Origin: an alpha proteobacterium SCGC AAA536-G10
GTDB taxonomy: Bacteria; Pseudomonadota; Alphaproteobacteria; Puniceispirillales; Marisalimonadaceae
Reading direction: 5' to 3'
DNA: 50,687 nucleotides
NCBI GenBank assembly: GCA_000384615.1
Contig: ARQU01000006.1
Span: forward strand, 71,876-122,562
Part shown: positions 1 through 50,687 of the stretch, piece by piece
Layout: every line of letters starts with the position of its first letter
How positions within the stretch are numbered: the first letter of the stretch is position 1
Made by a program: the position numbers and the translations under genes
The notes under the pieces: generated by a model
Seen by the model: only the letters and a program-made list of their open reading frames with translations
Told to the model about the DNA's origin: nothing
The model's database searches: none

Positions 1-417
1 AGGAAATTTTCTAGCATTGTAAAAGTGTATAGTTACTAAATAAGATCTCGCCTCAGGCGTTCTTATCGCTACGACTTCTCTATTTTCTTTTAGATAGACT
101 GTTTTACCATTCTGATCAACATAAGTATCATTGACTGTTCCCAAGTCATCTCTTTCTAAATGAATTAATGCGTCATCAGGTCTTCTGAAGCTGACAATAT
201 GCCCCATGTTATCTTTTACCCAAACATCAAGGTCGTAGGGTTTCTCTCCATCCCACTCAAGTTCAATAAAATATTCTGCCTTAGGTTTAATTGTCTCTTT
301 TTTAGCAACAGGATTAATTAATAAAAAAGCTAACATAAATAAAAATACAAAGCCTATTAACATATTAAACAACAGGTCAATAAAACCAAAAGATGATCTA
401 TATCTAGGATCACTCAT
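1..417 (-). CDS. Partial membrane-anchored protein, MotB/ExbD-like N-terminus with DUF2135-like exported domain
   Basis: The frame is open from an ATG at 417 to the window edge (139 codons), so the C-terminus is missing. The N-terminus has one membrane segment at about residues 9-33 with an acidic residue at its start (FGFIDLLFN), as in ExbD/TolR/MotB stators. The exported part has an all-beta look, with a DLDVWVKDNMGH stretch, a later ERDD and a final YLVTIHFYN strand, resembling DUF2135-type domains (by eye only). It overlaps the upstream channel-like gene by 8 bp, so the two are probably translated together as a two-subunit complex. The stator-like role is inferred from the pair; the function is unknown. 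Confidence 0.6.
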   Translation of the reverse strand, partial: MSDPRYRSSFGFIDLLFNMLIGFVFLFMLAFLLINPVAKKETIKPKAEYFIELEWDGEKPYDLDVWVKDNMGHIVSFRRPDDALIHLERDDLGTVNDTYVDQNGKTVYLKENREVVAIRTPEARSYLVTIHFYNARKFP

Positions 418-868
418 AATTAGAATTATTCTCTAATATTACCATTTGGATTTTAGTTAATACGCTCCCAACTAACCCTGAAAGAGTTGTACACAATGCG
501 GTACTCATGCCCAAGGCCATGTTTGAAATTACCTTTTGAACATTTTCAACATTACTCACATCTAAATTATCAAAAGCAGAACTTAACATTAACAAAAAAC
601 CAGCTACTGTTCCTATTAAACCTAAAGTAACCATGGTTTCCGAAGAAAACCATATGTAGTTACTTAATGTTCTGTGTTCTTCATCAGACTTGAAACTTAA
701 AAAACCAGTGGCAATTGACGCCGCTATAAAAATTACAATAATAATAAAACTAATTTTAGTTTGATCTGCATCATAAAGTTTTTCAAACCAACCATATGTA
801 AAAATTAATATAGCAGAAAATGACACAGTAACTACTTGTATCCACCATAGTAAAAAAGCTTTTGACAA
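410..868 (-). CDS. MotA/TolQ/ExbB-like proton channel family protein (short)
   Basis: This 152-residue membrane protein has about three hydrophobic segments (near 8-25, 38-58 and 76-96) and a fourth weaker one near 118-142. The stretch ETMVTLGLIGTVAGFLLML, followed by MALGMSTALCTTLSGLVGS, matches the conserved channel helices of MotA/TolQ/ExbB. It is shorter than typical ExbB or MotA. The start is a TTG with a clear AAGGAG Shine-Dalgarno about 7 bases upstream. It overlaps the next gene, a one-TM partner, by 8 bp, which supports a stator-like ion-driven pair. The energised process is unknown. Confidence 0.7.
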   Translation of the reverse strand: MSKAFLLWWIQVVTVSFSAILIFTYGWFEKLYDADQTKISFIIIVIFIAASIATGFLSFKSDEEHRTLSNYIWFSSETMVTLGLIGTVAGFLLMLSSAFDNLDVSNVENVQKVISNMALGMSTALCTTLSGLVGSVLTKIQMVILENNSNYE

Positions 869-1010
869 ATAAATTCTCCTTAAAAGGTCATGAATTATTT
901 TATATGTTAAATTAATTTAAGCAAATTTTAATATTTAATTTTTGTAAAAAATTAACTTTTAATAAAATTGATTAGCTACTTTAAATCAACCTCACTCCTG
1001 CCATATTAAT

Positions 1011-1066
1011 TCCTGATCAGGATCAATTATGTTGCAATTATGTTAAATGTTTCCATTTTGGAAACA
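1011..1066. promoter_or_regulatory. Inverted repeats in the 300-bp gap upstream of the DUF1127 gene
   Basis: The 869-1168 gap holds no convincing gene. It contains a perfect 12-bp palindrome TCCTGATCAGGA at 1011-1022 and a 7-bp inverted repeat TGTTTCC/GGAAACA with a 5-bp spacer at 1048-1066. A further small hairpin GAAGGA-ATAA-TCCTTC lies at 1126-1141, just ahead of the DUF1127 start. These are possible operators or a terminator remnant between divergent genes. No promoter matched confidently. Confidence 0.3.
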
Positions 1067-1168
1067 ATCATTTTCCATTTACCTATGTTCTCTTTATTAC
1101 TTGTTTGTCGTATATGATTATTAATGAAGGAATAATCCTTCTTACTTTTAGAAAGAAAACAAACGACG

Positions 1169-1423
1169 ATGGAAAAGACATTTTTAACTAAACTAAATGA
1201 ATTTATTGCAACAGTATTTGAAAAAATTGCTATTACAAGAACAAGACAAGCTCTAATTAGCTTAGATGATCGTACATTAGCCGATATTGGATATACAAGA
1301 CAGCAAGTATTAAATGGTGACTTTTATAATGTATCAGATGTTGTTGACTTCCCAGCAGGTAACTTAGGTGTAAGTAATACAATTAAACAAGATAACAAAA
1401 TTGTCGATAAGGATGCTGCATAA
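1169..1423 (+). CDS. DUF1127 domain small protein (CcaF1-like)
   Basis: This 84-residue protein carries the DUF1127 signature in its middle, RTRQALISLDDRTLADIGYTRQQVL (roughly residues 24-48, shown here in part: RQALISLDDRTLADIG). Known DUF1127 proteins are short, basic, stress-induced and in several cases RNA-binding; in Rhodobacter the CcaF1 member is encoded directly upstream of the CcsR ('cuckoo') small RNAs. The same arrangement is seen here, with CCTCC-loop hairpins starting 13 bp after the stop. The tail after residue 50 is longer than in most DUF1127 proteins. Stress regulation is inferred by analogy. Confidence 0.85.
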   Translation: MEKTFLTKLNEFIATVFEKIAITRTRQALISLDDRTLADIGYTRQQVLNGDFYNVSDVVDFPAGNLGVSNTIKQDNKIVDKDAA

Positions 1424-1435
1424 AGATTTAAAGAA

Positions 1436-1569
1436 TTAATATTCGTTCCTCCTCCCTCGAATATTGATTAAAGATGATGACATAGCTTAGAACTCAATCC
1501 TCCCCCAAGGTAGTTATTATGTCATCTGAAAAAGCAAGGACGAAGGACCCCCATCCTTCGTCCTTTTTA
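1436..1569 (+). ncRNA. Cuckoo/CcsR-like sRNA region in the 3' UTR of the DUF1127 gene
   Basis: Two hairpins follow the DUF1127 stop. Hairpin 1 (1436-1467) has a 10-bp stem (one G-T pair) and a 12-base loop containing CCTCCTCCC at 1448-1456. Hairpin 2 has a perfect 9-bp outer stem, GATGACATA (1476-1484) with TATGTCATC (1518-1526), and exposes a CCTCCCCC run at 1499-1506. An intrinsic terminator closes the unit. In Rhodobacter and relatives, CCUCCUCCC-loop RNAs downstream of DUF1127 genes are processed from the shared transcript and act in stress responses, probably by anti-Shine-Dalgarno-like pairing. Family membership is by motif and position; it was not run through a covariance model. Confidence 0.7.
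1536..1569 (+). terminator. Strong Rho-independent terminator of the DUF1127/sRNA unit
   Basis: A perfect 12-bp stem, AAGGACGAAGGA (1536-1547) with TCCTTCGTCCTT (1554-1565), and a 6-base CCCCCA loop are followed directly by a short T-run. It ends the DUF1127-sRNA transcript and insulates the following permease gene. Confidence 0.9.
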
Positions 1570-1633
1570 TTTTTGATTGCTTGATAGACAAATTATTAAA
1601 TGACTATTTCTTATAAATTTAATATGTTAAGTA

Positions 1634-2524
1634 ATGTCAAATTTAATTCAAAAACATTTAAATCTAAATCTTTCTAATACAATTCTAGGTACGCTACTAC
1701 TTGTATTAACTTATTTGTTTTTTTCAATAATGGAACTAACAGCGAAAGAGTTAGGGCAAAGCTTTAACCCTTTTCAGGTAGTATTTGCAAGGTACCTATC
1801 TCAATTAATAATTTTAATAATAATATTTAATAAGAATTCCAAAATACATCTTATGAGCGAGTATCCACTATTACAAGTCTTAAGAGGAGCATTACTCCTA
1901 ATTACTACTTGTTTTATGTTTACAGGTTTGGCTTATCTACCTTTTGCAGAGAACATTGCCATTTATATGATAGGACCAGTAATTACTACAATTTTAGCAT
2001 TTTTTATTTTAAAAGAGAAAATCTCTTTTCTTCAAATTATTGTCGTTATTATTGGATTGATTGGCGCAATAATAATAGCAAATCCAAATAGCCAGTCATT
2101 TAATTACGCAGTTATATTTCCCTTTTTAGCAGCTTTATGTTTTTCTTTTTTTACTATATCAACAAAATTTCTTAATTCATCTGATACTAATCAGACCACC
2201 CTTTTATTTACTGCCATAACTGGTACATTTTTATCAGCCCCATTTATTATTTATTTTTGGAAATGGCCTGATTTTTATCAAACCATTCTTATGCTCTGCT
2301 TAGGTTTATTAGCAACAATTGGTCATTTTTTATTTATAGAAGCTTTAAAAGTAATTAGTGCCTCTTTTGCAGCACCATTTGTATATTTAACTGTACTATT
2401 AGCAGCTTTTTGGGGTTATCTTATTTATAATGAAGTTCCAAATCAGAACACTATAATTGGAGCTTTTCTTATTGTAACTGCAGGATTAATAATTACTCAA
2501 TTAAAAAAAAGAGTTAGAAAATAA
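1634..2524 (+). CDS. EamA/DMT family transporter
   Basis: This 296-residue, very hydrophobic protein has about ten membrane segments in two repeated halves, the EamA/RhaT drug-metabolite transporter fold. Features include SIMELTAKEL near the start, FNPFQVVFARYL in helix 2, and the conserved middle motif FFILKEKISFLQIIVVIIGLIG; the C-terminal half repeats it with YNEVPNQNTIIGAFLIVTAG. Such proteins export or import small metabolites across the inner membrane; the substrate cannot be told. It starts with ATG and has a weak Shine-Dalgarno. It lies 31 bp ahead of an AEC permease on the same strand. Confidence 0.85.
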   Translation: MSNLIQKHLNLNLSNTILGTLLLVLTYLFFSIMELTAKELGQSFNPFQVVFARYLSQLIILIIIFNKNSKIHLMSEYPLLQVLRGALLLITTCFMFTGLAYLPFAENIAIYMIGPVITTILAFFILKEKISFLQIIVVIIGLIGAIIIANPNSQSFNYAVIFPFLAALCFSFFTISTKFLNSSDTNQTTLLFTAITGTFLSAPFIIYFWKWPDFYQTILMLCLGLLATIGHFLFIEALKVISASFAAPFVYLTVLLAAFWGYLIYNEVPNQNTIIGAFLIVTAGLIITQLKKRVRK

Positions 2525-2555
2525 AATTATAAAATCAATTATGTGAGAAAAATTT

Positions 2556-3470
2556 TTGATACAACTTCTGATAAATTCTTTTTTACCCGTAGCACTATTA
2601 ATATTACTGGGATATGTTTCTGCAAAAAAATTAATATTTAAATACGAAGATGCTCTGTCAATTATTAAATATATAGGTGTTATAGCGGTACCAGCTCTGA
2701 CTTTAAAGATGACTGTTTCAATCAGTTTTTCAAATGTTAACTGGCTATTAATTTCAAGCTACATAATATCTGAATTAATTATTTATTTAGCTGCAATATT
2801 TATAGCAAAATATTTTTTTAATCTTAAGTGGAATGAATCAATTTTAATTGGAATGGCATCTTCTTTTGCAAACCATTTATTATTTGTCTATCCAATTGCT
2901 TTGAATGAATATGGTCCTGAGTTAATTGATCCTATAATAGCTATAATTGGATTCGATGTGGCTTTTCTCGTTGTTAATTTGATAATCTTAGACTTCATAA
3001 AATATAAAAATTTAGAATTAAGCCATATAGTTTTCAAGCAATTATCAAATTTACCCTTATTGGCAGTTCTTACAGGCTTATTTATTGTTTTTCTAGATTT
3101 TAATTTGCCTCTAAGTATAGAAAGAGCTTTAAATTTTATTTCTGGTTCTGCTGCTCCTTGTGCGCTTTTTGCAGCAGGAATTATCCTGTCACAAAAAATT
3201 GAAAAAACAGACTTAAAAATATCTAATTTAATTATAGGATTTAAAATTTTATTACATCCATTAATTGCAATATTAGTAATGTGGAATTTAAATGAAATTG
3301 AATTTTCTATATCTGAAACCGCTATTATGGTAGCTGCAGCTCCTGTTGGTTTAATGGCCCTAGTTTTTTCAACTCAATATGATGTTAACCCAAATGCAAT
3401 TACGAGAGCATTACTGATTTCAACATTATTATCAATTATCTCAATACCACTCGTTAGTACTTTGAGCTAA
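2556..3470 (+). CDS. AEC (auxin efflux carrier) family permease
   Basis: This 304-residue integral membrane protein has about ten segments. LPVALLILLGYVSAKKL at the N-terminus and the C-terminal half with PCALFAAGIILSQK and MVAAAPVGLMALVFSTQYD are typical of the AEC/MdcF family, which includes malonate- and auxin-type carriers. The start is taken as TTG at 2556; a nearby ATG at 2541 is closed at once by a stop. Malonate transport is possible given the malonyl-CoA decarboxylase gene 7 kb away, but that link is weak. It converges on the cupin gene. Confidence 0.8.
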   Translation: MIQLLINSFLPVALLILLGYVSAKKLIFKYEDALSIIKYIGVIAVPALTLKMTVSISFSNVNWLLISSYIISELIIYLAAIFIAKYFFNLKWNESILIGMASSFANHLLFVYPIALNEYGPELIDPIIAIIGFDVAFLVVNLIILDFIKYKNLELSHIVFKQLSNLPLLAVLTGLFIVFLDFNLPLSIERALNFISGSAAPCALFAAGIILSQKIEKTDLKISNLIIGFKILLHPLIAILVMWNLNEIEFSISETAIMVAAAPVGLMALVFSTQYDVNPNAITRALLISTLLSIISIPLVSTLS

Positions 3471-3475
3471 ATTAG

Positions 3476-4057
3476 CTAAATGCCAGCGTCAAACTTAAAT
3501 CCTATTTTCTCAAATTTTTTAGATAGATTTTGTTCTAATTCATTCATCTCTTGAGCCGCATAAGGAGTAAATGAAATATCATTCATATCATGAACTCCAC
3601 CAGAAATAATAACCTGTAAAAGACCTTCTTCTTTACCTACATTAGTAAAAGATCTACAAACGCCTGGTGGTATAGAAATAGTATCATATTTTTTAAGAGT
3701 CAGTTCTTCTGAACCGTCATCATTCCATTTAATTAAAAATTCTCCTTCTAGAACTGTAAAAGTTTCATAAGTTGCAAGATGATTATGAAGACCTGGGCCT
3801 TGGCCAACAGGACATTTAGCTAAAGTAATAGTTATTCCTCCAGCTCCAGTAATGGGTGCACCTGAATTAATGGGTGTTTTACCTTCTGACGGATCTAAAC
3901 CAATTACTGAAAGTAGTTTTCTTGCATAAACAATGTCTTTGCCAGCTTGAGGAATAGTTTCATCAATCTGAATAGGTAACGGCTCTAAATCCAAAAATCT
4001 AGAAATTCTTTTTTCCATAGTTGATTGTGTTAATTTTAATGTTTTCATTTTACTCAC
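3476..4057 (-). CDS. Cupin domain protein
   Basis: This 193-residue protein has one cupin barrel in its middle. The metal-binding motif 1 is GPGLHNHLATYETF, with two His and the Glu, followed by LEGEFLIKW; motif 2 is IPPGVCRSFTNVG. It has no signal peptide. Cupins of this type bind a divalent metal and may act as small-molecule dioxygenases, isomerases or sensors; the reaction cannot be told. The start may be GTG 4057 or, with a similar ribosome site, ATG 4048. It sits downstream of the cold-shock gene but beyond that gene's terminator, so it is probably transcribed separately. Confidence 0.75.
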   Translation of the reverse strand: MSKMKTLKLTQSTMEKRISRFLDLEPLPIQIDETIPQAGKDIVYARKLLSVIGLDPSEGKTPINSGAPITGAGGITITLAKCPVGQGPGLHNHLATYETFTVLEGEFLIKWNDDGSEELTLKKYDTISIPPGVCRSFTNVGKEEGLLQVIISGGVHDMNDISFTPYAAQEMNELEQNLSKKFEKIGFKFDAGI

Positions 4058-4110
4058 TCGCTTTAGGCCATTAATAAGTAAACAAATTACCTTAAATTAA
4101 TTGATCCTCA

Positions 4111-4138
4111 AAATAAAAAAAGGGCCAAGGGCCCTTTT
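4111..4138 (-). terminator. Intrinsic terminator of the cold-shock gene
   Basis: An AAAAGGGC/GCCCTTTT stem with a 5-base loop (4118-4138), read on the minus strand, is followed by seven T residues (complement of 4115-4121 and beyond). It lies 22 bp after the csp stop codon. Confidence 0.85.
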
Positions 4139-4159
4139 AATTAGAAGATTTAAAATGGT

Positions 4160-4366
4160 TTACATAGACTGAAGATTAACTGCAGCTACTTTGCCGTTCT
4201 TTCCAGTTTCTAATTCAAAGCTAATTTTAGCTCCGTCATTTAAAGTATTCATACCAGCTGCTTCAACAGCAGAAATATGAACAAAAACGTCCTGGGATCC
4301 ACCTTCTGGCTCTATAAAGCCAAAACCTTTATTTGGATTAAACCATTTTACTGTACCGTTAGGCAT
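4160..4366 (-). CDS. CspA-family cold-shock protein
   Basis: This is a 68-residue single cold-shock domain covering the whole protein. RNP1 is KGFGFI (residues 13-18) and RNP2 is DVFVHI (residues 26-31), with VKWFN upstream. CspA proteins bind single-stranded RNA or DNA and act as RNA chaperones, in the cold or constitutively. The ATG is preceded by an AAGGAG site. The gene has its own terminator and a roughly 190-bp upstream region with two hairpins that may regulate translation. Confidence 0.95.
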   Translation of the reverse strand: MPNGTVKWFNPNKGFGFIEPEGGSQDVFVHISAVEAAGMNTLNDGAKISFELETGKNGKVAAVNLQSM

Positions 4367-4385
4367 ACTTAACTCCTTGTTATTC

Positions 4386-4439
4386 GCTTAAATTTTAAGC
4401 TTTGTTGTTCAATCAAAACACGCTAGACTAGATTGAACA
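4386..4439 (-). promoter_or_regulatory. Structured 5' leader of the cold-shock gene
   Basis: Two inverted repeats lie in the leader. A 9-bp stem, TGTTCAATC (4406-4414) with GATTGAACA (4431-4439), encloses a 16-base loop. A near-perfect 15-base palindrome GCTTAAATTTTAAGC (4386-4400) lies about 15 bases before the Shine-Dalgarno. Leaders of csp genes are known to fold in a temperature-dependent way; that this one does so is an inference. The transcription start was not identified. Confidence 0.4.
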
Positions 4440-4567
4440 TGAAATGAGCAAGTAAGTCGATCGTATTAGTCAATTACTGACTGCCTTCTTAGGCTAAGAT
4501 AGTTACAATGCTATATTCTAAATTCTATGATTTAGCAAATAAAAAATCTTTAGAAAATTATTAGTTC

Positions 4568-5011
4568 CTATTTTTGAGTAATTAAATTATCCAAAGCATT
4601 TAAAAACTTACCTTTATCTGCCTTTGTGAAAATTTTGTTTTTACCTTTTAAAAATGGATCAAACGACCTGAGATCAGACATCAAGTCTCTTGTAGCTAAT
4701 ATGTTTCCTATATTTGTATTTGTTAAAACCAGCCCGTCATTTTTTAAGACAAACGCACCCTTATCTATGCATTTAGATGCTAATGGAATATCTGAAGTAA
4801 CAACAATATCGTCAACCTTAACATTACTGTGTATCCATTTATCCGCTTCATCAGCTCCTTCAGAAACAATAATTAATTTCACCAAGTTATTTTTAAATGG
4901 CCTAATCCCTCCATTACAAACCATAAAAACAGTAATATTATGCCGAATTGCAACTTTAGTTATCTCATCTTTAACTGGACATGCATCTGCATCAACATAA
5001 ATTTTTTTCAT
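4568..5011 (-). CDS. YaiI/YqxD family (UPF0178, DUF188) protein
   Basis: This 147-residue protein matches the UPF0178 family through its N-terminal VDADACPVKDEI and central VTSDIPLASKCIDKGA. The family has a PIN-like/NYN-like fold with conserved acidic residues (D7, D9 and the D of TSDIP), which hints at a nuclease-type activity, but the biological role is not established. Its ATG overlaps the TGA of the upstream small gene (ATGA at 5008-5011), so the two are probably translationally coupled. Confidence 0.9.
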   Translation of the reverse strand: MKKIYVDADACPVKDEITKVAIRHNITVFMVCNGGIRPFKNNLVKLIIVSEGADEADKWIHSNVKVDDIVVTSDIPLASKCIDKGAFVLKNDGLVLTNTNIGNILATRDLMSDLRSFDPFLKGKNKIFTKADKGKFLNALDNLITQK

Positions 5012-5319
5012 AACCTTACTATATTATCTTTGATGATTATTGAAGGTATTAAAGTTTTTAATCGATTTAAAGCTTCTTTTTCTGACAACGCTGGTACAAT
5101 TGCAAAGCCCATCATGTTTTCAATATCAATTGCTATGTCTGAATTATTATTTTCACGAAATATATAACAAGTTTTTGGAAGATTAAAAATTAATTTCCAT
5201 ATTGGAACTTTCCTTGGATAACCTAGATATCTACTAACTCTCGATGCATCTATGACAAGTCTCTCAACAGTATTAATTTTTTCTCCTGAAATCACTATGC
5301 TTTTCCAATATTTCAACAA
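5008..5319 (-). CDS. Hypothetical protein co-encoded with the UPF0178 gene
   Basis: This 103-residue protein has no family I recognise. It contains IDASRVSRYLGYPRKVPIWK in the first half, an acidic patch around SDIAIDIENM, and an LSEKEALNRLKTLIPSIII tail. There is no signal peptide or clear membrane segment. The ATGA overlap with the downstream UPF0178 gene argues that it is real. Function unknown. Confidence 0.55.
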   Translation of the reverse strand: MLKYWKSIVISGEKINTVERLVIDASRVSRYLGYPRKVPIWKLIFNLPKTCYIFRENNNSDIAIDIENMMGFAIVPALSEKEALNRLKTLIPSIIIKDNIVRL

Positions 5320-5394
5320 TTTAAAAATCTTTTACAATCTTATACAAAAAAGCTAATATTTTTAAATAATTTAATAAATTTTAAGGGATTTTTT

Positions 5395-5727
5395 ATGCTT
5401 TTAGACGTTAGAACATATACATGTAGGCCTGGTACTATAAATGCCCATCTAAAGCTATACAGCGAAAAAGGTAAACCTGTACAATCTAAACACTTAGGCC
5501 AACCATTACTTTTTGCCACTACTGAGACAGGTAACCCAAACCAGTACACTCATATTTGGGTATATGAAAATGCAGGAGATAGAGAAAATAAAAGAGCTTC
5601 TATGTGGGCAGATCCCGCGTGGGTTAGTTATACAGAGGAAAGTGCAAAACTTGGGGCTTTAGAAGCCCAGCAAAACAAACTTTTAAAACCTGTTGATTTT
5701 TATGAATTCGATTTTAAAAACACCTAG
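5395..5727 (+). CDS. NIPSNAP family protein
   Basis: This 110-residue protein has a single NIPSNAP-type ferredoxin-like alpha-beta domain: MLLDVRTYTCRPGTINAHL at the start, an HIWVYENAGDRENKRASMW core and the PAWVSY motif typical of the family. The role of bacterial NIPSNAP proteins is not defined; some are small-molecule binding or oxygenase-like. The ATG is preceded by AAGGG. Its TAG stop directly abuts the stop of the convergent flavin oxidoreductase. Confidence 0.8.
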   Translation: MLLDVRTYTCRPGTINAHLKLYSEKGKPVQSKHLGQPLLFATTETGNPNQYTHIWVYENAGDRENKRASMWADPAWVSYTEESAKLGALEAQQNKLLKPVDFYEFDFKNT

Positions 5728-6864
5728 TTAAGCAGGTTTTGCTGCTCTATCTAAATACTCATCTCTTCTAGATAAATAAAAAGAATAACTATCTGGGAGA
5801 TAATCCTTAGCATTTTCTAGGTTAAAATATGTCGCAGCTTTATAAGCCCACTGTGTGTCAGCAAGTAACTCTCTTCCCATAGCCACTAAATCAGCTCTTT
5901 TATTTGAAATAATTTCATTCGCTTGATCTGCACTTATAATAGCTCCTACTGCCATTGAGCTTATCTCTGCATCTTTCTTAATTTTTTCAGAATAAGGAAC
6001 TTGAAAACCAGGGATAATCTTAGATTTAGTAAGAACTGGTGAGCCAGTAATACCACCCGAAGAACAATCTATGACATCTACACCAACACTTTTAAGTGAT
6101 TTTGCCAACTTTATGTTATCTTCTAAGTTCGCGCCTTGACCTGGAGCATCAATGGATGACAACCTATAAAATAATGGTTTATTATCTGGCCAAACAGACT
6201 TGATGTCAGCAATTATCTCCAGAGCAAATCTGATTCTATTTTCAAAACTTCCTCCATATTGATCATGTCTCTGATTTGAAAGCGGAGAGAAAAAGGAATG
6301 TAATAAATAACCATGAGCGCCATGTATCTCAATAATGTCGAAACCAGCTTTATCAGCTCTTTGAGCAGCTTTTTTAAAATCCTCCCTTACTTTATTAATA
6401 TCCTCAACTGTCATTTCTTTTGGAACAGGTGAACTGTTATTTATAGGAATTGCACTTGGTCCAATGGTTTGCCAAGCGGGTTCTACTTTATCATTTTCAG
6501 TAATAGGAGAAGCACCATCCCATGGTCTTAAATAGCTGGCTTTTCTTCCAGCATGAGCTAATTGAATACCACTTAAACAATTGTATTCATTAAATATTTT
6601 TGCAATTTTAGATAATCCTTCAACATGACTGTCACTCCAAATACCTGTACACCCATGTCCAATTCTTCCTTCTGGAGATACTCCAGTAGCTTCAACGAAA
6701 GCAGCACCTAGTCCTGAAAAAGCAAATCTTGAGTAATGTTGAAAATGCCAATCACTAATAACTCCGTCTTTAGCTTTATATTGGCACATAGGAGACAAAA
6801 CTATGCGATTTCTAAAGCTTTTGGATTTAATTTTAAATGATGAAAAAAGAGGTACTTCGTTGAT
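5728..6864 (-). CDS. NADH:flavin oxidoreductase, Old Yellow Enzyme (YqjM-like)
   Basis: An FMN-dependent TIM barrel of the OYE family, probably reducing activated C=C bonds with NAD(P)H. VLSPMCQY carries the FMN-contacting segment and the active-site Cys of the YqjM class; EIHGAHGYLLHSFFSPLSN contains the HGAH substrate-binding pair, and VAMGRELLAD is the C-terminal phosphate-binding part. A TTG at 6798 falls inside the VLSPM motif and would remove the first strand. The frame upstream (to 6912) encodes VPLFSSFKIKSKSFRNRI, a normal OYE N-terminus, but has no ATG, GTG or TTG. I therefore extend it to an ATC at 6864, which has a GGAG 8 bases upstream. The start is uncertain; the family call is not. 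Confidence 0.85.
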   Translation of the reverse strand: MNEVPLFSSFKIKSKSFRNRIVLSPMCQYKAKDGVISDWHFQHYSRFAFSGLGAAFVEATGVSPEGRIGHGCTGIWSDSHVEGLSKIAKIFNEYNCLSGIQLAHAGRKASYLRPWDGASPITENDKVEPAWQTIGPSAIPINNSSPVPKEMTVEDINKVREDFKKAAQRADKAGFDIIEIHGAHGYLLHSFFSPLSNQRHDQYGGSFENRIRFALEIIADIKSVWPDNKPLFYRLSSIDAPGQGANLEDNIKLAKSLKSVGVDVIDCSSGGITGSPVLTKSKIIPGFQVPYSEKIKKDAEISSMAVGAIISADQANEIISNKRADLVAMGRELLADTQWAYKAATYFNLENAKDYLPDSYSFYLSRRDEYLDRAAKPA

Positions 6865-6895
6865 TTTTAAGTCTCCAGAAAAATTTATTAATCCT

Positions 6896-7684
6896 TTATT
6901 TTTGGAAAGATCTTAATTTATTTGATCTTTGTGATGCAGAAGCCATCATAAAAGAAAGATCAGATCCTGACAATATAAATTTCATTCCGATACTAATATA
7001 TTCTGACATAAGTTCTTCGTTATATACCCCACCCATTCCAGGGGTCTTGCCATATTTTTTGCATGCATTAATAACTTTTTTATATGCCTCCTTAATTTTT
7101 GGATTAGAATAATCTCCTGGAATTCCCATTTCCATACATAAATCGTTAGTACCTATTAAAATAACATCCACACCAGGAACTGCAGCAATACTATCTACAT
7201 TTTCAATAGCTTCAGGGCTTTCTAACATAATTACAATTAACATATTATCGTTAATTACTGACGCTACTTCTGAAATTGGAGATTGCTTGAAATCTAATTG
7301 TGGTAATAATCCTGTCATGGAACGGTGACCTTTAGGAGGGAAAAGACAAAAAGAGACTAATTTTTCAGCAATTTTTGCATTATCAACATGAGGAAAAACT
7401 ATACCCATAGCCCCACAGTCAAGCACTCTCGTCGCATGATGGTGTGCAAAATCTGGAACTCTTACTATAGGTGTTATGCCGGCATCTTGAGCGGCAACTG
7501 AAATCTGTGAAGCAATGTCTATGTCCATACTATTATGTTCCATATCTATGAACAACCAATCATAATCACACGTAGCCATTATTTTACCTATATCTACCGT
7601 TCTACTTTGTCTTAAACCTACACCAAGACACAATTCATTTTTTTTTATCTTCTCTTTTGCAAAATTTTTCATAATCTTTTCCAT
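6896..7684 (-). CDS. HpcH/HpaI family aldolase
   Basis: This 262-residue class II (metal-dependent) 2-keto-3-deoxy-acid aldolase cleaves hydroxy-oxo acids to pyruvate plus an aldehyde. Markers are FIDMEHNSMD (family DxEH motif), IVRVPDF with the catalytic Arg, LDCGAMGIVFPHV, and LIGTNDLCMEMG near the end. Compared with most members, ELCLGVGLRQSRT replaces the usual GxW stretch. ATG 7684 has no ribosome site; an in-frame ATG at 7672, preceded by GGAAAAG, may be the real start. It is transcribed away from the MarR gene and towards the OYE gene, with only 31 bp between it and the proposed OYE start. Confidence 0.85.
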   Translation of the reverse strand: MEKIMKNFAKEKIKKNELCLGVGLRQSRTVDIGKIMATCDYDWLFIDMEHNSMDIDIASQISVAAQDAGITPIVRVPDFAHHHATRVLDCGAMGIVFPHVDNAKIAEKLVSFCLFPPKGHRSMTGLLPQLDFKQSPISEVASVINDNMLIVIMLESPEAIENVDSIAAVPGVDVILIGTNDLCMEMGIPGDYSNPKIKEAYKKVINACKKYGKTPGMGGVYNEELMSEYISIGMKFILSGSDLSFMMASASQRSNKLRSFQK

Positions 7685-7732
7685 CTAATTAAATTAACCA
7701 ATATATTTAAATTTTTTATTTAATTATACTTT

Positions 7733-7759
7733 ATGATAATCAAAATAAGAAATAATCAT
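7733..7759. promoter_or_regulatory. Candidate MarR operator between aldolase and regulator genes
   Basis: The arms ATGATAAT (7733-7740) and ATAATCAT (7752-7759) are inverted with one mismatch and an 11-bp spacer, one or two helical turns apart. They lie in the 114-bp divergent promoter region, where an HpaR-like regulator would be expected to bind. The region is very AT-rich, so chance is a real alternative. Confidence 0.3.
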
Positions 7760-7798
7760 TTAATCTTTTTTAATTAATAATTTAAAATATTATGTAAA

Positions 7799-8302
7799 TT
7801 GATTTTACTTCAAGTTAGCTTACTGTTAATTTCTATTTTGGGGGATTGTAAAATTAGTAATATTGATACGGCTCGTTTTCCAGAAACTAGCAAATCTTTG
7901 CCAATAGCTATGTTAAGAGCTAGAGAGGCAATGATGTTGTCTTTTAGGCCAATTTTGGCTAAGCATGGATTTACAGAGCAACAGTGGAGAGTTTTAAGAG
8001 TTTTGAGTGAAAAAGGAACATCGGACGCTGGTCAAGTTGCATTCGATGCTTGCATTTTAGCTCCAAGTTTATCGAGAATTATTGGAAAACTTGAAACTGA
8101 AAAATTTATTAAAAGATTTATTGATGATAAGGACGGAAGGCGAATAAACTTATCTTTAACTTCTCTAGGACAAGAAATTTTAAATAAAATTGCTCCTGAT
8201 ATGGATATAGTTTATAAAGCTATTCAAAAACGTTATGGAGAAGAAAAATTGAGTGATCTCTTAGATTTACTTGGAGAAGTTAGTGAATGGCGTGGTAGAT
8301 AA
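7799..8302 (+). CDS. MarR family regulator, HpaR-like
   Basis: A winged-helix MarR repressor resembling HpaR, which controls homoprotocatechuate catabolism. LPIAMLRAREAMMLSFRPIL is the dimerisation helix, TEQQWRVLRVL the first DNA-binding helix, ACILAPSLSRIIGKLE the recognition helix and DDKDGRRINLSLT the wing. The TTG at 7799 gives a hydrophobic leader without a ribosome site. A more natural N-terminus (MSNIDTARFPE) would begin at an ATT at 7853, seven bases after GGGGGA, and ATG 7910 is a third choice. It is divergent from the aldolase gene, so it probably controls the aldolase and OYE genes. The effector is unknown. Confidence 0.85.
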   Translation: MILLQVSLLLISILGDCKISNIDTARFPETSKSLPIAMLRAREAMMLSFRPILAKHGFTEQQWRVLRVLSEKGTSDAGQVAFDACILAPSLSRIIGKLETEKFIKRFIDDKDGRRINLSLTSLGQEILNKIAPDMDIVYKAIQKRYGEEKLSDLLDLLGEVSEWRGR

Positions 8303-8305
8303 AGT

Positions 8306-9334
8306 TTAAAGAACTATATCAAATTTTTTAGATATACTTTTTAATGCCATCATAGTTTCTTTACTTAATTCAAAACCCTCCTTTAAAGATTTTTGTCTTC
8401 TTAATAACGCGTGTTGTCCTGGCATCCTTACTTTGTTATTTTCATTTATGGGTGGGTTATTGATACATTGCTCATAAAGAAAAGTCATTTCATCTTTAAA
8501 CGCTTTCAAACCAGCAAATGCCTCAGGATCAATTACTTGAACAAATGTAGAAAGATTCATTGATTTTGGTTTTTTACTCCTTCCTGAACCAGATAATCCT
8601 TGAGACAAGGCTTCAATTCCTAGGGCAAGTCCAAAGCCTTTATGACCATATTCTAATCCACCAACAGGCATAACAGTACCGTTTTTTTCCATAACTTCTT
8701 TAGGATCATTAGTCGGAATTCCTGCTGATGTAAGCAAGCAGTCAAAATCAAATAATTTATTTTTAGCTATTTTGTCTGCAATCATATTATTAGTTGTGAT
8801 AGAAGCACTAATATCAATAATTACAGGTTCTTTGTTAGTAGGGTAACCTAAAGCCATAGGATCAGGGGTTAAGAGAGCTTTTGTCCCTCCAAATGGAGCA
8901 ACAGTAGCTGAGGAAGGAACGGAACTTTTAATAATCGGAACTAAATTCTGATTAATTATTGGCAACATATACGCAGCAAGCGCACCATTGTGATGACTGT
9001 TTTTTATAAGAACCGTTGAAGTTCCATATTTTTTTGCTCGTTTGGCTGACTGGCTCAAGGCTCTTTTAGTCAACCATATTCCCGGAAGACTTTTCCCATC
9101 AATTGTTAAGCAACTACCAATATCCTTAAGAATTTCTTCTTCGCCTGCTACATTCATGTTGCCAGTTTCAATATCTTTTATATATATTGGTAATAATCTC
9201 ACGCCATGTGTAGAATGCCCCATCAAGTCCGCTTCAATTAGAATATCAGAGGTATCTATAGCTTTTTCTTCATCCATTTTTAATTTAATAAAAACAGATG
9301 TACAAAACTTCATTAGTCGAGGACGAGTAAACAT
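8306..9334 (-). CDS. Ldh family (malate/L-lactate/sulfolactate-type) NAD(P)-dependent dehydrogenase
   Basis: This 342-residue protein belongs to the type-2 malate/L-lactate dehydrogenase family. Markers are MGHSTHGVRLLPIYIKDIETG near residue 40, IKNSHHNGALAAYM with the catalytic His, PDPMALGYPTN, and GLEYGHKGFGLALGIEALSQGL. These enzymes oxidise 2-hydroxy acids or reduce imino/oxo acids; the substrate is not predictable. ATG at 9334 is preceded by AGGA. It converges on the MarR gene with 3 bp between the stops. Being near an HpcH aldolase suggests work on a hydroxy/oxo acid. Confidence 0.85.
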   Translation of the reverse strand: MFTRPRLMKFCTSVFIKLKMDEEKAIDTSDILIEADLMGHSTHGVRLLPIYIKDIETGNMNVAGEEEILKDIGSCLTIDGKSLPGIWLTKRALSQSAKRAKKYGTSTVLIKNSHHNGALAAYMLPIINQNLVPIIKSSVPSSATVAPFGGTKALLTPDPMALGYPTNKEPVIIDISASITTNNMIADKIAKNKLFDFDCLLTSAGIPTNDPKEVMEKNGTVMPVGGLEYGHKGFGLALGIEALSQGLSGSGRSKKPKSMNLSTFVQVIDPEAFAGLKAFKDEMTFLYEQCINNPPINENNKVRMPGQHALLRRQKSLKEGFELSKETMMALKSISKKFDIVL

Positions 9335-9404
9335 TTCAATCCTATAATTATTTATATTTTTACTTAGCAGGCATTAAAATCTTCATAAAAAACATTCAAA
9401 ATAA

Positions 9405-9791
9405 TTATTCGATTTCATCACACAGATATCTAGTTATAGATGCGTTAGCAGATAAAATAAAAGATAAAACGTTATTATCTAAAAAAAAGATGTCTTGTAT
9501 GTGAGTCCATGGTTCGTTTTTATCAAAAGCATAAGCTTTTCCAGTCCCCAAATCTAAGATTTCGTATTTTGATTTATTAACTATGAAAAACCCTGAATCT
9601 GTACCTTGTCCATCTTTTATAGTAATTTCGACTGGTTTTTCTTTTCCAGTAATTTTAAAAACTTGGATACCATTTGATCTAACTGCTGCTGCACTTTTAG
9701 GCTTACAACTGTATTTAGTTTCTTTTGCATAGCTATTCGCAGAAAAAAGAATAATTGATAACAAGATTGGTAAAAATTTTAAAATATTCAT
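9405..9791 (-). CDS. Secreted protein of unknown function
   Basis: This 128-residue protein has a clear Sec signal peptide (MNILKFLPILLSIILFSANS, then YA as cleavage region near residue 22). The mature part has two Cys, one near its start (KYSC) and one near its end (YLCDE), that could form a disulfide, and looks beta-rich with no family I recognise. It lies 21 bp after the malonyl-CoA decarboxylase gene on the same strand and may be co-transcribed. Function unknown. Confidence 0.6.
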   Translation of the reverse strand: MNILKFLPILLSIILFSANSYAKETKYSCKPKSAAAVRSNGIQVFKITGKEKPVEITIKDGQGTDSGFFIVNKSKYEILDLGTGKAYAFDKNEPWTHIQDIFFLDNNVLSFILSANASITRYLCDEIE

Positions 9792-9812
9792 TTTTTTCCT
9801 TTTAAGAATTTA

Positions 9813-11114
9813 TTAATCATCTTTAGCATATTGTATTAAATCTTTTTTAGCATTTTTAGAAATATTAATTTTGTTTTCTGAAATAAATGATTCATGATTT
9901 TCTTCTACTTTATCTAGATCATAAAGGTAATTTACCATTAAACCACCAGATAAATTTAAACCATTTAATGAAGTATCACCTAAGTAATTAATTTGTTCTA
10001 AAGATGCTCCATTACCCAAATGAAATCTTGCAACTGGATCATTAGGCATGCCGTCAGATCTGTCAGAATTTAAAAAATAGTCTACTGCATATCTCATTAA
10101 AGAAGGTTTGATCTTCAAAAATTGTTCAGATTTCTTTAATTTTTCCAAGGTTAATTCAAATTTAGGATTTTTATTTTTAATCCAATTTCTTAATCCTGGA
10201 ACTGGAGACAAAGTTACGAACTTTTTTATATTATTAAACTCAAACTTTAGATCATTAGCAACTTGCTTGATTAAAAAGTTACCAAATGATATACCAGATA
10301 AACCTTTTTGACAGTTCGATATAGAGTAAAAAACTGCAACATTTGCCTCATGTGGCTCAATTAATTGTCTTTCTTCTTCTAAAACATCTTGAATTTTGGA
10401 TGGAATATTATTCATTAGAGCAACCTCAACAAATATTATGGGTTCGTCTTGCATTGCTGGATGGAAAAAAGCAAAACATCTTCTGTCCTTAGGAGCTAAT
10501 CGTAATCTGAGCTCATCCCAAGAGTTTATTTCATGTACTGCTTCATAAGCTATTATTTTTTCTAGTATGTGTGCTGGTGTTTCCCAATTTATTGGTCTCA
10601 AAATAAGAAAGCCTCTGTTAAACCAGTTTTTAAATAAGTAGACAAGGTCATAGTCAACTGCGTTAAGTTCAGGGTTCTTTTTTAAAAGACCTAACAATCT
10701 TTTTCTTAAATTAACTAATCTTATAGTCCCTTTCGATATTCCATTACATCTTCTAAAAATTTCACGCCGTTTAGGTTCTGAAAGTTTCATAAAAGTTATT
10801 AAATTTTCTGAATTACTACTTACTTTATATTGATCAATAGCTTCAGAAAGTTCCGAAGTAGAAATATCAAAATTATCCCTAATTAATTTAAAAAAATTTA
10901 TTAATTCTTTATCATTTAATTTCTCACAATGTTGCATTAATAATTCTGCATATTCAAGAGCTGAAACTTCACCTTTCGCAGACGCAACGTTTTCAATAAT
11001 GTCTTTAGAAGATAAAGGTTGTTTCTTTTCTGAAAAAAAATTAAAAGGTCTTCTTTTAATTGGTTTATCAAATAAAGAATTAATTAAACCATGAAAAAAA
11101 TTGATTTTACTCAT
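9813..11114 (-). CDS. mlyCD: Malonyl-CoA decarboxylase
   Basis: This 433-residue enzyme converts malonyl-CoA to acetyl-CoA and CO2. The N-terminal helical domain spans about residues 1-180 and the catalytic GNAT-like domain the rest. WETPAHILEKIIAYEAVHEI, DRRCFAFFHPAMQDEPIIFVEVAL, a YSISNCQKGLSGISFG segment with the catalytic Ser, and FHLGNGASLEQINYLGDTS with the catalytic His are all diagnostic. Its ATG overlaps the aminotransferase stop (ATGA at 11111-11114), so the two are translationally coupled. It could feed malonate carbon into acetyl-CoA; the pairing with a glyoxylate aminotransferase is unusual. Confidence 0.93.
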   Translation of the reverse strand: MSKINFFHGLINSLFDKPIKRRPFNFFSEKKQPLSSKDIIENVASAKGEVSALEYAELLMQHCEKLNDKELINFFKLIRDNFDISTSELSEAIDQYKVSSNSENLITFMKLSEPKRREIFRRCNGISKGTIRLVNLRKRLLGLLKKNPELNAVDYDLVYLFKNWFNRGFLILRPINWETPAHILEKIIAYEAVHEINSWDELRLRLAPKDRRCFAFFHPAMQDEPIIFVEVALMNNIPSKIQDVLEEERQLIEPHEANVAVFYSISNCQKGLSGISFGNFLIKQVANDLKFEFNNIKKFVTLSPVPGLRNWIKNKNPKFELTLEKLKKSEQFLKIKPSLMRYAVDYFLNSDRSDGMPNDPVARFHLGNGASLEQINYLGDTSLNGLNLSGGLMVNYLYDLDKVEENHESFISENKINISKNAKKDLIQYAKDD

Positions 11115-12292
11115 TTTACAATATTATTTGTTAAATATTCTGAAGCTCTACTAGCACCTCCTTTTTGATGAGGTACGCCGGCTAGAGAAAGTCCCATTTC
11201 CACTCCATTTAATGTTCCCATTAACATTAAATCATTAAAATCTCCTAAATGACCAATTCTAAATACTTTACCAGCTAGTTTTGATAAACCATTTCCAAGG
11301 GACATATTAAATTCTTCGAGTATGATTTTTCGTAAGCTGTCAGCATTGTGCCCCTCTGGTAATTTAACAGCCGTTAAAACACTAGAATAATCTTTTTCTT
11401 CCTGACAAAGAACTTCTAATCCCCATGCTTGAACAGCAATTCTTGTAGCTTCTGCGTGCCTATCATGGCGATTAAAAACATTTGCCAACCCTTCTTCGTG
11501 AAGCATATTTATTGCTTCTTTTAGACCATATAAAAGATTAGTGGCTGGTGTGTAAGGGAAAGATCCTGATTCATTAGATTTAATTTGTTCTTTCCAATCC
11601 CAATAAGATCTCTTCATACTATTTTTATTTGAGGCTAAAAGAGCCTTTTCAGATATTGCATTAAAGGATAATCCTGGAGGTAACATCAATCCTTTTTGAG
11701 ATCCTGAAATCGTCACATCAACACCCCATTCGTCATGTTTATACTCTAGAGAAGCTAAGCCCGATATTGTGTCTACCATCAAAAATGCGTTATGACTTGA
11801 GGAGTCAATTGCTTCTCTTACTTCATTTATCCTTGAAATACTTCCAGTAGATGTTTCGTTATGTACAACACAAACAGCTTTTATTTTTTTTTCAGTATCT
11901 TTTATTAATCGATCAAACAACTTTTCAGGTTCAACACCTCTTCTCCAGTCAGTTTTTAAAAACTCAGTTTTAATTCCAAGTTGTAGAGCCATTTTATTCC
12001 ATAAAGATGCAAAATGACCAGTTTCAACCATTAATACCAAATCACCTTCATTAAGGATATTCACTAAAGCCGCTTCCCATGCACCAGTTCCCGACGCAGG
12101 GAAAATAATTACATCTGAAGTGGTTTTGAATATTGATTTCATTCCATCAAGACATGCTCGAGTTAGTTTTGTAAAATCAGGTCCACGATGATCAATTGTT
12201 GGGTAATCCATAGCTCGTAAAATTCTGTCTGGGACATTTGAAGGACCAGGTAATTGTAAAAAATGTTTTCCTGGCATATATTTTTTTTTCAT
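11111..12292 (-). CDS. Serine-/alanine-glyoxylate aminotransferase (class V)
   Basis: This 393-residue PLP enzyme transfers an amino group from Ser or Ala to glyoxylate, giving glycine. PGPSNVPDRILRAMDYPTID, FPASGTGAWEAALVNIL, VHNETSTGSI and the PLP-Lys motif ISGSQKGLMLPPGL are typical of the SgaA/Spt serine-glyoxylate group, as is FRIGHLGDFND near the C-terminus. Ureidoglycine-glyoxylate aminotransferase (PucG) is a related family and cannot be excluded in this purine context. It would dispose of glyoxylate made by the nearby allantoicase/ureidoglycolate lyase route. It is divergent from the YdiJ-like gene and coupled to malonyl-CoA decarboxylase. Confidence 0.88.
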   Translation of the reverse strand: MKKKYMPGKHFLQLPGPSNVPDRILRAMDYPTIDHRGPDFTKLTRACLDGMKSIFKTTSDVIIFPASGTGAWEAALVNILNEGDLVLMVETGHFASLWNKMALQLGIKTEFLKTDWRRGVEPEKLFDRLIKDTEKKIKAVCVVHNETSTGSISRINEVREAIDSSSHNAFLMVDTISGLASLEYKHDEWGVDVTISGSQKGLMLPPGLSFNAISEKALLASNKNSMKRSYWDWKEQIKSNESGSFPYTPATNLLYGLKEAINMLHEEGLANVFNRHDRHAEATRIAVQAWGLEVLCQEEKDYSSVLTAVKLPEGHNADSLRKIILEEFNMSLGNGLSKLAGKVFRIGHLGDFNDLMLMGTLNGVEMGLSLAGVPHQKGGASRASEYLTNNIVK

Positions 12293-12327
12293 AATTAAAA
12301 AATTCCTTCTTTACTTAGTAAGTTTTA

Positions 12328-12356
12328 TTGAAAATATTAAGATAATGTCTTATTTT
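12328..12356 (+). promoter_or_regulatory. Candidate sigma-70 promoter for the FAD/Fe-S dehydrogenase gene
   Basis: TTGAAA (12328-12333), a 17-bp spacer and TATTTT (12351-12356) lie about 60 bp before the ATG in the divergent gap. The spacing is ideal, but the background is AT-rich. Confidence 0.35.
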
Positions 12357-12421
12357 ATATATACACTTTAAATTTAAAACTTTCCATACAGAATTTAATA
12401 TCAAAATTAAAGGTTATTTCA

Positions 12422-15376
12422 ATGCCAGTTGGCGATACAGACCAATTATTAAACAAATTAAAGAATAATACCTCAGCTGAGGTTTATTACGACAACTTTA
12501 CCAAAGGAAGATATGCTACGGATGCTTCAATTTATCAAATGGTTCCTTATGGTGTGTTAATCCCAAAAACAAAAAAAGATTTAATAGAAACTATTAACTA
12601 TGCAAGAGAAAGTAATATCCCATTATTAGCTAGAGGTGGAGGTACATCACAATGTGGGCAAACAGTTAATAAAGCAATCGTTATTGATAATTCCAAATTT
12701 TTAAACAAAATCATTGATTTTGATAAAGAAAAAATGACTTGTATTGTTGAACCTGGAATAGTTTTGGATGAGTTAAATCGTTTTTTAAAATCTTTTGGAC
12801 TCTGGTTTCCAGTAGATGTTTCAACTTCAAGCAGAGCCACTATAGGTGGCATGGCTGGAAATAACAGTTGTGGTGGTAGATCGATTAGATATGGGATGAT
12901 GCGAGACAATGTCCTAGAAATAGAAGCTATATTATTTGACGGTTCAATATACAATTTTGGGAAAATAGAAAATAACAATCCCAATTTAAGTAATGGTGTT
13001 GCTACCAAAATTATTTTAAATCTCTTGAAATTAGCTAAAGATAACCAAGAGGAAATACTTGCAAAATTTCCAAAGGTTCTTCGAAGGGTAGGTGGATACA
13101 ATATTGATGCCCTGCTTCCTGATGCAATGGCAAATAGACCTAATGGTAAGGTGGGTGATGGTATAAATTTATCACATTTGTTAGTAGGGTCAGAGGGCAC
13201 GCTAGCTTATTCATCTTCAATAACATTAAAATTGTCCCCTCTTCCATCAAAAAAGATTATGGGTGTGTGTCACTTTCCTTCTTTTTATGAAGCCATGGAT
13301 GCTGCACAACATATTGTTCTACTGGATCCGGTATCAGTTGAACTAGTTGATGACACTATGATACAGCTTGCGAGAAAAATAGATATGTTTAAGCCTACTG
13401 TAGAAGCGGTTGTTAAAGGAGATCCTAAATCATTACTTTTAGTTGAATTTGCAGAAGAAGATATGGAAGAAAATCTAGTTCGATTAAAAAAGCTTCACGA
13501 ATTGATTAATGATCTTGGATACTCATGGAAAAATACAAAAAAGCCTGGTGGAGTTATAGATGTACCTGACACTTCTCTTCAGTCTAAAGTAAGTGAGATG
13601 AGAAAGTCTGGTTTAAACATTATGATGTCAATGAAGCAAGATGCAAAACCAGTCTCATTTATTGAGGATTGTGCCGTTGAGCTTAAAGACTTAGCTGAGT
13701 ATACTGACGGTCTGAACAAAATATTTGATAAATATAACACCAAAGGAACCTGGTATGCTCATGCATCCGTTGGATGCCTTCATGTAAGACCTGTTCTTAA
13801 CATGAAACTTCAAGAAGATGTTTCCAAAATGAGAAACATTGCAAATGAAGCTAGTAATTTAGTTAAAAAATTTAATGGCTCCTTTTCTGGTGAGCATGGA
13901 GATGGCATAGCAAGATCTGAATTCAATGAAGTAATGTTTGGCAAGAACATGAATAATCTTTTTAGAACCATAAAAAAATCATTTGACCCTAATAATATAT
14001 TTAACCCTGGGAAAATTATTGATGCTCCTAAAATGGATAGTAGAGATCTTTTTAGATATGCGCCATCTTATAACGCCGAAAATATTAAAACACTTTTAGA
14101 CTGGTCTTTGTGGACAGGTAAAGCTGGTGGTTTTCAGGGTGCAATTGAAATGTGTAATAATAATGGATCATGTAGAAAATTGGACGGTGGAGTAATGTGT
14201 CCATCTTTCAGAGTTACAAAGGATGAAAAAGATTCCACTAGAGGAAGAGCAAATTCACTTAGATTAGCTCTTTCGGGACAACTTGGAAAGGATGCTTTAA
14301 TCAGTGAAGAGATGACAGATACCATGAAATTATGTGTATCCTGTAAAGCCTGCAAAAGAGAATGTCCAACAGGTGTAGATATGTCAAAGATGAAAATTGA
14401 ATTATCTTATCTAAAAGCCAAAAAATATGGTTTAGATATTAACAGTAAACTTGTTGCTTACCTTCCAAAATATGCCCCATTAGCATCAAAAATGTCTAAA
14501 ATTATGAATCTTAGAGATAAAGTACCAGGTTTAGCTAAAATAAGTGAGCTATTATTAGGTTTCACAGCTAAAAGGCCTCTTCCCAAATGGAGAAATGATT
14601 ACTTCAAAGATAGTGAATTACCAAACACAATAGATAAGACGCAAGACAAAACGCCAGTAATTTTATTTGTAGATACTTTTAATCGTTATCATGAACCAGA
14701 AAATGTAAGATCTGCAATAAAAGTTTTAAATGCTGCAGGATTTTTTCCGTTTATTCCAAAATCAAAAAATATAAAGAGAGTAATGTGTTGCGGAAGAACA
14801 TATTTAAGCAATGGTTTGATTGATAATGCAAAAACAGAGGCAACTAACGTTTTAGATACTCTTTTACCTTATGTGTCACAAGGTATTAGTGTAGTTGGAT
14901 TAGAACCCTCATGTATTTTGTCATTTAGGGACGAATTACCCGCTTTATTAAAAAATGAGAATACCGAACTTTTAAAGAAAAATTCTTATACCTTTGAAGA
15001 ATTATTAGCCAAACAATGTAAAAAACTTGCCTTTAAAAAATTAAATGAAAAAGTGTTACTTCATGGACACTGTCATCAAAAAGCATTTGATGCTGTTAAG
15101 CCAATCCAAAAAATTTTAAATTGCATTGACGGTTTAGACGTAGAAACAATAGAAACAAGTTGTTGTGGAATGGCTGGAGCATTTGGCTATGGGAAAGATA
15201 CTTATGATATTTCTATGAAAATGGCTCAGGAAAAACTTTTCCCAGCTATAAAAAATAATTCAAAAGAAATTAAAATTATTGCAGACGGGACCTCATGTAG
15301 ATGCCAAATCAAGGATGGTTTAGATAAGCAAGCCATTCACTTTGCTAAATTTCTAGATGATAATATAATTTACTAA
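12422..15376 (+). CDS. YdiJ-type FAD-binding oxidoreductase with C-terminal Fe-S/CCG domains
   Basis: This 984-residue protein is a fusion of GlcD-like and GlcF-like parts. Residues ~35-210 form a PCMH FAD-binding domain (LLARGGGTSQCGQTV, ATIGGMAGNNSCGGRSIRYG). Then comes an FAD-oxidase C domain ending in NPGKIID. Two Cys-rich clusters follow (near 577-596 and CVSCKACKRECP at ~638), then CCG motifs VMCCGRTY and TSCCGMAGAFGYG. The YdiJ family includes D-2-hydroxyglutarate and other D-2-hydroxyacid dehydrogenases passing electrons to the quinone pool. The substrate is not proven. It stands 41 bp before the molybdoenzyme gene and divergent from the glyoxylate aminotransferase, so it may handle a D-2-hydroxyacid. 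Confidence 0.87.
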   Translation: MPVGDTDQLLNKLKNNTSAEVYYDNFTKGRYATDASIYQMVPYGVLIPKTKKDLIETINYARESNIPLLARGGGTSQCGQTVNKAIVIDNSKFLNKIIDFDKEKMTCIVEPGIVLDELNRFLKSFGLWFPVDVSTSSRATIGGMAGNNSCGGRSIRYGMMRDNVLEIEAILFDGSIYNFGKIENNNPNLSNGVATKIILNLLKLAKDNQEEILAKFPKVLRRVGGYNIDALLPDAMANRPNGKVGDGINLSHLLVGSEGTLAYSSSITLKLSPLPSKKIMGVCHFPSFYEAMDAAQHIVLLDPVSVELVDDTMIQLARKIDMFKPTVEAVVKGDPKSLLLVEFAEEDMEENLVRLKKLHELINDLGYSWKNTKKPGGVIDVPDTSLQSKVSEMRKSGLNIMMSMKQDAKPVSFIEDCAVELKDLAEYTDGLNKIFDKYNTKGTWYAHASVGCLHVRPVLNMKLQEDVSKMRNIANEASNLVKKFNGSFSGEHGDGIARSEFNEVMFGKNMNNLFRTIKKSFDPNNIFNPGKIIDAPKMDSRDLFRYAPSYNAENIKTLLDWSLWTGKAGGFQGAIEMCNNNGSCRKLDGGVMCPSFRVTKDEKDSTRGRANSLRLALSGQLGKDALISEEMTDTMKLCVSCKACKRECPTGVDMSKMKIELSYLKAKKYGLDINSKLVAYLPKYAPLASKMSKIMNLRDKVPGLAKISELLLGFTAKRPLPKWRNDYFKDSELPNTIDKTQDKTPVILFVDTFNRYHEPENVRSAIKVLNAAGFFPFIPKSKNIKRVMCCGRTYLSNGLIDNAKTEATNVLDTLLPYVSQGISVVGLEPSCILSFRDELPALLKNENTELLKKNSYTFEELLAKQCKKLAFKKLNEKVLLHGHCHQKAFDAVKPIQKILNCIDGLDVETIETSCCGMAGAFGYGKDTYDISMKMAQEKLFPAIKNNSKEIKIIADGTSCRCQIKDGLDKQAIHFAKFLDDNIIY

Positions 15377-15417
15377 AATCAAATTAAGAATTAGTCTATT
15401 CTTAACAAGAGGTAAGA

Positions 15418-17190
15418 ATGCCAAGTAAAATTAGAAAACCCACTTCTTTTCATTGGGGAAGTTATTACGCTGAGATAGAAAATGATAAACTTGTTGCAAT
15501 GCGACCATATGAGAATGATAAAGACCCATCGAGTATCGCCAATGGAATAATTGATAGCATCGACGATGACTTAAGAATAAAAGTTCCACATGTTCGAAAA
15601 GGTTATCTTCGCGAGATAAGAAAAGAACTTGCTAATAGTAAAATGGCCTTGACAGGAAAACGTGCGAGAGACAAACGTGGATCCGATAGTTTTGTTCCTG
15701 TAAGTTGGGATGAAGCTACAGATATTGTTGCTTTTGAACTAAATAGAATTAAGAAAAAATATAAAAATAAAGCTTTCTTTGCCGGTTCTTATGGTTGGGG
15801 GTCAGCAGGGAGGTTCCACCATGCCCAAAGCCAACTTCATAGATTTTTTAATAGTTATGGTGGTTACACAAGGTCAGTTAACACTTATTCTTATGCTGCA
15901 AGTGAAACAATTATGCCGCATGTTATTGGTTTATCCTATAGAAAATTTCTTGATACTCATACAGATTGGAACAACATCAAAGATAATTCCCAGTTAATTG
16001 TAATGTTTGGAGGATTGCCACTTAAAAACTCCCAAGTAACTTCTGGTGGAGTGGGTAAACATACTACCAAAGACTATATTAAAAAATGTGAAAAAAAGGG
16101 TATTAAATTTATTAATGTTAGCCCCATGGAAATGGAAGCTGATATAATTAGTAAAGCAGAATGGATTAAAATAAGACCCGGGACAGATACTGCTTTAATG
16201 CTGAGTTTGGCATTTATTTTGGAAACTGAAAGTTTAGTTGATAGAGAGTTTATAAGTAAATATTGTGTTGGGTATAATAAATTTTTAAAATATTTAAAAG
16301 GAGTATCTGACGGCAAGGCAAAAACTCCTTTTTGGGCATCTAAAATTACTGGAATACCCAGTAACACAATATATAATTTAGCAAAAAAGATGTCTACTAA
16401 TAGAACTATGATTACAGGGGCGTGGGCTTTACAACGACAACAATATGGTGAACAACCTCATTGGATGATTACTGTCCTAGCTTGTATGCTTGGACAGATT
16501 GGTATGCCTGGTGGTGGCTTCGGCCTTGGATATAGCGCTGAAAACGGTATTGGAAACCCAGTTCAATATCACAAATGGCCAGCATTAGATCAATTTAAAA
16601 ATACTGTTTCCGACTTTATACCAGTAGCAAGAATATCAGATATGCTCTTAGAGCCAGGTGAAATATTCCCGTATAACGGTAAAGAAATAAAATATCCAGA
16701 TATTAAATTAGTATATTGGGCAGGTGGTAATCCGTTCCATCATCAGATGAACTTAAAAAAACTTGTTAAAGCATTTAAACAACCAGATAGTATAATTGTA
16801 AACGAAATTTGGTGGAATAGCCTAGCAAGACACTCTGACATTGTTTTACCTGCTACTTCGTCACTGGAGAAAAATGATATTGGAATTCGACATTGGGATC
16901 AAACTATATCACCAATGCATAAAATTATCGAACCGATAGGAGAATCAAAATCAGACTATGAGATTTTCTCATCAATTTCTTCAAAACTTAATATTAAAGA
17001 CAAATTCACAGAAAATCGAAATGAAGATCAATGGTTAAAATATTTGTGGAGCGAAGCAAAAGAGAGTGCAAAAGAAGCTGGTTTTAATTTGCCTGAATTT
17101 GAAAAGTTTTGGAAAAATGGATTTCAGGAAGTATTGTCTCCAAAAAAAACAAACTATTTTGTTAGAAGAATTTGTAAAAGATCCTATTAA
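15418..17190 (+). CDS. BisC/TorA-like molybdopterin oxidoreductase, N-terminal portion (frameshifted gene)
   Basis: Residues 1-575 match the DMSO-reductase-family biotin sulfoxide/TMAO reductases: FHWGSYYAEIENDKLVAMRPYE at the start, FAGSYGWGSAGRFHHAQSQL, and SVNTYSYAASETIMPHVIG containing the Ser Mo ligand. Further motifs are WIKIRPGTDTALMLSLAF and YWAGGNPFHHQMNL. There is no Tat signal, so it is probably cytoplasmic like BisC. It would reduce S- or N-oxides with a bis-MGD cofactor. After the A8 run at 17142-17149 the frame reads VRRICKRSY and stops, while the expected continuation is in another frame (next entry). It is either broken in nature or a homopolymer sequence error. Confidence 0.85.
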   Translation: MPSKIRKPTSFHWGSYYAEIENDKLVAMRPYENDKDPSSIANGIIDSIDDDLRIKVPHVRKGYLREIRKELANSKMALTGKRARDKRGSDSFVPVSWDEATDIVAFELNRIKKKYKNKAFFAGSYGWGSAGRFHHAQSQLHRFFNSYGGYTRSVNTYSYAASETIMPHVIGLSYRKFLDTHTDWNNIKDNSQLIVMFGGLPLKNSQVTSGGVGKHTTKDYIKKCEKKGIKFINVSPMEMEADIISKAEWIKIRPGTDTALMLSLAFILETESLVDREFISKYCVGYNKFLKYLKGVSDGKAKTPFWASKITGIPSNTIYNLAKKMSTNRTMITGAWALQRQQYGEQPHWMITVLACMLGQIGMPGGGFGLGYSAENGIGNPVQYHKWPALDQFKNTVSDFIPVARISDMLLEPGEIFPYNGKEIKYPDIKLVYWAGGNPFHHQMNLKKLVKAFKQPDSIIVNEIWWNSLARHSDIVLPATSSLEKNDIGIRHWDQTISPMHKIIEPIGESKSDYEIFSSISSKLNIKDKFTENRNEDQWLKYLWSEAKESAKEAGFNLPEFEKFWKNGFQEVLSPKKTNYFVRRICKRSY

Positions 17191-17764
17191 AAATCCTGTA
17201 TCCACACCGTCTGGAAAAATTGAAATATTTTCAGAAACTATAGAAAATTTTAATTATAAGGACTGCCCTGGTCACCCAACATGGTTGGAACAGGAAGAGT
17301 GGCTAGGTTCATCTTTAACTAAACATTACCCTCTTCAACTTATATCAGGTCAACCGCATAATAGGTTACATAGTCAACTTGATAATGGATCGGAAAGTCA
17401 AAGAGATAAAATATCTGGTAGAGAACCTGTGAAGATGCATCCACATGATGCTCTCACGAGAAAATTAAAGGATGGAGATATTGTGGAAATATTTAATAAA
17501 AGAGGTAAATGTCTTGCAGGAGTTGTTATTAGTAAAGAAGTTATGAAGGGTGTTGTTTTCCTTCCAGTAGGTGCCTGGTACGACCCTGTTGACGATGGTG
17601 GATTTTGTGTGCACGGCAATCCAAATGTATTAACTGCCGACATAGGAACTTCTTCGCTTGCACAAGGTCCATCAGCTCATTCTACATTGGTTGAAGTAAA
17701 AAAATTTGTAAAAGAATTACCGACTGTAAGTATTTTAGAAAAACCCAACATAGTTAATAAATAG
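17066..17764 (+). CDS. BisC/TorA-like molybdopterin oxidoreductase, C-terminal portion (frameshifted gene)
   Basis: From about 17150 this frame gives LLEEFVKDPIKNP, then TPSGKIEIFSE, the family's linker, followed by the molydopterin dinucleotide-binding domain: QPHNRLHSQLDNG, MHPHDALTRKLKDGDIVEIFN and VHGNPNVLTADIGTSSLAQG. Residues before 17150 are a shadow of the other frame. Removing one A from the A8 run at 17142-17149 joins both parts into one protein of about 781 residues, a normal length for BisC/TorA. The region after the shift shows no further damage, favouring a recent change, transcriptional slippage or a sequence error over old decay. Confidence 0.8.
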   Translation: MQKKLVLICLNLKSFGKMDFRKYCLQKKQTILLEEFVKDPIKNPVSTPSGKIEIFSETIENFNYKDCPGHPTWLEQEEWLGSSLTKHYPLQLISGQPHNRLHSQLDNGSESQRDKISGREPVKMHPHDALTRKLKDGDIVEIFNKRGKCLAGVVISKEVMKGVVFLPVGAWYDPVDDGGFCVHGNPNVLTADIGTSSLAQGPSAHSTLVEVKKFVKELPTVSILEKPNIVNK

Positions 17765-17775
17765 AGTAATTAAAT

Positions 17776-18480
17776 TTGAGTATTGAAATTTGTATCATAA
17801 ATCCTTACGGGACTACCAGATCAAATGAAAAGCTCAAAAAATGTGCGTCAAAAGTAATTAATGAAAATTCTAGTATTTATATAAATGAAGAAAATTTAGA
17901 AGATGATTATTTTAGTCATCATTTAGAAACTACTAATATTTCTATTTTGGTTAAACAAATAGAAAACAATAATTCATCAGATGCATTTATAATTGCATCT
18001 TTTGAAGATATTGGAGTTGACACAATTAGAAAGGTTACTTCAAAACCAGTCATAGGTATTGGAGAAGCTTCATTTTATACTGCCAATATAATAGCTAATA
18101 AGTTTTCAATTATTACAAATGTATCTCATTCCCATGAGGCCTTAAAAAATAATTTAATTAAATATGATATGGATCACAAATGTGTTTCATTAAGGTCTAT
18201 TGAAGTCCCAATCTTAGATATGGAGACAATGTCAAAGTCAAATCTAACAAAATTAGAAAATGAAATTCAAAGAACTATTTCAGAAGATGGTCCTGAAGCA
18301 ATCATTATTACTAGCGCGGGAATAATAAATCTTGCAAAAAATTTAAGTCATAAATTTAATTTACCTATTATAGAAGGTATGACTGCAGCAACTGCTCTCA
18401 TTGAAAATTTAACCAAACTTCAATTAAATATAAAAAAATTTGTTCCAAAGCCTAATAGAAATTTTGGAATTCCAATATAA
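17776..18480 (+). CDS. Asp/Glu/hydantoin racemase family protein lacking both catalytic Cys
   Basis: A 234-residue homologue of allantoin/hydantoin racemases and clearly a paralogue of the protein at 33230-33973 (shared ICIINP start, KPVIGIGEA, EVPxLD, and PxIEG near the end). Family racemases use two Cys as acid/base pair. Here both positions are Ser: IIASFEDIG (S75, codon TCT) and ITSAGI (S180, codon AGC), where the paralogue has ACFDD and GCAGM. Racemase activity is therefore doubtful; ligand binding or a different reaction is possible. TTG start (17776). It lies 11 bp after the molybdoenzyme gene, so it is probably in the same operon. Confidence 0.8.
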   Translation: MSIEICIINPYGTTRSNEKLKKCASKVINENSSIYINEENLEDDYFSHHLETTNISILVKQIENNNSSDAFIIASFEDIGVDTIRKVTSKPVIGIGEASFYTANIIANKFSIITNVSHSHEALKNNLIKYDMDHKCVSLRSIEVPILDMETMSKSNLTKLENEIQRTISEDGPEAIIITSAGIINLAKNLSHKFNLPIIEGMTAATALIENLTKLQLNIKKFVPKPNRNFGIPI

Positions 18481-18482
18481 AT

Positions 18483-18541
18483 AATAAATTTTATATCAAT
18501 TCGTTTTCTATATCAGTTTCTATTAATTCCTAAAATTTATT
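18483..18541. terminator. Possible bidirectional terminator between convergent genes
   Basis: AATAAATTTTA (18483-18493) pairs perfectly with TAAAATTTATT (18531-18541), followed by a T-run. The stem is entirely A/T and the loop is 37 bases, so it is weak. Confidence 0.3.
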
Positions 18542-18582
18542 TTTTTGTCCAAATAAACTCATATAAAAAATAAATTAGCTAA

Positions 18583-19104
18583 TCAATAAGTCAAATCATT
18601 AATACGAAGTTTAGCTATTTTATGAATTTCACTTATCGCAGTCTTAAATTCTTCTTCTTGACTATTTTTAACTCTTTCTTTCATATTCTCTATTATGTAA
18701 TTTTTGGATAAACCTTTAACTGCAATTATAAATGGAAATTCGAATTTAGATCTATATTCTTTGTTAAGGTTTGTTAATATTTTATATTCTTCTTCGGAAC
18801 ATTGATCTAAACCAACAGATTTCTGTTCTTCTTGAGAAAATTTTGTTAATTTTTTTATTTTTTGAAGCTTATTACCTAATTCTGGATGGGCCCTAATCAG
18901 ATTTAATTTTTCTAATTTAGATGCATCATTAACAATCTGTTTCATTTGTATATGCAACTCTCTTTTCGTTTTAATTTCAATACCTTCTTTAGATAAAAGT
19001 CTTTCTGGAACCCATGGGGCATGCTCATAAATACTTTTAAGTAGATTTATAAATTTCTTACTGCCGATTTTTTTAGAAATAAATGTAAAATATTTGTCGG
19101 ACAT
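18583..19104 (-). CDS. uraD: OHCU decarboxylase
   Basis: This 173-residue enzyme decarboxylates 2-oxo-4-hydroxy-4-carboxy-5-ureidoimidazoline to (S)-allantoin. The catalytic His lies in IRAHPELGNKL (H73; family HPDLAGK), with EEQKSVGLDQ, LNKEYRSKFEFPFIIAVKG and the C-terminal EIHKIAKLRINDL also conserved. The length fits the family. It is divergent from the HIU hydrolase gene, 70 bp apart, and acts on that enzyme's product. Confidence 0.93.
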   Translation of the reverse strand: MSDKYFTFISKKIGSKKFINLLKSIYEHAPWVPERLLSKEGIEIKTKRELHIQMKQIVNDASKLEKLNLIRAHPELGNKLQKIKKLTKFSQEEQKSVGLDQCSEEEYKILTNLNKEYRSKFEFPFIIAVKGLSKNYIIENMKERVKNSQEEEFKTAISEIHKIAKLRINDLTY

Positions 19105-19174
19105 AGTTTTACCTGATATTATTGAGTATATGAATATTTAAGCATATTTAACACAAACTTGAATAGAGAAATGT

Positions 19175-19525
19175 ATGGCTGGTTTAACTACACACGTTTT
19201 AGATACTAGTAAGGGTAGACCTGCAGTTAGTTTGAAGATTGAATTATATAAAATTATTAATGAGCAAAAAGAGTTAATAGACACTTTTATCACCAACAAC
19301 GACGGTAGAATTAATGAACCATTAATTTCAGCAGAAAATTTAGAAGAAATAACTTATGAGCTATTATTTTATGCTGGTGACTATTTGAAAAAACAAAATA
19401 ACAATTTAAAAAATATTTTCTTAGATCAGATTCCTATTAGATTTTCTGTAAATAGTAGAGTTGAGCATTATCATGTTCCTTTGTTATTGTCTCCCTTCGG
19501 TTACAGTACTTACAGGGGGAGTTGA
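19175..19525 (+). CDS. uraH: 5-hydroxyisourate hydrolase (transthyretin-like)
   Basis: This 116-residue HIUase hydrolyses 5-hydroxyisourate to OHCU. LTTHVLDTSKGRPA carries the first active-site His, the Arg is in PIRFSVN, and HYHVPLLLSPFGYSTYRGS holds the second His and the diagnostic C-terminal YRGS. There is no signal peptide, so it is cytoplasmic. It is the first gene of a tight plus-strand operon (4 bp to puuD). Confidence 0.95.
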   Translation: MAGLTTHVLDTSKGRPAVSLKIELYKIINEQKELIDTFITNNDGRINEPLISAENLEEITYELLFYAGDYLKKQNNNLKNIFLDQIPIRFSVNSRVEHYHVPLLLSPFGYSTYRGS

Positions 19526-19529
19526 TTAG

Positions 19530-20759
19530 GTGATATTTCTTTTCGAAGAGTGGATCGAGCTCATCTTAAGATGGTTCCATGTGATAGCTGGTATCGCTTG
19601 GATAGGGTCTAGTTTCTATTTTATAGCTCTTGATTTAAGTTTAAAACAAGGCAAAAATCTTCCAGATAAATCTCACGGGGAAGCATGGCAGGTACATGGT
19701 GGTGGTTTTTATCATTTAGTAAAATATTTAGTTGCCCCGTCCAAACTTCCTTCTGAATTAACTTGGTTTAAATGGGAAGCTTATGCGACTTGGGTATCAG
19801 GTTTCGCTTTATTGGCGTTGATATACTACGCTGGAGCAGAATTATATATGATTGACATAATAAAGTATGATTTTGAAAAATATGAAGCAGTAATTATGTC
19901 TATCTTAGGAATTATATTTGGTTGGTTAATTTATGATATTATATGCAGAATTTCATTAAAAACAAATGTCTATACTCTTATTGGTTCAATATTTATTCTG
20001 ATTACTGCCATGTCTTGGGTTTACTCTGAAATATTTAGCTATCGGGGTGCTTTTATGCAGATAGGAACTATTTTAGGAACAATTATGGTAGCAAATGTTC
20101 TGATGGTTATTATTCCTGGACAGAAAAAAGTTGTAGCTAGTTTGATCGCAAATGAAACACCTGACCCTAAACATGGAATGATCGCTAAGCAAAGATCGCT
20201 TCATAATAATTATTTAACACTTCCAGTGATTTTTATTATGATTTCAAATCATTATCCGTTGATATATGCTACTAAATATTCTTGGATTATTATTCCAATA
20301 ATTTTAATCATAGGTGCCTTAATAAGACATTTTTTTAATGTAAAACACACTGGATCTAAACCACCATATTGGGTGGCTATACCAGTTACTATTTTTACAT
20401 TGCTTACAATTTATATTTCTTATTCCGGAAAACCTGAACTAAGTGAAATGAAAGGTAACGCAACTTTAATTAATAAAATACCAAAACCAATTTTAGCTAA
20501 TGCTCAAGAGATAATAGTATCCAAATGTGCGATGTGCCACGCAAGAGAACCTCTTTGGGAAAACATGGCGAATGCTCCAAAATTAATCAGATTGGAAACT
20601 AAAAAAGACATAGTGGATAATATTGAGAATATTTATTCTCAATCCGTATTATCTTTTGCAATGCCACCAGGTAATTTGTCATTTATTGAAGATCACGAAA
20701 GAGCTGAAATTCAAAAACTTTACATTGCAATAAATAATTTAAAAGACGAGCTTAAATAA
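19530..20759 (+). CDS. puuD: Urate hydroxylase PuuD (membrane, cytochrome c-type)
   Basis: This 409-residue integral membrane protein oxidises urate to 5-hydroxyisourate, passing electrons to the respiratory chain instead of making peroxide. About eight membrane helices form the N-terminal domain, starting with LILRWFHVIAGIAWIGSSFY and including conserved His in HGGGFYH and RSLHNNY. A C-terminal cytochrome c domain has the heme motif CAMCH (333-337) and a distal Met, probably in FAMPPGN. The start is GTG 19530 with GGGGGAG upstream. Its place between uraH and the hydantoinase gene confirms the role. Confidence 0.93.
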   Translation: MIFLFEEWIELILRWFHVIAGIAWIGSSFYFIALDLSLKQGKNLPDKSHGEAWQVHGGGFYHLVKYLVAPSKLPSELTWFKWEAYATWVSGFALLALIYYAGAELYMIDIIKYDFEKYEAVIMSILGIIFGWLIYDIICRISLKTNVYTLIGSIFILITAMSWVYSEIFSYRGAFMQIGTILGTIMVANVLMVIIPGQKKVVASLIANETPDPKHGMIAKQRSLHNNYLTLPVIFIMISNHYPLIYATKYSWIIIPIILIIGALIRHFFNVKHTGSKPPYWVAIPVTIFTLLTIYISYSGKPELSEMKGNATLINKIPKPILANAQEIIVSKCAMCHAREPLWENMANAPKLIRLETKKDIVDNIENIYSQSVLSFAMPPGNLSFIEDHERAEIQKLYIAINNLKDELK

Positions 20760-20772
20760 CGAGGAAATATAC

Positions 20773-22179
20773 ATGGAAAAACTTGATCTTATTTTTAAAA
20801 ATGGAAAAATAGTAACAGAAAGTGGTGTTGAAAATTGTGACCTCGGCATTAGTGATGGACAAATTTCTGCAATAGGTGATTTAAGTGATAATGCAGAAGT
20901 AATAGAAGATGCAACAGATTTGCTAATCCTTCCAGGAGGTGTTGATGCCCACGTTCATATAGATCAACCATCAGGACCAGATGTTGAAATGGCTGATAAT
21001 TTTCAATCCGCGACAATGTCTGCAGCTGCAGGAGGAAATACAACAGTTTTACCGTTTGCAATGCAAGAAAAAGGGCAATCTCTTCGAGAGTGTGTTGAAA
21101 ACTATCATAAAAAAGCCAAAGATAATTTGTATATTGATACTTCTTTTCATTTAATAATTAGTGATCCTTCCCCCCAAGTTTTAGGACAAGAACTCCCAGC
21201 TCTAGCTAGGGATGGTTATACGTCATTTAAAGTCTTTATGACATATGACGATCTAGTGTTAAATGATGAAGAATTATTGAAAGTTTTTGAAGTAGCTAAA
21301 AAAGAAAAAACTTTGGTAATGGTTCACGCAGAAGGCTATGATGCTATAAGATATCTTACTAAAAAATTAGAAGAAGAAGGTAAAGTTGCTCCCTATTTTC
21401 ACGGTATATCAAGACCACAAATCGTTGAAAGAGAAGCAACGCACAGAGCTATTAGTCATGCACAAATAGTAGATATACCAATTGTAATAGTTCATGTTTC
21501 AGGTAATGAAGCTCTGTCGCAGATTAAGTGGGCCAAAGAAAAAGGTATTAGAGTTTTTTCTGAAACATGTCCTCAATATATCTGTTTAACTGAAGATGAT
21601 ATGAAAGGTCTAAACATGGATTTTGAGGGCGCTAAATACGTTTGCTCCCCTCCTCCAAGAGACTTGGAAAGTCAAAAAGCTATTTGGGAAGGTATAATTG
21701 ACGGCACCTTTGATATTTTTTCTTCTGATCATTGTCCATTCAAATTTAAAGATAAAAAAGGTAAAGACAGACCTGGTGCAAGGACGTCTTTTAAATGGGT
21801 TCCCAATGGTATACCAGGAGTAGAAACTAGACTTCCAATATTATTTTCAGAAGGTGTAAGCAAGAAAAGAATTTCTCTTGAGAGATTTGTAGAGTTAACT
21901 TCTACAAACCCAGCAAAAATGTATGGCTTACATCCACAAAAGGGTTCAATTAAAATTGGATCAGACGCTGATTTAACTATTTGGGATCCGAATAAAATAG
22001 ATACTATCAGGCAATCTGATTTGCATCATGGCTCAGATTACACCCCATTTGAGGGAATAGAAGTTAGAGGTTGGCCAATACAAACTTGGCTTAGAGGTCA
22101 AAAAATTTACGAAAAAAATAAATTTTTAAAACAAAATAATCTTGGACAATACATTTCAAGAGGATTTTCTTCTCTATAG
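20773..22179 (+). CDS. Dihydropyrimidinase/hydantoinase family, probable allantoinase
   Basis: This 468-residue cyclic amidohydrolase has all metal ligands of the D-hydantoinase type: DAHVHID (H60, H62), SFKVF with the carboxylated Lys (K153), VHAEG (H185), VHVSG (H241) and SSDHCPF (D319). By sequence it resembles dihydropyrimidinases (FETxPQY-like FSETCPQY). By position, between urate hydroxylase and allantoicase in a pathway with no PuuE- or classical AllB-type gene here, it most likely opens allantoin to allantoate. Dihydrouracil or hydantoin hydrolysis is the alternative. RBS is GAGGAAAT. Confidence 0.85.
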   Translation: MEKLDLIFKNGKIVTESGVENCDLGISDGQISAIGDLSDNAEVIEDATDLLILPGGVDAHVHIDQPSGPDVEMADNFQSATMSAAAGGNTTVLPFAMQEKGQSLRECVENYHKKAKDNLYIDTSFHLIISDPSPQVLGQELPALARDGYTSFKVFMTYDDLVLNDEELLKVFEVAKKEKTLVMVHAEGYDAIRYLTKKLEEEGKVAPYFHGISRPQIVEREATHRAISHAQIVDIPIVIVHVSGNEALSQIKWAKEKGIRVFSETCPQYICLTEDDMKGLNMDFEGAKYVCSPPPRDLESQKAIWEGIIDGTFDIFSSDHCPFKFKDKKGKDRPGARTSFKWVPNGIPGVETRLPILFSEGVSKKRISLERFVELTSTNPAKMYGLHPQKGSIKIGSDADLTIWDPNKIDTIRQSDLHHGSDYTPFEGIEVRGWPIQTWLRGQKIYEKNKFLKQNNLGQYISRGFSSL

Positions 22180-22200
22180 TATTCTTAAAAGGAAAGTATT

Positions 22201-23199
22201 ATGACTGACAAAAATAATTCTCAAACTTTAGTGAATTTAGCATCCCCTAAAATGGGTACTAAAATTTTAAGTGTTTCTGACGAATTTTTTGGTGAAGCGA
22301 TCCGCATGCTTAGTGATAAGGAGCCAGTCTTTATTGAAGATAAATTTGATGAACACGGAAAGTGGATGGATGGATGGGAAAGTAAAAGAAGAAGGGATGG
22401 TGGGAATGACTGGGTTATAATAAAACTTGGCTCACCTGGCGTAATATCAACTATTGAAGTAGATACTAGTTATTTTACTGGAAATTTTCCTCCATTTTTC
22501 TCTTTAGAAGGTTGTTACAGTTCAGAAATTCCAAATGATGATGATGATTGGATTTTATTAAAAACAAAGACTTCCTTAATAGGTGATAAAAAAAATAATT
22601 TTGATATCAAATCTAACAAAACTTTTAATTATATAAGGTTGCAAATTTTTCCTGATGGAGGTGTTGCAAGATTAAGACTATTTGGTGAAGTAAAATATGA
22701 TTGGAGCAAGTTTAAAAATAACGAGTTAATTGAATTATCTTCTCTTAATCTAGGTGGATCAATTGTTGCTTTCAATAACGCCCATTACGGAGATGTTTCT
22801 GCTCTTCTTTCAGAAGGGAGAGGTAAAACTATGGGAGACGGCTGGGAAACAAGACGTAGAAGAGAGCCAGGCAATGATTGGATTATTATTAAGTTAGCAA
22901 AAAAAGCTATGATTAAAGAAATTGAAATAGATACAGCCCATTTCAAAGGTAACTTTCCAGATAGAGCTTCAATACAAGCAGCATCAGTTTCTGAAGTAGT
23001 TAGTAGTAATGAGAATATAATCAAAAACTCTGAAAAATGGGATTTAATTTTAGATCAAATGAAATTAAAGGCTGATAACGTTCATAAATTTAGTCTTGAT
23101 TTAAATCCGCAAAAAGAAGCAACACATATTAGGTTAAACATTTATCCAGATGGTGGTGTTTCTCGACTTAGAATATTTGGAATAATATCTAATGATTGA
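22201..23199 (+). CDS. alc: Allantoicase
   Basis: This 332-residue enzyme splits allantoate into ureidoglycolate and urea. It has the allantoicase double repeat: MDGWESKRRRDGGNDWVIIKL and VDTSYFTGNFPP in the first half, and MGDGWETRRRREPGNDWIII and IDTAHFKGNFPD in the second, each closing with PDGGVxRLRxFG. It overlaps the ureidoglycolate lyase gene by 8 bp. Confidence 0.96.
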   Translation: MTDKNNSQTLVNLASPKMGTKILSVSDEFFGEAIRMLSDKEPVFIEDKFDEHGKWMDGWESKRRRDGGNDWVIIKLGSPGVISTIEVDTSYFTGNFPPFFSLEGCYSSEIPNDDDDWILLKTKTSLIGDKKNNFDIKSNKTFNYIRLQIFPDGGVARLRLFGEVKYDWSKFKNNELIELSSLNLGGSIVAFNNAHYGDVSALLSEGRGKTMGDGWETRRRREPGNDWIIIKLAKKAMIKEIEIDTAHFKGNFPDRASIQAASVSEVVSSNENIIKNSEKWDLILDQMKLKADNVHKFSLDLNPQKEATHIRLNIYPDGGVSRLRIFGIISND

Positions 23200-23707
23200 C
23201 AACCTCCAGATTGAAAAATTAAATAAAGAAAATTTTTTACCATTTGGCGATATAATAAATAAGAGTTTTTCTTCAAGTAAATTATCTATTAATCAAGGCA
23301 CAACTATCAGGCACCATAATATTTCTGAATTAAAATTATCAGATCAAAATGGAATACCTGCGATATCAATTTTTTCAGGATCTCCAAGAGAATTTCCTAT
23401 TCAAATTAAGATAATGGAAAAACACCCCATTTCTTCACAAAGTTTTTTGCCAATCCAAAACCATGATTGGTTAATAGTTGTATCTATGGAAAAAAATGAT
23501 TTGCCTGATTTGGATACTTTAAGATGTTTTCACGTAGATGGAAGTGTTGGTATAACCTACAAAGCAAACGTATGGCATCACCCACTATTAGTAAAAAAGA
23601 AACAAGATTTCTGGATTATTGATAGAATCAAAGATAAAGAAATATCTTCAACTAATCTAAAAGAATATTATTTTAAACAGAATGAAATTAGGATTATAAA
23701 AATTTAA
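23192..23707 (+). CDS. allA: Ureidoglycolate lyase
   Basis: This 171-residue cupin-like AllA releases glyoxylate and urea from ureidoglycolate. ENFLPFGDII, SIFSGSPREFPIQIKIMEKHP, and the C-terminal GITYKANVWHHPLL are conserved. It is the last gene of the urate degradation operon and overlaps allantoicase. Its stop and that of the convergent deaminase share the palindrome TTAA (23704-23707). Confidence 0.93.
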   Translation: MIDNLQIEKLNKENFLPFGDIINKSFSSSKLSINQGTTIRHHNISELKLSDQNGIPAISIFSGSPREFPIQIKIMEKHPISSQSFLPIQNHDWLIVVSMEKNDLPDLDTLRCFHVDGSVGITYKANVWHHPLLVKKKQDFWIIDRIKDKEISSTNLKEYYFKQNEIRIIKI

Positions 23708-25056
23708 ATTTCTAATAATTTTTTTGATGCCTCTTTGTGTTTTTCTAAAAACAAACCAATATCAATATTATTTAGATTACCTTTTTCAGATATAATTTTA
23801 CCATTACATATTGTGTAAGCTGTTTGCATTGGTGAACATAAAACTAGAGCTGCTAAAGGGTCACTCCAGGTTCCAGAAAGTGCAATACTATTTAAGTCAT
23901 ATATTGCAAAGTCAGCTGCCTTGCCTTCCGAAATTTGGCCAATATCATTTCTATTCAAAACATTAGCACCACCCCGAGTTGCAGTATACAAAGCTTCTCT
24001 TGGTGAAAATTTGTTTGCACCCAAGTTAACTCTTTGTAAAAGCATTGCTTGTCGGGCTTCATTTAAAAGATTTCCACTATCGTTTGAACTCGAACCATCT
24101 ACGCCTAACCCAACATTAACACCTTCATCAATACATCTTCGTATAGGTGCTATCCCACTAGCTAATCGCATGTTAGAACAAGGACAATGAGCAATCCCCG
24201 TACGCGTTTTTGAGAATAAATCTATTTCATTTTCATTTAATTGGACACAGTGTGCATGCCAAACATCATTTCCAACCCAACCTAATTCTTCAATATATTG
24301 TCCAGGCCTCATTCCAAATTTTTCTTCAGTGTACACTATATCTTCTATATTTTCTGCTAAATGAGTGTGCATACCTACTGAATATTCTCTTGCTAAACTA
24401 GCAGTTTCTTTCATTAAATCTTGACTTACGCTAAACGGGGAACAAGGAGCCAAAGCGATTCTTAACATCGCGAAATCAGAGCTGTTGTGAAATTTTTCAA
24501 TTACTCTTTGACAATCTTTCAAAATAGAATCTTCATTTTCAGTAAGTGAATCTGGTGGTAAACCACCTTTACTCTCTCCAATACTCATTGATCCTCTAGT
24601 TGCGTGAAATCTACAACCAACATCTTTAGCTGCCTCAATCTGATCTTCAAGTTTTGATCCATTAGGAAAAAGATAAAGATGGTCACTTGAAGTAGTACAA
24701 CCACTTAAGACCATTTCTGATAAACCAATTAATGACGATATGTATATGTCTGAGGGGCCAATTTTATTCCAAATAGGATATAAGCTAGTTAACCATCCAA
24801 ACAAAGATTCGTTTTGGGCTTTCGGATAACACCGTGTTAAATTTTGAAATAGATGATGATGAGTATTAACTAAACCAGGAATTACAACCATTTCAAATGC
24901 ATTGATTGTTATTCGTTTGTCATAATTAGGGTTTAAACATTCTCCAATTTCAACAACTTTTCCATTTTCACAATATATAGATTGATCGACAATTTCCCGT
25001 TTATTGTCGTCCATAGTTGCAATAATTTTTGCATTTTTGATTAGTATATTTGACAT
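23704..25056 (-). CDS. 8-oxoguanine deaminase/guanine deaminase-type amidohydrolase
   Basis: This 450-residue member of the AtzB/TrzA amidohydrolase family has metal ligands NTHHHLFQN (H66-H68), GMHTHLAEN and VGLGVDGSSSND. The SSDHLYLFPNG and WHAHCVQL stretches resemble the 8-oxoguanine deaminase group, which turns 8-oxoguanine into urate; guanine to xanthine is the nearest alternative. Both products enter the pathway encoded alongside. It lies 124 bp after xdhB on the same strand. Confidence 0.85.
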   Translation of the reverse strand: MSNILIKNAKIIATMDDNKREIVDQSIYCENGKVVEIGECLNPNYDKRITINAFEMVVIPGLVNTHHHLFQNLTRCYPKAQNESLFGWLTSLYPIWNKIGPSDIYISSLIGLSEMVLSGCTTSSDHLYLFPNGSKLEDQIEAAKDVGCRFHATRGSMSIGESKGGLPPDSLTENEDSILKDCQRVIEKFHNSSDFAMLRIALAPCSPFSVSQDLMKETASLAREYSVGMHTHLAENIEDIVYTEEKFGMRPGQYIEELGWVGNDVWHAHCVQLNENEIDLFSKTRTGIAHCPCSNMRLASGIAPIRRCIDEGVNVGLGVDGSSSNDSGNLLNEARQAMLLQRVNLGANKFSPREALYTATRGGANVLNRNDIGQISEGKAADFAIYDLNSIALSGTWSDPLAALVLCSPMQTAYTICNGKIISEKGNLNNIDIGLFLEKHKEASKKLLEI

Positions 25057-25180
25057 AGGCTAGAATAATTCTCAGTTCATAATTGGGCATAGTAGCTTAA
25101 CAAAATTTAAATGCATTTTACAATTTATATTAATCTTGAAAAACTACTTCATAAAAAACTTAAATATATATTAGATAATT

Positions 25181-27463
25181 TTAAGCATAAATAGCTTTTA
25201 GAATTTCTGAAGGGGTTGCAGGAGAATTTAGCAGTTCAGGCTTTGAGTTTTTTGATGATGCTTTGATAGCTTCTTTCAAAGCTAGGAAATGAGAAATAGC
25301 TAGTAGCAATGGTGGCTCACCAACAGCTTTAGATCTAAAAATAGTTTTTTCATCATTATCTGCATTTTCTAATAATTTGACATTGAATATAGGAGGAACA
25401 TCTCTACTTCCGGGTAATTTATATGTCGATGGGCCGGTAGTTAATAATTTTCCATCTTGAGAAAAATAGAGTTCTTCACAAGTCAGCCAACCTAATCCCT
25501 GTACAAAACCACCTTCAATTTGTCCAATATCAATATTTTCATTTAATGAATTTCCACAATCTTGAATAATGTCTGCTCTCAAAATTCGGTTTTCACCAGT
25601 ATTTATATCAATTAATGCTTCAGAAACAGCTGCTCCCCATGTAAAATAAAAATAAGGACGTCCTTTTAGTTTTCCTTGATTCCAATGTATTTTAGGAGTT
25701 TTGTAAAAACCTGTTGATGAAAGTGATATTCTATTTTCCCAACACGAAAAAGCTAATTCGGTAAATGACAAACTTTTGTTTCCTGATAGAATCCTACCTT
25801 GTTCAAATATAATTTCTGACTTAGGTTTTTTAAATAATTGAGAGGCATGTTCAATCATTCTTTTTTTTATCGTTGAAGCAGCGTTCCATGCAGCCATTCC
25901 GTTTAAATCAGAGCCTGAAGAAGCTGCTGTTGCAGATGTGTTAGGAACCTCAGCTGTATTAGTTGAAGTAATATGTATCTGATCTAGAGATACTTTAAAA
26001 CATTCTGCAACTACTTGGGCGACTTTAATAAACAAACCTTGCCCCATTTCTGTTCCTCCATGATTTAATCTTATAGATCCATCGGAATAAACATGTATTA
26101 AGGCACCAGCTTGATTGAAAGACGGCTTATTAAACGAAATACCGAATTTTGCAGGCATAAGAGCAAGCCCTTTTCTAAACGGCAATTGATTTTTTTGTTG
26201 GGTAGAATTGAAGGTTTCAATTTGTTTCAATCTTTTTTTATAATCACTTAATTTATAAGTTTCATCTAAAATCCATTTAATTCTTGGTTTAGAAACTATT
26301 TGACCATAAGGAGTAATCAGTCCGTTAGACTTAGAATAATAATTAACTTGTCTAACATGATCTAAAGATTTATTTAAAAACTGAGATATACTAAAAAGTA
26401 TATTTTCAATTACCAACATACCTTGTGGACCACCAAAACCTCTAAAGGCGGTATTAGAAACGGTGTTTGTTTTACAAATATATCCATAAGCTTTTATAGA
26501 CTTAATAAAATAACAATTATCTAAATGTGTTAAAGCTCTTGTCATCACTGGACCAGAGAGATCTAGTACATTTCCCCCGTTACTTAGTAACGTAATATCA
26601 AGTGCATTGATTTTAGCATTACTTGAAAATCCTGCAGTGAAATAGACTTTAAAATTATGTCTCTTCCCAGAAGCTGTCATATCATTATGCCTGTTAAGAC
26701 GTATTTTTACAGGTTGCTGAGTAATGAAAGCACATAAAGCTGATATTCCTGCAAAAATAGTTGCTTGACTCTCTTTACCTCCAAATCCACCACCTAACCT
26801 TCTAACTTTACTATCAATTTTAGCTGATGGAATATTTAAAACTTTACTAACTCCATGTTGAACTTCTGTAGGATGCTGGGTGCTTGACCAAACAATGTAT
26901 TCATCATTTTCTCCTGGAAAAGTTATCGCTACATGGGTTTCTAGATAAAAATGATCTTGGCCACCAATTTCAAACTCACCAGATTTTTTAAACTTTGAGT
27001 TATTCATTTCTTTTTCAACAGAGCCTTTTTCCAATATAATTGGATCATCATGAAAAGAATTTTTACTATATGCATCGTCTAAGGTAAGTATTGGATCATC
27101 TAGATGATCTATTTCAATTTTTACCAAATCACTTGCGTATTGAGCTTCTTGGAATGTTTTTGCCAAAACAACAGCAACGGGTTGTCCGTAATACGTTATA
27201 TTATCATCAGCAAGTATCGGTTCGCCATTTTTAATTGGACCTATTTCATTTTCACCTGGAATATTTTTTGCTGTTACAGTTTTTGTATAAAAAGTTAAAT
27301 TTTTTAATCGACTGAAATCAATTTTTTTAATTTTACCATATGCGCATTTTGACAAAACTAGTGCACCATGAAGAAGATTTTCTTGATCCGGAATATCATC
27401 AATGTAAATTGCCTGACCAGTTGTATGCCTTATTGATGAATCATGGATGGCAACATTATTCAT
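25181..27463 (-). CDS. xdhB: Xanthine dehydrogenase, molybdopterin-binding subunit
   Basis: This 760-residue large subunit hydroxylates hypoxanthine/xanthine to urate at the Mo centre. Markers are RHTTGQAIYIDDIP at the start, GGQDHFYLETHVA, RRLGGGFGGKE, TAFRGFGGPQG with the substrate-binding Arg, HGGTEMGQGL, and the catalytic Glu in KAVGEPPLLL. It begins 2 bp after the xdhA stop codon. XdhC, the cofactor-loading chaperone, is not in this window. Confidence 0.95.
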   Translation of the reverse strand: MNNVAIHDSSIRHTTGQAIYIDDIPDQENLLHGALVLSKCAYGKIKKIDFSRLKNLTFYTKTVTAKNIPGENEIGPIKNGEPILADDNITYYGQPVAVVLAKTFQEAQYASDLVKIEIDHLDDPILTLDDAYSKNSFHDDPIILEKGSVEKEMNNSKFKKSGEFEIGGQDHFYLETHVAITFPGENDEYIVWSSTQHPTEVQHGVSKVLNIPSAKIDSKVRRLGGGFGGKESQATIFAGISALCAFITQQPVKIRLNRHNDMTASGKRHNFKVYFTAGFSSNAKINALDITLLSNGGNVLDLSGPVMTRALTHLDNCYFIKSIKAYGYICKTNTVSNTAFRGFGGPQGMLVIENILFSISQFLNKSLDHVRQVNYYSKSNGLITPYGQIVSKPRIKWILDETYKLSDYKKRLKQIETFNSTQQKNQLPFRKGLALMPAKFGISFNKPSFNQAGALIHVYSDGSIRLNHGGTEMGQGLFIKVAQVVAECFKVSLDQIHITSTNTAEVPNTSATAASSGSDLNGMAAWNAASTIKKRMIEHASQLFKKPKSEIIFEQGRILSGNKSLSFTELAFSCWENRISLSSTGFYKTPKIHWNQGKLKGRPYFYFTWGAAVSEALIDINTGENRILRADIIQDCGNSLNENIDIGQIEGGFVQGLGWLTCEELYFSQDGKLLTTGPSTYKLPGSRDVPPIFNVKLLENADNDEKTIFRSKAVGEPPLLLAISHFLALKEAIKASSKNSKPELLNSPATPSEILKAIYA

Positions 27464-27465
27464 AT

Positions 27466-28881
27466 CTAAAATTCCATAACTGTCATAGTTTTTATGTCAT
27501 CTTCTAGGCATTGTTTTAGTCTTTTAAATAGTCCTTTAAAAGAGGTTTTTCTATATACGGAAGTTCCTCTTAGATCTGAAATTGGACGAATATAATTATC
27601 TATGTTGTCTATCGCTAGTTTGATTGCTTGATCAATATTTTTGTTAATCATTTTTCTTGATAAATCATTTAAATCTTTTGGGATCTCTGCAACACCTCCT
27701 GCAGCAATATACAAATCTTTTATAATATGATTTTGTGTCTTAATGTTTATAGCGAGTGAAATTGTTGAAATATCTTGATCAAATCTTTTTGATAATTTCC
27801 AAAAGAAAAGTTTATTACTTTTACTGGGAATAGGTATTTCAAGAGAAACTAAAATCTGATCTTTTTTAAGGATGTTTTTTCTATAGCCTTTAAAAAATTT
27901 GTTGATGGGTATACTTTCCTGCCCATCCTTTCCAAATATATTTAATTTAGAGTTTAAAACTAAAAGTACAGGAGCCAAATCCCCTATGGGGCTAGAAGTG
28001 CATAAGTTGCCTCCAATAGTAGCTTGATTTCTAATTAAAGGAGAACCAAATCTTTTCAGAATTTCAATCATTTCAGGAATTTTATCTTTAACAAGTTCTA
28101 GGAAAGTTTCTATTGTGACAGAGCTACCTAATAAAATTTTATTATTAAATATTTTAATTTTTTTTAACTCTTCTATGGAACTTAGAGAAATAATAGAGTT
28201 TTCTTTTTCGTTTACTATAGGTCTTTGAAGATTTAAATCAGTTCCTCCAGCTAAAAATCTAAAATTTTTAATCTTAGTAAGGTTCTTTAATTCTTCTATT
28301 TTTAACGGATGATAATAAGTAACATTCCCTAATTTAATATCGAGCGTTTCTTCTTTAAAATATTTCTGCTTAATTTTAACTTTGTCTTTAGTAACTTTTT
28401 TGATTGCTTTTAATATTGGAGAATAACCTGTACATCTGCATAGATTACCAGAAAAAGCATCGTTTATTGTATTGTCATTTATATCCTTATCAGAGTTAAG
28501 CAAGCTAACGCCTGAAATAATAAATCCAGGTGTACAATATCCACATTGAGAAGCATTTTCTTGAGAAAAAGCAACTTGTAATGGATGAGGATCTTTATCA
28601 TCACCTAAACCTTCTATTGTAACTATATTTTTACCAATAACCTGGCCTACTCTTACTAAACATGAATTTATGGGTTTTAAATTAGAGTTGTTTTCTTGAT
28701 TGATTATGACTGAACAAGCACCACAATCACCTTCGGCACAACCCTCTTTTGTTCCAGTCATCTTCAAATTATTTCTTAACCAGTCTAAAAGTGTAATGTC
28801 ATGATCAACATTTTTAACAGTTTCTTTTTTACCATTTATAAAGATGTTATTTATTTTCCCAGATACCAAAACCTGCCCCAC
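27466..28881 (-). CDS. xdhA: Xanthine dehydrogenase, Fe-S/FAD subunit
   Basis: This 471-residue subunit transfers electrons from the Mo centre to NAD+. The first [2Fe-2S] cluster is in GCAEGDCGACSV, the second in CGYCTPGF with CRCTGY. The FAD domain starts near residue 190 with FLAGGTDLNL and contains IRNQATIGGNLCTSSPIGD. The GTG at 28881 lacks a ribosome site; TTG 28869 (preceded by GGGGCAGG) may be the start, because homology begins at IFINGKKE. It is 70 bp downstream of the ABC ATPase gene on the same strand. Confidence 0.94.
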   Translation of the reverse strand: MGQVLVSGKINNIFINGKKETVKNVDHDITLLDWLRNNLKMTGTKEGCAEGDCGACSVIINQENNSNLKPINSCLVRVGQVIGKNIVTIEGLGDDKDPHPLQVAFSQENASQCGYCTPGFIISGVSLLNSDKDINDNTINDAFSGNLCRCTGYSPILKAIKKVTKDKVKIKQKYFKEETLDIKLGNVTYYHPLKIEELKNLTKIKNFRFLAGGTDLNLQRPIVNEKENSIISLSSIEELKKIKIFNNKILLGSSVTIETFLELVKDKIPEMIEILKRFGSPLIRNQATIGGNLCTSSPIGDLAPVLLVLNSKLNIFGKDGQESIPINKFFKGYRKNILKKDQILVSLEIPIPSKSNKLFFWKLSKRFDQDISTISLAINIKTQNHIIKDLYIAAGGVAEIPKDLNDLSRKMINKNIDQAIKLAIDNIDNYIRPISDLRGTSVYRKTSFKGLFKRLKQCLEDDIKTMTVMEF

Positions 28882-28951
28882 AACTAATTATAATTGTAAG
28901 TATGATTATAGCTTTTATATTTTGTAAAAATCAATTAAAGAAGATGAGATA

Positions 28952-29950
28952 TTATTCCAACAAACTTTCTCGTTCATCATTCCAACTTATAAAAACCTCA
29001 TCTTCAATTTTAAATTTATTTTTAAGAAACTTTTCATCTGACAATTGAACACTTAACTCACCAAACTTTTTGGTATCGCCACTAACTTTTACAATTTGAC
29101 CTTGGAATTCTATTTCCTTAACTTTAAACGAATTTACGTTATTATTTTTGGTATTTTTTACTTCTTTCAATTGTAAATCTATGTGATCCATTCTTATCGA
29201 ATAAGTTTTTCTATTTTTAGTAATGACATTATGACCGCCTACAAAAGAAGCTATAAATTTATTTTTGGGATTATTAAAAATTTCATACGGACTACCAACT
29301 TGTTCAATAATACCGTTATTCATTACAACAATCATATCTGCCAAGGCCATTGCTTCATCTTGCGAGTGAGTGACATGTATAAAAGTAATACCAAGCTTTT
29401 TTTGCAGAACTTTCAATTCACTTCTCATTTTAATCCTTAAAAAAGGATCTAAAGCGGATAAAGGCTCATCTAGAAGTAGAATAGACGGATTAGTTATGAG
29501 GGCTCTAGCTAAAGCAACTCTTTGTTGTTGGCCGCCTGATAATTGAGCAGGTAACCGATCAGAAAATTCGGACATTTGAACTAATTGAAGCATTTTTTCT
29601 GCTTCAATGTTTCTTAGATCTTTTTGTAAGCCTCTCATTTTAAGAGCGAATCCAACATTTTCCAAGCATGATAAATGCGGGAATAATGCATAGTTTTGAA
29701 ACATCATTGCTGTACCACGTTTGGCCGGAGATAATTCGTTTATAATATTGTTACCTAATAGAATATCACCCTCTGAAATTTCTTCATGACCAGCTATCAT
29801 TCTTAAGGTTGAGGTTTTACCACAACCTGAAGGACCTAAGAGGCAACAATAGGTTCCTGCTGGTATCTTAAGACTAATATTATTTACGGCTAAAGTTTCA
29901 TCATATCTCTTTGTAAGAACAGCAAATTCTAAATCTTCTGCAGTATTCAA
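28952..29950 (-). CDS. ABC transporter ATP-binding protein, PotA-like
   Basis: This 332-residue ATPase belongs to the spermidine/putrescine/iron (MOI/POPT) class. Walker A is GPSGCGKT (39-46), signature LSGGQQQRVALARAL (from 137), Walker B LLLDEPLSALD (DEP at 161-163), with a C-terminal TOBE-like regulatory domain after 240. It would energise the permeases encoded on the opposite strand. It is divergent from the binding protein gene and upstream of xdhA, which ties the importer to purine catabolism. Confidence 0.9.
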   Translation of the reverse strand: MNTAEDLEFAVLTKRYDETLAVNNISLKIPAGTYCCLLGPSGCGKTSTLRMIAGHEEISEGDILLGNNIINELSPAKRGTAMMFQNYALFPHLSCLENVGFALKMRGLQKDLRNIEAEKMLQLVQMSEFSDRLPAQLSGGQQQRVALARALITNPSILLLDEPLSALDPFLRIKMRSELKVLQKKLGITFIHVTHSQDEAMALADMIVVMNNGIIEQVGSPYEIFNNPKNKFIASFVGGHNVITKNRKTYSIRMDHIDLQLKEVKNTKNNNVNSFKVKEIEFQGQIVKVSGDTKKFGELSVQLSDEKFLKNKFKIEDEVFISWNDERESLLE

Positions 29951-29998
29951 ATTTTCACCTCTAAATTCCGTAAATTATTAAAACCTAATATTACAAAG

Positions 29999-30027
29999 TT
30001 GACTGGCATTTAATCAATATTTAAAAT
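29999..30027 (+). promoter_or_regulatory. Candidate sigma-70 promoter of the Pot-type importer operon
   Basis: TTGACT (29999-30004), an exact 17-bp spacer and TAAAAT (30022-30027) precede the binding-protein ATG at 30141, giving a leader of about 105 bases. This is one of the best promoter matches in the window. Confidence 0.6.
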
Positions 30028-30140
30028 TTTAATAAAAATGATTAAAAATTAAGCAGCATTACTAATCAGCCAAGAATTCTTTTTTAATTATATCATAAAT
30101 GTAATTAACTACCATTTTATAAATACTAATGGAGGTTAAA

Positions 30141-31412
30141 ATGAAAAAAAATATTACTAGACGTAATATGCTAAAAACATCAACAGCCGCTGTCGGTGCA
30201 GTTGCGGGAGCAGGCTTGCTAAAAGGTTTTCCTGCAATTCATGCGGCTGACGCCCCTGTTATTCGTTATTTAGGTACAGCTGTTAATATGGGTGATGCTG
30301 TTCAAAAAAGATTATTCGACGATACAGGCATTAAAGTCAAATTCATTGTTAAGACAACTGACGAAGTTGTTAAAACAATTTTTACTCAGCCTAATAGTTT
30401 TGATATAGTTGATTCTGAGTATTTTAGTATGCCAAAGTTAGTTCCGTCAGGTAACCTGTTAGGAATGGATACCAAAAGAATCAAAGAATGGGATAATGTT
30501 ACGAGCGCATTTACCAAAGGTGAAGTTGCAGGAAAGAAAATTGGTGATCAAGGTACTGCCCCCAAAAAAGTTATGTATTTAAAAGGTTCAAACTCAAAAG
30601 AATTTGCATCAGAACCTACTCAACACGTAACATTAATTCCAACAGTTTATAATGCTGATACACTTGGTATACGTCCAGATCTGATAAAAAGACCTATTAG
30701 TACTTGGGCTGAATTATTAAACCCAGAATTTAAAGGTAAAGCTTCTATCTTAAATATACCATCTATAGGTATTATGGATGCCGCAATGGTTGTAGAATCT
30801 ATGGGAGAATATAAATACCCTGATAAAGGTAACATGACCAAAAAAGAAATTGACTTGACTATGAAAATTTTTACTGAAGCTAAAAAAGCTGGTCAATTTA
30901 GAGCTTTTTGGAGTGATTTCAATGAAAGCGTTAACTTAATGGCTTCAGGTGAAGTAGTAATTCAATCAATGTGGTCCCCAGCGATTACAGCAGTAAGAAC
31001 AAAAGGGATACCTTGTGTTTACCAACCACTTAAAGAAGGTTACAGAGCATGGGCTGCTGGTTTTGGACTACCTGCTACAACAAAAGGTAGACAAGCAGAC
31101 ATTTGTTATGAATTTATTAATTGGTATTTGTCTGGCTGGGTAGGTGCATATCTTAACAGACAAGGCTATTATTCAGCTGTTATTCCAACTGCTAAAAAAT
31201 ATATGGAATCATATGAGTGGGATTATTGGATGTTAGGTAAACCTGCTACTGCCGATATTATGAGCCCTGAAGGTAAAAAATTAGCCTCAAAAGGCGAAAT
31301 TAGAGATGGTGGTTCGTATGAGGCTAGAATGGGATCTGTTGAATGCTGGAATGCAACAATGGATGAAAATAAATACATGGTAAGAAAATGGAATGAAATG
31401 ATTGCTTCATAA
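30141..31412 (+). CDS. Tat-exported ABC substrate-binding protein, PotD-like
   Basis: This 423-residue periplasmic binding protein has a twin-arginine signal (TRRNMLK, then a weak hydrophobic stretch and AIHA near residue 33) and no lipobox. The fold is the PotD/iron-binding class II type (extracellular solute-binding family 1), e.g. TWAELLNPEFKGKASILN and GEVVIQSMWSPA. The start is ATG 30141 because GGAGG sits 6 bases before it; the in-frame ATG at 30129 overlaps that site. The ligand is not predictable from sequence; the operon suggests a purine- or pyrimidine-derived ureide/hydantoin instead of a polyamine. Confidence 0.88.
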   Translation: MKKNITRRNMLKTSTAAVGAVAGAGLLKGFPAIHAADAPVIRYLGTAVNMGDAVQKRLFDDTGIKVKFIVKTTDEVVKTIFTQPNSFDIVDSEYFSMPKLVPSGNLLGMDTKRIKEWDNVTSAFTKGEVAGKKIGDQGTAPKKVMYLKGSNSKEFASEPTQHVTLIPTVYNADTLGIRPDLIKRPISTWAELLNPEFKGKASILNIPSIGIMDAAMVVESMGEYKYPDKGNMTKKEIDLTMKIFTEAKKAGQFRAFWSDFNESVNLMASGEVVIQSMWSPAITAVRTKGIPCVYQPLKEGYRAWAAGFGLPATTKGRQADICYEFINWYLSGWVGAYLNRQGYYSAVIPTAKKYMESYEWDYWMLGKPATADIMSPEGKKLASKGEIRDGGSYEARMGSVECWNATMDENKYMVRKWNEMIAS

Positions 31413-31421
31413 AATGTATTT

Positions 31422-31453
31422 TAATATAGGGTAACTAATGTTACCCTATATTA
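31422..31453 (+). promoter_or_regulatory. 14-bp perfect hairpin covering the RBS and start of the first permease gene
   Basis: The arms 31422-31435 (ending AGGGTAAC) and 31440-31453 (starting GTTACCCT) pair perfectly around a TAAT loop. The AGGG ribosome site lies in the left arm and the ATG (31438-31440) in the loop. No T-run follows, so it is not a classic terminator. It probably limits permease translation relative to the binding protein, protects the upstream mRNA, or both. Confidence 0.7.
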
Positions 31454-32358
31454 TTAACAATTCGATTTTCAATATGCCAAACCTATTTAAAATAAAACCA
31501 TCTGTTGGTTTACTCTCCCTTCCTTATAGCTTAGTTTTTATTTTCTTTTTTTTTATCCCTTTAGTTCTTACATTTGTTATCAGTTTCTGGGATTATAATG
31601 AATATTCAATAATACCTGATTTAATATTGGAGAATTATAGATATATTTTTGAAAACTGTTTTTCTTTTGAAAATGGTATGTGTGTTACGTTCAAAACTTA
31701 TCTGTCTACATTTATGTTTTGTTTGATAACATGGTTTTTTACACTCATTATTGGATTTTTTGTTGCTTATTTTCTAGCTTTTTATGTAAATTCACTTACA
31801 TGGCAAATAGCTCTATTTCTTCTTTGCACCATTCCATTCTGGACCTCAAATGTTATAAGAATGATTTCATGGATACCATTGCTAGGTAGAAATGGACTAG
31901 TTAATGATTTTTTTCTATCTACCGGGTTAACAAGCACTCCACAAGAATGGTTGCTATATTCAGGATTTTCAGTAGTTTTGGCTTTTGTTCATTTGTACAC
32001 ATTATTTATGATAGTCCCTATCTTCAATTCTATGATGAGAATAGATAAATCAATAATCGAAGCAGCTTACGATAGTGGGGCAAATGGATTTCAAATTTTA
32101 TGGAATATTATTATACCATTATGCAAGCCAGGAATTGTTATTGGATCAATTTTCGTTATCACTGTAGTAATGGGAGACTTCATAACAATAGGAATAATGG
32201 GAGGACAACAAATACCATCAATTGGCAAAATTATTTATGTAGAAATGAGTTATCTACAATTGCCTGCTGCTGCCGCTAATGCAGTAATTCTGTTATTTTT
32301 AACTTTATTAATTATTTGGATAATGACAAAAATGATTGATATAAGAAAAGAACTTTAA
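31438..32358 (+). CDS. ABC transporter permease, PotB-like
   Basis: This 306-residue inner-membrane permease has about six membrane segments. The EAA-type coupling loop is EAAYDSGANGFQILWNIIIPLCKPGI (about 205-230, key part EAAYDSGANGFQ). ATG 31438 lies in the loop of a strong hairpin with AGGG 7 bases upstream; ATG 31474 is an alternative, but lacks a ribosome site. It is followed after 2 bp by the second permease gene. Confidence 0.88.
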   Translation: MLPYIINNSIFNMPNLFKIKPSVGLLSLPYSLVFIFFFFIPLVLTFVISFWDYNEYSIIPDLILENYRYIFENCFSFENGMCVTFKTYLSTFMFCLITWFFTLIIGFFVAYFLAFYVNSLTWQIALFLLCTIPFWTSNVIRMISWIPLLGRNGLVNDFFLSTGLTSTPQEWLLYSGFSVVLAFVHLYTLFMIVPIFNSMMRIDKSIIEAAYDSGANGFQILWNIIIPLCKPGIVIGSIFVITVVMGDFITIGIMGGQQIPSIGKIIYVEMSYLQLPAAAANAVILLFLTLLIIWIMTKMIDIRKEL

Positions 32359-32360
32359 AT

Positions 32361-33233
32361 ATGTTTAGTAAAAAAAATAATACCTATTATATATGTGTCT
32401 TCTTTTTTTCCTTATTTGTTTTATTTCTTTACGGCCCCACGTTTACAATTATCCTACTAAGTTTTCAAGGACCAGATGGAGGTTTAACCTTTCCTCTTAA
32501 TGGAATATCAACTTATTGGTTTGAAGAACTTTGGAGAGGTGGATCTGTAGTTGATATTGGTTCTGCTTTTAAAAGATCGATAATTTTAGGTATAATAGTT
32601 ATGATTTTAACTGTAGTTTTGTCTGTCGCAGCAGGATTGGCATTTAGAAAAAAGTTTTGGGGCTCTAATGTCCTTTTTTTTACGACTGTAGCAAGCCTTA
32701 TAGTTCCGTCAATAGTATTATCTTTAGGTGTCGCTTTACAATTTAGACTAATTGACGACCTGACAAAATGGATTGGAAGTTCACTTGACATAAGTTGGGT
32801 AAATGATTCTTTTCAAACATCATTGGGTATGTATTCAAGTGGACTTGGGGCACAATTAACATGGACCCTTCCTTTTGGCTTATTAATAATGTTTGCCGTC
32901 TTTAACCGATTCGATAAATCCTACGAAGAAGCTGCAAGAGATCTAGGGGCAACTCCATGGAAAACTTTCAAGGAAATTGTGTTGCCCCTTATTGCACCAA
33001 GTATAATTGGAATCGCTTTATTTGGATTTACGTTATCATATGATGAATTAGCAAGATCTTCTCAAGTTATGGGATCTGGTAATACACTTCCGCTTGAATT
33101 ACGTGGTTTAACAACTACAGTTACTACACCTATTATATATGCTTTAGGCACAGTAACGACTTTTGTGTCATTTACCGTTATTGCTATTTCAGTTGGATTT
33201 TATCTGTTTCTCAAAAGGAAAAAAGGAATATGA
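32361..33233 (+). CDS. ABC transporter permease, PotC-like
   Basis: This 290-residue permease has six membrane segments and the coupling loop EEAARDLGATPWKTFKEIVLP (key part EEAARDLGATPWKTF), typical of PotC/YdcV proteins. It forms the channel with the PotB-like protein. It overlaps the racemase gene by 4 bp (ATGA), so the racemase is translated with the transporter. Confidence 0.9.
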   Translation: MFSKKNNTYYICVFFFSLFVLFLYGPTFTIILLSFQGPDGGLTFPLNGISTYWFEELWRGGSVVDIGSAFKRSIILGIIVMILTVVLSVAAGLAFRKKFWGSNVLFFTTVASLIVPSIVLSLGVALQFRLIDDLTKWIGSSLDISWVNDSFQTSLGMYSSGLGAQLTWTLPFGLLIMFAVFNRFDKSYEEAARDLGATPWKTFKEIVLPLIAPSIIGIALFGFTLSYDELARSSQVMGSGNTLPLELRGLTTTVTTPIIYALGTVTTFVSFTVIAISVGFYLFLKRKKGI

Positions 33234-33973
33234 GTTTGAAAAAAAAGATTTGTATAATAAATCCAAATACCACTACTTCCATGACCGAAGTCATAGACAC
33301 AACCGCAAAAAAATATGCTGGACTTAATACAGAAATTATATCAACTCAACCTGAAACTGGTCCTGAAAGTATTGAAGGTTATTATGATGAAGCTTTTTGT
33401 ATTCCCGGATTAGTTGAAGAAATCAAAAATAATATAGATGCTGACGGTTACATAATTGCATGTTTTGATGACACAGGTCTAGATGCTGTAAGATCAATTA
33501 CCAATAAACCCGTCATTGGAATTGGAGAAGCAGCTTATCATGTAGCCAGTCTTGTTTCTGGAAATTTTTCAGTCATAACAACATTATCGAGATCGATAAA
33601 TCCCTTAAAACATAACCTAAAAAAATATGGACTATTTGAAAAATGCGTAAGTGTGACTGCTATAGAGGTACCTGTATTAGATCTAGAAGAAATTTCAGAT
33701 GATAATCTTGAAAAACTAAATAAGGGAATAGAAAAAACCATATTAGAAGACAATTCAGAAGCTATTATTCTTGGATGTGCAGGAATGTCTAACTTAGCAA
33801 AAGACCTTGAGCTAAGTCATGGTCTGCCAGTAATAGAAGGAGTTTCTTCAGCAGTTGTATTAACAGAAGGTTTGATTAATCTTCAAATTAAAACAAGTAA
33901 AATCGGTTCTTATGCTTTGCCAAGAGATAAGAATTATACTGGTTATTTGAGTAAATTTAGACCACAAAGATAA
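33230..33973 (+). CDS. Asp/Glu/hydantoin racemase family, candidate allantoin/hydantoin racemase
   Basis: This 247-residue protein has both catalytic Cys: IIACFDDTGLDA (C78) and ILGCAGMSNLA (C183). It groups with hydantoin and allantoin (HpxA-type) racemases by these motifs and by KPVIGIGEAAYH. It is translationally coupled to the ABC permease, so its substrate is probably the imported compound; conversion of (R)- to (S)-allantoin, or of a hydantoin, would feed the hydantoinase-type enzyme. Other racemases or maleate isomerases of the superfamily are less likely. Confidence 0.82.
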   Translation: MSLKKKICIINPNTTTSMTEVIDTTAKKYAGLNTEIISTQPETGPESIEGYYDEAFCIPGLVEEIKNNIDADGYIIACFDDTGLDAVRSITNKPVIGIGEAAYHVASLVSGNFSVITTLSRSINPLKHNLKKYGLFEKCVSVTAIEVPVLDLEEISDDNLEKLNKGIEKTILEDNSEAIILGCAGMSNLAKDLELSHGLPVIEGVSSAVVLTEGLINLQIKTSKIGSYALPRDKNYTGYLSKFRPQR

Positions 33974-33977
33974 AATT

Positions 33978-34601
33978 ATGACAGTTAAAGTCCTAAATCA
34001 TCCGTTAATAAATGTACTTATGACAAACCTACGTTCTCAAGAGACAAGTAGTTTTGAATTTAGATACACAGCCAAAAAAATATCTTCCTTAATGGCTTTT
34101 GAAGTATTTAAAGATCTTAACGTTGATAGAAAAAAGATAAATACTCCACTTGAAAGTTTCTTAGGTGTAAAAACTAAAGATCCTAAACCGTGTGTTATTT
34201 CAATTCTTAGAGCGGGTTTGATAATTGCTGAAGGTATCACCGACATTTTCAAAGATGTATCAATTGGACATATAGGTATGTATAGGGATGAAAAGACGCT
34301 AAGCCCCGTAAATTATTTAATAAAACTTCCTTCAAACCTTCAAAATAGACAATGTTTTCTTTGTGATCCAATGCTCGCAACGGGGGGAAGTGCAATATCT
34401 TCGCTAGAAACCTTAAAACAAAATAATGCATCTGACATAACATTAGTTTGCTTGCTTGCATCTGAAGAAGGTATCAAAAATGTTAAAGAAAAATTCTCAG
34501 ATGTAACTATAATATGTGCCCAAAAAGACAATCATCTCAATGAAAAAGGGTTTATAGTTCCGGGTCTTGGAGATGCTGGAGACAGAATTTTTGATACATA
34601 A
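33978..34601 (+). CDS. upp: Uracil phosphoribosyltransferase
   Basis: This 207-residue salvage enzyme makes UMP from uracil and PRPP. The PRPP loop is DPMLATGGSAISS, and LRAGLIIAEGITD, HIGMYRDEKTLSPVNYLIKLP and PGLGDAGDRIFDT (uracil-binding C-terminus) are diagnostic. It lies 4 bp after the racemase gene, last in the importer operon, hinting that the transporter may take up a pyrimidine or a mixture of nucleobase derivatives. Confidence 0.95.
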   Translation: MTVKVLNHPLINVLMTNLRSQETSSFEFRYTAKKISSLMAFEVFKDLNVDRKKINTPLESFLGVKTKDPKPCVISILRAGLIIAEGITDIFKDVSIGHIGMYRDEKTLSPVNYLIKLPSNLQNRQCFLCDPMLATGGSAISSLETLKQNNASDITLVCLLASEEGIKNVKEKFSDVTIICAQKDNHLNEKGFIVPGLGDAGDRIFDT

Positions 34602-34603
34602 TA

Positions 34604-35731
34604 TTAATTTACAGCTTCTTCAAATCTCTGTAAGTTCAGAACATTTAATTTTTCAGCAGTTTGCCTAATATTTTCCCAAACCAAAGGAGCTACTGGTAAA
34701 CCATTTTTCATTCTATCTTCATTTGTCAATATTTCTTTGTCACCAGGTATCATTACTTTTTCATTTTGATTTGCAGGTGGGGATGCCCTTACAAAATCTG
34801 CGTAAGATTTAACTTCCTTAGAGAAGTAATCTAAATCAACCATCTTTTGTACAGATATGTACAATGACAACATGCCATTCCCAAATTTCCTTTTTTCTTT
34901 ATCTTCAATACCCGCTGACACACCTGAGCCAGTTAGGGCTCCACCTAACATTTCCATCATAAAATTAATTCCAGATCCCTTGTGTAATCCAAAAGCTGTG
35001 ATCGCACCCGTTCCGTTCTCAGAGTTTGGGATCTCATCATCACTTATTTTGCCATACATAACTTCAGTATCAGTAGTTAAATTTCCAGAACTATCAATTA
35101 ATGCGCCAAAGGGTAATTTTTTTCCTCCCTTTTGAGCTACCATTACTTTTCCTTCTGCAACTGTCGAAGTTGCCATATCTAAGATGATGTGAGGAGATCC
35201 TTTAGATGGTATTCCGATTGATAACGGAGATGTGCTTCCTCTTCGGTCGCTTCCTCCAAAGGGTGCCACAAGCAAGCTCCCCCTTACATTTACAAAATGA
35301 AAAGAAATTAATCCTGCATCAGCTGCTCTTTCAGACCAGTCTCCAATCCTACCAAGATGACCAGAATTTTTCAAACCTATAACAGACATACCGTGTTTTG
35401 CAGCTCTTGTAATTCCTTCATCAACTGCGTATTCACCAGCTACTTGTCCAAAGCCTTGTTTTGCGTCCAGTAAAGCCATTGCTCCAGCATCCACTATTAT
35501 TTCAGGTTTAACATTTGGAAAAACCCAGTTCCAGTCCATCCATTGTACATATCTTGGAACTCTAACAATTCCATGACTGTCATGACCTTTTAAATTTGAA
35601 CCACATAGTCTTTCCGCAATTGTCTTAGCTTCATAGTCACTACATGACTTGGCTTGAAATATTTCAGTAATAAGTTGAATTGCGTCTTTAACTTTAATAC
35701 GAATTTCAGAATTAATATTTTCCCCCGGCAC
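34604..35731 (-). CDS. Ldh family NAD(P)-dependent dehydrogenase
   Basis: This 375-residue protein belongs to the malate/L-lactate/sulfolactate/ureidoglycolate dehydrogenase family. Markers are LKGHDSHGIVRVPRYVQW, LKNSGHLGRIGDWSERA with the catalytic His, MATSTVAEGKV and AFGLHKGSGINFMMEML. It is longer than, and clearly different from, the 8306-9334 member. GTG 35731 follows GGGGGGAG. Ureidoglycolate dehydrogenase (AllD) is in this family and conceivable near a purine cluster, but the malate-type NSGHLGRIGDW stretch and neighbours favour another 2-hydroxyacid. Confidence 0.85.
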   Translation of the reverse strand: MPGENINSEIRIKVKDAIQLITEIFQAKSCSDYEAKTIAERLCGSNLKGHDSHGIVRVPRYVQWMDWNWVFPNVKPEIIVDAGAMALLDAKQGFGQVAGEYAVDEGITRAAKHGMSVIGLKNSGHLGRIGDWSERAADAGLISFHFVNVRGSLLVAPFGGSDRRGSTSPLSIGIPSKGSPHIILDMATSTVAEGKVMVAQKGGKKLPFGALIDSSGNLTTDTEVMYGKISDDEIPNSENGTGAITAFGLHKGSGINFMMEMLGGALTGSGVSAGIEDKEKRKFGNGMLSLYISVQKMVDLDYFSKEVKSYADFVRASPPANQNEKVMIPGDKEILTNEDRMKNGLPVAPLVWENIRQTAEKLNVLNLQRFEEAVN

Positions 35732-35854
35732 TTTACTCCCCCCGTAAGTATTTATTCATATACTGAGATTTAGATATAATTTATTTAATATATTAAGTAA
35801 AATAAAATACATACCAATATTTTCTATAAATATATTTCTTTAGATGGATGTTTT

Positions 35855-36910
35855 ATGAGTAGAATTCAAATTATTTTAACAACAATTTTTATTGGTATTT
35901 TAGGTGGCATTACTTTCAATTTATTACTTTTCCCTTTGCCGTGGGTTTTAGGACCTGCCTTTTCAATTGCAATTTTTACACTTTTTGGGTACGACGTACA
36001 TGTTCCACAAAAACTAAGAGATCCTTTTGTAGGCATTATAGGTATTTGGTTAGGTCAGTCATTTTCATCTTCAATTTTTCATGAATTGAATGATTGGTTA
36101 ATTTCTATCATGTTCTTATTTCTATATGTACCAATTGCATTTATTATTACTTACGTGTTCCTTTACAAAATTTTAAAAGTACCAAGAGTAGAGGCCTTTT
36201 TTATTTCTTCTCCAGGTGGTCTGTTAGAAATGGCTTTAGGAGCTGAAGAATGTGGTGCAAACTCAAAGAAGGTAGGACTAATACATATCATAAGAATTTT
36301 TATAACTGTATTTACCATCCCCACTTTAATATTGTTGGTATTTCCGGAATCGTTTGAAAGACAACCAATGTGGCCATCTTTTCATGGAAGTATAGTAGAT
36401 TGTTTTATAATTCTCATATTAATCCCTAGTGGTATATTCTTTGGGACAATTATAAAACTTCCGGGTAAAAGACTTTTTGGACCATTAATCCTAAGTGCGG
36501 TTTTTCATATGACTGAAATTATTGACTTAGACGCTCCTATTATAATTTTCATTTTAGCACAACTCATAGTTGGCAGCTTTTTTGGAAGTAACATGCATGG
36601 ACTAAGTTGGAAAATCGCGAGAGACTATGTTGGCATTGCAATCGGGATAGTCATGTCCCTTACAGTTTGTATGATACCGTTTATAGTTTTTTTATTTTTT
36701 TTAATAGGTGCTAAACCCGAAGCAATAATATTAGCTTTTGCTCCTGGTGGAATTCAAGAAATGGGTTTAGTAGCTTCATCACTAGATATTAAACCAGCAT
36801 TTGTTGTCACTCATCATTTTTTTAGATTGTTAATTGTGCTCATAATTTTGGCTATAGCCCAAAAATATATTTATCCTAAACTGAAATTATTAATACAGAA
36901 TTCAAATTGA
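35855..36910 (+). CDS. AbrB family membrane protein (putative carboxylate transport)
   Basis: This 351-residue, very hydrophobic protein has about ten membrane segments and two AbrB-duplication repeats. Repeat 1 has PLPWVLGPAFSIAIF and SSPGGLLEMALGAEECG, repeat 2 KLPGKRLFGPLILSAV and FAPGGIQEMGLVASSL. The paired PGG-x-E motifs are typical of the 'ammonia monooxygenase/AbrB' family, whose function is not settled though an import or regulatory role is suspected. It is followed by a DapA-family lyase gene 49 bp on. Confidence 0.82.
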   Translation: MSRIQIILTTIFIGILGGITFNLLLFPLPWVLGPAFSIAIFTLFGYDVHVPQKLRDPFVGIIGIWLGQSFSSSIFHELNDWLISIMFLFLYVPIAFIITYVFLYKILKVPRVEAFFISSPGGLLEMALGAEECGANSKKVGLIHIIRIFITVFTIPTLILLVFPESFERQPMWPSFHGSIVDCFIILILIPSGIFFGTIIKLPGKRLFGPLILSAVFHMTEIIDLDAPIIIFILAQLIVGSFFGSNMHGLSWKIARDYVGIAIGIVMSLTVCMIPFIVFLFFLIGAKPEAIILAFAPGGIQEMGLVASSLDIKPAFVVTHHFFRLLIVLIILAIAQKYIYPKLKLLIQNSN

Positions 36911-36959
36911 AATTTATTTCTTTCAAAATTTAAAGTAATGTAGAAATTTAGTTGGATTC

Positions 36960-37871
36960 ATGGAGATAAAATTGATTAAAGGACTAATTGCACCAATCTT
37001 AACACCTTTTGATAATGAACTTAAAGTTAATCAAATAATGTATAATGATCTAGCACAAAATCTAATGGAAAATGGATGTTCTGGTCTTGCCCCTTTTGGA
37101 ACGACTGGAGAAGCATTATCAGTTGGAAATAAAGAAAGGATGGAAGCAATTGAAGGTTTAGTTAAATCTGGTATTAACCCCAAAACATTAATTCCTGGGA
37201 CTGGTTTATGTAATTTACCTGATACAATTGAAATCACCAAACATGCTATTGACTTAGGCTGCCTTGGTGCAATGACTTTACCACCATTTTACTTCAAGGG
37301 TATGAGCGATGATGGACTGTATGAATATTTTGAAAAATTAATTGATGGTGTGAATGACCAAAGACTTAAAATATATTTGTATCATATACCTCAGGTAAGT
37401 GGCGTAGGTTTATCAATCGATCTGGTTCAAAAGCTAAAATCTTCATACCCTGACTTTATAATAGGTATAAAAGATAGTTCAGGTGTTTGGGAGAATACAG
37501 AAGCACTTCTAAAAATAAATGGGCTTGTAGTTTATCCAGGAGCAGAACTTCCCGTTATTGAGGCAATCAAACTAGGTGCACCAGGGTGTATTTCAGCAAC
37601 TGCCAACTTGAATAGTAAAGATATATCTGAGGTTATAGATCTTTGTCATGCTGGAGAATGGGAAGAAGCAGAAGAACTCCAAAAGAAAGTTAAATCAGTT
37701 AGACAGTTATTTCAGGATTATGCTCCAATACCAGCACAAAAATCTTTATTGGCATTACAAACTAAAAATACTATGTGGAATAATTTAAGACCACCATTCA
37801 TACCTATATCCGAACATAAGACAAACGAATTGGCCAATAAATTAAAAAGTGATTATGGGTTCATTTTTTAA
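36960..37871 (+). CDS. DapA/NanA-family pyruvate-dependent lyase (not DHDPS)
   Basis: This 303-residue TIM barrel has the Schiff-base Lys in IGIKDSSG (K171), Tyr in YLYHIP (Y141) and the GTTGE motif (47-51). The Arg that follows the YNVP motif in true dihydrodipicolinate synthase (DHDPS, R138) is replaced by Val here (YHIPQVSG, V146), so lysine synthesis is unlikely. It is more likely a catabolic aldolase or dehydratase for a 2-oxo acid. Its location between AbrB and GFA genes supports a catabolic role. Confidence 0.82.
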   Translation: MEIKLIKGLIAPILTPFDNELKVNQIMYNDLAQNLMENGCSGLAPFGTTGEALSVGNKERMEAIEGLVKSGINPKTLIPGTGLCNLPDTIEITKHAIDLGCLGAMTLPPFYFKGMSDDGLYEYFEKLIDGVNDQRLKIYLYHIPQVSGVGLSIDLVQKLKSSYPDFIIGIKDSSGVWENTEALLKINGLVVYPGAELPVIEAIKLGAPGCISATANLNSKDISEVIDLCHAGEWEEAEELQKKVKSVRQLFQDYAPIPAQKSLLALQTKNTMWNNLRPPFIPISEHKTNELANKLKSDYGFIF

Positions 37872-37888
37872 AAAATATAAGAGTTGAT

Positions 37889-38281
37889 ATGAAAATTGAC
37901 GATTTATCTTTACCCCTTAGAGGAAAATGTCATTGTGGTTCAGTTAGATTTGAAGTGAGCACAAACATAAAAAATTTACGTAGGTGTAATTGTTCTATTT
38001 GTTCTAGAAAAGGCTTTGTTATGGGAACAACTTTAATAGACGAATTAACTATCACTGAAGGTAGAGAATTTTTAACCTCTTATAAGTGGAACACCAAAGT
38101 AGCTGAGCATTATTTTTGTAAGATATGTGGTATAAATACCCATCACAAAAGACGATCTGATCCTAATCGGTATGGATATAATATTGGTTGTATTGAAGGC
38201 TTTGAAATGTCTTGGATAAATAATATACCTTTTGTTGATAATAAAGGCATGAGCTTGATTAATTCAAAAAATAAGTCTTAG
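37889..38281 (+). CDS. GFA/CENP-V family zinc-binding protein
   Basis: This 130-residue protein has the full Cys pattern: CHCGSVRFEV (C14, C16), CNCSICSRKG (C33, C35, C38) and FCKICGINTHH (C77, C80), binding two Zn ions as in Gfa. The founder was described as helping glutathione and formaldehyde condense, but most members have unknown roles. It lies 17 bp after the lyase gene, probably co-transcribed, and converges on the second AbrB gene. Confidence 0.85.
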   Translation: MKIDDLSLPLRGKCHCGSVRFEVSTNIKNLRRCNCSICSRKGFVMGTTLIDELTITEGREFLTSYKWNTKVAEHYFCKICGINTHHKRRSDPNRYGYNIGCIEGFEMSWINNIPFVDNKGMSLINSKNKS

Positions 38282-38290
38282 TAAAAGGAT

Positions 38291-39364
38291 TTAAAATAAT
38301 CTTTTTATGATTTTATGTAAAATTCCTGCAAAAATAATCACAAGAAATACTCTTAACATATGGTGAGGACTTATGAAAGACATATCTGCACCAACAGACA
38401 ATGCTAAAATATTCATCTCAGATTGACCACCTGGAGAAAAAGCTAACAAAATTGATAGAGGATCATAACCAATATTACTTAAAAAATAATAAATTATGAT
38501 TAAAGGTATCACTGCAATTAAAGTCGTTACTAACCCAGCTAATATTGGACCAGACATTTCTTTAAGGGTAATGTTTTTAAATAAACATCCAAGTGCAGAA
38601 CCAAGCAAAATTTGAACAGAAATTACTATAATATACATCGGCATTGCATCCACAATCTGAAAAATATGGGCTGCTGCTGATAAAATCATTGGACCTATAA
38701 TTGTTGGTCCAGGTATTTTTAGTTTGACTGCTAAAAACCATCCGATTAGCGAAACTAGAATAACAATTGGGGTTTGTTTCCAATTATAAAATAAATCTGG
38801 TTCAGGTAAATCTTCAACACCTAAATTCGGAACAAATAATATTACTAAAGAAGCTAAAAACACAACTACAACTATTCTTGTTGCGTGAATTAAAACAAGC
38901 GTCCTTGGATCAGCTCCAATTTCTTGACCTAAAATAACCATTTCATTTAATCCACCCGGAATTGAACCATAAATTGACGTTGATCGATCCATTTTCATAA
39001 TTTTTGATAAATATAAAAAAGTTGTGAGACCAATAATTAAAACAAAACCAGGTATAAATAACAACGACACTCCAATTTCACTAAATCTGTTTAAAATCTC
39101 TGGCCCAAAATTAGCTCCAATAGTACAGCCCAAAAGTGCCCTACAAATAGGTCTAGGCTTTTTACCAATTTTGACCGGTTTACCAATTGCTGCAAAAAAG
39201 CCACAGCCTATCAATGGTCCTAACATCCAAGGTAGGGGCAAACCTAAATAATAGGCAATCAAACTACTAATTACAGCTAACAATAAACTGAAAATATACG
39301 CCCACTTTTGAGGCCACCAGTCAAAAAAGTTTTCAAAGTATAAGTTAGTAGATTTAAACATCAT
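38291..39364 (-). CDS. AbrB family membrane protein, second copy
   Basis: This 357-residue protein is a paralogue of 35855-36910, with the same double repeat: LPLPWMLGPLIGCG and GSIPGGLNEMVILGQEIG, then KIPGPTIIGPMILSAAA and AFSPGGQSEMNILALSVG. It has about ten membrane segments. It overlaps the PrpF-like gene by 11 bp and is last in the six-gene carboxylate operon, so it probably acts on the same compound, as transporter or exporter. Confidence 0.82.
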   Translation of the reverse strand: MMFKSTNLYFENFFDWWPQKWAYIFSLLLAVISSLIAYYLGLPLPWMLGPLIGCGFFAAIGKPVKIGKKPRPICRALLGCTIGANFGPEILNRFSEIGVSLLFIPGFVLIIGLTTFLYLSKIMKMDRSTSIYGSIPGGLNEMVILGQEIGADPRTLVLIHATRIVVVVFLASLVILFVPNLGVEDLPEPDLFYNWKQTPIVILVSLIGWFLAVKLKIPGPTIIGPMILSAAAHIFQIVDAMPMYIIVISVQILLGSALGCLFKNITLKEMSGPILAGLVTTLIAVIPLIIIYYFLSNIGYDPLSILLAFSPGGQSEMNILALSVGADMSFISPHHMLRVFLVIIFAGILHKIIKRLF

Positions 39365-40454
39365 CTATATTTTCTGGAATATAGACATTACCATCCATTA
39401 TTTTTCTTGAGGTACGATACACACCACAAGATTTGATAAAATTTTTATCAAAACTATTTACTGTAGTTGAAGTTTCAACTAGACAATCTATCAGACCTAA
39501 GGGATGTTCTATCGTTATTTTATCGTTACCAGTTGCTTCAATATTTGTAATTTTAGATGCAACCGTACTGGAAATTAAACATGCTGATGCAATACAATTA
39601 GAACCAGTTGCAGCGTGAGTCTCATGGCAGGTTTTTGGAGTAAAATACCTTGAAGTAATAGTTCCACCATTTAGTGGTTTTGATAAAAGAGCAAACTTAG
39701 GAATAACTTTCCCACTTACGTCTCCCATACCCATTTTTAAGGCAGCACTAAGTCGAATTTCTTCTATTTTTTTTAATAAAGTTTTGTTTTCATTTAAATC
39801 ATTACTAGTTTCATTTCCAACAATCCCAAAATCTTTTGCATTTGCCATAACCATTGGCATTGAAACATCTAAACATGTAACCTCAATACCATTTATAATT
39901 GTGGTTGGATGATCCGTTGGTAAAAGTTTACCAGTAACACCCCCAACTAGGTTTTTGAACTTTAATAATATTGGTGATCCTTCGCCAGGAACTCCTGCAA
40001 TTTTATAATCACCAGAATATTTGACCTTCTTATTGGGAGTTTGAATAGTTGCTTCTATAATTGAACCAGTATTGACTGATCTTATAACTATATTAGTTCT
40101 AATTTCTTTTGCATCTATCATACCCTTTTCAATAGCAAAGGGGCCAACGGCCGAGAGCATATTACCACAAGTTGGGCCATAATCTACTCTAGCCTCATCA
40201 ACTAAAACTTGAGCAAAAAAATAATCTATATCAATATTTTCAACCTCACTTTTTGAAATTATACAAACTTTACTGGTTACTGAAGTAGCTCCACCCATCC
40301 CATCTATCTGACGCATATCTGGTGAACCCATTGCAGCTAGTAAATATTTACTTATTTTTTTTTCTTCCGAAGGCAAATCTCTTTTGTCAAAAAGTAATCC
40401 TTTGGATGTTCCCCCTCGCATAAAAACTGTAGGTATAGATATTTGATCAGTCAT
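39354..40454 (-). CDS. PrpF-like isomerase (AcnD-accessory/methylitaconate isomerase/oxalomesaconate tautomerase family)
   Basis: This 366-residue protein has the double-barrel, DapF-like fold of the PrpF family. Markers are the N-terminal FMRGGTSKGLLF, CGNMLSAVGPFAIEKG, VTGKLLPTDHPTT and CHETHAATGSNC. Members shift double bonds in unsaturated di- or tricarboxylates (methylaconitate, methylitaconate, oxalomesaconate). No AcnD or PrpC gene is near, which makes a methylcitrate role less likely. It sits between IPMDH-like and AbrB genes. Confidence 0.85.
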   Translation of the reverse strand: MTDQISIPTVFMRGGTSKGLLFDKRDLPSEEKKISKYLLAAMGSPDMRQIDGMGGATSVTSKVCIISKSEVENIDIDYFFAQVLVDEARVDYGPTCGNMLSAVGPFAIEKGMIDAKEIRTNIVIRSVNTGSIIEATIQTPNKKVKYSGDYKIAGVPGEGSPILLKFKNLVGGVTGKLLPTDHPTTIINGIEVTCLDVSMPMVMANAKDFGIVGNETSNDLNENKTLLKKIEEIRLSAALKMGMGDVSGKVIPKFALLSKPLNGGTITSRYFTPKTCHETHAATGSNCIASACLISSTVASKITNIEATGNDKITIEHPLGLIDCLVETSTTVNSFDKNFIKSCGVYRTSRKIMDGNVYIPENIDDV

Positions 40455-40460
40455 GACTTA

Positions 40461-41549
40461 TTAAATTAAATGATTTAAAATATAAATTAGATTTTCGGTT
40501 ATTTTTTCTGTTGAAGCTGTTCCACCAAGATCTTTAGTTAAATTATTTTTGTTTTCGAATAGATTTGTAACAGATTTATCAATTAAACTCGATGCCAAAA
40601 TCAGATCCTTTATCTTTCTTCTTTTTCCAAGCCAATTGAGTAACATACTTGTAGACAAAATTAGAGAAATTGGGTTTGCCGTATTTTGACCCGCAATATC
40701 TGGAGCAGAGCCGTGTTGAGCTTGAGCCATTGCATAATTCTCACCGGCATTTAGCGATCCTGCCAAACCTAAGGAACCTGAAAATTCAGTTGCTATATCA
40801 GATAAAATATCACCAAACATATTGGTAGTTACAATAATATCAAATTGACTTGGATCTCTTATAATGTGGGCAGCACAAGCATCTACAAGCATTTCTTTAT
40901 AAATAATATCTTTGTGTTTTTTAGACACTTGCCTGCATGCATCTAGAAAGATGCCATCCGTTAATTTCATTACGTTTGCTTTATGAATTGCGTGAACAAC
41001 TGGTTTTTTAATTTGATTATTCTTCAATCTAGCTATTTCAAAAGCGGTTTCTGCTATTCTAATCGACGCAGCCTTAGTTATTTTCCTAAAAGCTAATCCT
41101 ATTCCAGGAGACGGACTAAATTCACCATTCCCTTCAAACATATTTCGATCAGCATAAAAACCTTCAGTATTTTCTCTTAAAATAATTAAATCCATATCTT
41201 TAGAAAGAGACTTAACATTTTTATAATTTTTCGCAGGTCTAATATTTGCATACAAATCTAATTCTATTCGAAGTGTTCCAGATGGGTTAATACCACCGTG
41301 CATCTTGGATGGATAAGCATTGTGGTCAACAGGTCCCAAAATAATTGCATCTGCTTTTTTTGCTTTTGTTAGTGCGTCGTCTGTAAAAGTCGTCCCTTTT
41401 TGTTCTAGTGATTTAAAACCTATAGGCTCTTTAGATATATCTATTTTTAATTTTAATTTCTCATTCAAAAGCTCAACGATATTCAGTGTGGATTTCATTA
41501 TCTCAGGGCCAATACCATCACCGTCAAAAGCTAAAATATTAATCGACAT
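40461..41549 (-). CDS. Isopropylmalate/isocitrate dehydrogenase family enzyme
   Basis: This 362-residue beta-decarboxylating dehydrogenase has FDGDGIGPEIM at the start, LRIELDLYANIRPAK and LIILRENTEGFYA for substrate binding, and the metal/NAD region MFGDILSDIATEFSGSLGLAGS followed by HGSAPDIAGQN. Both true LeuB and tartrate/homoisocitrate-type enzymes share these. The context (isomerase, CoA-transferase, lyase) favours a catabolic hydroxyacid dehydrogenase with an unknown substrate, not leucine synthesis; no leuC or leuD is nearby. Confidence 0.85.
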   Translation of the reverse strand: MSINILAFDGDGIGPEIMKSTLNIVELLNEKLKLKIDISKEPIGFKSLEQKGTTFTDDALTKAKKADAIILGPVDHNAYPSKMHGGINPSGTLRIELDLYANIRPAKNYKNVKSLSKDMDLIILRENTEGFYADRNMFEGNGEFSPSPGIGLAFRKITKAASIRIAETAFEIARLKNNQIKKPVVHAIHKANVMKLTDGIFLDACRQVSKKHKDIIYKEMLVDACAAHIIRDPSQFDIIVTTNMFGDILSDIATEFSGSLGLAGSLNAGENYAMAQAQHGSAPDIAGQNTANPISLILSTSMLLNWLGKRRKIKDLILASSLIDKSVTNLFENKNNLTKDLGGTASTEKITENLIYILNHLI

Positions 41550-41561
41550 AAAATGACTCTC

Positions 41562-42353
41562 TTACTCACCTTTGAATGTGACTGTTTTTTTATTTACGAA
41601 CGCACCAATCCCATTAATACCATCTTTTGTTTTTGCAGATTCAGCAATCATTCTTGACTCATACTCCATTTGTCCTTCAAGAGAATCTAAAAAACTGTTG
41701 TGGACTAAATTTTTTAATTTACCAAATGCCAGAGATGGGCCCGCAGCTAGTTTTTTTGCTAAATTATGCGCCTCATCTTTTAGATCTTTAAAGTCAACGA
41801 CTTTATTTATCAACCCCCAATCAAGTGCTTCTTTTGCACTTAAAACTCTATTTGTTAATACAAGCTCCGTATATCTTCTTGTACCAATAATTCTTGGCAA
41901 AAAGTATGTTGAGGATCCGTCTGGTGTTAATCCTATTTTTGAATAAGCTGAAACAAATGTTGCATTTGTTGATGCAATTGCAATATCTGCAAATCCAACA
42001 AAAGAAAAGCCAGCGCCAGCAGCTACACCATTTACCGCGACAACAAGAGGAGCATTCATTCTTGAAAGTCTTGAAATAGCTCCATGAAGGATTGTTGTAA
42101 CTTCCTTTAGATGACTAGCAGTCTTTTGGCCATATTTATGAAAAGAATTTACGTCACCACCTGCACAAAAGGCATCTTCTCCAGCTCCACTCATCAAAAC
42201 AGATCTAATATTTGGATTGTCGTCGCATTCTAATGAAACTTGAAATAAGTCCTCAGCCATGGCTTGATTTAGAGAATTATATTGTTTTGGTCTATTTAAT
42301 TCAATAAATGCTATTTCATTTTCAATTTTAAAATTTATTGTCTTTAAATCCAT
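41562..42353 (-). CDS. Enoyl-CoA hydratase/isomerase (crotonase) family
   Basis: This 263-residue crotonase has oxyanion-hole motifs AFCAGGDVNSF and VNGVAAGAGFS. At the second catalytic position it has GLTPDGSSTYFLPR (D145) in place of the PGAGGTQ stretch of classical hydratases, a pattern shared with PaaG-like isomerases and some hydratases. It may therefore isomerise or hydrate a CoA ester of the compound handled by the operon. A GGAGAG site precedes the ATG. Confidence 0.87.
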   Translation of the reverse strand: MDLKTINFKIENEIAFIELNRPKQYNSLNQAMAEDLFQVSLECDDNPNIRSVLMSGAGEDAFCAGGDVNSFHKYGQKTASHLKEVTTILHGAISRLSRMNAPLVVAVNGVAAGAGFSFVGFADIAIASTNATFVSAYSKIGLTPDGSSTYFLPRIIGTRRYTELVLTNRVLSAKEALDWGLINKVVDFKDLKDEAHNLAKKLAAGPSLAFGKLKNLVHNSFLDSLEGQMEYESRMIAESAKTKDGINGIGAFVNKKTVTFKGE

Positions 42354-42370
42354 TATAATTTCTCTCCAAA

Positions 42371-43525
42371 TTATTTTTTTATTGTTTTTAGAACTTCTTC
42401 TGTATGTTCACCTAGTAAAGGTGGGGGTCTGTAAAGTTGTGATGGTGTTTCAGATAATTTAACTGGGAAACCTGTCATTTTTATTTGTCTATCTTCGGGG
42501 CCGTTTGAGCTTATAACCATATCAGTGTCTTTTATTAATTGACTATTAAGAGCCTCTGGTAGTGAAACAATTTTAGCTGCAGGACAACCTGCTTCATTGA
42601 GTTTTTTTATCCAGTAATCTGACGATTTCAAGACCATTTTTTTATTTACAATTTTATTTAGACTGTCTCTATTTTTCATTCTATTTGCATTATTTTTATA
42701 TAAGTCATCCTCTAACAAATTTGTTAAATCAGTACTTTTAAGGAATATATCACAAAACTTATCACTTGCTGGAGCTACAGCTATCTCACCATCAGATGTT
42801 TGAAAGATCCCATAAGGTGCTAAAATAGGATGATTATTACCAGATTTTTTTGGGGCTTTACCAGTAACAAAGCTCTCAGATGATAAATACGCCATCATTG
42901 ATATTAAACCTGATGTAAGACAAGACTCAACTTGTTGCCCTTTTCCTGTTTGAACTCTTGAATATAAAGCGCTCACAATTCCGAAAGAACAATATAGACC
43001 AGCCACTAAGTCTGATATAGGCATAGCTGCTCGCATTGGACCACTTTCTTCAGTACCATTTAATGACATAAATCCACTTAATGCTTGAGCTATGAAGTCA
43101 AATGCTGGTCTGTCGCTCATTTCTCCTTTACTTCCAAAACCATTTACAGAAGCACTAATAAGCTTTGGATTAATTGATTTTAAAGTTTTATAATCAAAAC
43201 CCATTTTATTAAAAACTCCAGCCTTAAAATTTTCTACTACAACGTCTGCATCACTAAGCAAAGATTTTAATAACTCTTTATCGCTTTCTTTATATAAATC
43301 TAAAATTATGGATTTTTTATTTCTATTGAACTGAGCAAAATAAGAACTATAGCCGTCAACCATGTCACCCTGATTTCTTACATTATCACCTTTAGGTGGT
43401 TCTATCTTAATTACTTCTGCTCCCATGTCAGCTAAAAGCATTGTGCAAAAAGGACCGGACAGCACTCTTGTCAGATCAATAACTTTTATACCAGAAAGTG
43501 CACCATTAAAATTTTCTGAAGTCAT
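42371..43525 (-). CDS. Class III CoA-transferase (CaiB/BaiF family)
   Basis: This 384-residue protein has VIDLTRVLSGPFCTMLLADMG at the start, IKIEPPKGDNVR, and the catalytic Asp in RPAFDFIAQALSG (D143), then LVAGLYCSFGIVSAL. These enzymes move CoA between acyl-CoA and a free carboxylate (formate/oxalate, succinate/itaconate or malate). Here it probably activates the imported acid. The ATG directly follows the TAA of the lyase gene. Confidence 0.9.
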   Translation of the reverse strand: MTSENFNGALSGIKVIDLTRVLSGPFCTMLLADMGAEVIKIEPPKGDNVRNQGDMVDGYSSYFAQFNRNKKSIILDLYKESDKELLKSLLSDADVVVENFKAGVFNKMGFDYKTLKSINPKLISASVNGFGSKGEMSDRPAFDFIAQALSGFMSLNGTEESGPMRAAMPISDLVAGLYCSFGIVSALYSRVQTGKGQQVESCLTSGLISMMAYLSSESFVTGKAPKKSGNNHPILAPYGIFQTSDGEIAVAPASDKFCDIFLKSTDLTNLLEDDLYKNNANRMKNRDSLNKIVNKKMVLKSSDYWIKKLNEAGCPAAKIVSLPEALNSQLIKDTDMVISSNGPEDRQIKMTGFPVKLSETPSQLYRPPPLLGEHTEEVLKTIKK

Positions 43526-44464
43526 TTATGCTCCAACAGCCGTAGGTACTTCGTCCATAGAGTAAGACAATAATCTGTGGCCTGCTCTCATAACCTGACC
43601 AGGTAATTTATGACCGACTAATTTTTCTACTTTTTTAGCAATTGAAATCATCTGATCTAAATCTATTCCAGTTTCTATTCCCATTTCATGAAGTAAATAA
43701 ATAAGATCTTCAGAGCAAATGTTACCCGTTGCATTTGGAGCAAAAGGACATCCTCCCATCCCACCAAAGCAACTTTCGTAGTCAGTTATTCCCTCATTCA
43801 ATCCAGTCATAACATTAGCAAGACCAACACCTCTAGTGTTATGAAAGTGAAGGGTAATTTCTAAATCTGGAACTTTGTCCCTTATTGCGTGAATAGCGTC
43901 TATTACTACCGGTGGTGTCGCCATTCCTGTAGTATCTCCCAAAGTAACACCTTTAAAACCCATTAATTTATATTCATTAGAAATTTCAGCTAATTTTTTT
44001 GCTGTAACATTGCCCTCAAATGGACAGCCAAAGGCAGTGGCTATATCACCTTGAACTGGTATGTTATTTTTACCTGCAATATCTGCAATTTCTTTGAATC
44101 CAGTCAAAGAATCTTGTACACTTCTATTTACATTCTTCTTATTATGGCTTTCTGAAGCGGAAAGAAAAACAACAATTTCATCAAGTTTTGCATCAACAGC
44201 CCTCAATGCTCCTTTTGCATTAGGCACTAATGCTGCTAAAGTGGTTTTGGGGTTTCTTTTTACATTTTCTAGAATCATTGCGGCGTCAGCTAATTGTGGA
44301 ATTGCTTTTGGGGACACAAAAGATGAAACTTCAATTCTTTGAAAACCTGCATCTGTAAGATTGTTAATTACATCGATCTTATCCTCTGTTTTTAATATTG
44401 TACTTTCAGATTGAAATCCATCTCTAGGTCCAACTTCTGTAATTTTAACTTGTTCAACTTTCAT
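43526..44464 (-). CDS. HMG-CoA lyase family enzyme
   Basis: This roughly 312-residue TIM barrel has TEVGPRDGFQSE (R14, D15), LHFHNTRG (H206, H208) and GGMGGCPFAPNATGN with the catalytic Cys (C239), as in hydroxymethylglutaryl-CoA lyase, which yields acetyl-CoA and acetoacetate. Related lyases cleave other 3-hydroxyacyl-CoAs. The start is ATG 44464 because GAGG lies 6 bases before it; an in-frame ATG at 44476 includes that site. It is first in a six-gene operon and divergent from the TRAP transporter. Confidence 0.9.
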   Translation of the reverse strand: MKVEQVKITEVGPRDGFQSESTILKTEDKIDVINNLTDAGFQRIEVSSFVSPKAIPQLADAAMILENVKRNPKTTLAALVPNAKGALRAVDAKLDEIVVFLSASESHNKKNVNRSVQDSLTGFKEIADIAGKNNIPVQGDIATAFGCPFEGNVTAKKLAEISNEYKLMGFKGVTLGDTTGMATPPVVIDAIHAIRDKVPDLEITLHFHNTRGVGLANVMTGLNEGITDYESCFGGMGGCPFAPNATGNICSEDLIYLLHEMGIETGIDLDQMISIAKKVEKLVGHKLPGQVMRAGHRLLSYSMDEVPTAVGA

Positions 44465-44533
44465 GTAAAACCTCATTTGGTTAAATTTGAATTATTAGAG
44501 AATAAGATTTATTAAAAAAAATACAACAATCAC

Positions 44534-44562
44534 TTGACCTTTTTTATAATTCGTAATGATAT
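44534..44562 (+). promoter_or_regulatory. Candidate sigma-70 promoter of the TAXI-TRAP operon
   Basis: TTGACC (44534-44539), an exact 17-bp spacer and TGATAT (44557-44562) end 31 bp before the binding-protein ATG. Confidence 0.55.
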
Positions 44563-44593
44563 TTAATATTAATACTTAAATTTGGAGGATTTT

Positions 44594-45550
44594 ATGAAAC
44601 GTATTTCAGGAGCAATTTTAATTGCCTCATCGCTTTTAGTTACGTCATCAATAGCTAATGCAGACCAATTTCTTAGAATGGTATCAGGACCATCTGGAGG
44701 ATCTTGGTATCCACTTGGCGCCAAAGTAATGCAAGTAATGGAAACTAGCATAAAAGGTGTTTCAACTTCTAATACTTCTGGTGGTGGTATTTCCAATGTT
44801 ATGTCAGTTGATGGAGGTGATGCTGAAATTGGATGGACCTATGCGCATACTGTTGCTAATGGATACTCAGGAAAGGGTAAATTCAAAAAACCGCATAAAA
44901 ACGTCAGATATTTTGCCACACTCTATCCTGCAGCATTTCAGGTTGCAGTTAGAGCTGATTCAAAGATTAAAGGTTTTGAAGATATGAAATCAGCAAATAT
45001 CAGTCCTGGCAAACCAAAATGGACTGGAACAGCATTTTGTGAGTCTATTATAAAAGATTATGGCTATGATTTTAGTACTATAAAAAAGAATGGTGGTGTA
45101 GTTCATATGGTTAGTTATAAAGAATCAGTCGCATTGATGAAAGATGGACAAGCTGATGTTTTTATGGCTGCCACTTCAGTACCTCAAGCTAGTTTTATTG
45201 AGTTAGAAAATAGTCCAGGTATAAGATTTATTGGCTTGCCTAAAGATAGAATAGACAGAATTGTTAAAAATAATCCTGGATATATCTATGGAAAAATTCC
45301 AGCAAGCGCATACAAATCTCTTGATAAAGACATACCTACTTTAGGAATTGTTACTTCGATGATAGTTCATAAAGATTTATCTGACGATTTAGTCTACAAG
45401 ATGACAAAAGTTTTCTGGGAAAATCATGCTGAATTTGTAAAAGTTAAGGGTGTTTGGAAAAAAGTGTTAATGAAAGATGCTGTTAACGGTGCTGCTGTAC
45501 CTATTCATTCAGGTGCTGCAAAGTACTACAAAGAACAAGGCGTAATGTAA
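44594..45550 (+). CDS. TAXI family TRAP transporter substrate-binding protein
   Basis: This roughly 318-residue periplasmic protein has a Sec signal peptide (MKRISGAILIASSLLVTSSI, cleavage near ANA). RMVSGPSGGSWYPLGAKVMQVME is the TAXI N-terminal motif, and GWTYAHTV and DMKSANISPGKP follow the family. TAXI proteins deliver substrates to fused TRAP permeases; known ligands include glutamate and organic acids. The start is ATG 44594 with GGAGG; the TTG at 44582 precedes that site. A C10 hairpin after the stop separates it from the permease gene. Confidence 0.92.
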   Translation: MKRISGAILIASSLLVTSSIANADQFLRMVSGPSGGSWYPLGAKVMQVMETSIKGVSTSNTSGGGISNVMSVDGGDAEIGWTYAHTVANGYSGKGKFKKPHKNVRYFATLYPAAFQVAVRADSKIKGFEDMKSANISPGKPKWTGTAFCESIIKDYGYDFSTIKKNGGVVHMVSYKESVALMKDGQADVFMAATSVPQASFIELENSPGIRFIGLPKDRIDRIVKNNPGYIYGKIPASAYKSLDKDIPTLGIVTSMIVHKDLSDDLVYKMTKVFWENHAEFVKVKGVWKKVLMKDAVNGAAVPIHSGAAKYYKEQGVM

Positions 45551-45561
45551 TTTCAAATTTT

Positions 45562-45594
45562 GAAAGGCACATACTTGTGCCTTTCTTTAATTTT
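45562..45594 (+). terminator. Terminator/attenuator hairpin between binding protein and permease genes
   Basis: GAAAGGCACA (45562-45571) and TGTGCCTTTC (45576-45585) form a perfect 10-bp stem with a TACT loop, followed by TTTAATTTT. It is expected to terminate part of the transcripts, so that the binding protein is made in excess of the permease. Confidence 0.75.
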
Positions 45595-45608
45595 CATCTT
45601 TTAAAAAT

Positions 45609-47624
45609 ATGTCACAAACTTCAAAAAAGCTAGTTTACAATGAAGTTAAAGAAACAAGTTTCTTTGATGAATTGTTGGAATGGAATAAAGACAAATCAGT
45701 ATATTATTGGATTTTAGTTATTTGTTCTTGGCTTTCAGTTGGTTTGGCTTTTTATCATCTTTTCGTTGCAGTTTACGGAACACCAGAAGGTCGATCATTT
45801 AGATCCATCCACCTATCAGCAATGATGGTGTTAGCAGTGTTTATATACCCACTCTTTAGAAACAGTGTAAAGGATCCAATAGTTTTAGAAAAAGATCGAA
45901 AGGGAAATTTTTATAGAATTTTTGGCTTCTCGTATGACCTTGTAATTATCCTATCAATAATATTTGTTCAATTATGGACAACTTGGGATGTTGAAAATTT
46001 CATGATGAGATATGGTGATAAATATATTGGTGATATAATAGTCGGATCCATTCTTATTTTTATAGTTTTAGACGCAACCAGACGTGCAGTTGGTTGGGCA
46101 ATGGTCTTTGTTGCAGGTTTTTTTATGCTACATGCATTATACGCTCATAAATTTTTTGGTTTTTTTTATGGTCCACCAACAAGGTTGGCTAAATATATAG
46201 ACACTTTATTTATGACTTCGGATGGAATATACGGTATACCACTATACGTAGCCTCGACGTATATAGTATTGTTCATAATATTTGGTGGAATTTTAATTAG
46301 ATCTGGGGTTGGAAGATTTTTTGTTGACTTAGCGGTCGCTTTGACTGGGCATAGAACTGGTGGACCTGCGAAAGCAGCAGTTGTAGCTTCTGGAATGACA
46401 GGGACTGTATATGGTTCTGCTGTTGCAAATGTTGTAACTACTGGTTCTTTTACAATACCCCTTATGAAAAATTATGGATATAGAGCAAAATTTGCTGCAG
46501 CAGTTGAAGCTTGCGCGTCTTCTGGAGGTCAAATAACGCCTCCGATAATGGGAGCCGCAGCTTTTATAATGGCAGAATTTTTAGAAGCTCCGTATTCGTA
46601 CGTAATTCTTGCAGCTATAATTCCCGCTTTTTTATATTTCACAACAATTTACTTCATGGTTCACATAGAAGCTGAAAAGCACGGAATAGAAAAAATTGAT
46701 AAATCTATGCTGCCTAATGTCATTGAGGTATTAAAAGGTGGAGGACATATGTTGCTTTCACTTGTTGTGCTAATAGGCCTATTGATTTATGGGAAAACTG
46801 CAATGACTGCTGGTTTTTGGAGTATTGTCTCAGTCATAATCTTAAGTTTTATTAAAAAAAGTACAAGAATGTCAGTTGTAGATATTCTTGGAGCGTTTGA
46901 AAGTGGTATTAAATCAACAGTACCTGTTACCATTGCCTGTGCTTGTGCTGGAATAATTATTGGCTCTGTATTTGTTTCTGGTCTTGGTCTAAAATTCACA
47001 CAATCAGTAATAGATTTATCTGGCGGAGTACTATTTATCTTACTTTGTCTTACTGCTATTTCAGCAATTATTCTAGGAATGGGTATGACAACTACAGCAG
47101 TTTACATAACTGTCGCAGCCCTAATTGTTCCATCCTTAATTGAAGCTGGAATAATCCCTATCGCAGCACATATGTTTGCTTTTTATTTTGGAGTTGTATC
47201 AACTATAACACCTCCTGTAGCTCTAGCTTCATTTGCAGGAGCAGCCATTGCTAAGTCACCACCAATGGCAACTGCAGTTGAATCTAGTAAAGTAGGAATT
47301 GCTAAATATATTGTACCTTTTGCTTTTGTTTATAATCCTTCACTATTAATGGAAGGGCCAATAATTTGGAGTTTGTATAGTCTTATTGCTGTTCTAATGG
47401 CTTACTGGTTAATGACGCTTGGTCTTGAGGGATGGTTTAATGGTAAATTAAATACCTACAAAAGAACTCTAGTTTTATTGGGTTCAGTGACTTTATTAAT
47501 ACCACCCTTAGAAATAATTTATAATTTAAATGGTTTTTACTATAATTTAGTTGGAGTTTTAGTTTTATTAATTATTTATTTTTTACAAGATAAATTAACT
47601 TTTAAATCAAAGGTAACAACATGA
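45609..47624 (+). CDS. TRAP transporter fused permease (4TM/12TM)
   Basis: This 671-residue protein joins the small (DctQ-like, about residues 30-200) and large (DctM-like) TRAP subunits. Key stretches are VVASGMTGTVYGSAVANVVTTGSFTIPLMK and ASSGGQITPPIMGAAAFIMAEF (shown in part), both typical of the TAXI-associated fusion, and GVVSTITPPVALASFAGAAIAK in the C-terminal half. It is a secondary, Na+-driven importer with about 16 or more segments. It overlaps a small membrane protein gene by 4 bp. Confidence 0.92.
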   Translation: MSQTSKKLVYNEVKETSFFDELLEWNKDKSVYYWILVICSWLSVGLAFYHLFVAVYGTPEGRSFRSIHLSAMMVLAVFIYPLFRNSVKDPIVLEKDRKGNFYRIFGFSYDLVIILSIIFVQLWTTWDVENFMMRYGDKYIGDIIVGSILIFIVLDATRRAVGWAMVFVAGFFMLHALYAHKFFGFFYGPPTRLAKYIDTLFMTSDGIYGIPLYVASTYIVLFIIFGGILIRSGVGRFFVDLAVALTGHRTGGPAKAAVVASGMTGTVYGSAVANVVTTGSFTIPLMKNYGYRAKFAAAVEACASSGGQITPPIMGAAAFIMAEFLEAPYSYVILAAIIPAFLYFTTIYFMVHIEAEKHGIEKIDKSMLPNVIEVLKGGGHMLLSLVVLIGLLIYGKTAMTAGFWSIVSVIILSFIKKSTRMSVVDILGAFESGIKSTVPVTIACACAGIIIGSVFVSGLGLKFTQSVIDLSGGVLFILLCLTAISAIILGMGMTTTAVYITVAALIVPSLIEAGIIPIAAHMFAFYFGVVSTITPPVALASFAGAAIAKSPPMATAVESSKVGIAKYIVPFAFVYNPSLLMEGPIIWSLYSLIAVLMAYWLMTLGLEGWFNGKLNTYKRTLVLLGSVTLLIPPLEIIYNLNGFYYNLVGVLVLLIIYFLQDKLTFKSKVTT

Positions 47625-47806
47625 ATAAAATATTTATGGGAAAACCAATCCATTGGCTTATGATTGTTATTACAACCGCAATTATATTTTCTTGTGGTTT
47701 AAATAAAATGCATGTCAGTAACTTTAATTTATTTATTTCTATTATTTTTATTTCAATTGCAATATTAATTTTTTTAATATTAAAGACTTCAAAACAAAAA
47801 AATTGA
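47621..47806 (+). CDS. Small two-TM membrane protein of the TAXI-TRAP operon
   Basis: This 61-residue protein has hydrophobic segments at about 11-28 and 36-55, and a basic tail (KTSKQKN). The ATGA overlap with the TRAP permease argues for coupled translation and association with the transporter. I recognise no family. Function unknown. Confidence 0.6.
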   Translation: MNKIFMGKPIHWLMIVITTAIIFSCGLNKMHVSNFNLFISIIFISIAILIFLILKTSKQKN

Positions 47807-47868
47807 ATACTATAAATATATCGTTATGGTCATATTAATTTTAAAAGTTAATATTTTATAGGTATGTA

Positions 47869-49428
47869 ATGGCAATAAAAAAAGAGCCAAAAATTCTTTT
47901 AAAAGCGTCTAAAATAAATAAATCTTTTGGTAATTTCGTTGCTAACAAAGATATTGACATATCTATAGCTAAGGGAGAAATTCACGCTCTCTTAGGTGAA
48001 AATGGTGCTGGTAAATCAACACTTGTAAAAATTTTTTACGGTGTTTTAAAACCAGATAAAGGAACCATAGCAATTAATGATAATGAAGTTTCTATACCCT
48101 CCCCTAATTCTGCCAGAAAAAATGGAATTGGAATGGTATTTCAACATTTTTCCTTATTTCCCGCACTTACAGTTGCTGAAAATATTTTAATAGCGCTAGA
48201 CAAAAAAATTAAATTCAAAGATTTAATTTCAGAAATTTCAAAACTTTCTAAAGAATGGGAACTATTTGTTGATCCTTTGAAAAGGGTCAGTGAGCTCTCA
48301 GTTGGAGAACAACAAAGAGTTGAAATAATAAGATGTTTGATGCAAAACCCAAAATTATTAATTATGGATGAACCAACATCTGTTCTAACACCTCAAGAAA
48401 TTGCAAATCTATTTAAAGTTTTGAAACGTTTAGCATCTTCAGGTTGTTCTATTTTGTATATAAGTCATAAATTAGAAGAAATCATAGAATTAGCAGATCA
48501 AGTGACTATCTTAAAATCTGGTAAATCAATAGCTACAATTGATGCAAAAAAAACAAATACTAAATTTCTTGCTGAAACCATGGTTGGAAAAGAAATTACT
48601 GATTTAAAAAAAACAAAATCTATGAACGTTACTAAAGACATCGCTTTGGAATTAAAAGGTTTGAACAAAGCTAAAGAAACAGATTTTGGAATATCTCTAA
48701 AAAATGTAAATCTAAAAGTGAACTATGGTGAAATATTAGGTGTTGCAGGTATTGCAGGTAATGGTCAAGTAGAATTAATGGAAATATTAAGCGGTGAAAC
48801 ACAATGTGAAAAAGAAAATCACATTTTGTTGGAAACTCAACCTATAGGGTTTAAAAATATTACAGAAAGAAGGCTATTAGGGATAGAAACTATTCCTGAA
48901 GAAAGAACACTTCATGCTACAGTTCCAAATTTCACAATTGCCGAAAATACTTTTCTCACATATTTTTTTAAATACCCTAAAGCTAACAATATAATTTCAA
49001 ATTTATTAAATAATCCTCAAAACAGTAAAATTGAGAGTGAGAATATAATAAAGGATAATGATGTTCGATGTCCCGAAGCAAATCCTTTAGCAAATCAATT
49101 GTCGGGAGGTAATTTACAGAAATTTATCTTAGGACGATCATTAGCAAACAATCCTAAAGTTGCAATCTTTTCACAACCTACTTGGGGAGTTGACATAGGT
49201 GCTGCGACGTCAATAAGACAAAAATTATTGAACTTATCCAATAGTGGAAAAGCTGTAATTCTTATAAGCCAAGATTTAGAAGAAATATTTGAATTATCCG
49301 ATAAAATTTGTGTAATAAATGATGGAGCGTTAAGTAAGATTTTGCCAGTAGCTCAAATCACTGCTGAGGATGTTGGATTGTTGATGGGTGGTAAATTAGA
49401 AACTTCTAATGAAATGGAAACAACATAA
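47869..49428 (+). CDS. ABC transporter ATP-binding protein, nucleoside/BMP (YufO-like) or sugar class
   Basis: This 519-residue protein has two ABC domains. Domain 1 is canonical: Walker A GENGAGKS (43-50), signature LSVGEQQRVEI, Walker B LLIMDEPTSVLTP. Domain 2 has the variant Walker A GVAGIAGNGQVEL and signature LSGGNLQKF, normal for this class. The class imports nucleosides/purines (YufO) or sugars (RbsA); the two permeases that follow are of the YufP/YufQ type, favouring nucleosides or similar. No binding protein is upstream in this window. Confidence 0.9.
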   Translation: MAIKKEPKILLKASKINKSFGNFVANKDIDISIAKGEIHALLGENGAGKSTLVKIFYGVLKPDKGTIAINDNEVSIPSPNSARKNGIGMVFQHFSLFPALTVAENILIALDKKIKFKDLISEISKLSKEWELFVDPLKRVSELSVGEQQRVEIIRCLMQNPKLLIMDEPTSVLTPQEIANLFKVLKRLASSGCSILYISHKLEEIIELADQVTILKSGKSIATIDAKKTNTKFLAETMVGKEITDLKKTKSMNVTKDIALELKGLNKAKETDFGISLKNVNLKVNYGEILGVAGIAGNGQVELMEILSGETQCEKENHILLETQPIGFKNITERRLLGIETIPEERTLHATVPNFTIAENTFLTYFFKYPKANNIISNLLNNPQNSKIESENIIKDNDVRCPEANPLANQLSGGNLQKFILGRSLANNPKVAIFSQPTWGVDIGAATSIRQKLLNLSNSGKAVILISQDLEEIFELSDKICVINDGALSKILPVAQITAEDVGLLMGGKLETSNEMETT

Positions 49429-50504
49429 TGATCACTTTTATACCAAGGGATAAAATTTCCGAAAACTGGACAATCATCGGCCCGATTTTATCAATTTTTT
49501 TAACAGTTTTTTTTGGTTTATTAATTTTTACTTTTCTTGGGTACAATCCTTTAGAAACTTTATATCAAATATTTCTATCCCCTTTTTCAAGAATTGACAG
49601 AATAAGTGATATTTTTGTTAAGGCATGTCCCTTGATTATTGTTGGAATTGGTTTGATGTTGTGCTTCAGAGCTAATGTATGGAATATTGGTGCTGAAGGT
49701 CAATTCATAATGGGAACACTACTTGCGGGCTCTTTTGCTTTGTTATTCCCTAGCGTAGAAACAAAATTCTTTATATTTATTATGATAGTTATTGGTTTTA
49801 TAGGGGGTGCCTTGTGGGCATTTATTCCTGCAATTCTAAAAACGAAGTTAAATGTAAACGAAATATTAGTTAGTCTAATGCTTGTTTACGTGGCAATGTT
49901 GTTTATAGATTTTATTGTAAGGGGTCCATTAAGAGATCCAATGAGTTTTGGGTTCCCATTATCTAAACCGTACCCTGAAGGAGCTATAATCAATAAGATT
50001 CCATTTCCCAGTATAGGCTATTTAGGACAACTTCATTATGGCGTTTTATTTATAATATTATTAATTCCAATTTCATGGCTTTTTGTAAATAAAACGTTGA
50101 GTGGTTTCAAAATAAATGTGTTAGGAGCTGCTCCTAAAGCAGCAAAATTTGCTGGTTTCAAGCAAAATACCATTACAATTACTGTTTTGTTAATATCTGG
50201 TGGCTTAGCAGGTGTGGCAGGAGTAATTGAAGTTTCTGCAAACATTGGCCAATTGCAACCTGAGGTTTCTTTTGGGTATGGGTTTACTGCAATTATAGTA
50301 GCATTCCTTGGCCGATTAAATCCAGTTGGAATTTTGTTTGCTGGTATTATTATAGCAACCGTTAAGTTAGGAGCAGATAACGCACAAATGTCTATGGGAA
50401 TACCTAAAGTAGTTACTGGTTTATTTGAAGGAATACTATTGTTTTTTTTATTAACAGGAGAAACACTTCAAAAATATAAGATTAAATGGTCAAAGGTCAC
50501 TTAA
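49428..50504 (+). CDS. ABC transporter permease, YufP/BMP-type
   Basis: This 358-residue inner-membrane permease has about ten segments. FRANVWNIGAEGQFIMGTL and KTKLNVNEILVSLMLVYVA are conserved in nucleoside-type permeases, with GFKQNTITITVLLISGGLAGVAGVIEV near the C-terminus. Its ATG overlaps the ATPase stop by 1 bp. The stop TAA is directly followed by the ATG of the second permease. Confidence 0.9.
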   Translation: MITFIPRDKISENWTIIGPILSIFLTVFFGLLIFTFLGYNPLETLYQIFLSPFSRIDRISDIFVKACPLIIVGIGLMLCFRANVWNIGAEGQFIMGTLLAGSFALLFPSVETKFFIFIMIVIGFIGGALWAFIPAILKTKLNVNEILVSLMLVYVAMLFIDFIVRGPLRDPMSFGFPLSKPYPEGAIINKIPFPSIGYLGQLHYGVLFIILLIPISWLFVNKTLSGFKINVLGAAPKAAKFAGFKQNTITITVLLISGGLAGVAGVIEVSANIGQLQPEVSFGYGFTAIIVAFLGRLNPVGILFAGIIIATVKLGADNAQMSMGIPKVVTGLFEGILLFFLLTGETLQKYKIKWSKVT

Positions 50505-50687
50505 ATGGATGCATTAATATTAACAATAATAGCAACTTCTATACCTCTTTTGTTAGCAGCTACTGGTGAATTAATTACAGAAAAAAGTGGGGTTCTAAAC
50601 CTTGGTGTGGAAGGTATGATGTTAAGTGGTGCTGTAGGAGCTTTAGGAGCCGTGTTATGGTTAGGAAATCCTTATTTTGGAATAATT
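50505..50687 (+). CDS. ABC transporter permease, YufQ/BMP-type (partial at window end)
   Basis: The open frame begins at ATG 50505, right after the upstream TAA, and runs off the window after 61 codons. The sequence (IPLLLAATGELITEKSGVLN, then LGVEGMMLSGAVGA) is the conserved start of the second nucleoside-type permease. The C-terminus, and perhaps the binding protein gene, lie beyond the window. Confidence 0.85.
   Translation, partial: MDALILTIIATSIPLLLAATGELITEKSGVLNLGVEGMMLSGAVGALGAVLWLGNPYFGII

Follow-up and report, generated by a model that had tools for sequence, protein, structure and literature searches.

In R. sphaeroides the ccaF1 gene is described as being co-transcribed with the CcsR RNAs under an RpoHI/RpoHII promoter, and maturation of these RNAs involves RNase E together with CcaF1 (PMC10253847, PMC8625941, PMC8307010). 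In rhizobia, CCUCCUCCC loops are reported as anti-Shine–Dalgarno (anti-SD) motifs, with targets that include transporter mRNAs (PMC3927594, PMC7143759, PMC10746234). The number of hairpins in the cuckoo RNAs is given as two in SmelC201 and RSs0680a, and three and four in SmelA075/A099 (PMC3927594).

The locus considered here lies within a stretch of 50,687 nucleotides (the window) from the alphaproteobacterium SCGC AAA536-G10 (contig ARQU01000006.1, positions 71,876 to 122,562 of the forward strand). It is probably of the CIN1 type, with one promoter, a DUF1127 mRNA and a 3' UTR that is a terminator-closed, two-hairpin CcsR-like RNA from which small RNAs able to pair with ribosome-binding sites would be released. 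The source genome (G000; 2.16 Mb in 148 contigs, 90% complete) has a GC content of 30.7% in its sampled part, in agreement with the 30.55% reported for the low-GC SAR116 subclade of families AAA536-G10 and GCA-002684696 (PMC8547437); the host is thus read as a low-GC SAR116 type, and its family presumably falls within this subclade. The nearest 20 relatives of the DUF1127 protein from named genomes are 66–94% identical to it, and 16 of them carry a SAR116 cluster label, the other 4, including that of SCGC AAA536-K22, being labelled as alphaproteobacterium only.

Anatomy of the cassette

Table 1. Features of the cassette and its downstream neighbour, in window coordinates
Feature	Position	Strand	Basis or remark
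Conserved block upstream of DUF1127 gene	1048..1094	+	alignment of 15 upstream regions
Leader hairpin GAAGGA-AUAA-UCCUUC (GAAGGAAUAAUCCUUC), then TTACTTTT	1126..1141	+	28 nt 5' of start codon
DUF1127 protein, 84 aa	1169..1423	+	PF06568, 30.3 bits, cut-off 23.3, residues 24-47
Hairpin 1, loop CCUCCUCCC at 1448-1456	1434..1469	+	sequence, fold, alignment
Hairpin 2, CCUCCCCC at 1499-1506, possibly capped by AGG (1508-1510)	1476..1526	+	sequence, fold, alignment
Intrinsic terminator, 12-bp stem (1536-1565) then T-run	1536..1569	+	fold and terminator scan
EamA-family transporter, locus 1 marker, outside cassette	1634..2524	+	domain search, tblastn

The DUF1127 gene stands directly upstream of the hairpins on the same strand. 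The first-pass annotation had placed the array after this gene, and the terminator that it had placed 3' of the hairpins is seen both in the fold and in a separate scan. The annotation had also described an exact loop on a 10-bp stem for the first hairpin. The loop is where it was said to be, with CCTCCTCCC lying inside the larger loop UUCCUCCUCCCU, but the stem is of 12 bp by fold, formed by 1434-1445 with 1458-1469 and including one internal G-U pair. The second hairpin has a 10-bp stem (1476-1485 with 1517-1526), and its motif, CCTCCCCC, is indeed at the position given; the claim that this motif is exposed is uncertain, as weak pairs (AACU/AGUU and CCU/AGG) are predicted inside the hairpin. 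The locus therefore has the adjacent hairpins of a cuckoo RNA, which number two to four, and it carries CCUCCUCCC, expected in every cuckoo loop, in hairpin 1 and not in hairpin 2.

The bare CCTCCTCCC motif occurs at chance level and it is its placement in a long stem that is beyond chance. Allowing at most one mismatch, there are 5 copies in the window against 2.65 expected, and the genome holds 7 exact copies compared with 9 of a reversed control pattern. When the C-rich motif is required to sit in a loop closed by 9 bp or more of stem, the window contains one such hairpin (two overlapping motif positions) against 0.06 expected per random window, and the same is seen in 19/20000 random UTRs of similar composition generated by a first-order Markov model. 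The 157-nt stretch is more stable than 200/200 dinucleotide shuffles (z -4.68).

The conserved upstream block, which is likely to be the promoter/operator as predicted from its sequence, contains an inverted repeat, TGTTTCCATTTTGGAAACA (1048-1066), an extra TTTCCA half-site and a -10-like CTATGT (1083-1088). The half-site series TTTCCA/TGGAAA/TTTCCA stands just 5' of the -10-like CTATRT and is strongly kept in the window, in L002 and in relatives, and the block has the same or nearly the same sequence in a second cassette of G000. A single TTTCCA.TTTGGAAA is present in 850 kb of G000 (a sample without the second cassette's contig stretch), at the window cassette, and for this reason the block is perhaps a cassette-specific operator. 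A sigma-70 scan returned 3 weak sites against 5.0 expected; a clean RpoD or RpoH match was not established in the block, which fits no sigma consensus tried. The leader hairpin scored as terminator-like in the terminator scan and is present in most relatives of the upstream alignment, being partly broken in L009, L011 and L026. A DUF1127 gene of S. meliloti is reported to be under leader attenuation (PMC12218461), and by analogy the leader hairpin of the window may have a parallel role.

Conservation, distribution and the two loci

Within the genus, an alignment of 18 rows from 17 genomes (139 columns) has standard pairs in 99.4% of 630 pair cells, a value that 0/500 shuffles equal, as is also the case for the covariation score; relatedness among the rows may contribute to this excess. 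Both-side changes of a pair number 2, equalled in 119/500 shuffles; for pair types the count is equalled in 497/500. With 5 more rows, one of them from the sister genus G064, there are 3 both-side-changed pairs, reached in 14/500 shuffles, and pair types remain unexceptional (165/500). The scarcity of both-side changes and the pair types lying within the shuffles count against the CIN1-type reading. Across the 18 rows the terminator stem has 11/12 pairs invariant, and hairpin 1 has a constant core, UCCUCCC, the full motif being altered in L011, L013, L015 and L016; in AG-337-O15 one CCU unit is missing. Hairpin 2 has the core UCCU(C)CCC, with AAGG directly after it in 17/18 rows, and its loop is CCUCCCC(C) in 18/18. 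The second hairpin had been called a divergent second copy: a variant loop it has, fixed as CCUCCCC in the genus, and descent from hairpin 1 is conjectural.

A covariance model of the array, R1, gave full-length matches at 22 places in 20/40 genus genomes; G030, which matches at the terminator end only, is outside these 20, and weak opposite-strand matches coincide with the same places. DUF1127 is present in 18/37 genus genomes searched (G062 and G063 were outside that search), and in all 18/18 the array is present with the gene directly upstream on the same strand. In a family-wide search 20/57 genomes match, G064 being the only one beyond the genus. The strongest evidence of conservation comes from outside the genus. 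In G064 both hairpins are kept and the inner stem of hairpin 1 is rebuilt as CCUGC/GCAGG. In G066, a member of a third genus, a single canonical hairpin with CCCUCCUCCCC, its loop being AACCCUCCUCCCC, on an unrelated stem, lies 3' of the DUF1127 gene, with an EamA-like frame downstream. The proposal that a unit of DUF1127 and CCUCCUCCC-loop RNA exists in this AT-rich lineage is thus supported, with loops and stems kept, linkage to DUF1127, and stem changes that preserve pairing. Conserved loops and a few compensatory stem changes in neighbouring genomes are the opposite of what, as regards stems and loops, the first-pass annotation had said would refute it.

More widely, the comparison covered the 3' regions of 28 DUF1127 loci from other genera of the order: 12/28 contain TCCTCCC or CCTCCTC within 200 nt (0.036 expected per locus), and 5 of those 12 have it in a stem of 6 bp or longer (0.009 expected); the 16/28 without the motif weigh against the CIN1-type reading. 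In a sample of the class, DUF1127 is present in 77/192 genomes. Of the sample's 30 best-scoring loci, 4 pass, with 0.059 and 0.023 expected, and the 26 that lack the motif are again adverse. The 24 loci of DUF1127 relatives beyond SAR116 from a protein scan (L052-L075) showed no array when scanned for it, and L064 has an unpaired motif. Within the SAR116 order, L028 (G043) has strong hairpins of 11 and 13 bp, with the loops CCUCCUCC and CCUCCUCCC, behind DUF1127; it sits in a single-contig genome and so offers a cleaner member for experiments.

A search with CcsR/cuckoo covariance models, recommended as a check in the first-pass annotation, did not reach the Rfam cut-offs for CcsR1 or ar14, a result that is held against the CIN1-type reading. 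There are 0 Rfam matches at the gathering threshold in the whole window; the best sub-threshold match, on the array, is to ar14 (RF02344, cut-off 58.8) at 17.6 bits and E 0.18, and CcsR1 (RF02791, cut-off 65.3) has no match at E ≤10. As a control, the class member L130 (G130), from another family, has six hairpins behind its DUF1127 gene, five of them with exact CCUCCUCCC, and scores 52.0 of 65.3 bits with CcsR1 (E 2.7e-10) and 52.4 of 58.8 with ar14. Because this canonical array also falls below both cut-offs, albeit with strong E-values, the models miss good members and their failure is weak evidence against membership.

In the other 20 genus genomes, those lacking a full match, the apparent absence of the cassette looks like an assembly break at near-identical repeats. 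The EamA flank was located in 10 of them and the cupin flank of the second locus in 12, making 13 genomes together, with neither in 7; in 10/10 and 12/12, respectively, the contig ends at the side of the flank that faces the cassette. The EamA start is at most 24 nt from the contig end in 9/10 (G030: 122), and the cupin start is at most 12 nt from it, or cut, in 10/12 (G009: 66; G030: 118). In genomes with one assembled cassette the other locus may be at a contig end too, as in G022 and G063 (EamA) and G001 (cupin), so that all 25/25 flanks located without a cassette are contig ends; this is what the reading as assembly breaks is based upon, and an empty, cassette-free site is not found among the 25. 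The two broken contigs of G030 have a common 77-nt end within the array, of the sort left where a k-mer assembler meets a repeat. A single-cell workflow described in the literature removes 100 bp at the ends of contigs (PMC5519541), which would place the ends just outside the repeat, and it was presumably used for these genomes. Patchy loss was considered for the 20 genomes and set aside because each flank located without a cassette ends its contig.

The cassette is present at two loci and its copies do not evolve independently. By tblastn the gene order is ExbB-DUF1127-EamA at locus 1, that of the window, and MFS-DUF1127-cupin at locus 2, which in G000 is on contig 2. The whole unit is about 570 bp from promoter to terminator, and the two G000 copies are similar from about 170 nt before the ATG through to the terminator end and dissimilar outside. 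Identity is complete over 80 nt of promoter and leader and again over the initial 80 nt of the array, with several differing sites in the coding part. In G064 both loci also exist, agreeing across the comparable 71 nt, at a contig start. The G006 assembly (L207, G006:C3; named twin L049, AG-911-J10) has MFS upstream and EamA downstream of the cassette, which is either a misjoin or a real rearrangement between the repeats. This hybrid, which had carried an EamA label in earlier trees, was left out of the main tree of 22 cassettes. In a separate sequence comparison the row L018 (33/65) is probably misplaced and is disregarded. Locus labels were checked by tblastn, and those set by hand for L202, L203 and L019 agree (L019 by its upstream neighbour only).

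On this tree the labels are scattered, with 6 changes against a shuffled mean of 6.1-6.2, and forcing the EamA copies together is rejected by 262 log-likelihood units (AU p 0.00017; p 1e-101 with the hybrid included). Branches are mostly weak, with 12/19 open, and a genome's own two copies are sisters in G000 (91/83) and not in G024. An old duplication and recurrent gene conversion would account for this most simply; repeated transfer between the loci may be an alternative. The cupin gene beside the second cassette has one in-frame stop in L260 (G000:C2), L254 (G026:C9) and L261 (G001:C7), either by decay or by sequencing error.

Mechanism, targets and rival explanations

In the CIN1-type reading, a single promoter would drive the DUF1127 mRNA, the two-hairpin CcsR-like RNA being its 3' UTR, closed by the terminator. 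RNase E, aided by the DUF1127 protein, would free small RNAs from this 3' UTR, and their CU-rich loops would pair with GGAGG-type ribosome-binding sites, lowering the translation or stability of the bound mRNAs under stress or nutrient change; these later steps are modelled on R. sphaeroides and S. meliloti. By this analogy the most likely products are 3'-UTR-derived small RNAs whose loops pair to strong SD sites. Leaders with GGAGG, to which the loops are complementary, do occur in the genome.

With gene starts chosen without reference to the SD, GGAGG is found ahead of 12/422 starts in one sample and 9/351 in a second, together 21/773; with such a site at under 3% of the genes sampled, few direct targets would be expected. 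They perhaps include transporter binding proteins, and several GGAGG proteins of sample 1 look like substrate-binding proteins by their N-termini. Exported-like proteins, a label given by the author's own rule, make up 7/12 GGAGG genes in sample 1 (p 2.7e-5) and 3/9 in sample 2 (p 0.085), and in a wider SD set 11/39 (p 4.4e-4) and 3/26 (p 0.64). The transporter idea was formed on sample 1, where it holds, and tested on sample 2, where it holds weakly and the enrichment is above 0.05; it is thus a lead only, and the second result speaks against the CIN1-type reading. So does the genome scan, which placed no exact GGGAGGAGG match at any start codon. The genome has 7 exact CCTCCTCCC sites, of which the cassettes account for 2; each of the remaining 5 falls within a complementary-strand open frame of 229 codons or more and has no start codon in the 16 nt after it. 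TCCTCCTCC has 20 sites, the 2 cassettes and 18 others. One of the latter, L160, has GGAGGAGGA 6 nt before an ATG and may be internal, since it is inside a 320-codon open frame. The coding-site motif L155 also folds as a hairpin.

It is unlikely that the hairpins act in cis only, as binding sites for the DUF1127 protein or an RNase that set the stability of their own mRNA without any trans-acting small RNA. Such a role fits with the array always being behind DUF1127 where checked, and with CcaF1 acting on its own ccaF1-CcsR transcript (PMC10253847), but it is the SD-complementary loop that is kept while the stems change between genera, and the R. sphaeroides and S. meliloti relatives are reported to act in trans (PMC10253847, PMC7143759). 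Very unlikely is a general ribosome or translation decoy, an RNA resembling the 3' terminus of 16S rRNA that would sequester strong SD sites as a class instead of acting on selected mRNAs. The CCUCC in the loops would suit such a decoy, whose class effect would be narrow given how few sampled ribosome-binding sites have GGAGG; the loops, however, run past CCUCC (UUCCUCCUCCC, AUCCUCCCC) and are conserved there too.

That these are chance hairpins beside a terminator, or a functionless repeat element, is barely credible: the chance-level occurrence of the bare motif is set against the pairing excess that no shuffle equals, the 3 both-side changes of the extended alignment, the full-length array in half of the genus genomes, the G066 hairpin on its unrelated stem, the rarity of such hairpins in random UTRs and the motif at 12/28 order loci. 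The CIN1-type reading is preferred. A bolder version of it, conceivable though unlikely, is that the two unlinked, mutually homogenised cassettes of this streamlined ocean clade, each running from promoter to terminator, constitute one dosage-coupled riboregulator, in which an open anti-SD loop and a self-capped loop throttle a few strong-SD mRNAs, chiefly for nutrient-uptake binding proteins.

Relationship to known systems

As far as literature searches go, a locus of this kind is already known, but its occurrence in this lineage, the second hairpin fixed as CCUCCCC and the presence of two loci are new; among the matches listed in open-licence PMC full texts, SAR116 was not found together with DUF1127, cuckoo or CcsR. 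The unit of DUF1127 and anti-SD RNA is extended to a low-GC, streamlined marine group in which strong SD sites are rare, and this rarity makes the ribosome-binding-site blocking model sharply testable. Low-GC SAR116 genomes are described as having short intergenic spacers (PMC8547437), and the fact that a regulatory-RNA cassette seems to be homogenised between two loci in them suggests selection on sequence or dose. There is also a warning, in that such an RNA may seem to be missing from single-cell genomes through an assembly break.

The AbcR sRNAs are similar in having CU-rich anti-SD motifs and transporter mRNAs as targets, and no DUF1127 link is described for them in the source consulted (PMC7143759). 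They differ in having three stem loops, their own genes, Hfq binding and partial suhB homology. Closer in form are the Rhizobiales cuckoo RNAs ar14/NfeR1 and SmelA075/SmelA099, which share adjacent hairpins, variable stems and anti-SD loops (PMC3927594, PMC10746234), but those have three or four hairpins, all of which bear CCUCCUCCC, and NfeR1 is a trans-encoded sRNA with its own promoter rather than a DUF1127 3' UTR. The ccaF1-CcsR1-4 operon of R. sphaeroides, a CIN1 locus, has a DUF1127 gene, CCUCCUCCC-loop hairpins and a terminator, as here (PMC10253847). In place of its four CcsR RNAs there are two hairpins here, the second with a CCUCCCC loop. The promoter block also differs and, whereas one such CIN1 locus is known in R. 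sphaeroides, the cassette described here occupies two.
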